From Pseudomonadota bacterium (GTDB taxonomy: Bacteria > Pseudomonadota > Gammaproteobacteria > Burkholderiales > Sulfuriferulaceae): a DNA stretch of 64,000 nucleotides. The translations under genes and the position numbers were made by a program. This document shows positions 1-64,000 of the stretch, one piece after another. Numbering within the stretch: the first letter of the stretch is position 1; every line of letters starts with the position of its first letter. The stretch covers positions 55,224 to 119,223 of the forward strand of contig JAJZUW010000001.1 in the NCBI GenBank assembly GCA_021845925.1, in the 5' to 3' direction. The notes under the pieces were generated by a model that searched no databases, was not told the origin of the DNA, and worked only from the letters and a program-made list of their open reading frames with translations.

Positions 1-393
1 CTCATGTACTGAATGTACATTCCGGTTGCTCGTTGTGTTTTTTCGCGTACAGCCTGCGCTCGCGACGCTTTTCCCGCAGAGAATGGCGATGGTGCCAATA
101 TGCTGCTGCGCTTGACTGTGTCAAAACACGCCTCGCAATCCTCATGTACTGAATGTACATTCCGGTTGCTCGTTGTGTTTTTTCGCGTACAGCCTGCGCT
201 CGCGACGCTTTTCCCGCAGAGAATGGCGATGGTGCCAATATGCTGCTGCGCTTGACTGTGTCAAAACTCGCCTCGCACTCCTCATGTACTGAATGTACAT
301 TCCGGTTGCTCGTTGTGTTTTTTCGCGCACAGCCTGCGCTCGCGACGCTTTTCCCGCAGAGAATGGCGATGGTGCCAATATGCTGCTGCGCTC
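1..393. repeat. Three tandem 140-bp direct repeats (third copy partial)
   Basis: Copies begin at 1, 141 and 281, exactly 140 bases apart, and differ at only a few positions (for example near 128-138 versus 268-278, and base 328). The third copy breaks off about 5 bases before the stop codon of the antiporter gene on the minus strand. Each copy holds the inverted repeat ATGTAC-TGAAT-GTACAT near its left end. Short open frames inside the repeats are copies of each other and look non-coding. The array begins at the window edge, so more copies may lie to the left. Confidence 0.95.
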
Positions 394-397
394 GTGC

Positions 398-1396
398 CTA
401 GTTGATCAGGTTGATAGTCAAATAAGCCAGATACAGCGCCCCGTTTACCCACAATTGCCAGATCCGCAGCTGGCCTCTGAGCAGACACAGCCTGAGCCAG
501 GCGGCGCCGGCAATGGTCAGGACCAGGCCGCTCAGGATGGCTGGCTGGGGAGTCCAGGGCGTCAGGCCAATGCCGATGGCCGGCAGCAGGGTGCCCTGAA
601 AAACCAGCGCTCCAGTGATGTTGCCGAAAGCAAGGGTATCCTTGTTGCGGCGAACCCACAGAATGCTGTTGATTTTTTCCGGCAGTTCGGTGGCCACCGG
701 GACAATCAGCAGCGAAAGCAGTAGTGGGCTGATGCCAAGCAGAGGGGCGGCATGGCCGATGGCGGTAATGAAATGCTCAGCGCTGACGGTCAGCAGGGCG
801 AGTGCAAGTCCAAGCTGAGCAAGGATACTCAGCAAATGATTCGGCAGGCCAAGCCGGGTCAGCCACATGGGAGATTCGGCTTCGGTGGCATGGCCATTGG
901 CGACCAGCTGGCTGGAAGCACGCAAGGTAAGCAGGATGTAAATGAAGTAGATCACCACCATGCTGAATGCCAGGGATGCACGGATCGCCGGATTGGCATG
1001 TGGCACGAACATGCTCGCGCAGGCCAGCATGAATGCGGCCAGGAAGGTATTCAGGTCGCGCGACAGTCCGCTTCTTTCCGGATGGAAATGCCCGTTGATG
1101 CCGCGTCGGCCAAGCACGGCAAACCCCATCAGTGACAAGGACAGTGTGGACAGCATCAACGGCGCGCCAAGGATGGCGCCGGTGCCGATTTCTGCACTGC
1201 TGGCAGTGGTGCCGCCAAAAATCGCGATCAGCGGGACCATGGTTTCTGGCAGTGCAGTGCCGACGGCGGCAAATACCGAACCGGTGACGCCTTCGGAAAT
1301 GCCGAGCTTTTCGCCCAGGTGTTCCAGCGCATTGACGAAAATTTCGGCGGCCACCAGGATCAGCAGCAGGGTCAGGAACAGTGTCAGCCAGATCAT
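398..1396 (-). CDS. Sodium/calcium-exchanger-family membrane antiporter
   Basis: The 332-residue integral membrane protein shows the two homologous halves of the Na+/Ca2+ exchanger superfamily. The first alpha-repeat reads GSVFAAVGTALPETMVPL (about residues 38-55). The second reads PVATELPEKINS, in the opposite half. The acidic residue in each repeat (the E of LPE) is where family members bind the cation. The start is the ATG at 1396: it overlaps the ribD stop as ATGA and has GGAGAG just upstream. A longer frame opens inside ribD but lacks such a site. It is the last gene of the glyA-nrdR-ribD operon. Family membership is clear; the ion transported is not shown by the sequence. Confidence 0.85.
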   Translation of the reverse strand: MIWLTLFLTLLLILVAAEIFVNALEHLGEKLGISEGVTGSVFAAVGTALPETMVPLIAIFGGTTASSAEIGTGAILGAPLMLSTLSLSLMGFAVLGRRGINGHFHPERSGLSRDLNTFLAAFMLACASMFVPHANPAIRASLAFSMVVIYFIYILLTLRASSQLVANGHATEAESPMWLTRLGLPNHLLSILAQLGLALALLTVSAEHFITAIGHAAPLLGISPLLLSLLIVPVATELPEKINSILWVRRNKDTLAFGNITGALVFQGTLLPAIGIGLTPWTPQPAILSGLVLTIAGAAWLRLCLLRGQLRIWQLWVNGALYLAYLTINLIN

Positions 1397-2520
1397 TTGC
1401 TCTCTCCTGGTGGTTGCAGACGGAAAATCATCCGCCAGTCCTGACCGACTGCCTCCATGCTGCGCAGGTCGAGTCGGATGCGCTGGTCGAGATGGTTGAA
1501 TGCCGGCCATTCGAACAGACCGCGCGCCGTGCTGCCAAGCAGTGCCGGCGCAAGGTAGGCCAGCCATTCATCGGCCAGACCTGCGTTCATCAGGGCGCCA
1601 TTCAGGATGGCGCCAGCTTCGCAAAGGATTTCATTGTAGCCACGTTTTGCCAGCAGATTCAATGCAACGGCCAGATCCGGTTTTGCATCGGCGGTTAGTG
1701 GCACTGCCAGCAGGATTGCGCCTGCGTCGATCAGGCGCTGGACGCATTCGCGGGGCGCTTGCTCACCGTGCATGATGATGCAGGTGCCGGATTGCAGGAT
1801 GCGGGCGTTGGCAGGCGTGCGCAGGTGCGTGTCCAGCACGATGCGGTCTGGCTGGCGAGGTGTTTCGATTCCCCGCACATTGAGTTGGGGATCATCGGCC
1901 AGCACCGTACCGATGCCAGTCAGAATGGCGCAGGAACGTGCACGCCAGCGCTGCACATCCTGACGGGCCGCTTCGCCGGTGATCCACTGGCTGGCGCCAT
2001 TGGCCAGCGCGGTACGACCATCCATGGACGAGGCTGTCTTGATGGTGAGCCAGGGGCGCTGACGGGTCATGCGTGCCACAAATCCGCGATTGAGTTCGCG
2101 AGCGGATTGTTCCATCACGCCGGTGACGGTGACGATGCCGGCAGCCGCCAGACGGGCCGCGCCCTGACCGGAAACCAGCGGGTTGGGATCGCGCATGGCG
2201 ATGACGACCCGGCTTAATCCGGCCCGGATCAGGGCGTCCGCACAGGGTGGTGTCCGGCCAAAATGGCTGCAGGGTTCCAGTGTGACATACGCTGTTGCGC
2301 CGCGTGCGCGCTCGCCGGCTTCGCGTAGCGCATGAATTTCGGCGTGTGGTTCGCCAGCTTTGTGGTGCCAGCCATTGCCGACGATCTGGCCGCCCTTGCT
2401 GATGATGCAGCCGACGCGCGGGTTGGGTGCAGTGGTGTACAGTCCGTTTTCCGCCAGGCGGAGTGCCTGTGCCATCAGGCGGAAATCTTCCGTGCTGGCC
2501 GTATCACTGTCGGATGTCAT
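1393..2520 (-). CDS. ribD: Bifunctional riboflavin biosynthesis deaminase/reductase RibD
   Basis: RibD carries out two successive steps of riboflavin synthesis in the cytoplasm: deamination of the pyrimidine intermediate, then NADPH-dependent reduction of the ribose chain. The 375-residue protein has the N-terminal CMP/dCMP-deaminase fold, with the zinc motifs HAEIHAL (about 58-64) and [11 protein letters not shown] (about 82-92). The RibD reductase domain follows from about residue 150 ([13 protein letters not shown]). Length matches the fused enzyme of proteobacteria. Its ATG overlaps the nrdR stop as ATGA, so the two are probably translationally coupled. Confidence 0.97.
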
Positions 2521-2966
2521 GCATCGAGATCCCGGATGGCGTGACGAAAATCATCCACATCCTGAAAACTCTTGTAGACCGAAGCAAAACGGATGTAGGC
2601 AACCTTGTCCAGTGGTTTTAGTGCCTGCATGACCATTTCGCCCAGCATGCGCGACGGAATTTCGCGTTCGCCCAGCGCCAGAACCTGTTTGATGACGTTG
2701 GCAATGGCCTGGTCAACATATTCGGTCGGGACGGGCCGCTTGTGCAGTGCGCGGCTGAAACCCTCGCGCAGCTTGGGTTCAGAAAACTCTTCCCGGTTAC
2801 CGTTGGATTTGACGACCTGCGGCAAACGCAGCTCGACGGTTTCGTAAGTGGTGAAACGCTTGTCGCAGACCATGCAGCGACGGCGCCGCCGGATCGAATC
2901 ACCGGATTCGGAAACCCGGGAGTCGATCACGCTGGTGTCCGGCGCGCCGCAGAATGGGCATTTCAT
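2517..2966 (-). CDS. nrdR: Transcriptional repressor NrdR
   Basis: NrdR represses ribonucleotide reductase genes according to the ATP/dATP state of the cell. This 149-residue protein is full length. It begins with the zinc-ribbon [17 protein letters not shown], with the second cysteine pair in [12 protein letters not shown]. The ATP-cone follows ([19 protein letters not shown]). It lies 9 bases after glyA and overlaps ribD, an order common in betaproteobacteria. No ribonucleotide reductase gene lies in this window, so its targets are elsewhere. Confidence 0.97.
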
Positions 2967-2975
2967 GTCGGGCGA

Positions 2976-4223
2976 TCAACCGTAGACTGGCAGACGGGCG
3001 CACATGGCCTGGACTTCGCCGGCAACCCGGCTGATGACCGACTGGTCGGCAGGTGCATCGAGGACATCAGCAATCAGGTTGGCCAGCTGGCGGGCTTCCT
3101 CGGCGCCAAATCCGCGTGTTGTCATGGCGGCTGTGCCGATGCGGATGCCCGAAGTGACAAACGGCTTCTGCGGATCGTTCGGGATGGCGTTTTTGTTGAC
3201 GGTGATGTGTGCCAGGCCGAGAGCTGCTTCGGCTTCCTTGCCGGTCAGGTTCTTGGCGCGCAGGTCGACCAGGAACAGGTGCGAATCGGTGCGTCCGGAA
3301 ACAATCCGCAGGCCTCGCTGGATCAGCACGTCAGCCATGATGCGCGCATTGGCGATCACCTGCGCCTGGGCGGTCTTGAATTCGGGGGTCATGGCTTCGC
3401 CAAGCGCAATGGCCTTGGCAGCGATGACGTGCATCAGCGGGCCACCCTGGGTGCCCGGAAAAATGGTTGAGTTGAGCGCCTTTTCATGCTCGGCGCGAGC
3501 GAAAATCATGCCGCCGCGCGGGCCACGCAAGGTTTTGTGGGTGGTGGTGGTGACAAAATCGGCAATACCGATCGGGCTTGGGTAATGACCAGCGGCAATC
3601 AGGCCGGCATAGTGGGCCATGTCAACAAACAGGTAGGCACCGACGCTGTCTGCAATCTGGCGGAAACGCTGCCAGTCAATGACCAGGGCATAGGCTGATG
3701 CGCCTGCGACAATCATTTTGGGTTTGTGTTCCAGGGCCAGGCGCTCGACTTCGGCGTAATCGATTTCTTCGGTTTCGGGATGCAGGCCGTAAGTCACTGC
3801 ATTGAACAGCTTGCCGGAGAAATTGACGGTTGCGCCGTGCGTCAGGTGGCCACCGTGTGCCAGCGACATGCCGAGGATGGTGTCACCAGGTTTCAGGACC
3901 GACAGATAAACGGCAGCATTGGCCTGCGAACCGGAGTGGGGTTGCACGTTGACGTATTCGGCGCCAAACAGCTCTTTTGCACGATCGATGGCAATCTGCT
4001 CGACAATGTCCACGTACTCGCAACCGCCATAGTAACGCTTGCCGGGATAACCTTCGGCATATTTGTTGGTCAGGGTCGAACCTTGTGCTTCCATGACCGC
4101 CGGACTGGTGTAGTTTTCCGAAGCAATCAGTTCGATATGGTCTTCCTGGCGGCGTGTTTCGGCCTGCATGGCTTGCCAGATGGCCGGGTCGGTGATGGCG
4201 ATGGTTTTTTTGCGATCAAACAT
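2976..4223 (-). CDS. glyA: Serine hydroxymethyltransferase GlyA
   Basis: GlyA interconverts serine and glycine with tetrahydrofolate, supplying one-carbon units. The 415-residue protein is standard length and complete. The PLP-binding lysine sits in [15 protein letters not shown], and the N-terminal signature [15 protein letters not shown] is intact. It is the first gene of the leftward operon glyA-nrdR-ribD-antiporter. The promoter should lie in the roughly 360-base gap at 4224-4586, shared with the divergent lipoprotein gene. Confidence 0.98.
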
Positions 4224-4454
4224 GGCTGGTCCTGAATGCGGGTTGGATGTATAACAGGCTGCTTAAAAACAGATGCGCGCGACAATACAGCCCTGACCTG
4301 TCATTCTAGCACGATGAACGCAGGAGGACATGTTTGCCGGGCAATGGTTGTGGGTTGTGCATCACTGTCTGATCAGCACAAAATACCGTGAATTTGCTGG
4401 AAATGCGTTCTGTCGTAAGCTTTTCGAAAAAATTCATGACGAGGTCATACAAAT

Positions 4455-4507
4455 TTGAAAAAATTGTGCGTATAATTTTGGCACAGACGAATTGAAGCTT
4501 CGTTTGT
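4455..4507 (+). promoter_or_regulatory. Promoter/leader of the lipoprotein gene, with a hairpin
   Basis: The 4224-4586 gap between glyA and the lipoprotein gene holds no convincing gene. Near its right side is a perfect -10 hexamer TATAAT (4471-4476); a good -35 at normal spacing is not evident. Just downstream is an inverted repeat, ACAGACGAA (4483-4491) and TTCGTTTGT (4499-4507), with a 7-base loop and one mismatch that would be a G-U pair in RNA. The hairpin would lie near the 5' end of the mRNA and might stabilise it. Promoter and hairpin roles are inferred. Confidence 0.45.
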
Positions 4508-4586
4508 CAAGCTTGTGCCATCAGTTCTGAGCGTGTACAAGTTACTTTTGATGTTTCACCTTAATCTGGATCTTTGGAGATTATAA

Positions 4587-4889
4587 ATGACCCGTTCCCT
4601 GCTGATCGCTGCTCTGGTGGCCCTGTCCCTGACCGCTTGTGGCAAGAAGGATGATTCTGCTGCTCCTGCTGCTGATTCTTCCGCTCCTGCTGCCGCTGCT
4701 CCTGCTGCTGACGCCGCTGCTCCTGCTGCTGCACCTGCCGCTCCTGCTGCTGATGCCGCAGCTCCTGCTGCCGCTGCTCCTGCTGCTCCTGCTGCTGACG
4801 CCGCTGCTCCTGCTGCCGCTGCTCCTGCTGCCGCCGCTCCTGCTGCTGACGCTGCTGCACCTGCCGCTCCTGCTGCTGACAAGAAGTAA
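4587..4889 (+). CDS. Small Ala/Pro-repeat lipoprotein
   Basis: The product is 100 residues. A signal peptide with lipobox LTAC (cysteine about residue 18) is followed by GKKDD and then about 75 residues made almost only of Ala, Pro and Asp in units such as APAADAAAP, ending in DKK. It should be a lipid-anchored periplasmic or outer-membrane protein with an extended, unfolded tail. Alanine and proline codons are nearly all GCT/CCT/GCC, giving a repetitive DNA tract prone to length change by slippage. GGAG precedes the ATG, and a strong terminator follows the stop, so it is probably a single-gene, well-expressed transcript. No enzymatic function can be assigned. Confidence 0.85.
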   Translation: MTRSLLIAALVALSLTACGKKDDSAAPAADSSAPAAAAPAADAAAPAAAPAAPAADAAAPAAAAPAAPAADAAAPAAAAPAAAAPAADAAAPAAPAADKK

Positions 4890-4908
4890 TTCAGCAAGCC
4901 TCTGGCTG

Positions 4909-4936
4909 AAAGCCGGCTCGTAGAGCCGGCTTTTTC
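4909..4936 (+). terminator. Rho-independent terminator after the lipoprotein gene
   Basis: AAAGCCGGCTC (4909-4919), a GTA loop and GAGCCGGCTTT (4923-4933) form a perfect 11-base stem, running into a T tract. It lies 20 bases after the stop. Confidence 0.95.
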
Positions 4937-4982
4937 TTTCAGTGCGCCCGGCAGGGCGTGTCCGCTTTTGGGGTGACATGAC

Positions 4983-5942
4983 ATGAATGCGAACTGGCCT
5001 GATGTGCTGCGCGATGGCGCAGTTTGGCTGCCACTCGATGACGGCCTGATTGCCGTGACGGGTGAAGACAGCGAAACCTTTCTGCAGGGACAGCTGACCA
5101 ATGATGTCCGCCGACTGGCGGATGGTCGTGCCCTGTACGCTGGCATGTGCAATCCGAAAGGACGCCTGCTGGCAAGTTTCATGCTCTGGCGAACGCCAGA
5201 CACGATTTATCTGTGGTTGCCTGCGGAGATGCAGGCAGCCATTCAAAAGCGTCTCGGCATGTATGTGTTGCGGTCAAAAGTCCGGCTTGAAGATGCGCGT
5301 GGCAACTGGCGCCTGACCGGTGTTGCCGGAACGGCGGCGGCAGCGCTGTTGTCCCGGCTACAATTGCCGGTTCCGGAAGTGCCGATGGCTTCCGTTGCGA
5401 CGGATGATGGCATGGTGGTCAACCTTGGTCATGACCGTTTCCTGCTGGCGATTGGCTTGCAACGCCATGACCACATCGCGCAGGAACTCGCGGCGAATGC
5501 AATGCGCATCACTGCAGAACAGTGGCGCTGGCTCGAGATCAAGGCCGGAATCCCGGTGATTCTGCCCGCCACCCAGGAAGAATTTGTACCGCAAATGGTC
5601 AATTTCGATCTGACTGGCGCGGTTGATTTCCGCAAGGGTTGTTATACCGGACAGGAAATCGTTGCGCGCATGCAGTATCTTGGTCGGCTGAAACGCCGCA
5701 TGTACCGCGTGCATGCCGATGCTGCCGATCTGCAGCCCGGCCAGCCGGTGTACAGCGCGGACATGACCGATCCGACCGGTATGGTGGTTCTCGCGGCGCC
5801 AGCCCCCGAAGGTGGTCAGGATGCGCTGGTGGTCGAGCAGATTGCCAGTGCCGATCAGCAGGCTTTGCATGCTGGTTCTCCGGATGGCCCGGTCCTGGCC
5901 ATGCGGGAACTGCCTTATGTGGTGGGTGAGCCCGTTGCCTGA
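4983..5942 (+). CDS. ygfZ: Folate-binding Fe-S cluster assembly factor YgfZ
   Basis: YgfZ proteins are GcvT-fold, tetrahydrofolate-binding factors that help build or repair Fe-S enzymes such as MiaB. The diagnostic motif KGCYTGQE is present with K218 and C220. The N-terminal DGLIAVTGEDSETFLQGQL block also fits the family. Length (319 residues) matches. It stands first in a two-gene set with queF, whose start lies inside the ygfZ 3' end. Confidence 0.93.
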   Translation: MNANWPDVLRDGAVWLPLDDGLIAVTGEDSETFLQGQLTNDVRRLADGRALYAGMCNPKGRLLASFMLWRTPDTIYLWLPAEMQAAIQKRLGMYVLRSKVRLEDARGNWRLTGVAGTAAAALLSRLQLPVPEVPMASVATDDGMVVNLGHDRFLLAIGLQRHDHIAQELAANAMRITAEQWRWLEIKAGIPVILPATQEEFVPQMVNFDLTGAVDFRKGCYTGQEIVARMQYLGRLKRRMYRVHADAADLQPGQPVYSADMTDPTGMVVLAAPAPEGGQDALVVEQIASADQQALHAGSPDGPVLAMRELPYVVGEPVA

Positions 5943-6768
5943 AGACTGGCTTGCCGGCAGCCAGCTGGGCAAACCGGTCGATTACCGGGTGGCCTGTGAT
6001 CCTGGCTTGCTGTATCCGGTTGCCCGGGCACCCATGCGGGAGGCGCTCGGGCTGTCCTCTGCACCACCATTTGGTGGTGCGGATATCTGGAATGCCTACG
6101 AGCTGTCCTGGCTCAATTCGCGTGGCAAACCTCAGGTGGCGCTGGCAACCATTGTGTTTCCGGCCGAATCGCCGTTTATTGTCGAATCCAAGTCGCTCAA
6201 GCTGTATCTGAATGCCTGGAGTCAGGTGCGTGCAGAATCGGCCGACATGATACGAACTGCAATTGCTGCCGATCTGTCCCGCATTGCGGGCGCCAATGTG
6301 CTGGTCCGGTTGCAGTTGCCGGACAGCTGGGCGATGGAATCACTGGGGGAGCTGGAAGGCCAGAGCCTCGACCGGCTGGACGTATCGTGTGACAGCCAGA
6401 CGCCCGATCCGGCCCTGCTGCGCACCACGAACGGTACGGATGTGGTGGAAGAATGCCTGTTTACCCGGTTGTTCCGCTCCAACTGTCCGGTTACCGGGCA
6501 GCCAGACTGGGCGAGCATCCAGTTGCGTTACACAGGCGCACCCATCGATCAGGCGGGTCTGCTGCAGTATCTGGTCGGGTATCGCACGCACAATGCGTTT
6601 CATGAACAATGCGTGGAACAGATTTTCATGGATGTCCTGCGCACCTGTCAGCCGATGCGGCTGATGGTGTACGCGCGCTTTACCCGGCGCGGTGGACTGG
6701 ACATCAATCCCTGGCGCAGCAACTTCAGCACGCCGATGCCAGCCAACCTGCGCCAGCCACGTCAGTAG
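5926..6768 (+). CDS. queF: NADPH-dependent preQ0 reductase QueF (long form)
   Basis: QueF reduces 7-cyano-7-deazaguanine (preQ0) to preQ1 in queuosine synthesis. The 280-residue protein is the long, two-domain type, like the 282-residue E. coli enzyme. It shows the family signature ESKSLKLYLN and the catalytic cysteine in LFRSNCPVTGQ. No ATG is available near the expected start. GTG at 5926 gives VSPLPEDW; TTG at 5935 is a real alternative because GGTGAG (5925-5930) would be its ribosome site. Either start overlaps the end of ygfZ. Confidence 0.93.
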   Translation: MSPLPEDWLAGSQLGKPVDYRVACDPGLLYPVARAPMREALGLSSAPPFGGADIWNAYELSWLNSRGKPQVALATIVFPAESPFIVESKSLKLYLNAWSQVRAESADMIRTAIAADLSRIAGANVLVRLQLPDSWAMESLGELEGQSLDRLDVSCDSQTPDPALLRTTNGTDVVEECLFTRLFRSNCPVTGQPDWASIQLRYTGAPIDQAGLLQYLVGYRTHNAFHEQCVEQIFMDVLRTCQPMRLMVYARFTRRGGLDINPWRSNFSTPMPANLRQPRQ

Positions 6769-6780
6769 GGCGACGCGTCC

Positions 6781-8124
6781 TCACATACCGGGCAGCATGC
6801 CTTTCATGCCACGCATCATTTTGGAAAGTCCGCCCTTGGACATCATTTTCATCATTTTCTGCGCCTGTTCGAACTGATTGAGCAGGCGGTTGACTTCCTG
6901 GACGCTGACGCCTGCGCCGGCGGCAATGCGGCGTTTGCGCGAGGCCTTGATGATCTCGGGTTTGGCTCGCTCCGTCGGGGTCATCGAATTGATGATGCCT
7001 TCAACCCGGTTGATGGCCTTTTCGTCCGCGCCTGCCGGCAAAGCGGTACCTGCCATGCCGGGCAGCTTGTCCATCAGGGCGGACAAACCGCCCATTTTGC
7101 GCATCTGCTGGATCTGCGCCTTGAAATCGTTCAGATCGAAGCCTTTGCCCTTGCGCAGTTTGTCTGCCATCCGGCTGGCTTCTTCACGGTCGACATTGCG
7201 CTGGGCATCTTCGATCAGGGTCAGCACATCGCCCATGCCAAGAATTCTGGATGCCATCCGGTCCGGATAGAAACGTTCCAGACCATTCAGCTTTTCACCC
7301 GTACCGACAAACTTGATCGGTTTTCCGGTGACATGGCGGACCGACAGTGCGGCGCCACCGCGGGAATCGCCATCCAGCTTGGTCAGGATGACGCCGGTCA
7401 GCGGAAGCGTATCGTTGAACGCACGCGCAGTGTTCACGGCATCCTGGCCTTGCATGGCGTCAACGACAAACAGGGTTTCCACCGGATTGAGTTCGCCGTG
7501 CAGGGCGCTGATTTCGGCCATCATGGCGGTATCGATACCCAGGCGACCTGCGGTATCGACAATCAGCACGTCAAAATAATGGCTGCGAGCGTAATCGCGC
7601 GCGGCGCGGGCAATGTCGAGTGGTTTCTGGTCCGGTTGCGACGGGAACCATTCGACACCAAGCTGGCCGGCCAGCGTTTTGAGCTGCTCGATGGCGGCCG
7701 GGCGATAGACGTCGCAACTGACCAGCAGCACTTTTTTCTTTTGCTGTTCCTTGAGGAGTTTTGCCAGCTTGCCGGAGGTGGTGGTTTTACCGGATCCCTG
7801 CAGACCGGCCATCAGCAGGATCGCCGGGGGAGTGGTCGCCAGGCTGATGTCGCTGGATTCGGTGCCCATCAACCGGGTGAGTTCTTCATACACCACGCCA
7901 ATGAATGCCTGGCCGGGCGTGAGGCTGGTCAGCACTTCCGTGCCCATGGCCTTTTCCTTGACCTGGGCAATGAAATCGCGCACAACGGGCAATGCCACGT
8001 CGGCTTCCAGCAGGGCCATGCGAACTTCGCGCAGGGCATCCTGGATGTTGGTTTCGGAAAGTCGGGCTTGCCCACGAACATTGCGGATTACCGCAGACAG
8101 GCGTGTGGTCAGATTATCCAGCAT
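6781..8124 (-). CDS. ffh: Signal recognition particle GTPase Ffh
   Basis: Ffh binds 4.5S RNA and delivers nascent membrane proteins to FtsY at the inner membrane. The 447-residue protein has the N domain, the G domain with P-loop GLQGSGKTT and DTAGRLGID, TKLDGDSRGG, and a methionine-rich M domain ending MMRGMKGMLPGM. The start MLDNLTTRLS is the family start; an upstream in-frame extension is rejected. It converges on queF with only 12 bases between stops, so no separate terminator is visible. Confidence 0.97.
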   Translation of the reverse strand: MLDNLTTRLSAVIRNVRGQARLSETNIQDALREVRMALLEADVALPVVRDFIAQVKEKAMGTEVLTSLTPGQAFIGVVYEELTRLMGTESSDISLATTPPAILLMAGLQGSGKTTTSGKLAKLLKEQQKKKVLLVSCDVYRPAAIEQLKTLAGQLGVEWFPSQPDQKPLDIARAARDYARSHYFDVLIVDTAGRLGIDTAMMAEISALHGELNPVETLFVVDAMQGQDAVNTARAFNDTLPLTGVILTKLDGDSRGGAALSVRHVTGKPIKFVGTGEKLNGLERFYPDRMASRILGMGDVLTLIEDAQRNVDREEASRMADKLRKGKGFDLNDFKAQIQQMRKMGGLSALMDKLPGMAGTALPAGADEKAINRVEGIINSMTPTERAKPEIIKASRKRRIAAGAGVSVQEVNRLLNQFEQAQKMMKMMSKGGLSKMMRGMKGMLPGM

Positions 8125-8204
8125 GGTTAAAACGTCCTGGCTGCCCAATTCAGGGCGGAGATGATGTACACTCGGGGGTTCTGGTTTATACATTGTACCG
8201 CATA

Positions 8205-9023
8205 ATGAATCCTGACTGGTTCACTTTGCCTGTGGCGGGCATTTATCTGCTGGTCGGCTGGCATTTCTGGCGCACCCGCTGGCGCGGCGTCGCCATGCCC
8301 GCACGCTGGGAGCCATTTGCACTGCTGGTGCCGCTGTTGCTGCATCTGGTCATTCTGCATGCTACCATTGAAACACCGGCCGGACTGGATCTGGGGGTTG
8401 GCCATGCCATGTCGCTGATTGGCGCCCTGACCGTCATGGTGTACTGGCTCACCAGCTACCATTCGCGCATGGAGGCCTTGCAGGCTCCACTGGCGTTGCT
8501 GGCCGGGCTGTCGGTGGTTGTGCCATTGTTGTTACCGTCGGAGCGGGTGCTGGACGATACCGCCTTTCCGGCATTTCGCCTGCATCTGCTGATTGCGTTG
8601 CTGGCGTACAGCCTGTTCACCATAGCCGCCTTGCATGCCTTCATGATGAGCGTGGTAGAAAAACGACTGCATCACCTGGAACAAGCCAGTCTGGGGGCCG
8701 GTCTGCCGCCGTTGCTGACCATGGAAAGCGTGTTGTTCAGATTGCTTGGGCTGGGTTTCGTCCTGCTCACCCTGACGCTGATTTCCGGTGTGTTTTTTTC
8801 GGAGGAAATCTTTCACAAGCCAGCGGAATTCAATCACAAGACCGTGTTTGCTGTTCTGGCCTGGCTGGTATATGCCATTTTGCTGGGCGGACGCCGTTTG
8901 CGCGGCTGGCGTGGTAAAACAGCAGTCCGCTGGACCTGGGCGGGATTCGTGATGTTGTTGCTGGCGTATATTGGTACGCATTTTGTTCTTGAAATCATAC
9001 TTCACCGTCCGGATGGCGGTTGA
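8205..9023 (+). CDS. Cytochrome c assembly-family inner-membrane protein (YpjD-like)
   Basis: This 272-residue hydrophobic protein has about eight membrane segments and fits the CcsA/HemX-like family. In many proteobacteria members called YpjD lie next to ffh on the opposite strand, as here. Conserved-looking histidines occur in HLVILHATIE and in IGTHFVLEIILH. The ATG at 8205 has no Shine-Dalgarno-like sequence, and a possible -10 (TATACA, 8187-8192) lies only 13-18 bases before it, so translation may be leaderless or nearly so. A role in haem or cytochrome handling is suggested by the family only. Confidence 0.8.
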   Translation: MNPDWFTLPVAGIYLLVGWHFWRTRWRGVAMPARWEPFALLVPLLLHLVILHATIETPAGLDLGVGHAMSLIGALTVMVYWLTSYHSRMEALQAPLALLAGLSVVVPLLLPSERVLDDTAFPAFRLHLLIALLAYSLFTIAALHAFMMSVVEKRLHHLEQASLGAGLPPLLTMESVLFRLLGLGFVLLTLTLISGVFFSEEIFHKPAEFNHKTVFAVLAWLVYAILLGGRRLRGWRGKTAVRWTWAGFVMLLLAYIGTHFVLEIILHRPDGG

Positions 9024-9036
9024 ATCGGAGTCAGCC

Positions 9037-9450
9037 ATGAAATCCATCAAAGTGACCGATATCGGATCGATCAAAAACGAACTCAACAAGTACAAGAAGG
9101 GCAAGAAACTTGGCATTCACCTGTTCAACCAGGCGGCTCGCATGGCATGGCTGGGCAAGATTGTGCTGAGTGTGCTCGACCCGGAAGATCCGGACTGCCG
9201 TTCCTGGCTGCTGTATGTGCAGCCGCTGGATGGCATGGCGGCAAACCTGATCCAGGTTGACGACGAGCTGTTCGACCAAATCCATATCCTGGATGCAGAA
9301 CAGGGACGTTATCTGGCCGAAATCATGCGGGATGGCTTGACCTCACGTGCCCGCGAACTCGAAGCGCTGGATAACCGTGACTTCTATTTCGGCAAGTTTT
9401 TCAAGGATGCGCCCGAGGCGGCTGGCGGAGAAACACCATCAGGCAGCTGA
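9037..9450 (+). CDS. Uncharacterised 137-residue protein
   Basis: The start is the ATG at 9037, six bases after GGAG. The product is soluble, begins with a lysine-rich segment (KNELNKYKKGKKLG) and contains DPEDPDCRSWLLYVQPLDGM. I do not recognise a family. It starts 13 bases after the YpjD-like gene and is followed without a gap by the lipoate-ligase-like gene, so it belongs to a plus-strand operon running to 11288. Confidence 0.75.
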   Translation: MKSIKVTDIGSIKNELNKYKKGKKLGIHLFNQAARMAWLGKIVLSVLDPEDPDCRSWLLYVQPLDGMAANLIQVDDELFDQIHILDAEQGRYLAEIMRDGLTSRARELEALDNRDFYFGKFFKDAPEAAGGETPSGS

Positions 9451-10463
9451 AAGCACGCTGGATTGACCTCGGCGAGTGTCAACCGGAACAGTATCACGCC
9501 AGTTACCTGGCCGTTGCTGAGTGCATGCAGCCGGACGATGATCCGGTGGTGGTCTGGGGACAGCCTTCGGCCCATTTCTGTCTGGGCGTACATCAGACAG
9601 CGGAACTAGAGCTGGAATCTGGCGTGGGCGTGCCGGTTCTGCGCCGCCCCCTGGGCGGTGGCGGGGTCTGGATCGACCGACACCAGGTGTGCGTGGTGCT
9701 GGTGGCGCCACGGCAGTTCTTTCCTTCCCGGCCACAGGACTGGTATGCGCATGCCCTGACGCCCATGCTGGATGTGTATGCCGGCATGGGCTGGCCGGTG
9801 ACGCTGGCTGGGTCGGACATTCGCCTGGACGGGCGCAAGCTGGCTGGCAGCGGGGCGGCTACCATCGGCGCAGCAGCCCTGGTGGGCAGCAGTTTTCTGC
9901 TTGATTTTTCATGGACGACCTTCGCCGGCCTGGTGTCGGCGCCATCGGCGGCGTTTCGCACATGGCTCACAGATGCCCTGGCCAGCCAGATGACCAGCTG
10001 GTCAGCACGGGCCGAGACGCCGGATATCGGCTGGCTGTCGCTGGTCTACCGGCGAGCGGCCAGTCAACGTTTCGGCTGGCGTTGGCAGCAGGCTCTCCTG
10101 ACCGAACAGGAACGTCAGGCCGGCTTGCAACTCGCAGAAGACCTGCAACCGGATGAGGTGGTTTCGACTCGTCGCACAGTGCCGTTCGGGATCAAGATAC
10201 GTGGCGGTTGCTATCTGACCGAACGATGCTTCCCCGCGGGTTGCGTCAGGGTGCTGGTGCTGGATGGCCGCCTTGCGCGTGTCTGGCTGCAGGCCATGCC
10301 GGCTCTGGGCGAAGATGCGCTGGCAGATGTGTTGCCAGTGTTGCCGGCCCTGACCGGTCGCCTGTCCGAAAATGGCGCAGGGGAGCTGGCTGGCGAACTG
10401 GCAGACATGATATTGCAGACCGCGTGGCTGGTCGAAGAAAACGCCGGACCAGGCCACGCATGA
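9447..10463 (+). CDS. Lipoate-protein ligase / BPL-LPL family protein with non-canonical start
   Basis: The protein resembles the biotin/lipoate ligase fold. It has VLRRPLGGGGVWIDRH, aligning with the RRxxGGG lipoyl-AMP loop, and DGRKLAGSGAA, aligning with the catalytic-lysine motif. The first ATG in frame (9525) would cut off about 26 codons that read like the normal N-terminus of such ligases (WIDLGECQPEQYHASYLAVA). No ATG, GTG or TTG exists between the upstream stop at 9378 and 9525. The CTG at 9447 overlaps the previous stop as CTGA and is the start given here; ATC at 9438 is another possibility. The histidine usual after the GGG loop is absent (W-I-D), so activity is uncertain. Confidence 0.75.
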   Translation: MKARWIDLGECQPEQYHASYLAVAECMQPDDDPVVVWGQPSAHFCLGVHQTAELELESGVGVPVLRRPLGGGGVWIDRHQVCVVLVAPRQFFPSRPQDWYAHALTPMLDVYAGMGWPVTLAGSDIRLDGRKLAGSGAATIGAAALVGSSFLLDFSWTTFAGLVSAPSAAFRTWLTDALASQMTSWSARAETPDIGWLSLVYRRAASQRFGWRWQQALLTEQERQAGLQLAEDLQPDEVVSTRRTVPFGIKIRGGCYLTERCFPAGCVRVLVLDGRLARVWLQAMPALGEDALADVLPVLPALTGRLSENGAGELAGELADMILQTAWLVEENAGPGHA

Positions 10464-10479
10464 CAATGACAGGACAAAC

Positions 10480-10866
10480 ATGACTTCACCGACGATTGCT
10501 GCGCGACTGCAGCACAAAATGATATTGATGACCGACGACAACCAGATTGTCGAGGCGGTGCAGCAGGCGCTGCCGGAAGGCTGGCAACTGCTGGTGACGC
10601 TGGATCTGGACAGCCTGGACAGTTATGCCGCGTTGTTGTTGTACCGGTTTGTGTTTCTGGATCTGGACTTGCTGACCGACGATTTCGATCCGCAGGATGT
10701 GTTGCGTAAAATCCGCATGGAATGGATGCTCAATGTGCCGGTATTCTGCTTTGGCGGCAGCGAAAACGAGCGCGAGGAAGCTCGTTTGAACCGGGGCGAC
10801 CGTTTTTTTGAACGCGCTGAAGTGGCTGACCGGGTGTTGCAATACTGCGGACAGTTTGGTTGGTGA
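10480..10866 (+). CDS. Receiver-like (CheY-fold) protein of unknown role
   Basis: The 128-residue protein has a response-regulator-like pattern: an acidic patch MTDDNQ after strand 1, VFLDLDL where the phosphorylated aspartate would lie, and PVFCFGG at strand 4. The conserved lysine of true receivers is not apparent, so it may be a pseudo-receiver. This assignment rests on pattern reading and is tentative. It follows the ligase-like gene by 16 bases, and its stop overlaps the GTG of the next gene. Confidence 0.6.
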   Translation: MTSPTIAARLQHKMILMTDDNQIVEAVQQALPEGWQLLVTLDLDSLDSYAALLLYRFVFLDLDLLTDDFDPQDVLRKIRMEWMLNVPVFCFGGSENEREEARLNRGDRFFERAEVADRVLQYCGQFGW

Positions 10867-11288
10867 ACAGCCTGGTCATTCATCTCACGGCATCAACCAT
10901 GTTGCGTCGGGTGGTGCTGCTTGCGCATCTGCCCGTGCTGGCCTCGGTCTGGCTCCTGACCGGGGATTCGTGGCGGGTTCTGGCTGGCGTAGCGATACTG
11001 GCGGCGCATGCCTGGTGGCAGGATCGCCGGCTGGCGTCCAGTCCGATCAGCGCGCTCTCGATTCAGGGCGATCGGTGCCGGATTTGCCATGCCGGACAAT
11101 GGCTGGATGCATCATTGCATTCGGCTACCATATTTGCCTGGTTTACGCAGATTCGTCTGACAAGCGAGGGAAAACCATATCATCTCTTCCTGTTGGCGGA
11201 TAATACCGATCCGGATGCTTTCAGGCGGTTGCGTATCTGGTTGCGCTGGGACAGCCCTCTCGCGACCGGACATCAAAACGCCCATTAA
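10863..11288 (+). CDS. YgfX/CptA-like membrane protein
   Basis: The 141-residue protein starts at the GTG that overlaps the previous stop (GTGA). Two hydrophobic segments near the N-terminus (about 15-45) precede a soluble part. That part contains PYHLFLLADNTDPDAFRRLRI, which resembles the C-terminal motif of YgfX (E. coli reads HLWLAADSMD followed by a conserved DLRR-type helix). In enterobacteria ygfX sits next to sdhE; here no sdhE is nearby. Family placement is moderately sure; a toxin role should not be assumed. Confidence 0.6.
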   Translation: MNSLVIHLTASTMLRRVVLLAHLPVLASVWLLTGDSWRVLAGVAILAAHAWWQDRRLASSPISALSIQGDRCRICHAGQWLDASLHSATIFAWFTQIRLTSEGKPYHLFLLADNTDPDAFRRLRIWLRWDSPLATGHQNAH

Positions 11289-11298
11289 CAAGGTCGTT

Positions 11299-11327
11299 TT
11301 GACCGCAGGTCGCTTCAATGGCATAAT
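11299..11327 (+). promoter_or_regulatory. Sigma-70 promoter of tRNA-Thr
   Basis: TTGACC (11299-11304) and CATAAT (11322-11327) are separated by 17 bases. The predicted transcript would begin a few bases before the mature tRNA 5' end at 11339. Confidence 0.8.
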
Positions 11328-11338
11328 TCTGCGCTCAA

Positions 11339-11414
<76 letters not shown>

Positions 11415-11762
11415 CCTCACATTTTTAACCCGCTGATTCGGCGGTTCTTTTCTTGTCTTTCGTCAAAAACACCAACAAAATCAAAGTGATGGCTTTATCG
11501 CGCGGTTTCATTCAGTATCACTGAATCTCTTGCACTGCGTGAGTAATAAAATTATGGTTTGTGCGTAACGTTGCCCCCAACTAAAAATGGCGGGATTACC
11601 ATCTTTACCTTGAACATCTGTTATTTGTCAGCTTGAAGCCGTACTATTGCAGTGTTGTGCTGCGCTGCGCGTTGCATCTGATTATAGTCAAACGGATGGC
11701 GGAGTGGCCGCGCAGGCTGACTGTTCCTGATTTGTGTGACGACCGTTTGTGAGGAAGGCATC
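11415..11762. other. Intergenic region with a perfect palindrome
   Basis: This 348-base stretch between tRNA-Thr and the small protein gene is AT-rich and shows no convincing gene. A weak GC-rich hairpin with trailing T residues (about 11430-11455) may end the tRNA transcript. ATTCAGT-ATC-ACTGAAT at 11510-11526 is a perfect inverted repeat and could be a protein-binding site. Confidence 0.5.
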
Positions 11763-11957
11763 ATGAAGAGCATTGAACAGATGGAAATGGATGCGCACCG
11801 TAAACAAATCATTGCAGATGTGCATGATCTGGTCGAAAAATACCGTGCCATTTTTGACTGGGATATTCCGGAAATCAACCAGAAATCAGCCGACGCGCTG
11901 ATCGTACAGGAAATCCGCCGGGCGCTGGATCAGGTGGCGGCCGACCTGTCGGTGTGA
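11763..11957 (+). CDS. Small acidic helical protein, function unknown
   Basis: The 64-residue product begins MKSIEQMEMDAHRKQ and is rich in charged and helix-forming residues, with no membrane segment. The ATG at 11763 follows a strong ribosome site, GAGGAAGG. The 5' extension from a GTG at 11736 is rejected. No family is recognised. Confidence 0.65.
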   Translation: MKSIEQMEMDAHRKQIIADVHDLVEKYRAIFDWDIPEINQKSADALIVQEIRRALDQVAADLSV

Positions 11958-12084
11958 ACGAATCGCGCAGAGCGCGGTAATCAACGAAACGCGCATCTGG
12001 CGGTTGTGGTATCATGTCGCCACGCTTACCGATGTGAATTGACGCATCATTCCAAGGTGATTTTTCTTCTGCGCATTCGCGCTG

Positions 12085-12121
12085 ACCGGCGTTCGTTTTC
12101 GGACGCCGGTTGCTGTTTTTT
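12085..12121 (+). terminator. Terminator-like hairpin in the rhlE leader
   Basis: ACCGGCGT (12085-12092) and ACGCCGGT (12103-12110) form a perfect 8-base stem, followed by TTGCTGTTTTTT. It lies immediately before the rhlE ribosome site (GGAG at about 12124-12127). It could end an upstream transcript or act as an attenuator of rhlE; which one cannot be told from the sequence. Confidence 0.6.
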
Positions 12122-12132
12122 CTGGAGTATCC

Positions 12133-13449
12133 ATGACGTTTTCCGAACTCGGTCTGGCCGAGGAAATTGTCCGTGCGGTGACTGAGCACGGTTATGCAAC
12201 GCCCACGCCCATTCAGGCGCAAGCCATTCCGGTTGTGCTGGCTGGCGGCGACCTGATGGCGGGTGCGCAGACCGGAACCGGTAAAACCGCTGGGTTTGTT
12301 CTGCCGATTCTGCATCGCCTTTCGGATAAATCGGTCAAGGGGCCTTCGAGCGGGCGGCCGCCGGTGCGCGCGCTGATTCTGACGCCGACCCGTGAACTGG
12401 CTGCCCAGGTAGAAGAATCCGTACAAGTTTATGGCAAGTACACCAAACTGAATTCGATGGTCATGTTCGGCGGTGTCAGCATCAATCCACAGATTCAACG
12501 TTTGCGCAGTCGGGTGGATATCCTGGTGGCAACGCCTGGCCGCCTGCTGGATCATGTGTCGCAAAAGACGCTGGACCTGTCGCAAGTGGAGATTCTGGTG
12601 CTGGATGAGGCGGACCGGATGCTCGACATGGGCTTTATCCGGGATATCCGCAAGGTGTTGGCCCTGTTGCCGGCCAAGCGGCAGAATCTGTTGTTTTCGG
12701 CGACATTTTCTGACGATATCAAGGCATTGGCCGACAAGCTGCTGCACCAACCGACACTGATTGAGGTGGCGCGACGCAACGCCACGGCAGACACAGTCAG
12801 CCAGAAAATCTGTCTGGTCGACAGCCAGAAAAAACGTCAGTTACTGGCACATCTTATTCGCGAGCATAACTGGTTTCAGGTGCTGGTGTTTACCCGTACC
12901 AAGCATGGCGCCAACCGTCTGGCAGAGCAGTTGACCCGCGAAGGCATTTCCGCACTGGCCATTCATGGCAACAAGTCGCAGGGGGCGCGTACGCGCGCAC
13001 TTGCGGAATTCAAGAGCGGACAGTTGCAGGTGCTTGTCGCTACCGATATTGCCGCACGCGGCATTGATATTTCCGAGTTGCCCCACGTGGTGAATTTCGA
13101 ATTGCCAAATGTGGCGGAGGATTATGTTCACCGCATTGGTCGTACGGGGCGGGCGGGTGCCGAAGGGCAGGCGGTTTCGCTGGTCAGTGCAGACGAGATG
13201 GAACATTTGCGCGGTATCGAACGCTTGATCAAACGTCAGCTGCCGCGTGAAATTGTGCCAGGATTCGAGCCGTCCGACAGTGCGGATGCAGCAGCCGGGC
13301 GGGATGCCGTTCCGGGCGGGCGCGAGGGACGGGGACAGAGCAAGCCTGCTGGCCGACAGTCTGCCGGCGGTGTCCGCCAGCGCCAGCCCGAAAGCGGCCA
13401 GCGCAGAATGCCGGACAGCGGCCGACGTTCGGGCAATCGGCAACGTTGA
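12133..13449 (+). CDS. rhlE: DEAD-box RNA helicase RhlE
   Basis: This 438-residue ATP-dependent RNA helicase carries all core motifs: Q motif [10 protein letters not shown], Walker [31 protein letters not shown] and [10 protein letters not shown]. The C-terminus after about residue 375 is a basic, Gly/Arg/Gln-rich tail typical of RhlE, which acts in ribosome assembly and RNA decay. A terminator-like hairpin sits in its leader, which may point to control by transcription read-through. Confidence 0.95.
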
Positions 13450-13519
13450 TGCCAGCAGCAGCGTTGATGCTGCCTGTTGATGGTCCATACCAGCAAATGC
13501 GCGCAAGGAGAAGCAGGGC

Positions 13520-13636
13520 ATGAGCTCAGGTTGCCGAACATGGCTGCCAGGGTCGGTTCCGCGAGGCCGGGCACTGGCCTCAGTGCAATATGGCTGGTGG
13601 CTTCTGTCCCGGCTTTCCATTGTGACCGAACTGTGA
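13520..13636 (+). CDS. Possible 38-residue small protein upstream of rppH
   Basis: The gap between rhlE and rppH (13450-13677) contains a 39-codon frame. Its ATG follows AAGGAG at normal distance, and it ends 41 bases before the rppH start. The product ends [15 protein letters not shown]. No relative is known to me, and it may be chance. Confidence 0.22.
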
Positions 13637-13677
13637 AAGAATGCTGGTTAGTGAAAAACAGGTTCTGGATGGCGGAT

Positions 13678-14205
13678 ATGATCGACAAGGATGGCTATCG
13701 CGCCAACGTCGGCATCATATTGTGCAATTCGCAAAATCAGGTGTTCTGGGGCAAACGCATCCGGCAGCATTCCTGGCAGTTTCCCCAGGGAGGCATCCAG
13801 CCCGGCGAAAGCCCGGAACAGGCGATGTACCGCGAGTTGATGGAAGAAGTCGGGTTGGAACCCCGGCATGTGCGCATTCTGGGTCGTACGCGGCACTGGT
13901 TGCGTTATGATGTGCCACGCCAGTGGATCAAGCGCGACAGCAGGGGCAATTATCGCGGACAGAAACAGATCTGGTTTCTGTTGCGGCTGGTGGGCAAGGA
14001 TACAGACGTCTCCCTGCGTGCCTCTGGTCATCCGGAATTTGATGCCTGGCGCTGGAACGAATACTGGATAACCACTGAACTGGTGGTGGATTTCAAACGT
14101 GATGTCTACCGGGCGGCGTTGCAGGAATTGCAACCATTTCTGCAGCGCGACGCGGGTTTTTCCCCTCAACCGGCAGACAGGTCCGTGACGGTACTGGGAG
14201 ACTGA
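13678..14205 (+). CDS. rppH: RNA pyrophosphohydrolase RppH
   Basis: RppH removes pyrophosphate from mRNA 5' ends and so starts decay. The 175-residue protein begins with the family start [17 protein letters not shown]. It carries a complete Nudix box, from GGIQPGES through REL to EEVGL (about residues 37-60). E. coli RppH has 176 residues. The frame is open about 200 bases further 5', but that part is unlike the family and is excluded. Confidence 0.95.
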
Positions 14206-14817
14206 ATGGATCTTTTGCTTGAACTGTATGACCGTTCGGTTTACTACCTGCCGAACAGCAGTCCCGCCGTCTTTTATCTTGCCGACCGCGAAGGCGGTGG
14301 CATTCTGGTGAATTCGCCGGCTTTTTCAACCTCACTGCTGGAACGGTTGAATGATATCCTGCCAATCAGGTATATTTTCTACCCCAGCCATTTTGGTGCC
14401 AGGGATGTGGCGGCTTGGCGAGAGGCGAGCGGGGCAAAGACCATGGCTTATGGTCATGAGTCCCGCCGGATTGACGGAGAAATCGATATTGTGCTGAGCC
14501 GCGAAAACCGGTTCTCGCGAACCATCGATTTTCTGCCGATGTCCGGCCGCACTGGCAGCAGTTGTGCGTTGCGCTGCAAGAACAAGCCGGGGATCATGTT
14601 TTTTGGCCCGATACTGTCCACCGGTGAATCCGGCTGGCCCGCCCTGATGCCGCAGCCGGATGATCAGTCATTTGAAACCCGGCTGATCGGTGCGCTGGGT
14701 TTGCAGGATTTGCACTACGAGTACGCTTTTACTGACGATTTCGATCCATCGGTCAGTCGCTGGGGGCCAGGCGCCGATGCTGGAGTCCAGCAGGAGCTGG
14801 CGCAGCTCCTTGGCTGA
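14206..14817 (+). CDS. Uncharacterised protein, possibly degenerate metallo-beta-lactamase fold
   Basis: The gene starts directly after the rppH stop and yields 203 residues. The run YIFYPSHFGARDVAAWRE resembles the segment after strand 4 of metallo-beta-lactamase-fold proteins. The metal motif HxHxDH is missing, so any such relation would be to a non-catalytic member. The neighbours rppH and apbC give no firm hint. I regard the function as unknown. Confidence 0.6.
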   Translation: MDLLLELYDRSVYYLPNSSPAVFYLADREGGGILVNSPAFSTSLLERLNDILPIRYIFYPSHFGARDVAAWREASGAKTMAYGHESRRIDGEIDIVLSRENRFSRTIDFLPMSGRTGSSCALRCKNKPGIMFFGPILSTGESGWPALMPQPDDQSFETRLIGALGLQDLHYEYAFTDDFDPSVSRWGPGADAGVQQELAQLLG

Positions 14818-14838
14818 TCATGGATCACAGGAACCCGA

Positions 14839-15927
14839 ATGACTATTTCAGAATTGCAGATCACGACCGAGCTCAAGACGGTCATTGACCCGAACACCCA
14901 CAAGGACCTGGTTTCGACCCGGTCGGTGAAAAATATCCGCATTGAAGGAAACCGGATTTCCCTGGATGTCTATCTTGGTTATCCGGCCAACAGCCAGCTG
15001 GGACTCATCCGCAAAATGGTGGTCGACAAGCTGGCCGCATTGCCGGGCGTTGCCGAGGTCGAGGTCAATGTCAGCTCGCGTATCGTTTCCCACAGTGTTC
15101 AGCGCGGAGTCAAACTGATTCCGGGTGTGAAGAACATCATCGCGGTCGCTTCGGGCAAGGGCGGGGTTGGCAAGTCAACCACTGCCGTCAACCTGGCGCT
15201 GGCGTTGGCTGCCGAAGGCGCGCACGTTGGCATGCTGGATGCCGATATTTATGGCCCCTCTTTGCCAACCATGATCGGGGTCTCGCACAAACCGGATTCG
15301 CGTGACGGAAAATCGCTGGAGCCAGTCGAGGCGCATGGCCTGCAAGTGATGTCGATCGGCTTCCTGATCGATCCGGACACCCCGATGGTCTGGCGCGGCC
15401 CCATGGCAACCCAGGCGCTCGAGCAACTGCTGACAGACACCCGCTGGCGCGAACTGGATTATCTGGTGGTCGACATGCCGCCCGGAACCGGTGACATCCA
15501 GCTGACTCTGGCGCAGCGTGTGCCGGTCACCGGCGCCGTTATCGTGACCACGCCGCAGGACATTGCCCTGATCGACGCTCGCAAGGGGTTCAAAATGTTC
15601 GAAAAGGTCGGCATTCCGATTCTTGGCGTGGTGGAAAACATGAGCATCCACATCTGTACCCGTTGCGGCCACGAAGAGCACATTTTCGGAACCGGCGGTG
15701 CAGAACGGATGGCGACTGATTTTGGTTCCGAGTTTCTGGGCGCGCTGCCGCTGGATATCCGCATCCGCGAAGATGCCGATGGCGGAAAACCAAGTGTCGT
15801 GGCTTCGCCGGACAGCCGGATTGCCGAAATCTACCGCCAGATTGCGCGTCGCGTTGCGGTGCGTATTGCCGAGCAGGCTCAGGATCACAGCGCGGCTTTC
15901 CCGAAAATCGTCATTCAGAATACCTGA
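14839..15927 (+). CDS. apbC: Iron-sulfur cluster carrier ApbC/Mrp
   Basis: ApbC is a cytoplasmic P-loop ATPase that carries and transfers Fe-S clusters. The 362-residue protein has an N-terminal MIP18/DUF59-type domain (about 1-85), the deviant Walker A GKGGVGKST (about 103-111), and the cluster-binding pair CTRC about residue 274. Length and order match Mrp of proteobacteria. It is followed closely by dcd. Confidence 0.95.
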   Translation: MTISELQITTELKTVIDPNTHKDLVSTRSVKNIRIEGNRISLDVYLGYPANSQLGLIRKMVVDKLAALPGVAEVEVNVSSRIVSHSVQRGVKLIPGVKNIIAVASGKGGVGKSTTAVNLALALAAEGAHVGMLDADIYGPSLPTMIGVSHKPDSRDGKSLEPVEAHGLQVMSIGFLIDPDTPMVWRGPMATQALEQLLTDTRWRELDYLVVDMPPGTGDIQLTLAQRVPVTGAVIVTTPQDIALIDARKGFKMFEKVGIPILGVVENMSIHICTRCGHEEHIFGTGGAERMATDFGSEFLGALPLDIRIREDADGGKPSVVASPDSRIAEIYRQIARRVAVRIAEQAQDHSAAFPKIVIQNT

Positions 15928-15930
15928 CAC

Positions 15931-16497
15931 ATGAGCATAAAATCCGACCGCTGGATTCGTCGCATGGCCGAGCAGCACGGCATGATCGATCCGTTTGAAC
16001 CTGGGCAGGTGCGCGAAATCGACGGTCGGCGCATTGTCTCGTATGGCACATCCAGTTACGGATACGATATTCGCTGTGCCAGCGAATTCAAGCTGTTCAC
16101 CAACCTGAATTCAACCATCGTCGATCCGAAGAATTTCGACCCGAATTCATTCGTCGATGTGGAAGGCGATTCCTGCATCATCCCGCCCAATTCGTTCGCG
16201 TTGGCTCGCACAGTGGAATATTTCCGCATTCCGCGCAATGTGTTGACCATTTGCCTTGGCAAATCCACCTACGCCCGTTGCGGTATCATCGTCAATGTCA
16301 CACCATTCGAGCCCGAATGGGAAGGCTATGTCACGCTGGAGTTTTCCAATACCACACCCTTGCCGGCGCGGATTTACGCCAATGAAGGGGTGGCGCAGGT
16401 GCTGTTCTTCGAAAGCGACGAACCGTGTGAAGTGTCTTACCGGGATCGTGGGGGGAAGTATCAGGGGCAGTCCGGGGTAACGTTGCCGACGATCTGA
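15931..16497 (+). CDS. dcd: dCTP deaminase
   Basis: Dcd converts dCTP to dUTP, the main route toward dTMP in many proteobacteria. The 188-residue protein is full length. It contains SSYGYDIRC near the N-terminus and [20 protein letters not shown] with the catalytic glutamate. The start lies 3 bases after apbC, so the two genes are likely co-transcribed. Confidence 0.97.
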
Positions 16498-16510
16498 CGC
16501 AAGCTGTTGT

Positions 16511-16606
16511 GCTTGGTCATGCGGCGTTGCGCAGTGCTCGCTCGGTCGCCGTACTTGTTTGTACTGTCTCCCTCCCTGCGCTCATGGCGTTTTTCAACAG
16601 GCTGCT
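16511..16606. repeat. Intergenic element related in design to the 1-393 repeats
   Basis: The dcd-decarboxylase gap contains GTAC-TTGTTT-GTAC flanked on one side by GCTCGCTCGGTCGCC and on the other by GGCGTTTTTCAACAG. Read on the minus strand this follows the same plan as the 140-bp repeats: an AAAAC-CGCC arm, a GTAC-spacer-GTAC core, then a GG(C/T)TGCTCG-like arm. A shared repeat family is inferred. Confidence 0.45.
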
Positions 16607-16631
16607 CACGCTGAACATCTGGTATTTCGGT

Positions 16632-16637
16632 TATAAT
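16632..16637 (+). promoter_or_regulatory. -10 hexamer TATAAT upstream of the decarboxylase gene
   Basis: A perfect TATAAT lies 79 bases before the decarboxylase ATG. The best -35 (CTGAAC, 16611-16616) has 15-base spacing, so the promoter is plausible but not certain. Confidence 0.45.
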
Positions 16638-16715
16638 CCGCGCTGACCGGAACGTTGCGCGTGTCCGGCATTTTCCCCCCTGCTTTTTCATCCGCTAACA
16701 GCTGGAGACGCTGGC

Positions 16716-18956
16716 ATGAAATTCCGTTTTCCCGTGGTGATTATTGACGAGGATTTCCGTTCGGAAAATGCCAGCGGACTGGGTATCCGCGCCCTGGCAA
16801 AGGCGATCGAGGACGAAGGTACCGAGGTGCTTGGTGTGACCAGCTATGGCGATCTGTCCAGCTTTGCCCAGCAGCAGAGCCGTGCATCCGCTTTTATCCT
16901 GTCCATTGATGATGAAGAGTTTTCATCGTCTGGTGCGGCAAATCACGCGGTGGAGCAGATCCGGCTGTTTGTTGAAGAAATCCGTTTTCGCAATGCCGAC
17001 ATTCCGATTTTTCTGTATGGCGAAACCCGCACCTCACGACATATCCCGAATGATGTGCTGAAAGAACTGCACGGGTTCATTCACATGTTCGAAGACACAC
17101 CGGAGTTTGTTGCCCGCCATATCCTGCGCGAAATCAAGACCTATCTGGATTCATTGGCACCACCTTTCTTCCGCGCACTGACGCATTATGCGTCGGATGG
17201 TTCCTACTCCTGGCATTGTCCCGGCCATTCGGGCGGGGTGGCATTTCTCAAGAGTCCGGTCGGGCAGATGTTTCACCAGTTTTTTGGCGAAAACATGTTG
17301 CGCGCCGACGTTTGCAATGCGGTGGAAGAGTTGGGCCAACTGCTCGACCATACCGGGCCGGTGGCGGCATCGGAACGCAATGCAGCGCGTATTTTCAATG
17401 CCGATCATCTGTTTTTCGTCACCAATGGGACTTCGACTTCCAACAAGATTGTCTGGCATTCCACCGTGGCGCCGGATGACATTGTGGTGGTGGATCGCAA
17501 CTGTCACAAATCGATCCTGCACGCCATTATCATGACCGGTGCGATTCCGGTGTTTCTGATGCCGACACGCAACAATTACGGCATCATCGGTCCGATTCCG
17601 CTGGAGGAATTCCGGCCTGAGAACATCCGCAAGAAAATCGAGGCCAATCCATTTGCCCGTGGCGCCAATGCTCAGCCGCGTGTGCTGACCATTACCCAGA
17701 GCACCTATGACGGTGTGCTGTACAACGTTGAAACCATCAAACAGATGCTGGATGGCGAAATCGACACCCTGCATTTTGACGAAGCATGGTTGCCGCATGC
17801 CCCGTTCCATGACTTCTACAAGAACATGCACGCCATCGGCCGTGACCGGTCAAGGTGCCGTGAATCCCTGATGTTTTCTACCCAGTCCACCCACAAGATG
17901 CTGGCCGGCCTGTCGCAGGCCTCGCAGATTCTGGTGCAGGACAGCCAGAACCGCAAGCTGGATCGGGATGTCTTCAACGAAGCATTTCTGATGCACACCT
18001 CTACCAGTCCGCAATACGCGATTATTGCTTCGTGCGACGTCGCGGCTGCCATGATGGAACCTCCAGGCGGAACTGCGCTGGTGGAAGAATCCATTCTGGA
18101 ATCGCTGGATTTCCGGCGTGCCATGCGCAAGGTTGACGAGGAATATGGCGATTCCTGGTGGTTCAAGGTGTGGGGGCCGGATGAACTGGCCGAAGAAGGG
18201 GTTGGCGAACGCGAGGACTGGGTTCTGCGTGCACATGACCGTTGGCATGGTTTTGGCAAGCTGGCGCCCGGCTTCAACATGCTGGACCCGATCAAATCCA
18301 CCATTATCACGCCAGGACTGGATGTGGATGGTGATTTTGATGACACCGGCATGCCGGCGGCCATCGTGACCAAATATCTGGCCGAACATGGCGTGATCGT
18401 CGAAAAAACGGGCCTGTATTCATTTTTTATCATGTTTACCATCGGCATTACCAAGGGCCGCTGGAATACCATGGTCACCACCCTGCAGCAATTCAAGGAC
18501 GAATATGACCGCAACCAGCCATTGTGGCGGGTGTTGCCCGAATTTGTGTCCAAATATCCCCGTTATGAGCGCATGGGTTTGAAAGACCTGTGCGATGCGA
18601 TCCATGGCATCTACAAGGCCAACGATGTGGCCCGCCTGACGACAGAAATGTACCTGTCCAACATGGAACCGGCCATGAAACCGGCGGATGCCTACGCGCG
18701 GATGGCGCACCGCGACATCGAACGTGTCGAGATCGACAAACTGGAAGGGCGGATCACCAGCGTGCTGCTGACACCTTATCCGCCTGGTATTCCGTTGCTG
18801 ATTCCAGGCGAACGGTTCAATTCCACCATCGTGCGTTATCTGAAATTCGCGCGTGATTTCAACGAGCGTTTTCCAGGATTCGAAACCGATATCCATGGCC
18901 TGGTCAAGGAAGTGATCGACGGCAGATCGTTTTACTACGTGGATTGTGTCAGATGA
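16716..18956 (+). CDS. Orn/Lys/Arg decarboxylase (AdiA/LdcA-like)
   Basis: This 746-residue, fold-type I PLP enzyme decarboxylates a basic amino acid to a polyamine or diamine. It has an N-terminal wing domain (about 1-130), the large PLP domain with the Schiff-base lysine K394 in STQSTHKMLAGL, and the C-terminal domain. Length fits biodegradative arginine decarboxylase AdiA (about 755) and the Pseudomonas lysine decarboxylase LdcA better than ornithine decarboxylase SpeC (about 711). Substrate cannot be decided by eye. It has its own probable promoter and a hairpin after the stop. Confidence 0.9.
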   Translation: MKFRFPVVIIDEDFRSENASGLGIRALAKAIEDEGTEVLGVTSYGDLSSFAQQQSRASAFILSIDDEEFSSSGAANHAVEQIRLFVEEIRFRNADIPIFLYGETRTSRHIPNDVLKELHGFIHMFEDTPEFVARHILREIKTYLDSLAPPFFRALTHYASDGSYSWHCPGHSGGVAFLKSPVGQMFHQFFGENMLRADVCNAVEELGQLLDHTGPVAASERNAARIFNADHLFFVTNGTSTSNKIVWHSTVAPDDIVVVDRNCHKSILHAIIMTGAIPVFLMPTRNNYGIIGPIPLEEFRPENIRKKIEANPFARGANAQPRVLTITQSTYDGVLYNVETIKQMLDGEIDTLHFDEAWLPHAPFHDFYKNMHAIGRDRSRCRESLMFSTQSTHKMLAGLSQASQILVQDSQNRKLDRDVFNEAFLMHTSTSPQYAIIASCDVAAAMMEPPGGTALVEESILESLDFRRAMRKVDEEYGDSWWFKVWGPDELAEEGVGEREDWVLRAHDRWHGFGKLAPGFNMLDPIKSTIITPGLDVDGDFDDTGMPAAIVTKYLAEHGVIVEKTGLYSFFIMFTIGITKGRWNTMVTTLQQFKDEYDRNQPLWRVLPEFVSKYPRYERMGLKDLCDAIHGIYKANDVARLTTEMYLSNMEPAMKPADAYARMAHRDIERVEIDKLEGRITSVLLTPYPPGIPLLIPGERFNSTIVRYLKFARDFNERFPGFETDIHGLVKEVIDGRSFYYVDCVR

Positions 18957-18962
18957 GTTCCC

Positions 18963-18991
18963 GCACTGGCGTGCAACTGCCACGCCAGTGC
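18963..18991. terminator. Strong hairpin without T tract between convergent genes
   Basis: GCACTGGCGTG (18963-18973) and CACGCCAGTGC (18981-18991) form a perfect 11-base stem with a 7-base loop. It lies 7 bases after the decarboxylase stop and just beyond the end of the facing EamA gene. Neither strand has a T run after it, so intrinsic termination would be weak; it may instead protect 3' ends. Confidence 0.45.
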
Positions 18992-19016
18992 AACGGTACT
19001 GGTGATTTGTGCCAGG

Positions 19017-19910
19017 TCAATCCGTGCTGACTGCTCTGGGTTGGCGGGCTGCCGACATGCTGATGGAAACGCCAGCCAGCACCAGTAATCCTCCTGATAT
19101 CTGGGCAGTATTCGGCCAGCTGCCCGTGAATGTGGCGGTGAGCATGGCAAACACGGGAATCAGGTTCATGAACAGAGCGGTGCGCGATGCTCCCAGATTC
19201 TGGATGGCATGGTTCCACAGCAGATAGGCCACCACGGTGCCGCCACTGGCCATGATGGCCAGAGCCAGCATGGCGTGCAGTCCGGGAAACTGCTGTGGCA
19301 GACCTTGGTGCATGGCGGCAGCCAGCAGGACAATGGCACCGCTTCCCATCAGTAGCGTCGTGTTGATCAGGTTCGATCTGGCCGGCACCAGCTGACGCGT
19401 CAGAATGTTGTAGCCGGCCCACGCCAGATTGGCCACCAGCATCAGAAAATCACCCCGGCTCAAATGTTGTTGCAGAATGCTGGCAGGGTGTCCGCCGGTC
19501 AGAACGATGCTCACGCCGATCAGGGCGACCGGGATGGAAACCAGCCAGATCCGCGCAGGTCTTTCCCCCGGCCAGGCAGCGGCCATCAGCGCGGTCAGCA
19601 GAGGGTTGGTGGCCATGATCAGTGCGGCATTGGTTGGACTGGTGCTGGTCATGGCAGAGAAAAACAGCAGGTTGAACCCGCCGATACCGATCGCGCCGAC
19701 CAGGAAATAGATCAGTGCGTGCTCCCGGATCGCTGGCAACAGGTTTTCTTTTTGCCACCAGGCGTAGCCCAGCATGATCAGCGTCCCTATGCCAAAGCGT
19801 AGACAAGCTGCCCAGACGGGAGGAATATCGTGCAGGATGGGAACTGCCAGCACAAAATTGGCGCCCCAGAAAAAGGTTGCGATAATGGTGGTGAGAACAA
19901 TTGGGCTCAT
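19017..19910 (-). CDS. DMT-superfamily (EamA) transporter
   Basis: The 297-residue membrane protein has ten predicted segments in two EamA repeats, the usual plan of drug/metabolite exporters. The first repeat starts FFWGANFVLAVP; the second starts NLAWAGYNILTRQLV. Amino acids, purines and other metabolites are exported by different members; nothing here shows which. It is divergent from a LysR-type regulator 79 bases away, a common regulator-exporter arrangement. Confidence 0.88.
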   Translation of the reverse strand: MSPIVLTTIIATFFWGANFVLAVPILHDIPPVWAACLRFGIGTLIMLGYAWWQKENLLPAIREHALIYFLVGAIGIGGFNLLFFSAMTSTSPTNAALIMATNPLLTALMAAAWPGERPARIWLVSIPVALIGVSIVLTGGHPASILQQHLSRGDFLMLVANLAWAGYNILTRQLVPARSNLINTTLLMGSGAIVLLAAAMHQGLPQQFPGLHAMLALAIMASGGTVVAYLLWNHAIQNLGASRTALFMNLIPVFAMLTATFTGSWPNTAQISGGLLVLAGVSISMSAARQPRAVSTD

Positions 19911-19989
19911 GTGGATTCCAGGTCAAAGGACGACTGATGTGCCAGTGTAAAAAGACAGCCTGTCGCAGGCAAACCATTCTTTCTGAATC

Positions 19990-20901
19990 ATGAGTGAAGA
20001 AAAACTGATGTCACGTCGTCTGCCTTCGCTCAATGCATTGCGTGCGCTGGAATCGGTTGCCCGGCATGGCAGCATCGGTCTTGCCGCACGTGAGCTGCAT
20101 GTGACGCCGGCAGCGGTAAGCCAGCAGGTACATCAACTGGAAGAATGGCTCGGCACTGAACTGTTCCGCCGCGGCAGGCAGCTGACGATGACAGACGCGA
20201 CACGACATGCCCTGCCATTGCTGACCCAGGGATTTGATTTGTTGCTGCGCGGTGTTGAAACCATGCGGGTTCCGGTTTCCGGAAGTCGTCTGGTCATCTC
20301 GTTGCCGCCGGTTTTTGCCCAGCGTTGGCTGGTTGGCCGTCTGGCAGAATTTCGCCGGAATCACCCGGAGATCGAACTTCAGCTGGCACCGACCCGTCGC
20401 ATGGTGGATCTGGATGCCGAAGGAATCGATCTGGCGATCCGGTTCGGCAATGGTCGTTTTCCGGGACTGAAGGCAGAGCGGCTGATGGCGGAAGAAGTCT
20501 TGCTGGTGGCGGCGCCGGAAATCGCGGCGCGCTTGACCGTGCCACAGGATCTGTGTCGGGAAATCATGCTGCTGGATGATGCCCGCATGTGGGACCCTGT
20601 GGTACCTGACTGGCATGACTGGCTCAAGTCGCAGGGCGTGGATGTGACAGCCAGTGGACGAATCCAGCATTTGGGCGATACCAATCTGGTGTTGCAGGCT
20701 GCCATCAGTGGACTGGGACTTGCGTTGGCCTGGAAAACCCTGGTGGCGGATGAACTGGTTCGCGGTACGCTGGTCAATGTGCTCGGGATTCGTCTGCCGT
20801 CAGCGCGTGCCTATTATCTGGTCATGTCGGAATACCGGCAACCTTCGGCAGCAGTGGCTGTCTTCCGGGACTGGTTGATGCAGATGGCCGCTGAGGATTG
20901 A
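19990..20901 (+). CDS. LysR-type transcriptional regulator, GcvA-like
   Basis: The 303-residue protein has an N-terminal winged helix (LNALRALESVARHGSIGLAARELHVTP is split over residues about 12-38) and a periplasmic-binding-like effector domain. The sequence LPSLNALRALE with LEEWLGTELFRRG is typical of the GcvA subgroup. It is divergent from the EamA transporter and probably controls it. The effector is unknown. Confidence 0.9.
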   Translation: MSEEKLMSRRLPSLNALRALESVARHGSIGLAARELHVTPAAVSQQVHQLEEWLGTELFRRGRQLTMTDATRHALPLLTQGFDLLLRGVETMRVPVSGSRLVISLPPVFAQRWLVGRLAEFRRNHPEIELQLAPTRRMVDLDAEGIDLAIRFGNGRFPGLKAERLMAEEVLLVAAPEIAARLTVPQDLCREIMLLDDARMWDPVVPDWHDWLKSQGVDVTASGRIQHLGDTNLVLQAAISGLGLALAWKTLVADELVRGTLVNVLGIRLPSARAYYLVMSEYRQPSAAVAVFRDWLMQMAAED

Positions 20902-20926
20902 TTTTTGCCTGTCAAAACGCTACAAT
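20898..20926 (+). promoter_or_regulatory. Sigma-70 promoter of grxD
   Basis: TTGATT (20898-20903) and TACAAT (20921-20926) are spaced by 17 bases. The promoter overlaps the last codon of the LysR gene and gives grxD a leader of roughly 130 bases. Confidence 0.7.
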
Positions 20927-20949
20927 ATCCGAGTATTTTACTCAGATAC
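20925..20949. promoter_or_regulatory. IscR type-1-like operator upstream of grxD
   Basis: The 25-base dyad ATATCC-GAGTA-TTT-TACTC-AGATAC matches 20 of 25 positions of the enterobacterial IscR type-1 consensus (ATASYYGACTRWWWYAGTCRRSTAT). Most differences are paired so that symmetry is kept. It overlaps the -10 of the grxD promoter, a repressor position. The regulator is inferred, not shown. Confidence 0.5.
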
Positions 20950-21063
20950 TAACCGGTTGGTCAGGCGTGGATCACGCCTTCCGGTTTGTCTGGCGTCCGT
21001 CAGACGATACAAAGCGCCGTTGTTTGGCGTGGATCCGTTTTTAATGTCAAACAGGAAATCATC

Positions 21064-21372
21064 ATGAGCGTACAGGATATTATTCGTGAGCAGGTCACCG
21101 GGCACAAGATTGTGCTTTACATGAAGGGCACGCCCCAGTTTCCGCAATGCGGTTTTTCCGCCAGCGCGATTCAGCTGCTCAAGGCCGCCGGAGCCACGGA
21201 TGTCTTTACTGTCAATGTGCTCATGGAGCCAGAAATTCGTCAGGGAATCAAGGACTACGCCAACTGGCCGACCATTCCGCAACTGTATGTCAATGGCGAA
21301 TTTGTCGGTGGATCGGACATCATGAAAGAGATGTTCGCGGCAGGCGAGTTACAGGCGCTTGTGGCAGGTTGA
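21064..21372 (+). CDS. grxD: Monothiol glutaredoxin, Grx4 family
   Basis: CGFS-type glutaredoxins bind and transfer [2Fe-2S] clusters. This 102-residue protein has the active site QCGFS with the K-G-T-P-x-x-P block just before it (MKGTPQFPQCGFS) and the glutathione-binding WPTIPQLYV and GGSD. The ATG at 21064 follows AGGAA; an in-frame 5' extension is excluded. A good promoter and an IscR-like site upstream fit a role in Fe-S homeostasis. Confidence 0.95.
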   Translation: MSVQDIIREQVTGHKIVLYMKGTPQFPQCGFSASAIQLLKAAGATDVFTVNVLMEPEIRQGIKDYANWPTIPQLYVNGEFVGGSDIMKEMFAAGELQALVAG

Positions 21373-21400
21373 ACGGGAGGCTGCATACGGCGGATTCCGT

Positions 21401-21424
21401 CCCGCACCGGTGGACAGGTGCGGG
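21401..21424. terminator. Hairpin between grxD and cphA
   Basis: CCCGCACC (21401-21408) and GGTGCGGG (21417-21424) pair perfectly. No T tract follows on either strand, so its role as terminator for the two convergent genes is uncertain. Confidence 0.35.
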
Positions 21425-21474
21425 TGCGGTTTGTCGGATCATGATACCGGTGCGCTGTCAGTGACATTCGGGGT

Positions 21475-24051
21475 TTAGGTGTTCTGTCCGGCGACGCGCT
21501 GGGCGATGTGCGCAAGTGCTTCATCGACCTGATCGATCAGGATCAGGCACAAATCACCGGGTTCCAGTTTGTCCAGCGCATAGTCAATTGCGGTGAATTC
21601 GCCGGTAATGGCGACCGTCTCACGGACGCGATCCGCATGCTGCAAACCTTCGCTGAGCAAGCGGAGCACTTCGCCATCTGCGCGTCCGCGCTGGCACTGG
21701 TCCTGGTACAGAACCACGTGATCGAATGTCTTGCCCAGAATTTCGGTTTGCTGGCGCAGGTCTTCGTCGCGCCGGTCGCCCGCACCGCTGATCACCACGT
21801 GCCGGCGTCTGGCCGGCATGTTTTCAATGGCGGTAACCAGTGCCAATATGGCATCCGGGTTGTGACCGTAATCGGCAATGACCGTGGCGCCGTGGTATTC
21901 GAACAGATTGAACCGTCCGGGTGCGGTCTGCGGGGAGTTGACGAAACTGCCCAGCGCATCGCGGATGATGGATGGCGAGATGCCCAGCGACCAGGCAGCC
22001 GCAATCGCAGCCATGGCATTTTCGACCTGGAACGCCAGACTGCCGTTCAGGGTCAGTGGAATGCCGGCCAGCGCAAACCGTTCCTCGCGCTTGCCTTCAC
22101 GCAGCACAATGGCCTGATCTTCGACAAAGACGACGGGCAGGCCACGGGCGCAGTGGGTGGCAATCACCGGGTGTTTGCGGTGATGGGCAAAATAGATCAC
22201 CCGTCCCGGGCAGCTGTTGGCCATGCGGACGACGACCGGGTCGGCTGCATTGAGAACCGCAGTTCCCCTGGAAGACACGTTTTCGACAATGATGCGCTTG
22301 ACCACTGCCAGTTCATCGACCGTGTTGATGTAATTGAGTCCGAGGTGATCGCCAATGCCGATATTGGTGATGATGGCGACATCGCACTGGTCAAATGCCA
22401 GCCCTTCGCGCAGCAGGCCACCACGTGCTGTTTCCAGCACCGCAGCGTCCACATCGGGGTGAGACAGAATGTTGCGCGCACTTTTGGGCCCGCTGCAGTC
22501 GCCGGTATCGATACGCTGCTGGTTGATGTAGACACCATCCGAGTTGGTCATGCCGGTACACCAGCCATTGTGTTGCATGATGTGGGCGACCAGACGCACG
22601 GTGGTGGTTTTGCCATTGGTGCCTGACACGGCAACCAGCGGAATCCGACCCTGGTTGCCCGTGCGGAACATCATGTCGATGATGGCGCTACCCACGTCGC
22701 GCGGTTTGCCGAACGATGGCGACAGATGCATGCGCAGACCTGGTGCTGCATTGATTTCGACGATACCGCCACCCTGACTTTCGAGCGGCAGGTGAATGGC
22801 GTTGCACAGGATATCGACGCCACAAATGTCCAGGCCGATCATGCGTGCCGCGTCGATGGCGCGTGCCGCCAGTTCGGGGTGCACGTCATCGGTCACATCG
22901 GTGGCGGTGCCGCCCGTGCTCAGATTGGCATTGTTGCGCAACAGCACCAGCTGGCCGATTTCAGGAATACTGTCAGGAGTCAGGCCCTGTTTTTCGAGTG
23001 TGACAAGGGCGATTTCATCCATGCGAATCTTGCTGAGCGATGTGGCATGGCCATCGCTGCGCCGGCTGTCGCTGTTGATCTTGTCGACCAGCTGCATGAC
23101 GGTGCTGTGTCCATCGCCAAATACGTGAGGCGGATCGCGTCGGGCCGCAGCAACCAGTTTTTCATCGATAATCAGCAGACGATAATCATGGCCGGTGATA
23201 TAGCGTTCGACCATCACCGGGGTGCTGATGCGGGCAGCCGCATGCCAGGCGGCAACGATCTGTTCACGGGTTTCCAGGTTGACTGCCACGCCGCGTCCCT
23301 GGTTGCCAAATTGTGGTTTGACGGCCACTGCGCTGCCGATTTCCTGTGCGCATCGCCAGGCGTCTTCGGCATCGGCCACCGGCCGTCCGGCTGGTACGGG
23401 CACGCCAACTGCGGCAAGCAGGGATTTGGTCAGTTCCTTGTCCTGGGCAATGGCCTCGGCAACGGCGCTGGTTCGATTGGTCTCCGCAGCCAGGATGCGC
23501 CTGCTTTTGGCGCCCCAGCCCAGCTGAACCATGCTGCCTTCGGTCATCCTCCGCCAGGGGATGCCACGGCGGATGGCGGCATCCACGATGGATCGCGTGC
23601 TGGGGCCGAGACGCAGGTCTTCATCCAGGGCGCGCAGTTCATTCAGGGCGGCGGCTGCATCGAATGACGTGTTGGCCGCTGCGGCCTGGCAAAGGGCAAG
23701 TGCGAGTTCCAGGGCACGCCGGCCAACGGCTTCTTCCGAGTATTCAACCACCACCTGGTAGACCCCGGATTCCAGCGTTTCGGTTGTCCGGCTGAACGTC
23801 ACCGGGCAGCCAGCCACGGCCTGCAGCGACAAGGTTGCGATCTCGAGGGCATGCGCCATGGGGATGTGCGGATCGCTGCCAACCGGATTCAGGGCGCCCA
23901 GTTCGGGAAACCGCGCGCGCAGCGCAGCTTCAAAGCTGGGCAGGCGAGCCAGGTCGGTTTCGTCGCCGGAACAGGCGACAATTGCCTCGACAGAGCAGTG
24001 TTTGCTCCAGAGATTGGGGCCGCGCAAGGCGCGAATTCGTGAAACTTGCAT
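21475..24051 (-). CDS. cphA: Cyanophycin synthetase CphA
   Basis: CphA builds the storage polymer multi-L-arginyl-poly-L-aspartate, adding aspartate to the backbone and then arginine to side chains, each step using ATP. The 858-residue protein has the N-terminal domain (about 1-160), an ATP-grasp domain (about 200-460) and a Mur-ligase-like domain with an intact P-loop GTNGKTT at 477-483. The C-terminal lobe has FNLFEYHGATVIADYGHNPDA. Length fits CphA1 enzymes. AGGAAC precedes the ATG. It lies 22 bases downstream of its paralogue and should share its transcript. Confidence 0.95.
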   Translation of the reverse strand: MQVSRIRALRGPNLWSKHCSVEAIVACSGDETDLARLPSFEAALRARFPELGALNPVGSDPHIPMAHALEIATLSLQAVAGCPVTFSRTTETLESGVYQVVVEYSEEAVGRRALELALALCQAAAANTSFDAAAALNELRALDEDLRLGPSTRSIVDAAIRRGIPWRRMTEGSMVQLGWGAKSRRILAAETNRTSAVAEAIAQDKELTKSLLAAVGVPVPAGRPVADAEDAWRCAQEIGSAVAVKPQFGNQGRGVAVNLETREQIVAAWHAAARISTPVMVERYITGHDYRLLIIDEKLVAAARRDPPHVFGDGHSTVMQLVDKINSDSRRSDGHATSLSKIRMDEIALVTLEKQGLTPDSIPEIGQLVLLRNNANLSTGGTATDVTDDVHPELAARAIDAARMIGLDICGVDILCNAIHLPLESQGGGIVEINAAPGLRMHLSPSFGKPRDVGSAIIDMMFRTGNQGRIPLVAVSGTNGKTTTVRLVAHIMQHNGWCTGMTNSDGVYINQQRIDTGDCSGPKSARNILSHPDVDAAVLETARGGLLREGLAFDQCDVAIITNIGIGDHLGLNYINTVDELAVVKRIIVENVSSRGTAVLNAADPVVVRMANSCPGRVIYFAHHRKHPVIATHCARGLPVVFVEDQAIVLREGKREERFALAGIPLTLNGSLAFQVENAMAAIAAAWSLGISPSIIRDALGSFVNSPQTAPGRFNLFEYHGATVIADYGHNPDAILALVTAIENMPARRRHVVISGAGDRRDEDLRQQTEILGKTFDHVVLYQDQCQRGRADGEVLRLLSEGLQHADRVRETVAITGEFTAIDYALDKLEPGDLCLILIDQVDEALAHIAQRVAGQNT

Positions 24052-24073
24052 GCTGTTCCTTTGTGGGTGCAGG

Positions 24074-26260
24074 TCAACCCTGATTCAGACTGTAAGCCAT
24101 GAGGCCTGCGCTGATGACATCAGGTGCCAGATTCAGTGCGTGGGCTGCGGCAATGGCCGCCAGAATCTGCGCACGATCCATGACGTGCACGGGCAACTGG
24201 CTGGCCGGCATCAGTTCGATGCTCAGGCTGGTATGACGAAGCACCACCTGCCCATCCACGATGGTCACGACATGCCCGTTGTTTTGCAGGTGTTCAGCCA
24301 GTATGGGCAGTCCGGCATCTTCGCTGTACAGGTAAACCTTGCCATCGCACAGGCTGATCATGTCATGCAGGCCCGGATCATCGGCATTGAGTACCGCGCT
24401 GCCCTCGGGCAGGACCACGTCGACGAAGGTGCGGTAGATCATGAACCGCTTTTCGTCGTTGTGCATGGCGTAAGGGGTAAAATCGAACTCGCGGTCGATG
24501 CCGGTAATCACGCTGACCAGGCAGCGATCATAGGCGAGACCATTGTGCACCAGCTCGATTGCACGCTGTTCGGTAACGGCAACGGTGATCGCCGGATTGA
24601 GCAACAGCTTGTGCGTTCCCTGCCAGTTGGCCCGATCGCCGGTTTCGATCTGGCGCTGGTCGATGAACAGGCCATGGCGGCAGGCCATACCCACCTGCTT
24701 GTGCTGCAGTTGCGCCAGATAGGCTACCAGCCGGGTGATTTCCGTTCGTCCGTTGTTGCCGCACACCGTGATCAGGGGGATGCGGCCTGTGTTGTTCTGC
24801 GGGAACAGGTGTTCGATGATGGCGGTGCCCACGGGCCTGGACGACCCCTGAGCCGGTTTCAGGTGCATCAGAAGTCCGGGACCGGCATTGACTTCAACAA
24901 TGGCGCCTTGCTGGGGCTCCAGCGGCTGGCTGATGTCTTCGACAACCAGATCGATGCCGGCGATGTCCAGGCCGACCACGCGGGCGGCCAGACAGACAAT
25001 GGCTGCTGTTTCCGGGTGCACCAGATCGGTGACATCGAAAGCCACATTGCCGATCCGCTGCACGACAACCTTTTTGCCCGGATCCGGAATATCGTCCGCA
25101 GTATAGCCTTGCCGTTCCAGTTCGAGCCGGCAGGCTGAATCCACACCCACAAGATTGAGCGGATGGTTTTCTGTTTCGCCACGACGTGGGTCGGTGTTGA
25201 TCTGCAGGGCGATCAGCTCGCGGATGCTATGGATTCCATCGCCGGTAATGCTGGCGATTTCGCCACGCGCAGCCGCAACCATGCGGTTGCCCACCACCAA
25301 TAGTCGGTGTTCCTGTCCATGAATGTGCCGTTCGACGATGACATCTTCGTCTTCCTCGCTGGCAACCTGCCAGGCTGTTTCAATTTCGGACTGGCGATCC
25401 AGGTTGATGAAAACCGCGCGGCCGTGGTTGCCGCTCAGCGGCTTGACGACAACCGGCAAACCGATTTCGCAGGCGGCTTCCCAGGCTTCGCTGGCACTGT
25501 GCACCAGAATGCCCTGCGGAACCGGAATGCCGCATTGGCTGAGCAGTTGTTTGGTCAGTGCCTTGTCGCGCGAGATGGTTTCGGCAATTGCGCTGGTCTG
25601 GTCGGATTCGGCAGTCCAGATTCGCCGCTGAGCCCGTCCGTAGCCGAGCTGGACCAGGTTGCCGCTATTCAGGCGGATATGGGGAATGTTCCGGTTGTCG
25701 GCAGCATCGACGATTGACGACGTGCTCGGGCCCAGCAAGGTTGATTCGGCCAGGTCTGTCAGTTCGGCCACCGCGGCCGCGACATCAAAGGGCTGGTTTT
25801 TCATGGCGGCCAGTACCAGTTCCCGGGCCAGTTCGATGGCGCGGCGCGCCACGGTTTCATGCCAGGCGCGCACCACGACCTTGTACACTCCGCGCGTGTC
25901 CATTTCGCGTGCGCGGCCAAACCCCGCTGGCATGCCGGCCAGCACCTGCAGTTCCAGGGTGACATGTTCCAGAATGTGGGCGGGCCATGTACCGTCATGC
26001 AGTCGTTTCAGAAAGCCGCCACGTTCGCCGATGCTGCAGTGATGTTCGATCAGGCTTGGCAACCAGCTGGTCAGCCGCTCGTTGAAGCCGGGAATCCGGT
26101 TGGACGGCCAGTCTTCCAGTTCGCCGATATCGACCCAGACTTCGAGGACGGGCCGGTAGGTCCAGATATTGGGGCCATTCAGAAATAATGTGCGTATAAA
26201 ACGCAAGTCGCTGTCGGGTGGTACACTGTCGGCGACAGGGTGATCAGTTGGTGCGGTCAT
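24074..26260 (-). CDS. Second cyanophycin synthetase-like protein (CphA'/CphA2-like)
   Basis: The 728-residue protein aligns with CphA along the N-terminal and ATP-grasp domains (RHIHGQEHRLLVVGNRMVAA; VVVKPLSGNHGRAVF). It differs at two points. The Mur-type P-loop reads GNNGRTE at 501-507, with Arg505 in place of the lysine. The protein also ends about where the last Mur lobe should start, about 130 residues short of CphA. Only the ATP-grasp site looks able to use ATP. This recalls cyanobacterial CphA2, which has one working site and polymerises beta-Asp-Arg dipeptides. Whether this paralogue does the same is inference. It is first of the two-gene minus operon. Confidence 0.9.
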   Translation of the reverse strand: MTAPTDHPVADSVPPDSDLRFIRTLFLNGPNIWTYRPVLEVWVDIGELEDWPSNRIPGFNERLTSWLPSLIEHHCSIGERGGFLKRLHDGTWPAHILEHVTLELQVLAGMPAGFGRAREMDTRGVYKVVVRAWHETVARRAIELARELVLAAMKNQPFDVAAAVAELTDLAESTLLGPSTSSIVDAADNRNIPHIRLNSGNLVQLGYGRAQRRIWTAESDQTSAIAETISRDKALTKQLLSQCGIPVPQGILVHSASEAWEAACEIGLPVVVKPLSGNHGRAVFINLDRQSEIETAWQVASEEDEDVIVERHIHGQEHRLLVVGNRMVAAARGEIASITGDGIHSIRELIALQINTDPRRGETENHPLNLVGVDSACRLELERQGYTADDIPDPGKKVVVQRIGNVAFDVTDLVHPETAAIVCLAARVVGLDIAGIDLVVEDISQPLEPQQGAIVEVNAGPGLLMHLKPAQGSSRPVGTAIIEHLFPQNNTGRIPLITVCGNNGRTEITRLVAYLAQLQHKQVGMACRHGLFIDQRQIETGDRANWQGTHKLLLNPAITVAVTEQRAIELVHNGLAYDRCLVSVITGIDREFDFTPYAMHNDEKRFMIYRTFVDVVLPEGSAVLNADDPGLHDMISLCDGKVYLYSEDAGLPILAEHLQNNGHVVTIVDGQVVLRHTSLSIELMPASQLPVHVMDRAQILAAIAAAHALNLAPDVISAGLMAYSLNQG

Positions 26261-26280
26261 GGAATGTCAGGTTTCTATAA

Positions 26281-26348
26281 GTCAGTGCTGTACTGACAGA
26301 TAACGCACAAGTAAAATCAAAGTTTACCTGAAGGCACAAAACTTGTGC
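26281..26348. promoter_or_regulatory. Divergent control region of the cyanophycin cluster with two palindromes
   Basis: Between the divergent starts at 26260 and 26385 lie two perfect inverted repeats: GTCAGT-GCTGT-ACTGAC (26281-26297) and GCACAA-AAC-TTGTGC (26334-26348). An extra GCACAA half-site is at 26305-26310. A TATAGA -10-like element for the minus gene abuts the first palindrome. They are good candidates for operators; no regulator gene is adjacent. Confidence 0.5.
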
Positions 26349-26384
26349 ATGACGGTGCAAACTGGTGAATCCCAAATTAAAGTC

Positions 26385-28631
26385 ATGGTCGTGAGCAGCA
26401 ACTTCAATTCCCTGATTCCGCCTGCCTGGCGGGCGCAGGTGGACGAACATTTGTCCGCGGACGAGCGGGTTGTGGCCTGTTTGCCGCTGGATCTCGACGA
26501 ACAGGGCCGGTTTACCAGTGGTATCCTGGTTCTGACGAACTTGAGGCTGCTGGTCCGCCATGATGGATTGCCCTGGCGCGAATGGTTGCTGCGCCCCGAC
26601 CAGCATATGGAACGACGGGATCATGCCGGCGTCGGAACACTGCTGGTCTACCAGTCTGGCACGCGGCTGCTCAAAGTGCATCACACACTGGATCATCTGG
26701 TGGCGGCGCGGAATCTGGTGGCCCAGTTCGAAGGCCTGTCTGCCAAAGACGGGTCGGCGACTGCTTCGTTACACTGGTGCGACAGATGTGGCGCCACCAT
26801 GGACGAGCAGGACGGTGAGTGCGCTTCCTGCACGGAAACGGCTGACGGCAGGGAGACAGGCTGGGCGCTGTTGCGACTCTGGCGGTTCGCCCATCCTTAC
26901 CGCTTCGGTTTGTTCGCCGGCTTTCTGTTGACGCTTGGTGCGACCGCCGCCACGCTGGTGCCACCGTACCTGACCATGCCATTGATGGACAAGATCCTGA
27001 TTCCATACGAGCGCGGGCATCACATCGACTCGACCCTGGTGGCTGACTATCTGCTGGCCTTGCTGGCTGCTGCGGTCATGGCCTGGTTGCTGGGCTGGGC
27101 ACGCACCTTGTTGCTGGCCAGGGTCAGTGAACGCATCTGTATGGATTTGCGGGTTGCCACCTTCGAGCACTTGCAAAAGTTGTCGCTGGCGTATTTTGGC
27201 GGCAAGCGTACCGGCGATCTGGTGAATCGCATCGGCAGCGAATCCGACCGGATTTCGGTGTTCCTGTCGCTGCATTTGCTGGATTTTGTCATTGACGTGC
27301 TGATCATGCTGATGACGGCGGCGATCCTGATGTCGATCAATCTCAAACTGGCGCTGGTGACTTTGCTGCCAATCCCGTTGATTGTGTGGATGATTCATCT
27401 GGTACGCGACAGGCTTCGTCTCGGGTTTGAAAAAGTTGACCGGGTCTGGGGCGAAATCAGCAATGTGCTCACCGACACCATTCCGGGTATCCGGGTGGTC
27501 AAGGCGTTTGCCCAGGAAAGCCGCGAGATCGACCGCTTCCGGGAAGCCAACCGGCACAATCTGCGCATCAACGATCGGGTCAATGCGGTGTGGGCATTGT
27601 TTTCGCCCAGCGTGACCCTGCTCACCGAAGTCGGTTTGCTGGTGGTCTGGGCATTTGGTATCTGGCAGGTTGGCCATCGGCATATCACGGTTGGTGTGCT
27701 GACTGCTTTTCTGACTTACATCAGTCGCTTTTATGCGCGCCTGGATTCCATGAGCCGGATTGTGTCGGTCACCCAGAAAGCTTCTGCGGCGGCGCGGCGG
27801 ATTTTCGACATTCTTGACCAGGTGCCTGGCGTGCCGGAAGCGGCAGAGCCGGTGCAGGTTCCACGCCTGCAAGGTGCCATTTCGCTGCGTCACGTGGGTT
27901 TCCGTTATGGTGCACGCAGTGTGATTGCGGACATGAATCTGGACATTGCGCCAGGAGAGATGATTGGCCTGGTTGGCCACAGCGGTTCGGGCAAAAGCAC
28001 GTTGGTCAACCTGATCTGCCGGTTTTACGATGTCACCGAAGGTGCGGTCCTGATTGACGGGGTGGATATCCGTCAGCTGGCGTTGAATGATTACCGGCGT
28101 CATATCGGACTGGTCTTGCAGGAGCCGTTTCTGTTTTTCGGCACCATTGCCGAAAACATTGCCTATGGGCGGCCGGATGCGACGCATGAAGAAATCGTCG
28201 CCGCGGCGCGCGCGGCCCATGCACATGAATTTATCCTGCGCCTGCCGCATGGTTATGATTCGCAGGTCGGCGAACGCGGGCATGGGCTGTCGGGCGGCGA
28301 ACGGCAGCGGATTTCGATTGCGCGTGCCTTGCTGATCGATCCGCGCATCCTGATTCTGGATGAGGCAACGGCTTCGGTGGACACCGAAACAGAACGGGAA
28401 ATCCAGGCTGCGCTTGAAAATCTGGTGCGTGGCCGGACAACGATTGCGGTCGCCCATCGGCTGAGCACACTCCGGCATGCCGATCGTCTGGTAGTTCTCG
28501 ATCGCGGACGCATTGTCGAGGTCGGCCGGCATGAAACCCTGTTGGCCATGAATGGCGCTTATGCCCAGTTGTACGAGGCCCAGGCGCGCCAGATCGATGC
28601 TGGTGAGGAGGAAACCGATGAACCGGATTGA
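26385..28631 (+). CDS. Cyanophycin-cluster ABC transporter (fused membrane and ATPase domains)
   Basis: From ATG 26385 the protein has 748 residues. An N-terminal soluble part (about 1-160) contains a PH-like stretch and a zinc-ribbon pair CDRCGATMDEQDGECASC. A six-helix exporter-type membrane domain follows. The ATPase domain is complete: Walker A GHSGSGKST, signature LSGGERQRISIARAL, Walker B ILILDEATAS. Close relatives are found beside cphA in betaproteobacteria and are known as cyanophycin-metabolism-associated ABC transporters; the substrate is not established. An ATG at 26349 is an alternative start. The 3' end overlaps the DUF1854 gene by 14 bases. Confidence 0.88.
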   Translation: MVVSSNFNSLIPPAWRAQVDEHLSADERVVACLPLDLDEQGRFTSGILVLTNLRLLVRHDGLPWREWLLRPDQHMERRDHAGVGTLLVYQSGTRLLKVHHTLDHLVAARNLVAQFEGLSAKDGSATASLHWCDRCGATMDEQDGECASCTETADGRETGWALLRLWRFAHPYRFGLFAGFLLTLGATAATLVPPYLTMPLMDKILIPYERGHHIDSTLVADYLLALLAAAVMAWLLGWARTLLLARVSERICMDLRVATFEHLQKLSLAYFGGKRTGDLVNRIGSESDRISVFLSLHLLDFVIDVLIMLMTAAILMSINLKLALVTLLPIPLIVWMIHLVRDRLRLGFEKVDRVWGEISNVLTDTIPGIRVVKAFAQESREIDRFREANRHNLRINDRVNAVWALFSPSVTLLTEVGLLVVWAFGIWQVGHRHITVGVLTAFLTYISRFYARLDSMSRIVSVTQKASAAARRIFDILDQVPGVPEAAEPVQVPRLQGAISLRHVGFRYGARSVIADMNLDIAPGEMIGLVGHSGSGKSTLVNLICRFYDVTEGAVLIDGVDIRQLALNDYRRHIGLVLQEPFLFFGTIAENIAYGRPDATHEEIVAAARAAHAHEFILRLPHGYDSQVGERGHGLSGGERQRISIARALLIDPRILILDEATASVDTETEREIQAALENLVRGRTTIAVAHRLSTLRHADRLVVLDRGRIVEVGRHETLLAMNGAYAQLYEAQARQIDAGEEETDEPD

Positions 28632-29076
28632 GCAGACTGAAGATGGCTTGCTGATCCTGACTGATACCGCGAGTGGCAGTCAGGTGAGTGTTGTTCCGGT
28701 CAGGGCGTTTCCGTTCAGTGATCCCGAACATGGCATCAGCCTGGTTGACAGCCAGGGCCATGAACGCTGGTGGATTGCGGACCTGGCACAACTCGAAACC
28801 GGTCAGCGCAAACTGCTTGAAGCTGCGCTGGCGGAACGCGAATTCATGCCGACCGTGCAGGCCATTACCCATGTGTCCAGTTATTCCACCCCCAGCACCT
28901 GGCAGGTGGAAACCGATCGCGGCGCAACCGGACTGGTGCTGAAAGGCGAGGAAGACATCCGCCGGTTGCCGGATGGACGGCTGGTTATCAGTTCTGTCAA
29001 CGGTATCCAGTATCTGGTGGCGGATCCAGCAGGGCTGGACCGGGCCAGCAAACGCAGACTGGACCGGTTCCTGTAG
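28618..29076 (+). CDS. DUF1854 family protein of the cyanophycin cluster
   Basis: The 152-residue soluble protein begins inside the ABC gene after a strong AGGAGG site. It shows the DUF1854 pattern: HGISLVDSQGHERWWIADLAQL, then EREFMPTVQAITHVSS. Members occur next to the ABC transporter in cphA clusters. Their biochemical role is unknown. Overlap and ribosome site suggest it is made in step with the transporter. Confidence 0.85.
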   Translation: MNRIEQTEDGLLILTDTASGSQVSVVPVRAFPFSDPEHGISLVDSQGHERWWIADLAQLETGQRKLLEAALAEREFMPTVQAITHVSSYSTPSTWQVETDRGATGLVLKGEEDIRRLPDGRLVISSVNGIQYLVADPAGLDRASKRRLDRFL

Positions 29077-29121
29077 GTCATCTGTCAGGCAGAGGATGCC
29101 GTGCGCCGGATGCTGCGCGCC

Positions 29122-29991
29122 TTAGCCGCCAAACGACGCCAATCCGATCAGCAGCAGCCAGATGGCCAGCGTTCGCCAGAGCAGACTGATGGCGCTGGCA
29201 ATATCGCGCCAGCTCGCCGGTTCGGCAGTATCGTTGTCATCCGGCAGTGCATCCGGCAGCAGGCGGAGGTCGAGCGCGCCCGATGCACTGGCCAGCAGGA
29301 TGGCAAGGTTGTTGTCCTGGTGCAGCGCCTGGCTCCGCCAGCCATAAACCGCATTTTCAAAGTTGCCTGCCACGGCAAACCCCAGGGCCAGAGCGCGTGC
29401 TGGCAACCAGTCCATCCAGCGTTGGGCGGCTTGGGCAAACCGTGAAAATTCGCCATGTGTATCCGGGACCCAGTGTTCGGCGATCGCCTGCGTCAGGCGA
29501 TAGACCAATGCGCCGGCAGGACCAAATGGAAACAGTACGATTGTCCACACGATGACGCCAAACGTTTCGCGCAGACTGGCGGTGAGCAATGCAATGATGG
29601 TCTGGCGCGGCAGGTCTTCGCTGGCCGGAGGTGGCGTGCCTTGCCAGGCAAACCAGAGGTTGGCGGCGCGGTCCGGTTGCTGGTTGCTCAGTGCGCTGGC
29701 GATTTTCTGGGCTGCGGACGTGTGGCGCTTGAACGAGAGGCAAAGGTAAAGAATGGCCGCCTGCCACAACCAGCCGGGCACGCTGCCCAGCCGGTGCAGG
29801 AACAGGCTGATCAGCCAGGTGGTCAGAAAGGCCGGAATCACTGCGGCCAGCCAGGCCAGACGGCCGTGTTCGTGGCGACCGGCATTGAGCTGCCACGCCA
29901 GCATCTGCAGCGGCCGCAACAGTTTCTGCAAGCCGATGTGGCGTTCGGGACGATACTGGTCGAGCAGCAGGGCGGCCAGCAGCGCGAGCAT
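29122..29991 (-). CDS. CobD/CbiB-AmpE superfamily membrane protein
   Basis: The 289-residue protein has several hydrophobic segments and the CobD/CbiB-like pattern (LLLDQYRPERH near the start; FENAVYGWRSQA near residue 210; WRTLAIWLLLIGLASFGG at the end). In betaproteobacteria such proteins are often present without a cobalamin operon, and the sister family AmpE is a signalling modulator, so cobalamin synthesis should not be assumed. It starts one base after the stop of the GyrI-like gene. Confidence 0.75.
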   Translation of the reverse strand: MLALLAALLLDQYRPERHIGLQKLLRPLQMLAWQLNAGRHEHGRLAWLAAVIPAFLTTWLISLFLHRLGSVPGWLWQAAILYLCLSFKRHTSAAQKIASALSNQQPDRAANLWFAWQGTPPPASEDLPRQTIIALLTASLRETFGVIVWTIVLFPFGPAGALVYRLTQAIAEHWVPDTHGEFSRFAQAAQRWMDWLPARALALGFAVAGNFENAVYGWRSQALHQDNNLAILLASASGALDLRLLPDALPDDNDTAEPASWRDIASAISLLWRTLAIWLLLIGLASFGG

Positions 29992-29992
29992 G

Positions 29993-30520
29993 TCAGTCCG
30001 CCATGTCGACTGTCAGCGTGCCCATTTCATTGATGGAATTGCCGGGCGTGTAAACTTCCACCGTGGGCAGCTTGAAGCTGCGCCCGCTGGATTGCAGGTA
30101 ATCGAACAGCCCCTGATAGGCGATGCTTGGCGCCAGCAGGACACTGGCACGCACTTCCGAACGCAGCACCTTGCGTGCCGGGATGTCGGAAACCTGTATC
30201 GCTGGGGGCAGTTTTGCCTGTGGGCTGATTTCATAGCCTGCTTCGGCATGCTGACGGTTTTTGGCCGTGTGGCGCGGGTCGCTCAGCAGCACCACGACCG
30301 GGTTGCCGGGAGCGATGTGGGCGTCCAGCAGTACCCGGCGAAACTTGTCCTGCGCGTCGGGCAGGTCGGCCAGATCACCATGAAATTCGACCCAGGCAAA
30401 GTGAATCGGGGCGCTGGTGGTTTCCCGGATGCTGGCATGCCGGAAAATGCCCCACCACGCCAGGACAACGACAATGGGAAGCACAAAGGCGAACAGGAAT
30501 CCCATCCAGATTTTCTTCAT
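29993..30520 (-). CDS. Membrane-anchored protein with GyrI-like/SOUL-type ligand domain
   Basis: The 175-residue protein has one N-terminal membrane anchor (about 5-25) and then a soluble domain. The pattern IHFAWVEFHGDLADLPDAQDKF and the closing KLPTVEVYTPGNSI resemble GyrI-like small-molecule-binding domains, which often end in Y-x-P. It would face the periplasm. The match is by eye and moderate. It is co-transcribed with the CobD/CbiB-like gene. Confidence 0.6.
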   Translation of the reverse strand: MKKIWMGFLFAFVLPIVVVLAWWGIFRHASIRETTSAPIHFAWVEFHGDLADLPDAQDKFRRVLLDAHIAPGNPVVVLLSDPRHTAKNRQHAEAGYEISPQAKLPPAIQVSDIPARKVLRSEVRASVLLAPSIAYQGLFDYLQSSGRSFKLPTVEVYTPGNSINEMGTLTVDMAD

Positions 30521-30760
30521 TGACGGCTACGCTTGCAAGTTGACAGACTGGCATGACGATACCACATGCGTCCGGATTTGTCCTGTTCGGCCTGCCGGTG
30601 GCCGGAACGCCGGAAATGCAGTCTGGCCTGCAGGCGCAATGCCGGACCTGGATTGTCGTTCCGTGTGATTGTCGCCCTGTGTTTTTTCATGCTAGAGTGC
30701 CTGCGCCTGCGGGAAATGTGCTGATCCGCCGGCCAATGACCAATTTTCGGGAGAAACTGC

Positions 30761-31303
30761 ATGAAACAGGCTTCATCGTACAGCCCTTTGCTGATTGCCT
30801 TGCACTGGTTGTCGGCGCTTCTGATCGCAGGCGCGCTGATTGTCGCCTGGACTCTGGATGACATGCCGCGCGGTGCTGAAAAGACGGCATGGATGAGTTT
30901 GCACCAGACGCTGGGTGTCAGTGTGCTGGTGATTGCCTTTCTGCGACTGGTCATGCGGCGGGTGCATGGTGTGCCGCCGCACATGATGGAAACGGCGATG
31001 GACAAACTGGCCACGCTGGTTCAGGTTTCGCTGTACGGGTTCATGATCTGGGTGCCGGTGTTCGGTTATCTGACCAGCTCGTTCGGCGGGCATCCGGTGA
31101 ATCTGTTTGGCGGCGCCGTGCAACTGCCGTTACTGACTCCGCAGGATCATGGCACACACGAGCTCCTGGGCGACCTGCACCAGGCCCTGGCGTACGTGAT
31201 GCTGGCCCTGGTTGGTCTGCATGTGGCCGGTGCGCTCAAGCACCATTTCATTCTCAAGGACGATATCCTGTCCCGCATGGCCCCCTGGGTCGGCAAACGC
31301 TGA
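30761..31303 (+). CDS. Cytochrome b561
   Basis: The 180-residue protein has four membrane helices and the histidines expected to hold two haems: LHWLSAL (H15), LHQTLGV (H48), LHQALAY and LHVAGALKHH. It matches the bacterial CybB family, which moves electrons between quinol and periplasmic acceptors, including superoxide. It is a single gene with prfB downstream. The 240 bases before it show no other gene. Confidence 0.92.
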   Translation: MKQASSYSPLLIALHWLSALLIAGALIVAWTLDDMPRGAEKTAWMSLHQTLGVSVLVIAFLRLVMRRVHGVPPHMMETAMDKLATLVQVSLYGFMIWVPVFGYLTSSFGGHPVNLFGGAVQLPLLTPQDHGTHELLGDLHQALAYVMLALVGLHVAGALKHHFILKDDILSRMAPWVGKR

Positions 31304-31310
31304 TTCCGGC

Positions 31311-31337
31311 TTGATGACCGGTCGTTTCTGGTACAAT
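31311..31337 (+). promoter_or_regulatory. Probable prfB-lysS promoter
   Basis: TTGATG (31311-31316) and TACAAT (31332-31337) lie 15 bases apart, 30 bases before the prfB ATG. The spacing is shorter than ideal. Confidence 0.45.
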
Positions 31338-31366
31338 GACCGGTTTTCAAACCAGGAACCGCAATC

Positions 31367-32471
31367 ATGGAAGCAGAACGTTTGAATCGTATCGATGCCC
31401 TGCTGGCCGATCTGGATGGCAGGGCCGCTGCGTTACGGAGGTATCTTTGACTTCGAGAACCAGTCGCAACGCCTGGAAGAAGTCAACGCACTGAGCGAAG
31501 ATCCCGCCATCTGGGATGATCCGAAGCGCGCGCAGTCGCTGGGCAAGGAAAAAAAGACCCTGGAAGGCATCGTTCTCGGCCTGAACGCGATCGGTCAGGG
31601 GCTGCGTGATGCGCGCGACCTGTTCGACATGGCGCGTGCGGAAGACGACGATGACACCATCGAGGCTGTCGAACAGGATGTCGTCGGCATCGAACAGCAG
31701 GTGGCCGGTTTCGAATTCAAGCGAATGTTCGCCAATCCGATGGACCCCAACAACTGTTTCATCGATATCCAGTCGGGGGCCGGCGGAACGGAAGCCTGTG
31801 ATTGGGCTTCGATGCTGCTGCGCCAGTATCTGCGCTACTGCGAGCGGAAAGGATTCAAGGCCGAAGTGCTGGAAGTCACCGATGGTGATGTGGCCGGCGT
31901 CAAATCTGCCAGCCTGCGGGTGGAAGGCGATTATGCCTATGGTTATCTGCGTACCGAAACCGGCGTGCATCGCCTGGTGCGCAAGTCTCCGTTTGATTCA
32001 TCGGGTGGCCGTCATACCTCGTTTGCCAGCGTGTTTGTTTATCCGGAAGTGGATGATTCGATCGAAATCGATATCAATCCAGCCGATTTGCGTATCGATA
32101 CCTATCGAGCCAGCGGTGCCGGCGGACAGCACATCAACAAGACCGATTCGGCAGTCCGGATTACCCACATCCCAAGCGGAATTGTCGTGCAGTGCCAGAA
32201 TGATCGTTCGCAGCACAAAAACCGTGCCGAAGCAATGGCGATGCTGAAGTCCCGGCTGTACGAGGCCGAACTGCGCAAGCGGCAGGCGGAGCAGGACAAG
32301 CTGGAAGCAGGCAAGTCGGATGTGGGCTGGGGGCATCAGATCCGTTCGTATGTGCTGGATCAGTCGCGCATCAAGGATTTGCGCACAGGCGTGGAAATCG
32401 CCAATACACAAAAAGTGCTGGATGGCGATCTGGATGAATTCATCGAAGCCAGCCTGAAACAGGGGGTATGA
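31367..32471 (+). CDS. prfB: Peptide chain release factor 2 (programmed +1 frameshift)
   Basis: RF2 ends translation at UGA and UAA. The gene is in two frames: ATG 31367 runs 27 codons to an in-frame TGA at 31448, and the rest continues in the +1 frame from GAC at 31449. The product has 367 residues. It carries the stop-recognition tripeptide SPF in [15 protein letters not shown] and the catalytic GGQ in [15 protein letters not shown]. Its stop overlaps the start region of lysS. It should not be read as a pseudogene. Confidence 0.97.
31435..31451 (+). promoter_or_regulatory. prfB programmed frameshift site
   Basis: ACGGAGGTATCTTTGAC contains the internal Shine-Dalgarno-like GGAGG and the slip sequence CTT-TGA-C. 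When RF2 is scarce the ribosome slips forward at CTT, so RF2 controls its own level. The layout matches E. coli prfB. Confidence 0.96.
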
Positions 32472-32473
32472 GC

Positions 32474-33976
32474 ATGAACGGGATTCCATCTGCCGCCGGT
32501 ATGGATGATAACCAGATTATTGCGGAGCGACGCGCCAAGCTGGCGCAACTGCGCGAGGCTGGTGTTGCCTTTCCAAACGATTTTGAACGCCGCGACATGG
32601 CTGGTGTTCTGCATGAGCGTTATGCCGAAACCGAGGCCGAAGCACTGGAGGCGCATCCGGTAGAGGTGCAGTTTGCCGGGCGCATGATGCTGAAGCGCGT
32701 CATGGGCAAGGCCAGTTTCGCCACCCTGCAGGACGTCAGTGGTCGCATGCAGGTGTATGTGGCGCGCGACCAGGTCGGGGAGGATGTTTATCAGGCGTTC
32801 AAACACTGGGATCTGGGCGATATCATTGGCGTGACTGGCATCTTGTTCCGGACCCGGACCCAGGAACTGACTGTGCAGGCGTCTTCGGTGCGTCTGCTGA
32901 CCAAATCCCTGCGGCCATTGCCGGAAAAGTTTCATGGCCTGACCGATCAGGAGCAGAAATACCGCCAGCGTTACGTGGATTTGATGACCAGCGACACGTC
33001 ACGCCAGGTTTTTCTGACGCGCTCGCGCATCATTCAGAGCATTCGCAGCCAGATGACCGCGGAAGGCTTTCTGGAGGTCGAAACACCGATGATGCATCCG
33101 ATTCCGGGAGGCGCGGCGGCCAAACCGTTTGTGACCCATCACAATGCGCTGGACATGCCGCTTTACTTGCGGATTGCACCGGAGCTCTACCTCAAACGGC
33201 TGGTGGTTGGCGGGTTTGAAAAGGTTTTTGAAATCAATCGTAATTTCCGGAATGAGGGGTTGTCCACCCGGCACAATCCGGAATTTACCATGATGGAATT
33301 CTACGAAGCATACCGGGATTACCGTTATCTGATGGACTACACGGAAAACCTGATCCGTGAGACGGCGCGTCAGTCGACCGGCCAGCTGCAGGTTCCACAT
33401 GGCGAAGGCATGATTGATCTGGCCTTGCCTTTTGACCGGTTGACCATTGTGGATGCCGTGCGCAAGTATCATCCGCACTATACTGAGGCTCAGTTGAACG
33501 ATCGGGCCTGGCTGCTTGACTGGCTGATTGGTCACAAGCAGAAACATCAGCCCAAGGATGGTCTCGGTGGCTTGCAGCTGAGTTTCTTTGAAGCGACCAC
33601 CGAAGAGCTGCTGGTTCAGCCGACCTTCATCATTGATTATCCAGCCGAAGTCTCGCCGCTGGCGCGACGTTCGGACAGCAGGCCCGAGATTACCGAGCGT
33701 TTCGAACTGTTCATTGCCGGGCGCGAAATCGCCAACGGTTTTTCCGAGTTGAATGATCCGGAGGACCAGGCCGAACGATTTCTGGCTCAGGTGCAAGCCA
33801 AGGAAGCCGGAGATGAAGAAGCCATGCACTACGATGCGGATTATATCCGTGCTCTGGAATACGGTCTTCCGCCCACTGCCGGTTGTGGCATCGGCATCGA
33901 CAGGCTGGTCATGTTGCTGACCGGTAGTACCACCATCCGGGATGTGATCCTGTTTCCGCACATGCGGCCAGAGTAA
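32474..33976 (+). CDS. lysS: Lysyl-tRNA synthetase, class II
   Basis: LysS charges tRNA-Lys. The 500-residue protein has the OB-fold anticodon domain (about 60-150), class II motif 2 ([21 protein letters not shown] is split in two runs near 256-276) and motif 3 near the end ([15 protein letters not shown]). Start choice: AGGGGG at 32461-32466 is 7 bases before the ATG at 32474, but only 1 base before the ATG at 32468 that overlaps the prfB stop. The prfB-lysS order is classic. Confidence 0.96.
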
Positions 33977-33985
33977 GCCTGCCGG

Positions 33986-34270
33986 TTACTGCCGGGCCCG
34001 ATGCCTTTTGCTGCGCCGGTAGTGGAATTTCAGAACCAGGATCAGGCTGGCAAGCGCCAGGGTGATGGCATTGGCAATGATGACCGGCCAGGCCGCGAGC
34101 CTGAATCCGTACCAGAGCCACAATGCCACGCCGGTGATGAAAATGATGAACATGCTGGTCGAGATGTCTTCGGCATGTTTTCGTTGCCAGATGCGGATCA
34201 CTTGCGGCACGAACGAAATGGTGGTCAGGCTGCCGGCGAGCAGACCGACGTATTGGGTCGACAAGGACAT
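33986..34270 (-). CDS. SemiSWEET-type PQ-loop transporter
   Basis: The 94-residue protein has three membrane helices, with the PQ motif in SFVPQVIRIWQRKHAEDIS. This is the half-unit plan of bacterial SemiSWEETs, which dimerise to pass sugars. It lies 3 bases after the Slp-like gene on the same strand and converges on lysS. Confidence 0.85.
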   Translation of the reverse strand: MSLSTQYVGLLAGSLTTISFVPQVIRIWQRKHAEDISTSMFIIFITGVALWLWYGFRLAAWPVIIANAITLALASLILVLKFHYRRSKRHRARQ

Positions 34271-34273
34271 GTG

Positions 34274-34723
34274 TCACCAGAACCAGGGGTTGTAGTAGGG
34301 CATGGTGGGATCCGGATATCCCGGGTAATACCAGTATGGCATGAACGGGGGTGGTGGCCAGAATGCCGGATCATTCATCATCTGTTCGCGCACTGCCGGA
34401 TCGATGGTCGGATAAAGACCAGCCCCCGCCACCTGTGGCATATGGTCGAAAGCATCGGGTTGCAGGGTCCCCTTGACTTCCAGCCAGCGGCCGGTCTGGT
34501 AATCGCTGCCGTCAAACCAGCCGAATGCACAGGCCACGAATTGCACCGGCTGGCTGTGGTCGGTGGATTGGCGCGAACGTTGCAGGGTAAAACAGGTATC
34601 CTCGTCGTGGTGGGATTGCGTTACAATCTGACCAGTCCAGTCCACTGAAGGACCCGCCGGATCAAAACCGGCATGCGCCGGCAGCGTCAGCAGACTTGCG
34701 GAAATCAGCATCCAGGTACGCAT
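34274..34723 (-). CDS. Exported Slp-like protein with Pro/Tyr/Trp-rich tail
   Basis: The 149-residue protein has a cleavable signal peptide (cut after PAHA). The central part (VDWTGQIV, then FDGSDYQTGRWLEVKGTL) resembles the OB-like core of outer-membrane Slp/YeaY proteins. The lipobox cysteine is absent. The last 30 residues are unusual: PPPPFMPYWYYPGYPDP, then MPYYNPWFW. The relation to Slp is tentative; the tail suggests surface or cell-wall contact. Confidence 0.55.
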   Translation of the reverse strand: MRTWMLISASLLTLPAHAGFDPAGPSVDWTGQIVTQSHHDEDTCFTLQRSRQSTDHSQPVQFVACAFGWFDGSDYQTGRWLEVKGTLQPDAFDHMPQVAGAGLYPTIDPAVREQMMNDPAFWPPPPFMPYWYYPGYPDPTMPYYNPWFW

Positions 34724-34839
34724 GGGAAGCCCTCCGTTGACAGATGTGGCCGAGTTTACTACAGGAAAAACCGCCAGTCTGCAGATTTTGCTGGCACCTG
34801 CAACCCAGTTGTTTTTCATCATAAGGACGATACAACAGA

Positions 34840-35505
34840 ATGACAATCCGGATTTCCCTGCATCCGCGTGAAACAGGATCGCCGGTGCAGGCGCACTGGC
34901 AAACGTATCCGGGCAGTTTTCCGGGCCTGGAATGGCAGGAAGAAGCCCTGCCTGCCGGCGATTACCGGCTGGGCGACTCGTTGCTGGTCGAACGCAAATC
35001 GGCGTCGGACTTCAGTCTGGCGATCATGGACCGTCGGCTGTATGGCGAAGTGCTGGCGCTGCGCGGTGCAGCCGATCAGGTGGTGTATGTGGTTGAAGGT
35101 GATTTTTTTGCCGGCAGGTTTCACAGTGATCCAGCCGTGACCAACGAAGCAATTGCCTGGATGACTGCCATTGAAGGTGTTTCGCTGGTGCCAAGTTACG
35201 CGCCAGCATTCACGGCAGAAATTCTGTATGCCATGGCCAGGCTCGCCCAGCAGGGGTTTGGTCAGCTTCCAGTGCTGCGCAAGGGTAAACCTTTTGATCC
35301 GCGCGGTACCCAGCAATACATGGTTGAAGGATTGCCAGGCGTGACACCCCAGATGGGTGTGGCGTTGCTTGCCAGATTTGGTAGCGTTGCCGGCGTGTAT
35401 GCCGCCAGCGCGGAAGAACTGGCCAGCGTGGAAGGCGTGAGTCTGGCGCTGGCGCAACGCATCCGCAAGATGCTGGATGCACCCTGGCAGGGCAAAGGAG
35501 GATAG
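34840..35505 (+). CDS. XPF/ERCC4-type nuclease with helix-hairpin-helix domain
   Basis: The 221-residue protein has the ERCC4 nuclease signature: GD at 40-41, ERK at 51-53 and D57 in GDYRLGDSLLVERKSASDF. Two helix-hairpin-helix motifs follow near the C-terminus (VEGLPGVTPQMGVALLARFG; LASVEGVSLALAQRIRKML). This is the plan of archaeal XPF/Hef nucleases, which cut branched or flap DNA. No helicase part is present. It is followed 4 bases later by a small coiled-coil protein. Confidence 0.85.
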   Translation: MTIRISLHPRETGSPVQAHWQTYPGSFPGLEWQEEALPAGDYRLGDSLLVERKSASDFSLAIMDRRLYGEVLALRGAADQVVYVVEGDFFAGRFHSDPAVTNEAIAWMTAIEGVSLVPSYAPAFTAEILYAMARLAQQGFGQLPVLRKGKPFDPRGTQQYMVEGLPGVTPQMGVALLARFGSVAGVYAASAEELASVEGVSLALAQRIRKMLDAPWQGKGG

Positions 35506-35509
35506 AACG

Positions 35510-35764
35510 ATGCCACATCAACAGGAACTCGCCATGCTGCGGCGAGAAATTGAAATACTGATGCGTGAGCGGGAACAGCTGTTGCGTATCAGCGGTGCGG
35601 CAGCCATGTTTGTGGCCGAACTGGACAGTGTACAACTGCCCGAACCGACCTGGGATGTGGCCGAATTCCTGGCGGAATCACTCAACGGGCTCTCGGAAGA
35701 AACCTTGCAGGACGCGCTGGAGGCGACGCGCGCGAGCATGGAGCAGATGCAGGCTGCCTCCTGA
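35510..35764 (+). CDS. Small coiled-coil protein downstream of the ERCC4 nuclease
   Basis: The 84-residue protein starts after AAAGGAGGA. Its first half (MLRREIEILMREREQLLRI) is a predicted coiled coil; the second half is acidic (LSEETLQDALEATRASME). No family is recognised. Four-base spacing suggests it works with, or at least is made with, the nuclease. Confidence 0.7.
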   Translation: MPHQQELAMLRREIEILMREREQLLRISGAAAMFVAELDSVQLPEPTWDVAEFLAESLNGLSEETLQDALEATRASMEQMQAAS

Positions 35765-35778
35765 CGGAGGCAGGCACC

Positions 35779-35816
35779 GGCTGCGCAGACATTTTCCGCG
35801 CAGCCCGAATTTTCAC
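35779..35816 (+). terminator. Probable terminator after the nuclease pair
   Basis: GGCTGCGC (35779-35786) and GCGCAGCC (35798-35805) form a perfect stem with an 11-base loop; TTTT follows after a few bases (35811-35814). Confidence 0.55.
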
Positions 35817-35823
35817 TGCCAGC

Positions 35824-36375
35824 TTATGACGCGTGCGCGGTCACTGCGGGGTCAAGCACCAGCTGGCCGTGGCGCACCGGAATCTGCGGACCCGGGTCGT
35901 GGTCCATCCGGACGCTGCCGGGCTTGCCGGCCAGCATGTAGTCCACCTTGTAGCCAATGGTGCGGTGCTGGGTGCTGTATTCTGTGCGACAGCGCCGTTC
36001 GACACTGCTGGTGACATTGGAATCCTGCATGTTTTTTTCGATGCGGTTGCCGGCATACCCGCCACCTGCCGCACCGGCGACCGTTGCCAGAGTCCGGCCA
36101 TTGCCAGCCCCGATCTGGTTGCCGAGCAATCCACCGACCAGCGCGCCAATGGCGGTGCCGGCGATCCGGTTCTGGTCAGCTGCTGGCTGACGGTGAACGA
36201 CGGTGAAATCCTGGCAGACCTGATGAGGCTCGCGACGGGTTTCCGTGATCGGTTCCACATGCGTCACCTGGGCGAACTGCGGTTGTGCATGCATATACTT
36301 GTAACTTGCAACACCACCGATGGCAGTTGCAGCGATAACGCCGCCAACGATGCCGGTAATCATGGATTTGTTCAT
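35824..36375 (-). CDS. Glycine-zipper 2TM-domain outer-membrane protein
   Basis: The 183-residue protein has an N-terminal signal or anchor (about 5-25) and a glycine zipper, GTAIGALVGGLLGNQIGAGN, with a second part TVAGAAGGGYAGNRIE. This is the 2TM layout of SlyB/YcfJ-like proteins, which sit in or near the outer membrane and are often envelope-stress linked. A two-cysteine C-terminal half (CRTEYSTQHRTIGYKVDY) completes it. AGGAAAA precedes the ATG. Confidence 0.8.
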   Translation of the reverse strand: MNKSMITGIVGGVIAATAIGGVASYKYMHAQPQFAQVTHVEPITETRREPHQVCQDFTVVHRQPAADQNRIAGTAIGALVGGLLGNQIGAGNGRTLATVAGAAGGGYAGNRIEKNMQDSNVTSSVERRCRTEYSTQHRTIGYKVDYMLAGKPGSVRMDHDPGPQIPVRHGQLVLDPAVTAHAS

Positions 36376-36516
36376 GGGTTTTCCTCCATCAGTTTCAGGA
36401 GCCTGTCGAGTTTGATGAATCAGGTTCGACAGGCGTCATCTGGTTATTGCGGACAAAATGATCGCGCTGTTGGACGTGCGCCGTGTCAGAAAGTTTCCGG
36501 TTTGGTCAGTCCGGTG

Positions 36517-37380
36517 TCAACAACCCATGCACAGGTCAAGCGCAGTTTCCCAGCCAGGCAACTGCAGGCCGAATTGCTGCGCCAGTTTGCGGTTGTCCAG
36601 AACCGAATTGGCCGGGCGTTTGGCAGGTGTCGGGTATTGACTGGCCGGAATGGCGTTCAGCTGGATGGTTTTTCCGGCGGGCAGTTCGGTGCGTGCCAGA
36701 ATCGCGCTGGCAAAACCATGCCATGATGTCCGGCCACTACAGGTCAGGTGGTAGACGCCATGCCTGGCCGGATCTTCAAATGGTTGCTGTGCCAGTACCT
36801 GGGCCGTGGCCTCGGCAATGCTGCGCGACCATGTCGGTGCGCCGACCTGGTCGGCAACGATGTTGAGTGAATCGCGTTCACGGAACAGGCGTTGCATGGT
36901 AAGCAGAAAATTGCTGCCGCGCATGCCATAGACCCAGCTGGTGCGAAAAATGAGATGGGGAATGCCCTGGGCAGCGATGGCCAGTTCGCCCTCCAGCTTG
37001 GTGGCGCCATAGACGCCAAGCGGTCCGGTGGGATCGTCTTCGAGCCACGCATCGGTCTTGCTGCCATCAAAGACATAATCGGTTGAAAAATGGACCAGAC
37101 TTGCACCCAGTTTGCGTGCTTCTTCAGCCAGCACTGCTGGCGCTGTCGTGTTGATTGCCCGTGCCAGTTCCGCTTCGGATTCGGCCTTGTCCACTGCCGT
37201 GTGGGCCGCCGGATTGACGATCAGGTCGGGTCGCCAGTCGGCCAGCAATGTCCGGATCTGGCGGGTGTCGGTCAGGTCGAGCTGATCGCGTCGCGGGGCG
37301 AAGACATCGCCAAGCGTGGCCAGCGTGCGCTGCAGTTCCCAGCCGACCTGGCCGCTGGCGCCCGTGAGCAGGATTTTCAT
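36517..37380 (-). CDS. rfbD: dTDP-4-dehydrorhamnose reductase RmlD
   Basis: RmlD makes dTDP-L-rhamnose in the last step of the pathway. The 287-residue SDR enzyme has the nucleotide motif TGASGQVG and the catalytic YGATK; STDYVFDG is also typical. The start is MKILLTG at 37380, overlapping the rmlC stop as ATGA. It is last in the rmlBACD operon. Confidence 0.96.
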   Translation of the reverse strand: MKILLTGASGQVGWELQRTLATLGDVFAPRRDQLDLTDTRQIRTLLADWRPDLIVNPAAHTAVDKAESEAELARAINTTAPAVLAEEARKLGASLVHFSTDYVFDGSKTDAWLEDDPTGPLGVYGATKLEGELAIAAQGIPHLIFRTSWVYGMRGSNFLLTMQRLFRERDSLNIVADQVGAPTWSRSIAEATAQVLAQQPFEDPARHGVYHLTCSGRTSWHGFASAILARTELPAGKTIQLNAIPASQYPTPAKRPANSVLDNRKLAQQFGLQLPGWETALDLCMGC

Positions 37381-37919
37381 GCAAACAGCTCGCATTGGGA
37401 TAACGGCAGTCCGGCAATGTCCTTGGCGGCGACAACCGGTTCACCATCTAGCGGCCAGTCAATGCCCAGCGCCGGATCGTTCCACAGCAGAGTTCTTTCG
37501 TGCGGAGGAGCCCAGTAGTCCGTTGTTTTGTAAAGGAACTCGGCGACATCGGAGGTGACGACAAAGCCGTGGGCAAAACCAGGGGGTATCCATGCCATGC
37601 GCCGGTTGTCGGCTGACAGTTCCATGCCAACCCATTGACCGAAAGTGGGCGAGGATTGACGCAGATCGACAGCCACATCCCAGACACTGCCAACAATGGC
37701 GCGAACCAGTTTTCCCTGGGTCTGACGGATCTGGTAGTGCAGGCCGCGCAGCACATTCTTGCGCGAACGCGAGTGATTGTCCTGCACGAATTCGTCCGGA
37801 ATACCCAGTTCGCTCATCACCTTGCGATTGTAGCTTTCATAGAAAAATCCGCGCTCGTCGCCGAAAACTTTCGGCTCGATCATGACGACGCCTGGCAGGC
37901 TGGTTTCGATCACATTCAT
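37377..37919 (-). CDS. rfbC: dTDP-4-dehydrorhamnose 3,5-epimerase RmlC
   Basis: RmlC epimerises the 4-keto sugar at C3 and C5. The 180-residue cupin has the family runs VFGDERGFFYESYN, VQDNHSRSRKNVLRGLHYQ and IPPGFAHGF, with the catalytic His and Asp/Tyr positions intact. It lies 2 bases after rmlA. Confidence 0.97.
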   Translation of the reverse strand: MNVIETSLPGVVMIEPKVFGDERGFFYESYNRKVMSELGIPDEFVQDNHSRSRKNVLRGLHYQIRQTQGKLVRAIVGSVWDVAVDLRQSSPTFGQWVGMELSADNRRMAWIPPGFAHGFVVTSDVAEFLYKTTDYWAPPHERTLLWNDPALGIDWPLDGEPVVAAKDIAGLPLSQCELFA

Positions 37920-37921
37920 GG

Positions 37922-38806
37922 TCAGAACAGTCTTTCTTTCAGCATGTTGAGCAAATATTGGCCGTATGCGTTCTTTTTGAGTGGCTGGGCCAGTTGTTCA
38001 ACCTGCCCGGCATCGATGTATCCCTGCCGGTAGGCGATTTCTTCCGGGCAGGCCACTTTCAGACCCTGGCGGTTTTCGATGGTCTGGATGAATGTGGATG
38101 CTTCCAGCAGCGACTCATGGGTGCCGGTGTCCAGCCAGGCATGACCGCGCCCCATGACTTCCACCTTGAGTTGGTCGCGTTTCAGGTATTCCAGATTCAC
38201 ATCGGTGATTTCGAGTTCGCCGCGCGGCGAGGGCTTGAGATTGCGAGCGATATCAATGACCTGGTTATCATAGAAATACAGCCCGGTGACGGCGTACCGC
38301 GACTTGGGGTCAACCGGTTTTTCAACCAGACTGACGGCATTGCCGCGCTGGTCAAATTCGACTACGCCATAGCGTTCCGGATCATGCACGGGATAGGCGA
38401 ACACGGTTGCACCATGATCGCGGGTTGCGGCATTGCGCAGGTCATGGGCAAATTCGTGTCCATAAAACAGGTTGTCGCCCAGAATCAGGGTGCTTGGATG
38501 ATCGCCGATAAAGTCCGCACCAATGATGAAGGCCTGGGCCAGTCCGTCAGGACTGGGTTGCACCGCATATTGCAGATGGATGCCCCATTGACTGCCATCA
38601 CCCAGCAATTGTTCGAAGCGAGGGGTATCCATTGGTGTCGAGATGATCAGGATGTCGCGGATGCCCGCCAGCATCAGGGTGCTGAGCGGATAATAGATCA
38701 TCGGTTTATCATAGACCGGCAGCAGTTGCTTGGAAACCGCCTGGGTTACCGGATACAGGCGGGTGCCTGAGCCACCGGCCAGAATGATGCCACGCCGTGT
38801 ACTCAT
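37922..38806 (-). CDS. rfbA: Glucose-1-phosphate thymidylyltransferase RmlA
   Basis: RmlA joins glucose-1-phosphate and dTTP to give dTDP-glucose. The 294-residue protein starts [16 protein letters not shown], with [13 protein letters not shown] and [11 protein letters not shown] following. Length is standard. Its ATG overlaps the rmlB stop. Confidence 0.97.
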
Positions 38807-39867
38807 GCCGCACTCCCGTACTGCTTGTCAATCCACTGGCGGTATTCGCCGCTGGTGATATGGCTGACCCATGTCTGGTTATCCAGATACCATGCCACAG
38901 TCTTGTGGATGCCGGTTTCAAAGGTTTCTGCCGGTTTCCAGCCCAGTTCGCGTTCGATTTTGCGTGCATCGATGGCATAGCGACGATCATGACCCGCACG
39001 GTCACGGATGTGGGTGATCAGTTCGCGGTGCGGTGTGACAGGTGATGACGGATGGCTTTGGTCCAGAATGTCGCACAGGGTATTGACGACTTCCATGTTG
39101 GTTTTTTCATTCCAGCCGCCAATGTTGTATACCTCGCCCGGACGACCTTTCGCGAGCACGGTACGAATGGCGCTGCAATGGTCGCCAACGTACAGCCAGT
39201 CGCGGATGTTGAGTCCGTCGCCATACACCGGTAGTGGTTTGCCGGCCAGTGCATTCATGATCATGAGCGGAATGAGTTTTTCCGGAAACTGATACGGACC
39301 GTAATTGTTGGAACAGTTGGTCGTCAGCACTGGCAGGCCGTACGTGTGATGCCAGGCGCGTACCAGATGGTCGGACGCGGCCTTGGATGCCGAATACGGA
39401 CTGTTGGGCTGATACTGACTGGTTTCGGTGAATGGTGGATCGTTGGCGTCCAATGAGCCATACACTTCATCGGTGGAAACGTGCAGAAAGCGGAAAGACT
39501 GTTTGTCACCATCTGGCAGGCCATTCCAGTATGTACGGGTGGCCGTGAGCAGGTTGAACGTGCCCATCACGTTGGTGCGGATGAAATCTTCCGGTCCGTG
39601 GATGGATCGGTCCACATGGCTTTCGGCCGCGAAGTTGATGATGGCGCGCGGTTTGTGAGTATCGAGCAGTTGACTGATCAGGGCGATGTCGCCGATATCG
39701 CCGTGCACAAAGATGTGTCGGGGGTCGCCGCTGATTGACGCCAGACTGTCCAGATTGCCGGCATAAGTGAGTTTGTCGAGATTGATCACCGGCTCGTCGT
39801 TCAGTGCAAGCCAGTCAAGCACAAAATTGGCCCCGATGAAGCCAGCGCCACCAGTCACAAGTATCAT
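38803..39867 (-). CDS. rfbB: dTDP-glucose 4,6-dehydratase RmlB
   Basis: RmlB performs the 4,6-dehydration of dTDP-glucose with bound NAD. The 354-residue protein has TGGAGFIG at the N-terminus, the catalytic HVSTDEVYG and the YSASKAASD tyrosine-lysine motif. It is first in the operon; the promoter should be in the 96-base gap to clpA. The pathway product may feed lipopolysaccharide and also EarP (see efp). Confidence 0.97.
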
Positions 39868-39963
39868 GAAATCGCCTATCCGGTATTGTTAGTCATTGAC
39901 CTGCATTTCTGCAGGCCAATTGTAACAGAGCCATGTGACTGTTGAATGATATTTTCCGGCAGA

Positions 39964-42228
39964 TCAGCCGGTCAGTGCCGATTCTTCGTCAAAGACAAGG
40001 CTGACCTGGCCTTGCGGGTCGATGTCGAGCGTGACCTTGCCGCCGTGGGCCAGGCGGCCAAACAGCAGTTCGTCCGCCAGTGCCCGGCGCAGCTTGTCCT
40101 GGATCAGGCGCGCCATCGGACGCGCGCCCATCACTGGATCGAAACCGTTTTCTGCCAGCCAGTCGCGCAATGCTTGGGTAAAGTGGGCATCGACCTTTTT
40201 TTCATGCAACTGGTCTTCCAGTTGCATGAGGAATTTGTCGACCACCCGCTGAATGGTGTCTGGTGTCAGGCTGGCAAACGGGATGATGGCATCCAGCCGG
40301 TTGCGGAATTCGGGCGAAAACAGACGTTTGATTTCCGCCATTTCGTCACCGGTTTGCGACGCACCGGTGAAACCGATGCGCGACTTGCCAAGCACTTCGG
40401 CGCCGGCATTGGTGGTCATGATGATCACCGTGTTGCGGAAATCGGCCTTGCGTCCATTGTTGTCGGTGAGCGTGCCGTGATCCATGACCTGCAGCAGGAC
40501 GTTGAAGATATCCGGATGGGCTTTTTCGATTTCGTCCAGCAGGAGGACGGCATACGGTGTTTTGGTGATGGCTTCGGTCAGCAGGCCGCCCTGCTCGAAA
40601 CCGACATAGCCAGGAGGTGCACCGATCAGACGCGATACAGCATGTCGTTCCATGTATTCGGACATGTCGAAGCGGATCAGCTCGATACCCATGGTGTAGG
40701 CAAGCTGGCGGGCCACTTCGGTTTTGCCAACGCCGGTGGGACCGGAAAACAGAAAGCTGCCGATGGGCCGGTTTGGATTGCCAAGTCCGCTGCGGGCCAT
40801 CTTGATGGCGGATGACAGCGCCGTGATGGCATTGTCCTGGCCAAAAACAACGGCCTTCAGATCACGTTCGAGATGCCTGAGCTGCTGGTTGTCGTCGGCA
40901 CTGACGTTGCGTGAAGGAATCCGGGCAATGCGCGCCACGGTTTCTTCGATTTCGCGTCTGGTGATGATTTTCTTCTGTTTCGATTTGGGCAGGATGCGCT
41001 GGGCGGCACCGGCTTCATCGATCACGTCAATCGCCTTGTCCGGCAGATGCCGGTCGTTGATGAAACGCGCGGACAGCTCGGCCGCCGTTGTCAGCGCCGA
41101 TTGCGTGTACTTGATGCCATGATGGGCCTCGAAACGCGATTTGAGGCCGCGCAGGATGGCGACGGTGTCTGTGACGCTGGGTTCGCTGACATCGATTTTC
41201 TGGAACCGGCGCGACAAGGCGTGGTCTTTTTCGAAAATTCCGCGAAATTCGGTGTAGGTGGTTGCGCCGATGCAGCGCAGCTGACCGGACGAAAGTGCCG
41301 GTTTGAGCAGGTTCGACGCATCCAGTGTGCCGCCGGAAGCGGCACCTGCTCCAATCAGCGTATGGATTTCATCGATGAACAGGATGGCTTGCGGGGATGC
41401 CTGCAATTGTTTGAGCACTGCCTTGAGTCGCTGTTCGAAATCGCCGCGGTATTTGGTGCCGGCCAGCAGGGCGCCCATGTCGAGAGCGTATATCACGCTG
41501 TCTTCCAGCACTTCGGGCACATCGCCCTCGATGATTTTGCGCGCCAGCCCTTCGGCAATGGCCGTTTTGCCAACGCCTGCATCGCCGACCAGCAGCGGAT
41601 TGTTCTTGCGCCGGCGGCACAAGGTCTGGATCACGCGTTCCAGCTCGCTGTCACGTCCGATAAGCGGATCAATTTTGCCGGCAATGGCGCGTGCGTTGAG
41701 ATTTTCGGTGTAGCTTTCCAGAGCGCGTGCCGGTGCATTGCCCTCTTCGCTGTTCTCGGATTGCGGCTCTGACCGCGCCGAGCTGTCTGCCGTGTTGTTC
41801 TTGCTGACGCCATGTGACAGGTAATTCACCACGTCGAGGCGTGAAAGCCCCTGTTGCGACAGGTAGTAGACGGCATGGGAATCTTTTTCGCCAAAAATGG
41901 CGACCAGGACATTCGCGCCGGTGACTTCTTTCCGGCCGGATGACTGCACATGCAGGATGGCGCGCTGGATGACGCGCTGAAAACCAAGCGTAGGCTGGGT
42001 TTCCACGTCTTCTGCGCCGGCCACCGTTGGCGTGTGCCGGACAATGAATTCGGCAAGCTGCTGACGCAACAGTTCGGTGTCAACCGCGCAGGCGCGCAGC
42101 ACTTCCGCTGCGGAAGGGTTGTCAAGCAACGCCATCAGAAGATGTTCAACGGTAATGAATTCATGCCGTTTCTGGCGCGCATCCATGAAAGCCAGATGCA
42201 GGCTTACTTCCAGTTCCTGGGCGATCAT
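39964..42228 (-). CDS. clpA: ATP-dependent protease unfoldase ClpA
   Basis: ClpA unfolds substrates and feeds them to ClpP. The 754-residue protein has the N-domain that binds ClpS (about 1-145) and two AAA modules with Walker A GDAGVGKTA and GPTGVGKTE. Both Walker B regions are present (ILFIDEIHTLIGAG; LLLDEIEKAHPD). Length fits ClpA. It follows clpS directly. Confidence 0.97.
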   Translation of the reverse strand: MIAQELEVSLHLAFMDARQKRHEFITVEHLLMALLDNPSAAEVLRACAVDTELLRQQLAEFIVRHTPTVAGAEDVETQPTLGFQRVIQRAILHVQSSGRKEVTGANVLVAIFGEKDSHAVYYLSQQGLSRLDVVNYLSHGVSKNNTADSSARSEPQSENSEEGNAPARALESYTENLNARAIAGKIDPLIGRDSELERVIQTLCRRRKNNPLLVGDAGVGKTAIAEGLARKIIEGDVPEVLEDSVIYALDMGALLAGTKYRGDFEQRLKAVLKQLQASPQAILFIDEIHTLIGAGAASGGTLDASNLLKPALSSGQLRCIGATTYTEFRGIFEKDHALSRRFQKIDVSEPSVTDTVAILRGLKSRFEAHHGIKYTQSALTTAAELSARFINDRHLPDKAIDVIDEAGAAQRILPKSKQKKIITRREIEETVARIARIPSRNVSADDNQQLRHLERDLKAVVFGQDNAITALSSAIKMARSGLGNPNRPIGSFLFSGPTGVGKTEVARQLAYTMGIELIRFDMSEYMERHAVSRLIGAPPGYVGFEQGGLLTEAITKTPYAVLLLDEIEKAHPDIFNVLLQVMDHGTLTDNNGRKADFRNTVIIMTTNAGAEVLGKSRIGFTGASQTGDEMAEIKRLFSPEFRNRLDAIIPFASLTPDTIQRVVDKFLMQLEDQLHEKKVDAHFTQALRDWLAENGFDPVMGARPMARLIQDKLRRALADELLFGRLAHGGKVTLDIDPQGQVSLVFDEESALTG

Positions 42229-42537
42229 TCAGTTTTCCTCCATCACGCATTGCAACGGGTGCTGGTGCTGCCGGGCATGGCTGGTGACCTGTGCCACCTT
42301 GGTGGCGGCAATATCCGCTGGATACACGCCACAGATGCCCCGCCCGTCGTGGTGAACCTGCAGCATGATCTGCGTGGCCTGTTCCTGTGTCTTGCCGAAG
42401 AATTTCTGCAAGATATGTACCACGAAATCCATCGGGGTATAGTCGTCATTCAGCAGAATGACCTTGAACAGCGGGGGCGGTTTCAGCCGGGTTGTATCTG
42501 GTGCTGTCAGTGTGTCTTCCTGGTGCCGGGTTGCCAT
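42229..42537 (-). CDS. clpS: ClpS adaptor of the N-end rule pathway
   Basis: ClpS binds N-degron proteins and hands them to ClpA. The 102-residue protein has the binding-pocket run [16 protein letters not shown] and the conserved [12 protein letters not shown]. The stop is immediately followed by the clpA start. clpS faces a cold-shock gene across about 240 bases. Confidence 0.97.
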
Positions 42538-42774
42538 TGCAATGTCTGGTTAAATCCTTAACCACATTTTGAACATTCAGCAACAGATTGCAAGTGCCCT
42601 GCAAAAAATAATTGGATGTACGCATTTAATGCTTGCCAAATTGAATTGGCAGGAGTAAAAAGTAGTCCGGAGTTGGGTATCAAGGTTCCTGCAAGTCTGG
42701 TGCAGCCGTTGTGCGATCTTGATTCTCAAACATTGGATCCTGGGGGTCCGTTTTTTAATCAAGGGAAGCAGCAA

Positions 42775-42978
42775 ATGGCAACTGGTACAGTCAAATGGTT
42801 TAACGATTCCAAAGGTTTCGGTTTTATTACTCCCGATGATGGCAGCGAAGATCTGTTCGCGCATTTCTCCGCCATCAACATGGGCGGTTTCAAGACCCTG
42901 AAGGAAGGCCAAAAGGTCAGCTTTGAAGTCTCGCAAGGCCCCAAGGGCAAGCAGGCTTCGAACATCCAGCCGACTTGA
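42775..42978 (+). CDS. Cold-shock domain protein (CspA family)
   Basis: The 67-residue protein is a single cold-shock OB fold with RNP1 KGFGFITP and RNP2 DLFAHFSAI. It binds single-stranded RNA and DNA. The ATG at 42775 follows AAGGGAAG. The frame is open further 5' to 42616, but that part is unlike any Csp and probably is the long untranslated leader typical of csp genes. A strong terminator follows. Confidence 0.95.
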
Positions 42979-42997
42979 TCCGGTCAGGAAACACCCG

Positions 42998-43034
42998 AAA
43001 GCGCAACCACATTCCCGTGATTGCGCTTTTTTTT
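42998..43034 (+). terminator. Terminator after the cold-shock gene
   Basis: AAAGCGCAA (42998-43006) and TTGCGCTTT (43021-43029) form the stem; CAC/GTG inside the loop extend it. Eight T residues follow. Confidence 0.93.
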
Positions 43035-43075
43035 CGCCCTGCCCTGCAGCAGGGCGGGCACCGTCTGTGTGCAAT

Positions 43076-44317
43076 TTACATGTGTGCGATGATGGCTTCG
43101 CCAAAGGCTGAGCAGCTCACCTGTGTGGCTCCTTCCATCAGGCGGGCAAAGTCGTAGGTGACGGTGTGCGCGGCAATCGCGCCTTCCATGCCCTTGATGA
43201 TCAGATCGGCCGCTTCGGGCCAGCCGATGTGGCGCAGCATCATTTCGGCCGACAGAATGATCGATCCGGGATTGACATAATCCTTGCCGGCATATTTGGG
43301 CGCAGTGCCGTGGGTGGCCTCGAACATGGCCACTGAATCGGACAGGTTGGCGCCCGGCGCGATGCCGATGCCGCCAACTTCGGCAGCCAGGGCGTCGGAG
43401 ATGTAGTCGCCATTCAGGTTGAGCGTGGCAATCACGTCGTACTCGTCCGGCCGCAGCAGAATCTGTTGCAGGAATGCATCCGCGATCACATCCTTGATGA
43501 CGATACCGTTTGGCAGCTTGCACCATGGGCCGTCGTCAATCTCAACGGCGCCGAATTCGCGTTTTGCCAGCTCGTAACCCCATTTCTTGAAGCCACCTTC
43601 GGTAAATTTCATGATGTTACCTTTGTGAACCAGGGTGACTGAACGGCGGTTGTTGTCAATGGCATACTGGATGGCGCGACGGATCAGGCGTTCGCTGCCT
43701 TCTACCGATACCGGCTTGATGCCGATGGCGGATGAATCCGGAAAGCGGATTTTTTTGACCGTCATTTCCGACTGCAGCCAAGCGATGACTTTCTGTGCTT
43801 CGGCGCTGTGGGCTTCCCATTCGATACCGGCGTAAATGTCCTCGGTGTTTTCCCGGAAAATGACCATGTCCACTTTCTCTGGTGCCTTGACCGGGCTCGG
43901 AACGCCATTGAAGTAGCGGACCGGACGCAGGCAGACATACAGGTCCAGCATCTGGCGCAATGCCACATTGAGCGAACGGATGCCGCCGGATGTCGGCGTG
44001 GTCAGCGGGCCTTTGATGGACACCACGTACTCGCGCACGGCGGCAACGGTTTCTTCCGGCAGCCACGCGTCTTCGCCATAAATGCGGGTCGCTTTTTCGC
44101 CGGCATGAACTTCCATCCAGGCGATTTTCCGCTCGCCTGCATAGGCCCTGGCCACCGCTGCATCGACGACTTTGCACATGACCGGCGTGATATCCACGCC
44201 AGTGCCATCGCCTTCGATGAAAGGAATGATGGGCTGGTCAGGAACATGCAGGGTGTGGTCGGGGTTGACGGTGATGCGCTGGCCGTCGGCAGGAACCTTG
44301 ATGTGCTGGTAGGACAT
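43076..44317 (-). CDS. icd: NADP-dependent isocitrate dehydrogenase
   Basis: Icd oxidises isocitrate to 2-oxoglutarate in the citric acid cycle. The 413-residue protein is E. coli type. [12 protein letters not shown] holds the substrate-binding and AceK-phosphorylatable serine (S115 here). [11 protein letters not shown] and [17 protein letters not shown] are also present. The start is [12 protein letters not shown]; a longer open frame upstream is excluded. The gap 44318-44584 shows no gene and carries the divergent promoters. Confidence 0.97.
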
Positions 44318-44584
44318 GATTTTTCCGGTTGGTGTTGGCTGATATGATCTGGCGTCAGCCCTCCGAACCCTTGCGGCGCGTTGTGGGCCCATTCTGGCTG
44401 ATCGCAAAGCGAATGACAGGATTGCAAATCCTGAAGCAAAAGTCAAACCAGGCTGACAGTTTGTCATGGCGGGAAAATTTGCACGGGCTGTCAACCTGAC
44501 GGAAGATGCCTGCGTTAGTTGCCATGACGACAGCACTGTTGTCGCAATGTAGCACTATCCACCATGTCTATTTGAGGATTAACC

Positions 44585-44797
44585 ATGAACAAGCTGATTA
44601 CCGCTCTGATCGCTGCTACCATCGCTTCCGCTTCCGTGTCCGCTTTCGCTGCTGATGCTGCCGCTCCTGCTGCTGATGCTCCCAAGGCTGCTGCGCCTGC
44701 CAAGCACCACGCCAAGAAGCATCACGCTGTCAAGAAGCACCATGCCAAGAAGGCCGCTGCCAAGGCTGACGCTCCTAAGGCTGACGCTGCCAAGTAA
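44585..44797 (+). CDS. Small exported Ala/Lys/His-rich protein (Asr-like)
   Basis: The 70-residue product has a signal peptide cut after AFA. The mature part is only Ala, Pro, Asp, Lys, His and Val, with repeated KHHAKK units. Composition resembles the periplasmic acid-shock protein Asr, whose basic chain buffers the periplasm; sequence identity cannot be judged in such simple sequence. The codon use (GCT, AAG) is strongly biased, as in highly expressed genes, and a strong terminator follows. Confidence 0.7.
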   Translation: MNKLITALIAATIASASVSAFAADAAAPAADAPKAAAPAKHHAKKHHAVKKHHAKKAAAKADAPKADAAK

Positions 44798-44817
44798 TCC
44801 GGCTGGTCTGCAACAGG

Positions 44818-44846
44818 AAGGCGGGGAGAGATCCCTGCCTTTTTTG
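44818..44846 (+). terminator. Terminator with GAGA tetraloop
   Basis: AAGGCGGGGA (44818-44827), loop GAGA, TCCCTGCCTT (44832-44841) pair over 10 bases with one G-T pair; six T residues run from 44840. Confidence 0.94.
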
Positions 44847-44943
44847 TTTTCCGGTTTGTCCGTGAGCCCGTCTGTCGAGCTTGCCATCCGTTCCGCTTCC
44901 TGTTATTGATTCGTCTCTGCCCTGACACTCAGGTTACGCCACC

Positions 44944-45399
44944 ATGGCCCATATCTGGAAACCCCATTTTACGGTTGCAGCCATTGCCGAGCGCGATGGC
45001 CGTTTTTTGTGTATCGAGGAGCATGCGGAAGATGGTGTGCGCATCAACCAGCCTGCCGGTCATGTGGAAGCTGGTGAATCACCGCTGAATGCTGTGGTGC
45101 GTGAAACCCTGGAAGAGTCTGCCTGGCAGTTTACACCGCAGGCTTTGGTGGGTATTTATCAGTGGACGGTGCCTGATGGCAGCAAAACCTATGTCCGTCT
45201 GGCTTTTTGTGGACAGGTGGACGGGTTTGATGCAGCACGAACCCTGGATCATGGCATTATCCGCAGCATGTGGTTGACACGGGACGAATTGCACAAACGC
45301 AGAGCCAGCCATCGCAGTCCGCTGGTGCTGGATTGTGTCGATGATTATCTGGCCGGCCACCGCCTTCCTCTCAACGTGATCCGGTATTATCCGTCATGA
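44944..45399 (+). CDS. nudJ: Nudix phosphatase NudJ
   Basis: NudJ hydrolyses nucleoside and thiamine-type pyrophosphates. The 151-residue protein has a Nudix box starting GHVEAGES, with RETLEESAW; the final glycine of the usual EExG is alanine here. E. coli nudJ also sits directly before mnmA. The stop overlaps the mnmA start by 4 bases. Confidence 0.88.
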
Positions 45400-46457
45400 G
45401 CAAAGAACATATTGTCGTCGGCATGTCCGGCGGTGTCGATTCGAGTGTGGCTGCCTGGCTGCTGAAGCAGCAGGGATATCAGGTCACCGGCGTATTCATG
45501 AAAAACTGGGAAGATGATGATGACGAGCATTGTCCGGCCCGGCAGGATTTTCTGGATGTGCTGGCGGTTGCCGACGTGATCGGGGTGGATATCGAGGCGG
45601 TCAACTTCAGCCAGGAATACCGCGAACGGGTGTTTGCCTATTTTTTGCGCGAATACCAGTCCGGACGAACGCCGAATCCGGATGTGCTGTGCAATGCCGA
45701 AATCAAGTTCAAGGCGTTTCTGGATTATGCCTTGTCGCTCGGTGCCGAACGTATCGCCACAGGCCATTATGCACGAGTCGTGCATGGGCCGGCATCTGCC
45801 TTGCTACGCGCGGTGGATGAAACCAAAGACCAAAGCTATTTTCTGTATCGTCTCAACCAGTATCAGCTGTCGCACACCCTGTTTCCGCTGGGCGAACTAC
45901 GCAAGACCGAAGTGCGCGACATTGCGCGCCGTATCGGCCTGCCAAACGCTGCCAAAAAGGACAGTACGGGAATTTGCTTTATTGGCGAACGGCCATTTCG
46001 TGAATTCCTGCAGCGTTATCTGCCGGTGACGCCCGGCGAGATGCAAACGCCGGAAGGGCGTCTGGTCGGCCGGCATCAGGGGTTGATGTATTACACCATT
46101 GGTCAGCGCCAGGGCCTGGGTATCGGCGGCGCCGGCGAACCCTGGTTTGTTGCCGGCAAGGACCTGTCCAGCAATACGCTGATCGTGGTGCAAGGGCACG
46201 AGCACCCGTTGCTGTATCGGGATAGTCTGGTTGCGGATGATTTGAGCTGGGTTGCCGGTGTGGCCCCAGAGCAGCCGGAACTGCTGTCTGCCAAGTCACG
46301 TTACCGGCAATCCGATGCGCCCTGCCAGCTTCACATGCTGGAGCAGGACAGGTTGCGTCTCGATTTTGATGCTCCGCAGTGGGCAGTGACTGCCGGGCAG
46401 TCAGCCGTGCTCTACGCTGGAGACGTTTGCCTGGGTGGCGGCATCATCTGCCAGTAA
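45396..46457 (+). CDS. mnmA: tRNA 2-thiouridylase MnmA
   Basis: MnmA puts sulfur on U34 of tRNA-Lys, -Glu and -Gln. The 353-residue protein has the PP-loop [15 protein letters not shown], the first catalytic cysteine in [13 protein letters not shown] and the second in [20 protein letters not shown] is also conserved. Length is normal. Confidence 0.97.
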
Positions 46458-46525
46458 GCGGAAAGGCTGTGCTGTCTGCCGGCTGCAGGCATCACGCCGG
46501 CAACAGTATTGATATTGCGCCTGCT

Positions 46526-47074
46526 TCAGTCAAGCCGCAGGAACGTGGCCTGATAATGGCGCAGTTCTTCGATCGAATCATAGATATCCGACAGTGCCTC
46601 ATGCTTGCTGTTTTTGGCAAAGTTTTTCATGATGTCCGGTTTCCAGCGGCGGGCAAGCTCTTTCAGGGTGCTTACATCCAGATTGCGGTAATGAAACCAC
46701 TCTTCCAGTTTCGGCATGTAACGCGCCAGGAAACGGCGGTCCTGACAGATGGAGTTGCCGCACATCGGCGATACGCGGGACGGTACGTGCTGCTGCAAAA
46801 AGGCCAGCATCTGCGCTTCCACTTCGGCTTCACCAAGCTGGCTTGCACGAACCTTGTCAATCAGTCCCGATTTGCCGTGCGTTGCCTTGTTCCAGGAGTC
46901 CATGCCATCCAGCACGGCGTCCGACTGGTGAACAACCAGCACCGGTGCTTCGGCGACCGTTTCCAGTTTGCTGTTGGTGATGACCAGGGCAATTTCGAGA
47001 ATCCGGTCGCTGTCGGGCAGCAGACCGGACATTTCCATATCGATCCAGATGAGGTTGTTTTGATCCTGCGGCAT
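46526..47074 (-). CDS. orn: Oligoribonuclease Orn
   Basis: Orn degrades dinucleotides left by RNA decay and by cyclic-di-GMP breakdown. The 182-residue DEDDh exonuclease has IDMEMSGL at the start and [11 protein letters not shown] near the end. It converges on mnmA across a GC hairpin (46477-46502) that lacks a T tract. It is divergent from the M48 protease gene. Confidence 0.97.
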
Positions 47075-47123
47075 GTTGGCTATTTAAAGGTTGGCGAAAG
47101 CGTGATTGTGGCATAATTCGGCC

Positions 47124-48386
47124 ATGAATACATTCACGCTGGTTTTTCTGGCCGCCCTGGCGGCCAGTCTGCTGTTGCGGGGCGGACTGATTCTCCGCCA
47201 GATGCGGCATGTCTGGCAGCATCGTGATCAGGTGCCAACGGCGTTCATCGGGCAGATCAGCGCAAGCGAGCACTTGCGCGCGGCGCAATACGCCATCGCC
47301 CGTGGACGCATTTCCCTGTGGAATCTGGTGCAGGAAACGGTGATTCTGCTGTTGTTCACCCTGGCTGGTGGGATCAACTGGCTGGCCGGTTTATGGCTGG
47401 CAGTCGCGCCACAGCTGGTGGCCGAGGCCGGCCTGATCGTCACGGCGATCCTGCTGAGCGCGTTGCTGGAACTGCCGGCCGACTGGTATCGCAAGTTCGT
47501 GGTTGAACAGCGGTTTGGTTTCAATACCATGAAACTGGCGGATTATGTCCGCGATGTACTGATGCAAGGCTTGCTCGCGATCGCGCTTGGCCTGCCTCTG
47601 CTGATGGCGGTGCTGTGGATTCTGCACCGTGCCGGTTCGCAATGGTGGCTGTATACCTGGGTGGTGTGGGTGGGTTTCAACCTGTTTGTGCTGGCGATTT
47701 ATCCCGTATTTATCGCACCACTGTTCAACAGGTTTACGCCGCTGGACAATGATGCCTTGCGCCAGCGCATTGAACAGCTGCTCGCGCATAGCGGATTCGC
47801 CGCGCGCGGACTGTATGTGATGGACGGGTCGCGACGCAGCAGTCACGGCAACGCCTATTTCACTGGATTTGGGCGCGGTCGCCGCATTGTCCTGTTTGAC
47901 ACCTTGCTGAAACAGTTGCAGCCAGACCAGATTGTTGCCGTGCTGGCGCATGAGCTTGGCCATTTCCATCACCGGCATGTCTGGCAACGCATGGCGTGGA
48001 TGTTCGGGTTCAGTCTGGCCGGTCTGTGGCTGGCTTCCCGATTGCTGGACAGCGCTTGGTTTTATGCCGGATTGCATGTCACATACTTTTCGCCTGGCAT
48101 CGGCCTGTTGCTGTTTTTTCTGGTTTTGCCGGTGTTTTCGCTGCCCTTGCAATGGTGGCTGGCGGCCGGATCCCGGCGCAACGAATTTGAAGCCGACCGG
48201 TATGCGGCCGGGCAGACCAGCGCGGAACTGCTGGTCGCGGCACTGGTGAGTCTGTATCGCGATAATGCCGCAACCCTGACTTCAGATGCCTGGTATTCTT
48301 CCCTGTATGATTCCCATCCCAATGCGCAGCAACGGATTGCCCGTCTGCAGTCGATTGCTGTTTTATCCAAGGAGACCATGACATGA
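47124..48386 (+). CDS. M48 family membrane zinc protease (Ste24-like)
   Basis: The 420-residue protein has about seven membrane helices, the zinc motif HELGHFHHRH and the third ligand in NEFEADRYAAG. It belongs to the CAAX-prenyl-protease/Ste24-type M48 peptidases, which cleave membrane proteins. The ATG at 47124 has no ribosome site, and CATAAT lies only 7 bases upstream (47112-47117), so the mRNA may be leaderless. It overlaps the cytochrome gene by 4 bases. Confidence 0.92.
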   Translation: MNTFTLVFLAALAASLLLRGGLILRQMRHVWQHRDQVPTAFIGQISASEHLRAAQYAIARGRISLWNLVQETVILLLFTLAGGINWLAGLWLAVAPQLVAEAGLIVTAILLSALLELPADWYRKFVVEQRFGFNTMKLADYVRDVLMQGLLAIALGLPLLMAVLWILHRAGSQWWLYTWVVWVGFNLFVLAIYPVFIAPLFNRFTPLDNDALRQRIEQLLAHSGFAARGLYVMDGSRRSSHGNAYFTGFGRGRRIVLFDTLLKQLQPDQIVAVLAHELGHFHHRHVWQRMAWMFGFSLAGLWLASRLLDSAWFYAGLHVTYFSPGIGLLLFFLVLPVFSLPLQWWLAAGSRRNEFEADRYAAGQTSAELLVAALVSLYRDNAATLTSDAWYSSLYDSHPNAQQRIARLQSIAVLSKETMT

Positions 48387-48682
48387 TGCGTTCGATTCTT
48401 TTGCTGACCCTGCTGTCCGCTAGCGTGGCCCAGGCTGCCGATGCAGTTGATGCCGGCGCTGCCCGCAAGCTGTATGACAAATCCTGCATGGCCTGCCATG
48501 CCGCCAAATTTGGTGGCGATGGCAGCAGCGTGTTTACCAGGCCGGATCACAAAGTGCATGATCTCAAGCAGTTGCAGGCGCGTGTTACCGGTTGCAGCAT
48601 GAAGACCAACGCCGGCTGGTTTCCCTCCGATGAAGCTACGGTTGCTGCCTGGCTGAACCAGACTTATTACAAGTTCCGGTAA
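48383..48682 (+). CDS. Periplasmic monohaem c-type cytochrome
   Basis: The 99-residue precursor has a signal peptide cut after AQA, then one haem motif CMACH (about residues 35-39). The axial methionine could be in GCSMKTN. It is a small class I-like cytochrome. Its ATG overlaps the M48 stop, which suggests co-translation. Confidence 0.88.
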   Translation: MMRSILLLTLLSASVAQAADAVDAGAARKLYDKSCMACHAAKFGGDGSSVFTRPDHKVHDLKQLQARVTGCSMKTNAGWFPSDEATVAAWLNQTYYKFR

Positions 48683-48683
48683 A

Positions 48684-50003
48684 TCAGGTTGGGTGCAGGC
48701 AGGGAAACCAGACCTGCACACACAAACCGCCGGCAGCTGACGTGTCCAGTTCGATGCGCGCCTGGTGACGGTCTGCAATGGCGCGCACAATGGCCAATCC
48801 CAGGCCTGTGCCATTGCCGGCAGCGCCCGGAATGCGATAAAAGCGGTTGAACACCCGCTTTCTTTCTTCCTCCGGAATCCCTGGGCCGCTGTCAGAGATG
48901 CTGAACCAGCAGCTGTCGTTGCTGCGTCCGGTTGCCAGGTCTATTCTTCCGCCGGATGGCGTATACCGCAGTGCATTGGATAGCAGGTTGGTCAGCATGA
49001 TGCCCAGATCTGGTGGATTGCCCAGAATGGTGATGTCCGGATCGGCTTCGGTCATGCCCAGATCAATCTGACGGTCATTGGCCACGATGGCGTGCTGGCA
49101 GAGCAGGTCGCGGACCAGGGGCGTCAGTTCGATCGGGTTGTTGCTATGCAGAGACAGGCTGGCTTCGTTTCGCGCCAGAACCAGTAACTGTTCGGTCAGA
49201 TGACGGGCGCGTTCCACGCCGGTACCAAGATTGCGGATGGCCTGCTGTTGTTCGTCCGGGCTGCGTGCTGCCTGTAGCAGCTGGATCTGCAAGGTCAGTG
49301 CTGTCAGCGGGGTGCGCAGTTCATGGGATGCATCAGCCACGAAAATCCGTTGCTGCTCGAGCGCATGATCAAGTCTGGTCAGCAGGTTGTTAATGGCATT
49401 TGCCAGCGGAATGAGTTCCTGGGGCAGATTCTGCGCCGGATATTGTGCCAGGTCTTCCGGATGTTTCTGGTTTATCCAGCTGGTAAAACGGAGCAGTGGC
49501 GACAGTTCGTGGCTCAGGATCAGCCAGATCAGCAACCCGATCACCGGAAACACAATCAGGAACGGCAGACTGACATGCATGGCAAATTCTGTTGCAATGC
49601 GGTCACGACTGGACATCGGTTGCGCCAGCTCGTAGACCCGGCCGGATTGTCTGACCATGTAAATGCGCCAGTTTTCATTGTTGATCGGCACCGTCTGATA
49701 GCCGGGGTGTGACAGGATGGGTAGTCTGACAGAAGGATGCGACTGATAGGCTGTCCTGCCGGTCAGCGTGTTGATGATCTGGATGACGATGTTGGAATTT
49801 TCTTCCGGATCCACATGTGCCAGATTGCCAACTTCGTTGAAGTTGCCGTTATAAAGCGATACTGCCATTTCCCGCATCTGGTAGTCGAGTGATTCACCGG
49901 ATTCTTCCTTTGCTCTCTGCCAGACCATCAGGCAGCCAGCCAGCAGTCCAAGTGCCAGAGTCACCAGCAGGATCACCAGCAGTCGTTTGCGGATTGACTT
50001 CAT
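48684..50003 (-). CDS. Two-component sensor histidine kinase (QseC/PmrB-like)
   Basis: The 439-residue kinase has a membrane helix at about 9-28, a periplasmic sensor part, a second helix at about 160-180 and a HAMP-like linker. The phosphorylated histidine is in VADASHELRTPLTAL. The ATPase part has SNALRYTPSGG, SDSGPGIPEEE and NGTGLGLAIV. The start overlaps the regulator stop as ATGA. The signal is unknown; metals or iron are possible given the receptor next door. Confidence 0.92.
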   Translation of the reverse strand: MKSIRKRLLVILLVTLALGLLAGCLMVWQRAKEESGESLDYQMREMAVSLYNGNFNEVGNLAHVDPEENSNIVIQIINTLTGRTAYQSHPSVRLPILSHPGYQTVPINNENWRIYMVRQSGRVYELAQPMSSRDRIATEFAMHVSLPFLIVFPVIGLLIWLILSHELSPLLRFTSWINQKHPEDLAQYPAQNLPQELIPLANAINNLLTRLDHALEQQRIFVADASHELRTPLTALTLQIQLLQAARSPDEQQQAIRNLGTGVERARHLTEQLLVLARNEASLSLHSNNPIELTPLVRDLLCQHAIVANDRQIDLGMTEADPDITILGNPPDLGIMLTNLLSNALRYTPSGGRIDLATGRSNDSCWFSISDSGPGIPEEERKRVFNRFYRIPGAAGNGTGLGLAIVRAIADRHQARIELDTSAAGGLCVQVWFPCLHPT

Positions 50004-50662
50004 GCTTGCCGGTGGAGCATCCAGCCCACGCCACGCATGTTGTGAATCCATTCCGAGCCCAGCTTGCGTCGCAGTGACGAGATGTAATGTTCGATCACGT
50101 TGCTGTTGATCGCTTCATCCCAGTTGTACAGGCGGTGTTGTAGTTCTTCACGTGAAAAGGGCTTGCTCGGATGCTCCATCAGAATGCGCAGCAGGGTGAA
50201 TTCGCGCAAGGTGACATGGACCCGTTTGCCAGCCAGGCTGACATCATGAGTGACCGGATTCAGGCACAGGTTGCCGATTTCAAGCACTGGTTTGCCGGTG
50301 CCGCAGCGCCGCCGGGACAAGGCGCGAACTCTGGCGGACAGTTCATTCAGGTTGAACGGTTTGACCAGGTAATCATCGGCTCCGGCATCCAGCGTGTTAA
50401 TGCGGTCTTCCATCTGGTCGCGCGCCGTGATGACCAGTACCATGACCGGATTTTCATCCCGGCGGATTTCGGTCAGCAGACTGATGCCATCCCGGCCGGG
50501 CAAGCCGAGATCCAGAATCACCAGATCATAAGTGGTACCACGCAATGTGGCAGCTGCATCGACACCATCGGTGGCCCAGTCGACAGTATAGCTTTCGCGA
50601 CCCAGCCATTGACGGATGGAGTCGCCAATCATGTCATCGTCTTCCACAATCAGGATTCGCAT
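50000..50662 (-). CDS. OmpR-family response regulator (QseB/PmrA-like)
   Basis: The 220-residue protein has a receiver with acidic pocket EDDD at 7-10, phosphorylated D51 in LVILDLGLPG and the lysine in DDYLVKPF. A winged-helix output domain follows (HVTLREFTLLRILMEHPSKPF). The start MRILIVEDD is standard. It is transcribed before its kinase. Confidence 0.94.
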   Translation of the reverse strand: MRILIVEDDDMIGDSIRQWLGRESYTVDWATDGVDAAATLRGTTYDLVILDLGLPGRDGISLLTEIRRDENPVMVLVITARDQMEDRINTLDAGADDYLVKPFNLNELSARVRALSRRRCGTGKPVLEIGNLCLNPVTHDVSLAGKRVHVTLREFTLLRILMEHPSKPFSREELQHRLYNWDEAINSNVIEHYISSLRRKLGSEWIHNMRGVGWMLHRQA

Positions 50663-51099
50663 GATCCATGTCCTCGCAAACAGCAACAGCATGGCTCGGC
50701 GCTGTGCAATGCAGCGTGGGCCAGGTTGACAACAATGCATCCTAAACTCGGCTGACTGAGGAAATACACAAAAAATTGCGAAATTTTTGTGACGGCCCAG
50801 TCATTTGATTTTCTGACTAAAACCTGTCTGAATGTCTGTTTGCGTTGTGTTTTGGCAACACAATTGATTGCGTCAATATGCAAATCTTGATTTGGTCGAG
50901 TGTTGTCGTTGGATTCCATATTCCCGAAAAGTCGTTGATTTGATCGAGAAATCAGATGGCTGTCAAAAAAAATTGATGCTATGTTGTGGCTTTTTTCATT
51001 TTGCGGTAACGCTTCTGACACCTGCTGCTCTGATACTCCCCGTCTTGGTATACGTGATGAGCGTTGTTCGAGCTCAAATTTTGATCAGGAGAGTTGAGA
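50663..51099. promoter_or_regulatory. Control region between the regulator and the TonB receptor
   Basis: This 437-base AT-rich gap has no convincing gene. Two 14-base direct repeats with one mismatch, TTGATTTGGTCGAG (50887-50900) and TTGATTTGATCGAG (50935-50948), lie 48 bases apart. An inverted repeat AGTCA-N10-TGACT is at 50799-50818, and CAACAC/GTGTTG arms bracket the first direct repeat. These are candidate binding sites for the adjacent response regulator or another factor. Confidence 0.45.
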
Positions 51100-53469
51100 A
51101 TGAAGAGTACTGATTCCATCCGCAAGCTGACACCGTTAGCGGCGCTGATGGCAGGATTGTTTGCGGGTAGTGGTTTTGCCCATGCGGATTCGACAGTGGA
51201 TCTGGGTAGTGTCAATGCGCAGGCTTCCGTTGCCAGCCAGGGCTCTGGCAATGCGGACACCGCCAATTCAAGCACGGTCTGGACAACCAAACAGAAACAG
51301 AAATCCACTCAGGATGTCCAGTCGATCACGCCGGACCAGATTTCGCTGTTTGGCCCGGATGGTGGCGGCATGCAGTCACTGGCGATTCTGCCGAACGTGC
51401 AGATCAGCGGTTACAATGCCGGCAGCGTATCTTCACGGTCGACCATTTCCATGCGTGGTATCAAGGTGGGCTGGAACAGTGTCCCGGGCGATCTGATGAC
51501 CAATGGCATCACTGCCGAGCTGGATGGCGTTCCACTCAACAGCCTGAGCCAGGGGACTGGCTGGCATTCGCCGGAAGTGCCGATTGGTGCGCTGATGGCA
51601 GGCACCAACGTGATTGAAGGTACAGGTAATGCAGATACCCGCTGGTACAATTCGATTGGTGGTACGATCAATTTCGTACCTGTGCAACCTTCGCAACAGG
51701 CTGGTGCCACGGCAGAGGTGTCTTATGGCAGTTTCAGCACGGTCGTTGGTTCTTATGTCCTGAACACGGGCGAGCATGACGGCTGGTCTACCGTGTTTGC
51801 GGTTGCCAATGCCCGCAGTCAGGCCCCGCGTGATACATCGGACTATCTTCCGTCACGCACTACCGATGCCTACATGAAGACGCAGAAGAAGCTGTCCAAC
51901 GGCATGATCAGCTTTGGTCTGTATGGCATGTACAACGATGAATATCGGCCTAACATGATCCCGACCACCGATGTGTCCGGGGTTACCATGAACGGCTATG
52001 GTGTGGCCGGTCCGGCTTACAGCCAGCAGTCTTCCGGCTTTTATGCCACGATTCCCCGCGCTCTGTGGTTCAAGCACAACTCGGTGGAAGACTACGTGGC
52101 CTGGTCACATCTGGACCTGAACCTGGCGCCCGATTTTACCATGACCAACCTGATGTGGTTCCGTGACGGTTACATCCGTCACTTCCGCATGAACGGCTTT
52201 GGCAATCCTGGCGATGTGAACGTGGAGAACTACAACGAACACTCCGATACATATGGTGATAAGCTGCAGTTCAACAAGATTTTCTCGAAGGACAATACGC
52301 TGAGCTTTGGCGGCTATGTGATCAATTCGACCGCAACAAATGCCTACAATGGTTACAATTCTGCCAGTGGCTTCAACAATGCGGCTCCGCAATCGCTTGG
52401 TTACGATTCGACCCAGAATACATTCTGGGCGTTGTTCCTGCAGGACAATGCAACCTTGTTCGATCGCCTGAACATTGTGCCTGCCGTACGCGTGATCAGT
52501 CTGGGTACCACCTGGACCAACATGAATACCACGGCTTACAACACCTACTATCCAAACGGAAATGCGACGGTGCTGGCGAATGTGGACACCAACCCGAACC
52601 AGGCGACGACGTATGTCAAGACCGAACCTTCGATTGGTGCAAATTTCCGTATTACCGACGATCTGAATGCCTTTGCCAACTACTCGATTGCCTATACCGC
52701 ACCGACTGCCGGCAACTATGATCAGACCAATGCGATTGTCTCTTCGCTGCAACCGCCTACCGACACCACCTGGGAACTGGGTCTGCGCTACGCCAAGAAC
52801 AATGTGCTTGGCATGGACCAGATCTCGGCGCAGTTGTCTTACTACAACTACTATATGGATCACCAGACCATCACCAACACCATTTACACCCCGTTGGGAG
52901 TGCCAGTGGTCGAGTTTGGCAGCGGTACGTCTACCTACAACGGTGAAGATCTGAGCATCAATGCAAATTTCAACAAGCACTGGTCGGGATTTGCCAACCT
53001 GGGCTGGCTTAGCGCGAACTGGAATTCGTTCTATTCGACGCACTCTGGTCAGTACTACAATGGCATGCCGGATTCGAACACACCGAACGAAACTGCCAAC
53101 GTCGGTGTGACCTATGTCGGCTTCTTCGATGGCGGAACCTTCGACACCACGTTGTGGGACCAGTACTTCGGCAAGAGTTATCTGTGGAACAATCTGACCG
53201 GTGCGCCGACCAACCAGTCGATGGCTGCCTACAATCTGGTCAACCTGTCGATCAATGCTCACCTGACCACCACGGGCTGGTTGCAGAACCTGTTCCATCC
53301 GCAAGTGGCAACGGTGTCGTTTGATGTCAGCAATCTGCTGAATACCCAGTACAACTCGACCGAGTATATTTCGTCGGGTGGTTATCTGGGCGATGGCGTG
53401 GGTGGTTACATTCTGGCTAACCCGGGTGCTCCGCGTGCCATGTATGTCAGCCTGAGGCTGGATTATTGA
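51100..53469 (+). CDS. TonB-dependent outer-membrane receptor
   Basis: The 789-residue precursor has a signal peptide cut after AHA, an N-terminal plug (ISLFGPDGGGMQSLAILPN through ISMRGIK) and a large beta-barrel rich in alternating aromatic and polar residues, ending with YVSLRLDY. AGGAGA precedes the ATG. The ligand is not evident; the barrel is rich in Asn, Thr and Tyr. A two-component system lies on the other side of the control region, and a strong terminator follows. Confidence 0.92.
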   Translation: MKSTDSIRKLTPLAALMAGLFAGSGFAHADSTVDLGSVNAQASVASQGSGNADTANSSTVWTTKQKQKSTQDVQSITPDQISLFGPDGGGMQSLAILPNVQISGYNAGSVSSRSTISMRGIKVGWNSVPGDLMTNGITAELDGVPLNSLSQGTGWHSPEVPIGALMAGTNVIEGTGNADTRWYNSIGGTINFVPVQPSQQAGATAEVSYGSFSTVVGSYVLNTGEHDGWSTVFAVANARSQAPRDTSDYLPSRTTDAYMKTQKKLSNGMISFGLYGMYNDEYRPNMIPTTDVSGVTMNGYGVAGPAYSQQSSGFYATIPRALWFKHNSVEDYVAWSHLDLNLAPDFTMTNLMWFRDGYIRHFRMNGFGNPGDVNVENYNEHSDTYGDKLQFNKIFSKDNTLSFGGYVINSTATNAYNGYNSASGFNNAAPQSLGYDSTQNTFWALFLQDNATLFDRLNIVPAVRVISLGTTWTNMNTTAYNTYYPNGNATVLANVDTNPNQATTYVKTEPSIGANFRITDDLNAFANYSIAYTAPTAGNYDQTNAIVSSLQPPTDTTWELGLRYAKNNVLGMDQISAQLSYYNYYMDHQTITNTIYTPLGVPVVEFGSGTSTYNGEDLSINANFNKHWSGFANLGWLSANWNSFYSTHSGQYYNGMPDSNTPNETANVGVTYVGFFDGGTFDTTLWDQYFGKSYLWNNLTGAPTNQSMAAYNLVNLSINAHLTTTGWLQNLFHPQVATVSFDVSNLLNTQYNSTEYISSGGYLGDGVGGYILANPGAPRAMYVSLRLDY

Positions 53470-53488
53470 GCGGTTTGATGCAACAAGC

Positions 53489-53517
53489 AAAAAGGCGGAC
53501 TCCGGTCCGCCTTTTTT
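53489..53517 (+). terminator. Terminator after the TonB receptor
   Basis: AAAAAGGCGGAC (53489-53500), loop TCCG, GTCCGCCTTTTTT (53505-53517): a perfect stem with a T run. Confidence 0.96.
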
Positions 53518-53590
53518 CTGGTGTGCGCGTTTGGGTTGACAGCAGGCCCTGCTGTCTGGACACTGCTGGTTCCAATCAGCGGGAATGCTC

Positions 53591-54223
53591 ATGGATGCTC
53601 GGAATATGGAACAGTTGCTGGCCGGCGGCGATGGGCAGTTACGCTGTCGCTGGTGTTTGGCTACGCTGGATTATCAGGCGTACCACGACAACGAGTGGGG
53701 GCAACCGGTCACAGACGATATTCGACTGTTCGAGAAGCTGTGTCTGGAGGGGTTTCAGGCCGGACTCAGCTGGCGAACGATTCTCGCCAAGCGCGAACAT
53801 TTTCGTGCGGCATTTCTGGGTTTCGATTTCGATCGGTTGACCGCGTTTGGCACCGCCGATGTGGAGCGCCTGATGCAGGATGCTGGCATTGTCCGCCACC
53901 GGGGCAAGATAGAAGCGGTTTTGAACAACGCTCACCGTGCCGTGGAACTGGTGGCAGAAGCGGGCTCGCTGGCGGCATTTGTCTGGCAGTTCGAACCGGT
54001 CGCCTGTCTGGCGCCAGTTGGCGGATTGCGTTCCGTGTGCGAAGAATCGGTTCGGTTGTCCGCTGCATTGAAAAAACGCGGCTGGAAGTTTGTCGGACCG
54101 ACAACGATGTACGCATTCATGCAGGCCATGGGCATGGTCAACGACCATTTCCCCGGCTGCATGGTGCGTGAACGCGTTGAAGAAGCCCGGCAGGGATTGG
54201 TCAGGCCGGTTTCCAGTAGCTGA
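53591..54223 (+). CDS. tag: DNA-3-methyladenine glycosylase I (Tag)
   Basis: Tag removes 3-methyladenine from DNA. The 210-residue protein has RCRWCLATLDYQAYHDNEWG near the start, with zinc-binding cysteine and histidine, and FQAGLSWRTILAKRE. GGGA sits 7 bases before the ATG at 53591; an ATG at 53585 is an alternative. The 3' end overlaps the convergent transglutaminase-like gene by 23 bases. Confidence 0.94.
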   Translation: MDARNMEQLLAGGDGQLRCRWCLATLDYQAYHDNEWGQPVTDDIRLFEKLCLEGFQAGLSWRTILAKREHFRAAFLGFDFDRLTAFGTADVERLMQDAGIVRHRGKIEAVLNNAHRAVELVAEAGSLAAFVWQFEPVACLAPVGGLRSVCEESVRLSAALKKRGWKFVGPTTMYAFMQAMGMVNDHFPGCMVRERVEEARQGLVRPVSSS

Positions 54224-54905
54224 CATTGATCGGCGAGCTGTCGGTCGCTGGTGAGCGGCGGCTTCCCCATTGCGCATCGGCAGGCTTGTCGCCCTGGATC
54301 GCGTCCGGCAGATGCAGTGCGGTTTCCTGCACCGTGTCATATCGGGTCAGGGCATCAACCACCGAATGCCAGGGTTCCGCCCAGATTCCGGGAATATCCA
54401 CGCCATCCGCAGCATTGACTTCAAAAGCCAGTTTTTCCACTGGTGGCGTGAATTCGCTGCGGATGCCGGGCATGTTGCCGCGTGCATCCACCCGGTGCCA
54501 GCCGATGCCAGGCAACAGAATGGCATTCAGGCCATGCAGGCAGAATGGCGCACCGCTTTTGCCCGCAGGCAGGCGTTGATAGCACAATCCGGCGGCAATG
54601 CCGTTTGCCCGTAGCAATGCGGCCAGCAGATGGCTTTTGGCATAACAGAAACCGGTGCCCTGCAGCAGGACATCGGAGGCCCGGCAGGTGACCGGATTTT
54701 GTCGGTAATCCCAGCTGTGCCGGATTTGATCACGCACAAAGAGGAAGCTTCGCCGGGCAATGGTCAGTGCATTGTCGGTCGCATGAGCCAGCCTGGCTGC
54801 CTGTTCTGCTATGGCCGGGTGTTGCCAGTCAATCCAGTAGCTGGGTGCCAGAAACAGGTCTGATGGTCGGGGTGTTGCGATTCTTGTCTGGCTGTTTGCG
54901 ATCAT
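54201..54905 (-). CDS. Transglutaminase-like cysteine protease-fold protein
   Basis: The 234-residue protein has the papain-like triad order of transglutaminase-core domains: Cys in GTGFCYAKSHLLAALLRANG, His in HGLNAILLPG and Asp in WHRVDARG. No signal peptide is seen. Substrate is unknown. AGAGGTG precedes the ATG. It is convergent with, and overlaps, tag. Confidence 0.85.
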   Translation of the reverse strand: MIANSQTRIATPRPSDLFLAPSYWIDWQHPAIAEQAARLAHATDNALTIARRSFLFVRDQIRHSWDYRQNPVTCRASDVLLQGTGFCYAKSHLLAALLRANGIAAGLCYQRLPAGKSGAPFCLHGLNAILLPGIGWHRVDARGNMPGIRSEFTPPVEKLAFEVNAADGVDIPGIWAEPWHSVVDALTRYDTVQETALHLPDAIQGDKPADAQWGSRRSPATDSSPINVSYWKPA

Positions 54906-54933
54906 TTTTCACCTCTTGTGGAGCAGAAACAAA

Positions 54934-54958
54934 AAGGCCACGGTATTGCCGTGGCCTT
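54934..54958 (-). terminator. Minus-strand terminator upstream of the transglutaminase-like gene
   Basis: AAGGCCACGG (54934-54943) and CCGTGGCCTT (54949-54958) pair perfectly. Read on the minus strand the stem is followed by TTTTTGTTTC, so it ends transcripts coming from the efp side. Confidence 0.88.
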
Positions 54959-54975
54959 GTCGGACAAACTGGTTG

Positions 54976-55095
54976 TCAGGGACAACAAGGCCATCTGTCG
55001 GGCAGCCGCGCCTGGACTGGCTCATGCCACAGCACGTCCTGTACGGACAGGGCGCGCGCAGCATACCGGACAAATTGTTCGTAACGGGTATTCAT
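54976..55095 (-). CDS. Possible 39-residue small protein between efp and its downstream terminator
   Basis: In the 320-base gap 54906-55226 a minus-strand frame begins MNTRYEQFVRYAARALSV and ends 17 bases before the strong terminator at 54934-54958. The ribosome site is weak. The distance to the terminator suggests that a transcript, coding or not, ends here. A small RNA is an equal possibility. Confidence 0.3.
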   Translation of the reverse strand: MNTRYEQFVRYAARALSVQDVLWHEPVQARLPDRWPCCP

Positions 55096-55174
55096 GGTCT
55101 TATGTTGCGTTGGGACAGCAGTCCTGTCAAATGGCTGCTGAGAAGTGTTGCAGATTTGCATCAGACGCGCACAT

Positions 55175-55202
55175 GACAAAGCCGCCTTGCGGCGGCCTTG
55201 TC
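55175..55202 (-). terminator. Hairpin after efp
   Basis: GACAA-A-GCCGCC (55175-55186), loop TTGC, GGCGGC-C-TTGTC (55191-55202): 11 pairs with one mismatch, 25 bases after the efp stop. Only a short T run follows on the minus strand. Confidence 0.6.
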
Positions 55203-55226
55203 TGATGCGTGATTGCCTGGAGAAAA

Positions 55227-55781
55227 TCAGGCGCGTTTGCGGAATTCGTGCGTGCGGGTGTCGATTTCGATCTTGTCGCCGATTTCAACGAACGCCGGTA
55301 CCGGGACTTCGAATCCGGTTGGCAGCTTGGCCGGCTTCAGTACCTTGCCGGAGGTGTCGCCACGCACGGCGGGTTCGGTGTAGATGACTTCGCGGACCAC
55401 CGTGGTCGGCATTTCGACCGAAATCGCCTTGCCATTGTAGAACATGACTTCCAGTGGCATGCCGTCTTCCAGATAATGGAGTGCGTCACCCATGTTGTCG
55501 GCTTCAATTTCGTACTGGTTGTAGTCGGCATCCATGAAGACGTACATCGGATCGGCGAAATAGGAGTAGGTGCAATCCTTGAAGTCGAGCTGGACGACAT
55601 CGAACTTCTCGTCGGCGCGATACACCGCTTCGGATGCGGCGCCGGTGAGCAGGTTCTTCATTTTCATCTTGACGACCGAGGCGTTGCGGCCGGATTTGCT
55701 GAATTCGGACTTCTGGACAACCATGGGCTCGCCGTTCACCATGAATACGTTGCCGGAGCGCAGTTCTTGAGCGGTTTTCAT
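55227..55781 (-). CDS. efp: Elongation factor P (arginine-32 type)
   Basis: EF-P helps ribosomes through polyproline stretches. The 184-residue protein starts [13 protein letters not shown], and the tip of domain I reads [15 protein letters not shown] with arginine at position 32. The Arg32 type is activated by rhamnosylation by EarP rather than by lysylation. earP lies 40 bases upstream on the same strand. Confidence 0.97.
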
Positions 55782-55821
55782 CGGGATGTTCCTGTGCAGG
55801 ATAGCTTGAGTGCGCAGTATT

Positions 55822-56943
55822 CTACCTGATCTGGCAGAAATTGACCAATGTTTTCGCCATGTTGGGCAGACCGGCCAGTTCGTCCGCGAATGCGGAAAAC
55901 GCCTGGCCAACCTGTTGCAGGCGGGCCAGCCACGCCAGCATGTCCATGCTTTCCGGCGTCATGCCATTCCAGGCATGCCAGATGTGTCTGACGGTATCCG
56001 CACTGGCGGAATCGGCATGTATCTGCCAGCGCTGGAGCAATGCATCCAGCTTGGCATGATGTGCATGGTCTACCTGTGGGTAGATATGCCAGACAAATGG
56101 TTTGCCGGCCCAGATAGCACGGGTGAGGGAGTCTTCGCCGCGAACAAAATTGATGTCGCACAGCCAAAGCAGCTGGTCATAATCATCTTGCGCCAGAAAT
56201 GGCACAATCTGCAGATGCACCTGGCTGTCCGGGTGAGCCTGCTGCCACTCGCGGCCAGCCTGTTCCAGCTGTCCGGCCGGTAGCGCACACCATATCCGTC
56301 GACCGCTGCGGTCCAGATTGTCCAGCAGATCGGCCAGTGGCGCGTGCCGGTAGCCGAACAGGGAAAAGCGCAATGCGCCTTCGTCAGGCAACAGACCGGT
56401 CCGCTGCCAGAAAGCGGCTTGCTGCCTTGCATCGGCGCGAAACGCATCCCGTTGCCGTAACAGTCCTTGTTCACGCAACAAGCCGCCGCTGCTGGTATCG
56501 AAGCCGGGAAAAAAGAAATATTCGATTAGCGGCAGACGCGGGTGGGGTGAAGGCAGACCATGACAACCCGCGACCCAGCTTTCGGCACTGAGATATTCCA
56601 GATTGAGCCAGCATGGCGGATGCGCGGCCATGCGTGCCAGATAGTTATCCGGCAGTCGGCAACCGAATGCGGCAATCACTACGCTGGCGCAGTCTGTGTC
56701 CGGAAAATCGCCCGCCGGCCAGCGGTGAATGGCAATGCCGCGGGCAACCTGGCAGTCCACATCCGGACGGACACCCGGCCACAATGCAACCAGTGCCTGC
56801 AGATCATCCAGCCAGAGACGCACATGCCAGCCATGTTCATCAGCCAGTTGCCGGGCCAGTCTGGCGGTGACCGCGGCATCGCCGAAGTTGTCGATGACCG
56901 CGCAGAAAATGTCGCACGAGGTGGTGTTCTGGTGGTATGGCAT
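55822..56943 (-). CDS. earP: EF-P arginine rhamnosyltransferase EarP
   Basis: EarP moves rhamnose from dTDP-L-rhamnose to Arg32 of EF-P. The 373-residue protein is a DUF2331-family, GT-B-like enzyme with the N-terminal [21 protein letters not shown] and the nucleotide-sugar site near [20 protein letters not shown]. The family is restricted to some beta- and gammaproteobacteria. The rhamnose donor genes rmlBACD are at 36.5-39.9 kb. Confidence 0.95.
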
Positions 56944-57145
56944 GGTTTGGCAGGTCGGTGACAGAATCGGAACCGGCTTTTGGCATCATACCGCGAATTG
57001 TGCGGATTGCGGGATTAAAGCCATGTTGTGGGCGTCATTTTCATGCCGTTTTGGCTATGGTTTTTATAAAAACAATTCATTTTTAATCTGATTGCCGGTT
57101 TTGTAGACTGAGTCCTGTTTCGTCAAGATCGATAGGGAGGATGTC

Positions 57146-58780
57146 ATGACCGGATTTCTGGATTCTATATTGCTGTTTGGCGCCCCACTGCTGCAATTGA
57201 CAATTGGCCTGATCCCGGCGGCCTGGGCCAATGCCAGGTCGCGCTGGATCGGGCGAATGGCGGAAGTGCTGGCTTTGGGGGCGCTGTTGTGCGCCGTTCT
57301 GGCCGGCATCCGCTTCTGGCGGCAAGGGGCGGAGTCGTTTGGCTGGATGCCATCTGCATCGTCAGCCACCCGGTATCTGGTGATCGATGGTTTCGTCAAC
57401 CATGTCACGCTGCTGATGCTGTTGCTGGTGTCCTTTGTGGGTGTCATTGTGACCCGTTATTCACGGAATTATCTGGATGGCGACCACAATCAGGGGCGGT
57501 TCCACAAGTGGCTTGCCATGACCCTGTCTGCCATTCTGTGGCTGATCGTGTCGGGCAACCTGCTGATGTTCGCCCTGGCATGGATGGCGACCAGTCTGTC
57601 GCTTCATCAGTTGCTGGTGTTCTATCCCGAACGGCCGGCAGCGGTGCTGGCTGCGCACAAGAAATTCGTGGCCAGCCGGCTGGGCGATCTGAGTTTGCTG
57701 ACGGCTGTGGTGCTGATTGCGACAACCCTGCATACCCTGTCGTTTGGCCAGCTGTATCTCGAACTGGCCAGCTGGCAAGGCAGTTATCCTGCCAGTCTGC
57801 GGATTGCGGCTCTGCTGGTGGTGTTGAGCGCCGGGCTGAAATCGGCACAGTTTCCCTTCCATGGCTGGCTGATTCAGGTGATGGAAGCGCCGACCCCGGT
57901 GTCTGCCTTGCTGCACGCCGGCATCGTGAACGCGGGTGCATTCCTGGTTATCCGCATGAGTCCGGTGATGGCGCACGCTCCGGTTGCCCAGGCGATTCTG
58001 GTGGTGGTCGGGCTGGTCACGCTCGCGCTGGCGTCGCTGGTGATGCTGACCCAGACCAGCATCAAGGTTTCGCTGGCCTGGTCAACCACAGCGCAGATGG
58101 GTTTCATGCTGCTCGAGTGCGGATTTGGCCTGTACAGCCTGGCGATGTTGCATCTGGTTGCCCACTCGCTGTACAAGGCCCATGCCTTCCTGTCATCGGG
58201 TAGTGGCGTGGATGCGTTTCGTGGGCCGGTGCTGCCGCACGCATCCGAGACCTTGCAGCCATTGCGGATGGTGCTGGTTCTGTTGGCCGGAAGCATGATC
58301 ACATACGCCATCGCCCACGGCTACGGTATTCTGCCCGAAACGCAGCCTGGACTGCTGGCAGTCAGCACCATCATTGCCATTGCCGTCAGCCAGTTGCTGC
58401 TGCAGAGCCTGACAGCCATGAGCGGGCGGGTGTTGCTGTCCAGCGGAGTCGGGCTGGCGATTGTGGTCGCGGTGGCCTACTTTGGCCTGCATCAGGTGTT
58501 CGAGGGCGTTCTGCAGTCGAGCGTCATGCCGGTTTCGCCCGCGCATGACGGTTTGCAGACCGGTCTTGCGCTGACGGTGGTTGCCGTGTTCATGCTGCTG
58601 TTTGTCGTGCAGGAAATTCTGCGCTGTCAACCAGCGATGCTGGGACGTTCAGTCTGGGTTCATCTGTACAACGGATTGTACATCGATGTGTATTTTACCC
58701 GGATGCTGCAGAAAATCTGGCCCGCGCCGACTCCCGCTCCCGAGACGAAGCCGTCGTCTCTGGCCGCCTTGCGTTCATGA
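57146..58780 (+). CDS. dabB: Inorganic carbon transporter membrane subunit DabB
   Basis: DabB is a proton-conducting membrane protein related to NADH dehydrogenase subunit NuoL. With DabA it takes up inorganic carbon. The 544-residue protein has about 14 helices. It shows the antiporter-like core: FVASRLGDLSLLTAVVL, then SAGLKSAQFPFHGWLIQVM, MEAPTPVSALLHAGIVNAG and LVAHSLYKAHAFL, which carry the conserved lysines and histidines. GGGAGG precedes the ATG. There is no other Nuo subunit nearby, as expected for Dab. Intergenic 56944-57145 shows no gene. Confidence 0.93.
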   Translation: MTGFLDSILLFGAPLLQLTIGLIPAAWANARSRWIGRMAEVLALGALLCAVLAGIRFWRQGAESFGWMPSASSATRYLVIDGFVNHVTLLMLLLVSFVGVIVTRYSRNYLDGDHNQGRFHKWLAMTLSAILWLIVSGNLLMFALAWMATSLSLHQLLVFYPERPAAVLAAHKKFVASRLGDLSLLTAVVLIATTLHTLSFGQLYLELASWQGSYPASLRIAALLVVLSAGLKSAQFPFHGWLIQVMEAPTPVSALLHAGIVNAGAFLVIRMSPVMAHAPVAQAILVVVGLVTLALASLVMLTQTSIKVSLAWSTTAQMGFMLLECGFGLYSLAMLHLVAHSLYKAHAFLSSGSGVDAFRGPVLPHASETLQPLRMVLVLLAGSMITYAIAHGYGILPETQPGLLAVSTIIAIAVSQLLLQSLTAMSGRVLLSSGVGLAIVVAVAYFGLHQVFEGVLQSSVMPVSPAHDGLQTGLALTVVAVFMLLFVVQEILRCQPAMLGRSVWVHLYNGLYIDVYFTRMLQKIWPAPTPAPETKPSSLAALRS

Positions 58781-58803
58781 TTCCAATTACCAGGAGAACT
58801 GCC

Positions 58804-61350
58804 ATGATGATTACCCGGAATCCTCACGCCGGACAGCTATCCGGCCGAACATCCGTCGCCATGCAAAACCAGCCAGTGGTGAGCGAAAAACTCACCGCCA
58901 TGATTGAACAGTCCTGTGACCGGATTGCGCCATTGTGGCCACTGAAACATTTTGTGGCGGTGAATCCGTTTTTCGGGCTGGCCGATCTGCCCTTTCAGCA
59001 GGCTTCCGACACTCTGGCAAGAATCACTGGCAATGGCATCTACATGGATCGTCAGTACTACCATGAACAGTTTGCCAGTGGACGCATTTCCCGTAGCGAT
59101 ATCCAGGAAGCCATCCGGCGTTGTGACAGCAGGCTTGCTGTCGAGGATGTCGTGCATGCGCTGTCGGAGCCAGCGCCCATGCCGCGGCTTGGCATGGCAC
59201 CGGTCAGCGAAATCCTGGAACGGGTGGAAGGCGGATTGTGGTCGAGTTTCGTGACCGAGCGCATCAGCCTGCATTGCGCGGCATATTTCGATCTTGGACA
59301 GGCGATGGTCAAGCTGCCCTGGCGTGGACAGTCATTGTATGAATCCTGGCGCATCGTGGCTGAAATCGATCACAGTCCGGCCATGATGGGTTTGTCGCAC
59401 TTTCGTCACGCCGTTGCCGGTCTGCCTGCCGATCCGTTGATGACCATTGCCGTGGCAGTGGAGGAACTTGGCATTCCGGAGTCAGCTCTTGAGCGTTATC
59501 TGCATGCCTCGCTGATCAGTATTGGCGGCTGGGCTTCCTGGGCGCGCTATTTGCGATGGCAGGCCGAACTTTCTGGCCGCAAGGATGGGGTGATGACCGA
59601 TCTGCTGGCCATTCGCCTGGCGTGGGACATGTTGCTCTACCGCGAGAAATTCTCTGCGGCACTGACCGCTCGCTGGCGTGAGATGCTGGCAGCCAGCATG
59701 CGTCCTCCTTCAGCCAAACGGCAGGCATCGGCAGAAATCGACCGCATCATGCTGATCGCCATGGAAGTCGGCTATCAACGCCAGCTGATTGCCGGAATGG
59801 CGCGGCCGGGCGGTGTGGCATCAGCTGACACAACCCAGGTCCGGCCCGATGTGCAGGCGGCATTCTGCATCGATGTCCGTTCGGAAGTGTTTCGCCGTGC
59901 GCTGGAAACAGTGGCGCCGGGAGCGCAGACCTTGGGGTTTGCCGGATTTTTTGGCATTTTCATCCAGCATGTGCCTCTGGGGTCGGCAGAGGGCCATGTG
60001 CATGTGCCGGTTCTGTTCTCGCCTGCCTATTGCATCCAGGATCGGGTGGAAAGCGGTCAGCGTAACCGGCTGGTCAGCCAGCGGCGCAAACGGCTTGCCC
60101 TGGCCAAGGCCTGGAAAGGGTTCAAGTATTCCGCGACATCCTGCTTTTCGTTTGTGGAAGCCACCGGGTTGAAGTATGGCATCAAGCTGATGAGTGACAG
60201 TCTGGGCTGGACCCGTCCGGTACCAGATCCACATTCGCAAGGTCTGGCTGCCTCGGTCATGGCGCAGATCAGACCGGACATTGAATCCGCTCCGGCTGAC
60301 GAAGGATGTGCGTCTGGTGGATTGTCCGGCATTCCGGAAGCGGAGCGCGCTGCCCATGCCGAACGGATCTTGAAGAGCATGTCGCTGACCGGTCCGTTTG
60401 CCAGACTGGTGCTTCTGGTCGGCCATGGCAGCAGCTCGGTCAACAACCCGCATGCCACGGGTCTGGATTGTGGTGCATGTGCCGGACAAACAGGTGAGGC
60501 CAGTGCGCGCGTCGTGGCAGCCTTGCTCAACGATGACAAGGTGCGTGCGACCCTGCTGCAACGCGGTATCCGGATTCCGGACGACACCTGGTTTTTGCCC
60601 GCCCTGCACGACACAACAACCGATGACGTGCGGATCTTCGATCATGACAGCATGCCCGCTGTTCTGGCTGCCGATCTGGGCCGCTTGCAGCAATGGCTGG
60701 AACAGGCGGGGGATCTGGCGCGTATGGAACGCGGAGCTGCCTTGGGCTTGCAGCATCTTTCCGATAATCAGGTATCCGATCAGGTGCGGGCACGCAGCCG
60801 TGACTGGTCGCAGTTACGACCGGAATGGGCGCTGGCCAACAATGCTGCATTCATTGCGGCACCGCGTGGCAGGACTGTCGGCATGGATCTGCAGGGGCGC
60901 GCTTTCCTGCATGAATACGACTGGCGTACCGATGCCGGTTTCCAGACACTGAAGCTGATCATGACAGCGCCAATGGTGGTGGCCAACTGGATCAACATGC
61001 AGTACTACGGATCAGTGGTCGATAACCGGCGCTATGGCAGTGGCAACAAGGTGCTGCACAACGTGGCAGGTGGCGCCATCGGGGTTCTGGAAGGCAATGG
61101 CGGCGATCTTCGGGTTGGTTTGCCTTTGCAATCGCTGCACAACGGCAAGGAATGGATGCATGAACCCTTGCGCCTCAGCGTGTTCATTGAAGCGCCGGAA
61201 CAACCGGTGGACGAGATCATTGCCGGCCATGCACTGGTCGCGCAGTTGGTTGGAAACCGGTGGCTGCACATCTTTCGGCTGGATGAAAACGGCAAGGTCT
61301 ATCGCCGGTTGCCGGAAGGCGGTTGGGAGGATGTTTCTGTATTTCTGTAA
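58804..61350 (+). CDS. dabA: Inorganic carbon transporter subunit DabA (DUF2309)
   Basis: DabA is the peripheral, beta-carbonic-anhydrase-like subunit thought to hydrate CO2 in one direction, driven by DabB. The 848-residue protein keeps the zinc/active-site set: C355 and D357 in AAFCIDVRS, H541 in LLVGHGSSS, C556 in LDCGACAG. Spacing between H and C (15) equals that of the Halothiobacillus enzyme. The start at 58804 follows AGGAG at 7 bases; an ATG at 58777 overlapping the dabB stop lacks such a site. A terminator follows. Confidence 0.94.
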   Translation: MMITRNPHAGQLSGRTSVAMQNQPVVSEKLTAMIEQSCDRIAPLWPLKHFVAVNPFFGLADLPFQQASDTLARITGNGIYMDRQYYHEQFASGRISRSDIQEAIRRCDSRLAVEDVVHALSEPAPMPRLGMAPVSEILERVEGGLWSSFVTERISLHCAAYFDLGQAMVKLPWRGQSLYESWRIVAEIDHSPAMMGLSHFRHAVAGLPADPLMTIAVAVEELGIPESALERYLHASLISIGGWASWARYLRWQAELSGRKDGVMTDLLAIRLAWDMLLYREKFSAALTARWREMLAASMRPPSAKRQASAEIDRIMLIAMEVGYQRQLIAGMARPGGVASADTTQVRPDVQAAFCIDVRSEVFRRALETVAPGAQTLGFAGFFGIFIQHVPLGSAEGHVHVPVLFSPAYCIQDRVESGQRNRLVSQRRKRLALAKAWKGFKYSATSCFSFVEATGLKYGIKLMSDSLGWTRPVPDPHSQGLAASVMAQIRPDIESAPADEGCASGGLSGIPEAERAAHAERILKSMSLTGPFARLVLLVGHGSSSVNNPHATGLDCGACAGQTGEASARVVAALLNDDKVRATLLQRGIRIPDDTWFLPALHDTTTDDVRIFDHDSMPAVLAADLGRLQQWLEQAGDLARMERGAALGLQHLSDNQVSDQVRARSRDWSQLRPEWALANNAAFIAAPRGRTVGMDLQGRAFLHEYDWRTDAGFQTLKLIMTAPMVVANWINMQYYGSVVDNRRYGSGNKVLHNVAGGAIGVLEGNGGDLRVGLPLQSLHNGKEWMHEPLRLSVFIEAPEQPVDEIIAGHALVAQLVGNRWLHIFRLDENGKVYRRLPEGGWEDVSVFL

Positions 61351-61369
61351 ACCAGGCATGGCAGATTTG

Positions 61370-61400
61370 GCAGGGCTGTCTGTGTGGCAGCCCTGCTTTT
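61370..61400 (+). terminator. Terminator after dabA
   Basis: GCAGGGCTG (61370-61378) and CAGCCCTGC (61388-61396) with a 9-base loop, then TTTT. The T tract touches the end of the truncated minus-strand frame at 61399, so it also marks the island boundary. Confidence 0.9.
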
Positions 61401-61479
61401 AGTCATTTGGGCGCCAGACGTCTTTAGTTAGCAGTTGTTCGATGCAAACCCCTAAGGTTTTTGGATTGGTGATATTCAT
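61399..61479 (-). pseudogene. Truncated 26-codon frame after the ATPase-TOPRIM gene
   Basis: An ATG overlapping the ATPase stop as ATGA opens a frame reading MNITNPKTLGVCIEQLLTKD, then VWRPND and TAA. Operon-like overlap suggests a real start of a following gene. The frame ends just where the dabA terminator begins, as if the rest was lost when the island was trimmed. It could also be a genuine short protein. Confidence 0.35.
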
Positions 61480-63296
61480 TGCGACTCGGGCGTTTTGCTT
61501 TCTGTAACCTCATCTGGCGCTGCAACACGGAACAGATCGACTAGCAGATCAAGCTTTTCATTAACCTCCATGGGAACGGACGATGGCGATACATGATTGA
61601 CCAAACGGTGTAACTCGCCCTTTCTGAGGAGCATCTGCCCTCCAATTCGCGTCGCGAGGCGTCGGAAAAAGTTCTCGGCAAATTCGCTGAGTTTGCGCCG
61701 CTCAGTCTTGGCTTCCCACAATACTCGGGCTAACTCAGTATTGGCTTGAGACCACGCGTCAAAATCTGCTTTGATATTATCAAACACCTGTTCCAGAACT
61801 AATTCGTTAAGCACATCATCAATGGCTTGCTGTGTCTGTTGAGCAAACAAATCGTTGCTGGGGTATTGCGCTTTGGCGTAGTTGCGCAAAAGTTCTGGCG
61901 TAATGAAGTAATTCTCGGCCTCGTAACGTTTCCAATAGGCCACTTGTAGCGCATCGTTCAATTGGCTTCGCCGATCTCGCCCGTCATTATCAAGAATCGC
62001 CAGTCCTTTGAGCTGGGGTATAAGATTGCGCAAACCGTTGAAGTGCTGCTGGGGTGTAACGCCGAATCCGCCTTCCACACGTTCCAACTCAGCCTCCATG
62101 TCCTGATCTGGGTAATTATTCTGTACATAAAAAGAGTTGATTCGTTCATCCCACATCGTGGCAACTTGATGATTCAGACGATTTGCCAGCGCGTGCAACA
62201 TATCTATATCCGTTCCACCTTCTACGTACAGGACGTAGCCTCTCTCACGGGCTTTTACATAGTGTTCTGCACCAAAATGCTTAAGACTGTTTCGTATGTC
62301 TTGTTTACTTGCCAGATCGTCAGATTTGCCATCCAACAAGAGAGTCAGATTGTTCTCCAGCGCTTCATCCAGAATTACCTCGGAATGTGTAACCAGTACG
62401 ACCTGAGAACCATTTTCGCTGGCGATGTCGCGCAACAGCACATAGACTTGCTTCTGACGCAGAATTTCCAAGTGGGCGTCTGGCTCATCCACAAGAAGGA
62501 CACTTTTTTTGTGTGAATATAAATAGGCAAATATCAATAACATCTGTTGGAAACCTCGACCGGATGACGACACATCCAGCGTCTCTTTCACCCCAGGCTG
62601 TCGGTATTGCAATGCTATGCTACCTCGTGCGGTTTCTACGGGTTGCGACAGTGCCACATTAAATAAACGTTGCATCAGAACCGTGATGTGTTGCCAATCA
62701 TCTGGGGATGTACGCGCTACCATCAGACACAAATTGCGCAGTACTTGTGCAGTTTGCCCCTGACCTAGCAGTACGTCGATGCGTCCTGGTTGCAGCAGCG
62801 GTTCCTCGGTTTCCAAACCCGACATCGGGTAGAGCAATTCGACCTTGAGCGTGGCAGCATGCTGAATCAATTCCATATTGCTAATGATAGATGGGTCTGG
62901 TGCACAATAAACCAGTTCATCTCCCTGATTGCGAAAGCGCATGGAAAGCGCGACCACTTTCCCCTTGAATTCTACGCCCACCGTGATCACCAGCGGCACA
63001 TCCTTGGTTCCTGTACGTACCTGTGTGTTGTGCCAGAAAAAGCGTGTGCGTTGTACGGGTACTGCGACAATATTCAACCGGTTCAGGCTAGTGGCTGTAC
63101 GCTCTTTGGCTGATGAGTCCTTGCGGGTGTCATACCACGTACGAACAGACTGTGACCACAGCGCCAACGCCTGAATGGCGCTCGTTTTTCCGCAGTTATT
63201 TGGGCCGATCAGAACGGCTGGGTGAGCCAGTTCGATGCGTTGTTTCTCACCAAAACGTTTGAAGTTTTCGATTTCAAGGTAGTGCAGCAGGCGCAT
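61476..63296 (-). CDS. AAA ATPase with C-terminal TOPRIM-like domain (OLD/PARIS-like)
   Basis: The 606-residue protein starts LLHYLEIENFKRF, as SMC/RecF-like ATPases do. It has Walker A GPNNCGKTS (31-39), an ABC-type signature region SSSGRGFQQMLLIF and Walker B VLLVDEPDAHLE (D270-E271). A TOPRIM-like domain follows with E359 in YVEGGTD and D436-N-D438 in LAILDNDGRD, then KRYEAENYFITPELL. This is the plan of OLD nucleases and of fused PARIS-type defence proteins. The ATG at 63296 follows AGAGGAG and overlaps the end of an hsdS remnant. Base composition is more AT-rich than the neighbours. An anti-phage role is inferred from family and context. Confidence 0.85.
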   Translation of the reverse strand: MRLLHYLEIENFKRFGEKQRIELAHPAVLIGPNNCGKTSAIQALALWSQSVRTWYDTRKDSSAKERTATSLNRLNIVAVPVQRTRFFWHNTQVRTGTKDVPLVITVGVEFKGKVVALSMRFRNQGDELVYCAPDPSIISNMELIQHAATLKVELLYPMSGLETEEPLLQPGRIDVLLGQGQTAQVLRNLCLMVARTSPDDWQHITVLMQRLFNVALSQPVETARGSIALQYRQPGVKETLDVSSSGRGFQQMLLIFAYLYSHKKSVLLVDEPDAHLEILRQKQVYVLLRDIASENGSQVVLVTHSEVILDEALENNLTLLLDGKSDDLASKQDIRNSLKHFGAEHYVKARERGYVLYVEGGTDIDMLHALANRLNHQVATMWDERINSFYVQNNYPDQDMEAELERVEGGFGVTPQQHFNGLRNLIPQLKGLAILDNDGRDRRSQLNDALQVAYWKRYEAENYFITPELLRNYAKAQYPSNDLFAQQTQQAIDDVLNELVLEQVFDNIKADFDAWSQANTELARVLWEAKTERRKLSEFAENFFRRLATRIGGQMLLRKGELHRLVNHVSPSSVPMEVNEKLDLLVDLFRVAAPDEVTESKTPESQ

Positions 63297-63429
63297 TAAG
63301 CAACTCCTCTTTGAATTCATACTGCGTAACTCGCCGCACATCGATTTTACCGGTGACAGCAGAGGTAATCAGTGCTTGGCAGTATTCGGAGTGGCGATCA
63401 ATCGTAAACGACCAGCCGCTCCACTTTGC
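63274..63429 (-). pseudogene. 3' remnant of a type I restriction specificity gene (hsdS)
   Basis: After a stop at 63430-63432 the minus strand reads 51 codons containing EYCQALITSAVTGKIDVR. This closely resembles the C-terminus of HsdS subunits (KRQALITAAVTGKIDVR type). The frame then ends at 63274, overlapping the ATPase gene by 23 bases. The rest of hsdS is missing. The overlap suggests the ATPase gene once travelled inside a type I restriction operon. Confidence 0.62.
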
Positions 63430-63673
63430 CTAAACCCTGGATAGGGCACATAGTGTCCACTTGCTTTTGGTGGACAGTATCTGAACCTTCTTGCACCAAC
63501 TGGCGGTGGAACTGATCGACGTTTGCATGGCTGCCGATGCTCGTACAGCAAAGTTTGGGCAGTACACCGGGGTCGGGCCACACCATTGCCTTCTGCAACC
63601 CGTCTTCTACACGTTTCAATGCTTCAATGATCTGACGATCTGTAAATTTCGACAGATTTATGCAGAACACCAT
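63398..63673 (-). mobile_element. Decayed IS3-type transposase OrfA remnant
   Basis: The frame starts with SKFTDRQIIEALKRVEDGL, which fits the N-terminal helix-turn-helix of IS3-family OrfA. It then loses the pattern, although DNA-level traces of the following PELC-REHG-type helix can be guessed. A 7-base inverted repeat TGTCCAC/GTGGACA lies at 63454-63476. The remnant borders the hsdS fragment. No intact terminal repeats or target duplication are seen. Confidence 0.5.
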
Positions 63674-63710
63674 CTTCGTGATGGAATTTTACTTTTAATT
63701 CCAACGTTTT

Positions 63711-64000
63711 TCAGAGGGAATTGCCCAGCTTTGCCAATTGCTGTTGCAGTTTTTCCAGGGTGTCGCGAAACTGGGCCAGCCGCTGTTTTTCCTGTTCTAC
63801 CACGTTTGCCGGTGCCCGTTCGACAAAGCTTGCATTGTCGAGTTTGCCTTCGCATTTGGCAATTTCGCCAGTCATGCGCGCGATTTCCTTGCCCAGTCGG
63901 GCCTGTTCGGCCGCCAGATCGATTTCGATCTCCAGCATCAGGCGAAAATCGCCCACGATAGCCACCGGCGCGCCGGATTCGGGCAGCGTGTCGCAGAGTG
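63711..64000 (-). CDS. valS: Valyl-tRNA synthetase, C-terminal end (partial)
   Basis: The minus-strand frame enters from the right edge and ends at 63711. It reads [18 protein letters not shown], then the coiled-coil arm [19 protein letters not shown] and [19 protein letters not shown], which are the hallmarks of the ValS C-terminal tRNA-binding arm. The catalytic part lies outside the window. Confidence 0.95.

What the first reader, a model, noticed from the sequence alone, without database searches (positions are those of the whole stretch)
24074..26260. Second cyanophycin synthetase has a broken Mur-type P-loop
The paralogue upstream of cphA reads GNNGRTE (501-507) where CphA reads GTNGKTT (477-483), and it lacks the last Mur lobe. 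Cyanobacterial CphA2 likewise keeps one working site and uses beta-Asp-Arg dipeptides. Here the same loss may have arisen in a tandem pair in a betaproteobacterium, with the ATP-grasp site retained. It could recycle dipeptides, prime chains or regulate CphA.
Basis: partly seen in the sequence, partly recalled or inferred. Interest (0 to 1): 0.55.

Follow-up and report, generated by a model that had tools for sequence, protein, structure and literature searches.

The report
Split cyanophycin synthetase: primer-cutting half
In this bacterium the job of one polymer-making enzyme appears to be divided between two neighbouring genes, and the "broken" copy seems to be the half that cuts the polymer to start new chains, beside a transporter that nearly always travels with the pair.

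Summary
The 728-aa protein (A, cphA') reads GNNGRTE at 501-507; its neighbour (B, cphA) reads GTNGKTT. A is not a recent CphA2 look-alike. It is one half of an old tandem pair: A-type proteins occur in 51 of 150 genomes of the order. The three CphA1 active sites are partitioned. A keeps the N-domain primer-making site (Cx19HxxEH, 61/61 and 80/80) and has lost the Mur site's RGG (kept in 0/60 and 0/81). B has lost the N site (0/61 and 0/79) and keeps the Mur site. Selection mirrors this: within A the N domain is the most constrained, within B the least (three genera). A keeps its ATP-grasp catalytic residues, but three aspartate-recognition elements are gone. The pair travels with an ABC exporter and a DUF1854 protein (50 of 51 genomes) and usually lacks cyanophycinase. 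Best reading: A cuts chains into primers for B in trans, a step shown in vitro only for engineered cyanobacterial enzymes. Tandem cphA genes beside an ABC gene are already in print; I found the site partition in no paper seen. The product and A's ligase substrate are unknown.

The parts
24074..26260 (-). cphA' (A): N-domain site kept, ATP-grasp apparently retargeted, Mur-like domain degenerate and truncated; 728 aa
25964..26038 (-). Cx19HxxEH motif of A (C75, H95, E98, H99): putative endo-cyanophycinase (primer-making) site
   Evidence: exact motif in 61 of 61 and 80 of 80 A proteins; site proven in SuCphA1 (PMC9262961)
25418..25432 (-). ATP-grasp P-loop of A, GNHGR with His279 (= His267 of SuCphA1)
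25262..25264 (-). Gly333 of A, in place of Arg323 (contacts the beta-carboxylate of incoming Asp in TeCphA1)
24869..24871 (-). Leu464 of A, in place of Arg458 (near the alpha-carboxylate of incoming Asp in TeCphA1)
24740..24760 (-). Degenerate Mur P-loop GNNGRTE of A (501-507)
24554..24571 (-). EQRAIE of A in place of ETARGG
   Evidence: RGG absent from every A protein examined
21475..24051 (-). cphA (B): N site lost, ATP-grasp with the Asp-recognition set and Gln for His267, Mur domain intact; 858 aa; starts 22 nt after the stop codon of A
23839..23853 (-). Remnant of the N-site helix in B (HALEI in place of HxxEH)
23293..23307 (-). ATP-grasp P-loop of B, GNQGR (Gln in place of His267)
22603..22623 (-). 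Intact Mur P-loop GTNGKTT of B (477-483)
26343..28631 (+). Divergent MsbA-like ABC exporter (NF052233, cyanophycin metabolism-associated ABC transporter); start codon uncertain (26343 or later)
   Evidence: 1264 bits, cut-off 880 (scanned from 26388)
28552..29076 (+). DUF1854 protein (NF052234, cyanophycin metabolism-associated); start codon uncertain
   Evidence: 198.8 bits, cut-off 150; Pfam PF08909

Best explanation
cphA' and cphA are the two halves of an ancient duplicated and subdivided cyanophycin synthetase. B elongates: its ATP-grasp and Mur-like domains keep the known set for adding Asp and then Arg (with Gln in place of His267), but it has no site for making its own primers. A supplies the missing third activity: its N-domain metallopeptidase-like site cuts cyanophycin-like chains into segments that B can extend. 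A's Mur site is dead, the domain surviving mainly as scaffold. A's ATP-grasp domain still has the residues that activate a chain's C-terminal carboxylate but has lost free-aspartate recognition, so it probably joins something other than Asp (a beta-Asp-Arg dipeptide, a chain segment or another amine). Shown: the sequences, the clade-wide partition, mirrored selection, gene linkage. Inferred: every catalytic activity, that A acts in trans on B's product, the nucleophile, and that the product is cyanophycin-like.
For: Exact Cx19HxxEH in 61/61 and 80/80 A and 0/61 and 0/79 B. H57, F67, R70 and E87 are also 51/51 in A. In B, C59 is kept in 0/61 and 0/79, H57 in 0/61 and 0/79, H83 in 3/61 and 0/79. 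R603 and D607, at the Mur-domain positions that contact N-bound polymer in SuCphA1 (S603 and E607 there), are invariant in 81 and 60 A proteins while the rest of that domain decays. Omega medians: the N domain is lowest of A's domains (0.087, 0.073, 0.037) and highest of B's (0.152, 0.220, 0.090) in Herbaspirillum, Cupriavidus, Achromobacter. Mean identity of the Mur core 0.45 in A, 0.69 in B. G domain of A: K220, K261, R309, D431, E450 51/51 and H267 50/51, but R323, S396 and R458 0/51, all three kept in B (80 named loci agree). The trans reaction is known in vitro: SuCphA1 with dead G and/or M sites makes primer-dependent TmCphA1 primer-independent (PMC9262961). The 12 canonical single CphA1s I read have all four N-site residues aligned, 12 of 12.
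Against: R. eutropha H16 has two CphA homologues, and reviews say no cyanophycin was found in the wild type or on expressing these genes (PMC11362209; PMC8560796; both citing Adames 2013, not read), so the product may not be ordinary cyanophycin. His267 matters in two CphA1s (PMC9427784) and is Gln in 58 of 60 B, so B's Asp-adding step is uncertain. B still keeps H79 in 50/61 and E82 in 41/61. A pure cutter would not need to conserve its ATP-grasp site. CphA1s of T. morbirosei and A. baylyi (alignment) lack the N site; whether their genomes hold an A partner was not searched. L087 and L088 of G056 lack it, one beside a cyanophycinase, although that genome also has A. No complex or activity could be tested here.
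Confidence: 0.58

Rival explanations
1. [quoted passage not shown] Not exclusive of the best explanation.
For: Mur P-loop and lid lost, as stated for CphA2 (PMC9427784). Arg458 lost in A and, by score inference, in both CphA2 structures. ATP-grasp catalytic residues conserved.
Against: N-site motif intact, absent from CphA2. Arg323 lost in A but inferred kept in CphA2. Closest structures are CphA1. The own genome has no match to cyanophycinase TIGR02069, which would release dipeptides. The N domain, not G, is A's most constrained part.
Confidence: 0.17
2. A is the missing betaproteobacterial cyanophycinase: its N domain mobilises the store in organisms without CphB, CphI or CphE. Not exclusive of the best explanation.
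For: Only 2.8% of 903 betaproteobacterial CphA1 genomes have a recognisable cyanophycinase and unknown isozymes are proposed (PMC10206079). A has an intact endo-cyanophycinase motif. In the order sample 47 of 51 pair genomes have no cyanophycinase over cut-off while 4 of 4 single-CphA1 genomes have one.
Against: The N-domain activity measured in SuCphA1 is slow and described as tuned for priming (PMC9262961). Isoaspartyl dipeptidases were not found in the own genome either (PF01112, TIGR01975, PF04952: 0 matches). Seven of 51 pair genomes do have some TIGR02069 match at E<=0.001, four of them over cut-off. A lies 22 nt upstream of B, so the two are probably co-expressed.
Confidence: 0.15
3. 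The four genes make and export a different Asp/Arg-type peptide rather than a storage polymer; A trims or caps the chain before export by the ABC protein.
For: ABC (E<=1e-200) and DUF1854 are in the same 50 of 51 pair genomes and in 0 of 99 others, even where not adjacent (G146, G115, G034); the 51st (G122) has an ABC fragment at its contig end. They sit beside a lone CphA in G328. No cyanophycin reported in R. eutropha. Both arginines that contact the carboxylates of Asp are gone from A.
Against: B keeps the Asp- and Arg-adding residues examined except His267. MsbA-like transporters carry many substrates, and nothing here shows the direction or cargo. One named locus (L200) has no ABC within its 13 kb.
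Confidence: 0.22
4. A is a catalytically dead, decaying copy kept only as a structural or regulatory subunit.
For: Lid mostly lost and Mur core poorly conserved.
Against: N-site and ATP-grasp catalytic residues are near-invariant and N-domain omega medians are 0.037-0.087.
Confidence: 0.06

Closest known systems
CphA1 (e.g. Synechocystis UTEX2470 SuCphA1, PDB 7txv; Trichodesmium TeCphA1, 7wae)
   Same: Same fold and domain order N-G-M (VIA Z 41.9 and 45.0); N-site motif and ATP-grasp catalytic residues kept in A
   Different: A lacks a working-looking Mur site and the free-Asp recognition residues; a second protein (B) carries those but lacks the N site
CphA2 (Gloeothece 7ta5, Stanieria 8fxh)
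   Same: Mur P-loop and lid lost (PMC9427784); Arg458 lost (inferred from scores)
   Different: CphA2 lacks the N-site motif (PMC9262961) and is described as cyanobacterial; Arg323 inferred kept in CphA2, lost in A; lower similarity in sequence and fold
The two CphA homologues of Ralstonia eutropha H16 and other neighbouring cphA copies (Adames 2013 and Fueser 2007: seen only as citations)
   Same: Probably the same pair: the Cupriavidus loci carry A and B with ABC and DUF1854
   Different: In what I read of the literature the copies are treated as synthetases; the site partition is not described. C. necator itself was not among my 80 loci
'Group 1' cphA cluster of activated-sludge bacteria (PMC10687191, passages)
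   Same: Two cphA copies with an ABC transporter gene and no cphB; both copies said to be expressed evenly in Accumulibacter
   Different: The paper adds flanking insertion sequences, mentions no DUF1854 and makes no residue analysis in the passages seen
NCBIfam NF052233 and NF052234
   Same: Window neighbours match both over cut-off
   Different: Names state association only; no paper found by the term DUF1854

Membership tests
CphA1 | N-G-M domain order and fold | tested here: met
   (last Mur lobe absent in A)
CphA1 | Mur-like site (P-loop Lys, ETARGG, DH, lid) for Arg addition | tested here: not met
   A; residues present in neighbour B
CphA1 | Free-Asp recognition (R323, N394, S396, R458) | tested here: not met
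   A keeps only N394 (46/51); R323, S396 and R458 0/51; all four kept in B
Primer-independent CphA1 | Cx19HxxEH N-domain site | tested here: met
   A met; B not met
CphA2 | Mur P-loop and lid lost | tested here: met
   window A; 34 of 80 named A proteins still have P-loop Lys, DH and the lid His
CphA2 | N-domain site motif absent | tested here: not met
   motif intact in A; feature of CphA2 from PMC9262961
CphA2 | Closer to CphA2 than CphA1 in sequence and fold | tested here: not met
CphA2 | Groups with CphA2 in a tree | not tested
   no CphA2 sequence could be obtained as letters
CphA2 | ATP-dependent polymerisation of beta-Asp-Arg | not testable with these tools
   needs an enzyme assay
Cyanophycinase (TIGR02069) | A match to the family in the window's genome | tested here: not met
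   G000: 0 matches
NF052233/NF052234 neighbourhood | ABC and DUF1854 over curated cut-offs | tested here: met

The most novel reading that the evidence does not exclude
A four-gene, transporter-linked pathway found across betaproteobacteria: a synthetase whose three activities are divided between two proteins builds an Asp/Arg peptide, the cphA' half cuts chains and rejoins or caps them through a retargeted ATP-grasp site, and the ABC exporter with DUF1854 moves the product out of the cytoplasm, so that this is not nitrogen storage at all.
Probability: 0.18. Interest if true: 0.82.

Novelty: new variant of a known kind. Interest (0 to 1): 0.6.

Why it matters
Three loose ends become testable with one pair of genes. 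Why do nearly all betaproteobacteria with 'CphA1' lack a cyanophycinase (2.8% of 903 have one; called unanticipated in PMC10206079)? Why was no cyanophycin found in R. eutropha despite two homologues (PMC11362209)? How do CphA enzymes without the N-domain site get primers (remnant strands were proposed in PMC9262961)? If A serves B in trans, at least some 'primer-dependent' enzymes are halves of a pair and should be assayed together. It would also be a clear natural case of an enzyme with synthetic and hydrolytic sites being split by duplication, and cphA' could be a separate, adjustable primer source for cyanophycin production.

Tried and rejected
Chance or sequencing error as the cause of the P-loop change: rejected, since several Mur-site motifs are altered together and the pattern is clade-wide.

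Strict split of G in A and M in B (His267 kept in A, Gln in B): weakened. Gln267 also occurs in L087, L088 and L125, which otherwise keep the Asp- and Arg-adding residues examined; two B proteins (L070, L073) have His; and A has lost Asp recognition. I therefore do not claim that B's ATP-grasp is dead.

Placing A with CphA2 in a tree: not possible. Three PDB searches meant to bring CphA2 letters into view did not; I fell back on score shifts from one-residue query variants (109 against 111; 113 against 112), which is indirect. The plasmid collection gave no cyanobacterial CphA2 in the rows listed (63 further records were not listed).

Viral contigs: no relative. DUF1854 fold: model pLDDT 86.7 but pTM 0.53; no Foldseek match at E<=0.001; best VIA Z 5.6 to a DUF1285 protein over the second half, too weak to use. 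Consensus promoter and terminator scans in 21380-26450 were below the shuffled means.

G328 (single CphA with all sites plus ABC and DUF1854) as a pre-duplication relative: only suggestive. The assembly is 8% contaminated, the contig ends inside the gene, it is the only hit among 48 genomes of its order, and its position differs between domain trees.

Sequences in B counts include two pieces of one gene split by Ns (L047), left out; one of the 61 B is such a piece without an N domain. G030 lacks B because its contig ends. Omega values come from pairs within a genus and are not independent.
Full report
What is there. The two ORFs are as described: 24074-26260(-), 728 aa (A, cphA') and 21475-24051(-), 858 aa (B, cphA), with 22 nt between the stop of A and the start of B. 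A reads GNNGRTE at 501, B reads GTNGKTT at 477. Both match the cyanophycin synthetase subfamily model PRK14016; A stops at model position 717 of 871 and has no Pfam Mur-ligase hit. Divergent from A lie an MsbA-like ABC exporter (NF052233, 1264 bits) and a DUF1854 protein (NF052234, 198.8 bits), both named by NCBI as cyanophycin metabolism-associated.

How general. I searched 150 genomes of the order with A: 55 have a match. In 51 of these (window included) there is an A-type protein, and in 50 of those a B-type as well (G030's contig ends; in G005 and G051 the two lie on different contigs). The other four (G041, G086, G113, G127) have one canonical CphA1. A scan of named genomes gave 80 loci from Cupriavidus, Ralstonia, Pandoraea, Achromobacter, Bordetella, Herbaspirillum, Collimonas, Nitrosospira, Gallionella, Sideroxydans, Accumulibacter, Sulfuricella, Thiobacillus and others; 79 of 80 show A followed by B, and in the other (L168) the contig ends. 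ABC is found in 76 of the 80 and as a cut fragment in two more (L186, L224); L206 has almost no upstream DNA, and L200 has none within 13 kb. The tandem copies are therefore old and widespread, not an event in this genome. Neighbouring cphA copies are in print (PMC5178258; PMC10687191).

Which sites are kept. I numbered residues on SuCphA1, retyped from tool output and checked against the residue names in the two structure papers. N-domain site: C59, H79, E82 and H83 are kept in 51 of 51 A, and also H57, F67, R70 and E87. The exact motif Cx19HxxEH is in 61 of 61 and 80 of 80 A and in 0 of 61 and 0 of 79 B. In B the loss centres on C59 (0/61, 0/79), H57 (0/61, 0/79), R70 (0/61) and H83 (3/61, 0/79), while H79 (50/61) and E82 (41/61) often persist. 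In the 12 canonical single CphA1s that I read, the four residues are aligned in 12 of 12, though the exact 19-residue spacing holds in only 4 of those 12 (L136 and L137 there are the genomes of L113 and L114). Mur site: Lys499 is in 15 of 51 A of the order sample and 67 of 80 of the Cupriavidus-biased named set, but the RGG of ETARGG is in 0 of 60 and 0 of 81 A against 59 of 60 B, the sixtieth being a fragment. Most simply, the Mur site was lost once at the base of A, and P-loop and lid then decayed in separate lineages, the window among them.

The ATP-grasp site. In A, the residues that bind ATP and Mg and activate the chain end (K220, K261, R309, D431, E450: 51/51; H267: 50/51) are kept, but R323 (0/51), S396 (deleted 51/51) and R458 (0/51) are gone; in B R323, N394, S396 and R458 are kept (50 of 50, the L047 fragment aside) and H267 is Gln in 48 of 50. 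The 80 named loci agree: R323, S396 and R458 0/80 in A; Gln267 79/79 in B. In TeCphA1 N394 and R323 contact the beta-carboxylate and R458 the alpha-carboxylate of the incoming aspartate, S396 lines its pocket, and His267 is placed to stabilise the acyl phosphate (PMC9427784). So A can plausibly still activate a chain end but not accept free aspartate the CphA1 way. Putting Arg for Leu at position 458 of a query raised phmmer scores of all five CphA1 chains by 3.2-3.3 bits and lowered those of both CphA2 chains; Arg at 323 raised both CphA2 chains by 3.2, and the two glutathione synthetases as well. I infer that CphA2 shares A's loss of Arg458 but not of Arg323, a residue general to the wider family.

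Selection. Mean pairwise identity by domain: A: N 0.65, G 0.66, Mur core 0.45, lid 0.28; B: N 0.58, G 0.71, Mur core 0.69, lid 0.70. Median dN/dS (NG86, pairs within genus, not independent) in Herbaspirillum, Cupriavidus and Achromobacter: A-N 0.087, 0.073, 0.037, the lowest domain of A each time; B-N 0.152, 0.220, 0.090, the highest of B each time. The Mur-domain positions that contact polymer bound at the N site in SuCphA1 (S603, E607) are Arg and Asp in every A examined (81 and 60 sequences), though the domain around them decays.

Structure and tree. AlphaFold2 on A (49-row alignment): mean pLDDT 91.0, pTM 0.86. VIA-align Z: TeCphA1 45.0 (706 aligned, 36% identity), SuCphA1 41.9, T. morbirosei 37.8, A. 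baylyi 33.8; CphA2 28.3 (572 aligned, 25%) and 25.1. In FastTree trees A is one clade and B is one clade in all four data sets, with support 1.0 and 0.79 on the full length but only 0.39 for A with the G domain and 0.33 for B with the Mur core; A+B+L125 is one clade with support 1.0 on the full length. L125 joins A on the full length (0.92) and with the N domain, but B with the G domain.

Company. ABC (searched at E<=1e-200) and DUF1854 each occur in 50 of 150 genomes, the same 50, all within the 51 with A. The missing one, G122, is an 86% complete assembly whose pair lies on an 8,438-base contig; the named contig of that length (L186) carries a 358-residue ABC fragment running off its end. 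In G146, G115 and G034 the two genes are not next to the pair, yet present. In a phylum sample DUF1854 is in 21 of 398 genomes: 20 with the pair and G328; none of the 8 genomes with a canonical single CphA1 has it. Cyanophycinase over cut-off: 4 of 4 single-CphA1 genomes, 4 of 51 pair genomes (G056, where it lies beside an extra cphA; G021, G068, G102), 1 of the other 95; three more pair genomes (G005, G075, G112) have weaker matches, of which G112's is 94.8 bits against a cut-off of 126.6. The window's own genome (99.94% complete) has no match to cyanophycinase, IaaA, IadA or PF04952.

Mechanism. The simplest reading is duplication with complementary losses: B polymerises, A supplies the primer-making cut. 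That this works in trans is shown for engineered cyanobacterial proteins: SuCphA1 with dead G and/or M sites makes TmCphA1 primer-independent (PMC9262961, section read). All catalytic statements about A and B remain inference. What A's ATP-grasp joins is open; loss of both carboxylate-contacting arginines would suit a nucleophile whose carboxylates are already bonded (a chain's N-terminal unit) or a plain amine, and the inferred shared loss of Arg458 keeps the CphA2-like dipeptide alive. Whether the product is cyanophycin is also open: R. eutropha has two homologues and no cyanophycin was reported, and the constant ABC exporter hints at transport. The rivals overlap with the best explanation, so the confidences need not sum to one.

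Papers: PMC9262961 (outline with abstract, sections 6, 7 and 12, passages), PMC9427784 (sections 7 and 8, passages), PMC10206079 (outline with abstract, part 1 of Results, Discussion, passages), PMC8560796 (section 4, passages), PMC5178258, PMC10687191, PMC11362209 and PMC8050183 (passages only). Adames 2013, Krehenbrink 2002, Fueser 2007 and Klemke 2016 were seen only as citations. From memory, not from a call: the Adames abstract reports a shortened 'J-loop' region in CphA'. Searches for related work in print; no title or abstract start listed named the site partition, and no paper held the term DUF1854; subscription papers are mostly not held.

Noticed in passing
   Followed up: partly
   Followed up: partly
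window 16716-18956 (+): An amino acid decarboxylase gene (best hit arginine decarboxylase PRK15029, 646 bits, below its cut-off of 1167) lies about 2.5 kb from the cphA pair.
   Followed up: no
window 26388-26910 (+): The ABC exporter has about 170 residues before its membrane domain, with a CxxC...CxxC zinc-ribbon-like stretch and no Pfam match; some relatives match the model only from about position 150-160 on (G082, G124, G075, G003).
   Followed up: no
L150-L182 and L209; L042, L045, L046, L050: 34 of 80 named A proteins still carry the P-loop Lys, DH and the lid His but have lost RGG: apparent intermediates of Mur-domain decay; four in the order sample look alike.
   Followed up: partly
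PMC10687191 (passage): Two Tetrasphaera MAGs are reported to have a longer and a shorter cphA copy in series beside cphB: perhaps an independent split pair.
   Followed up: no
L070 and L073 (B), L089 and L106 (A): Exceptions at position 267: His in two B proteins, Arg in two A proteins.
   Followed up: no
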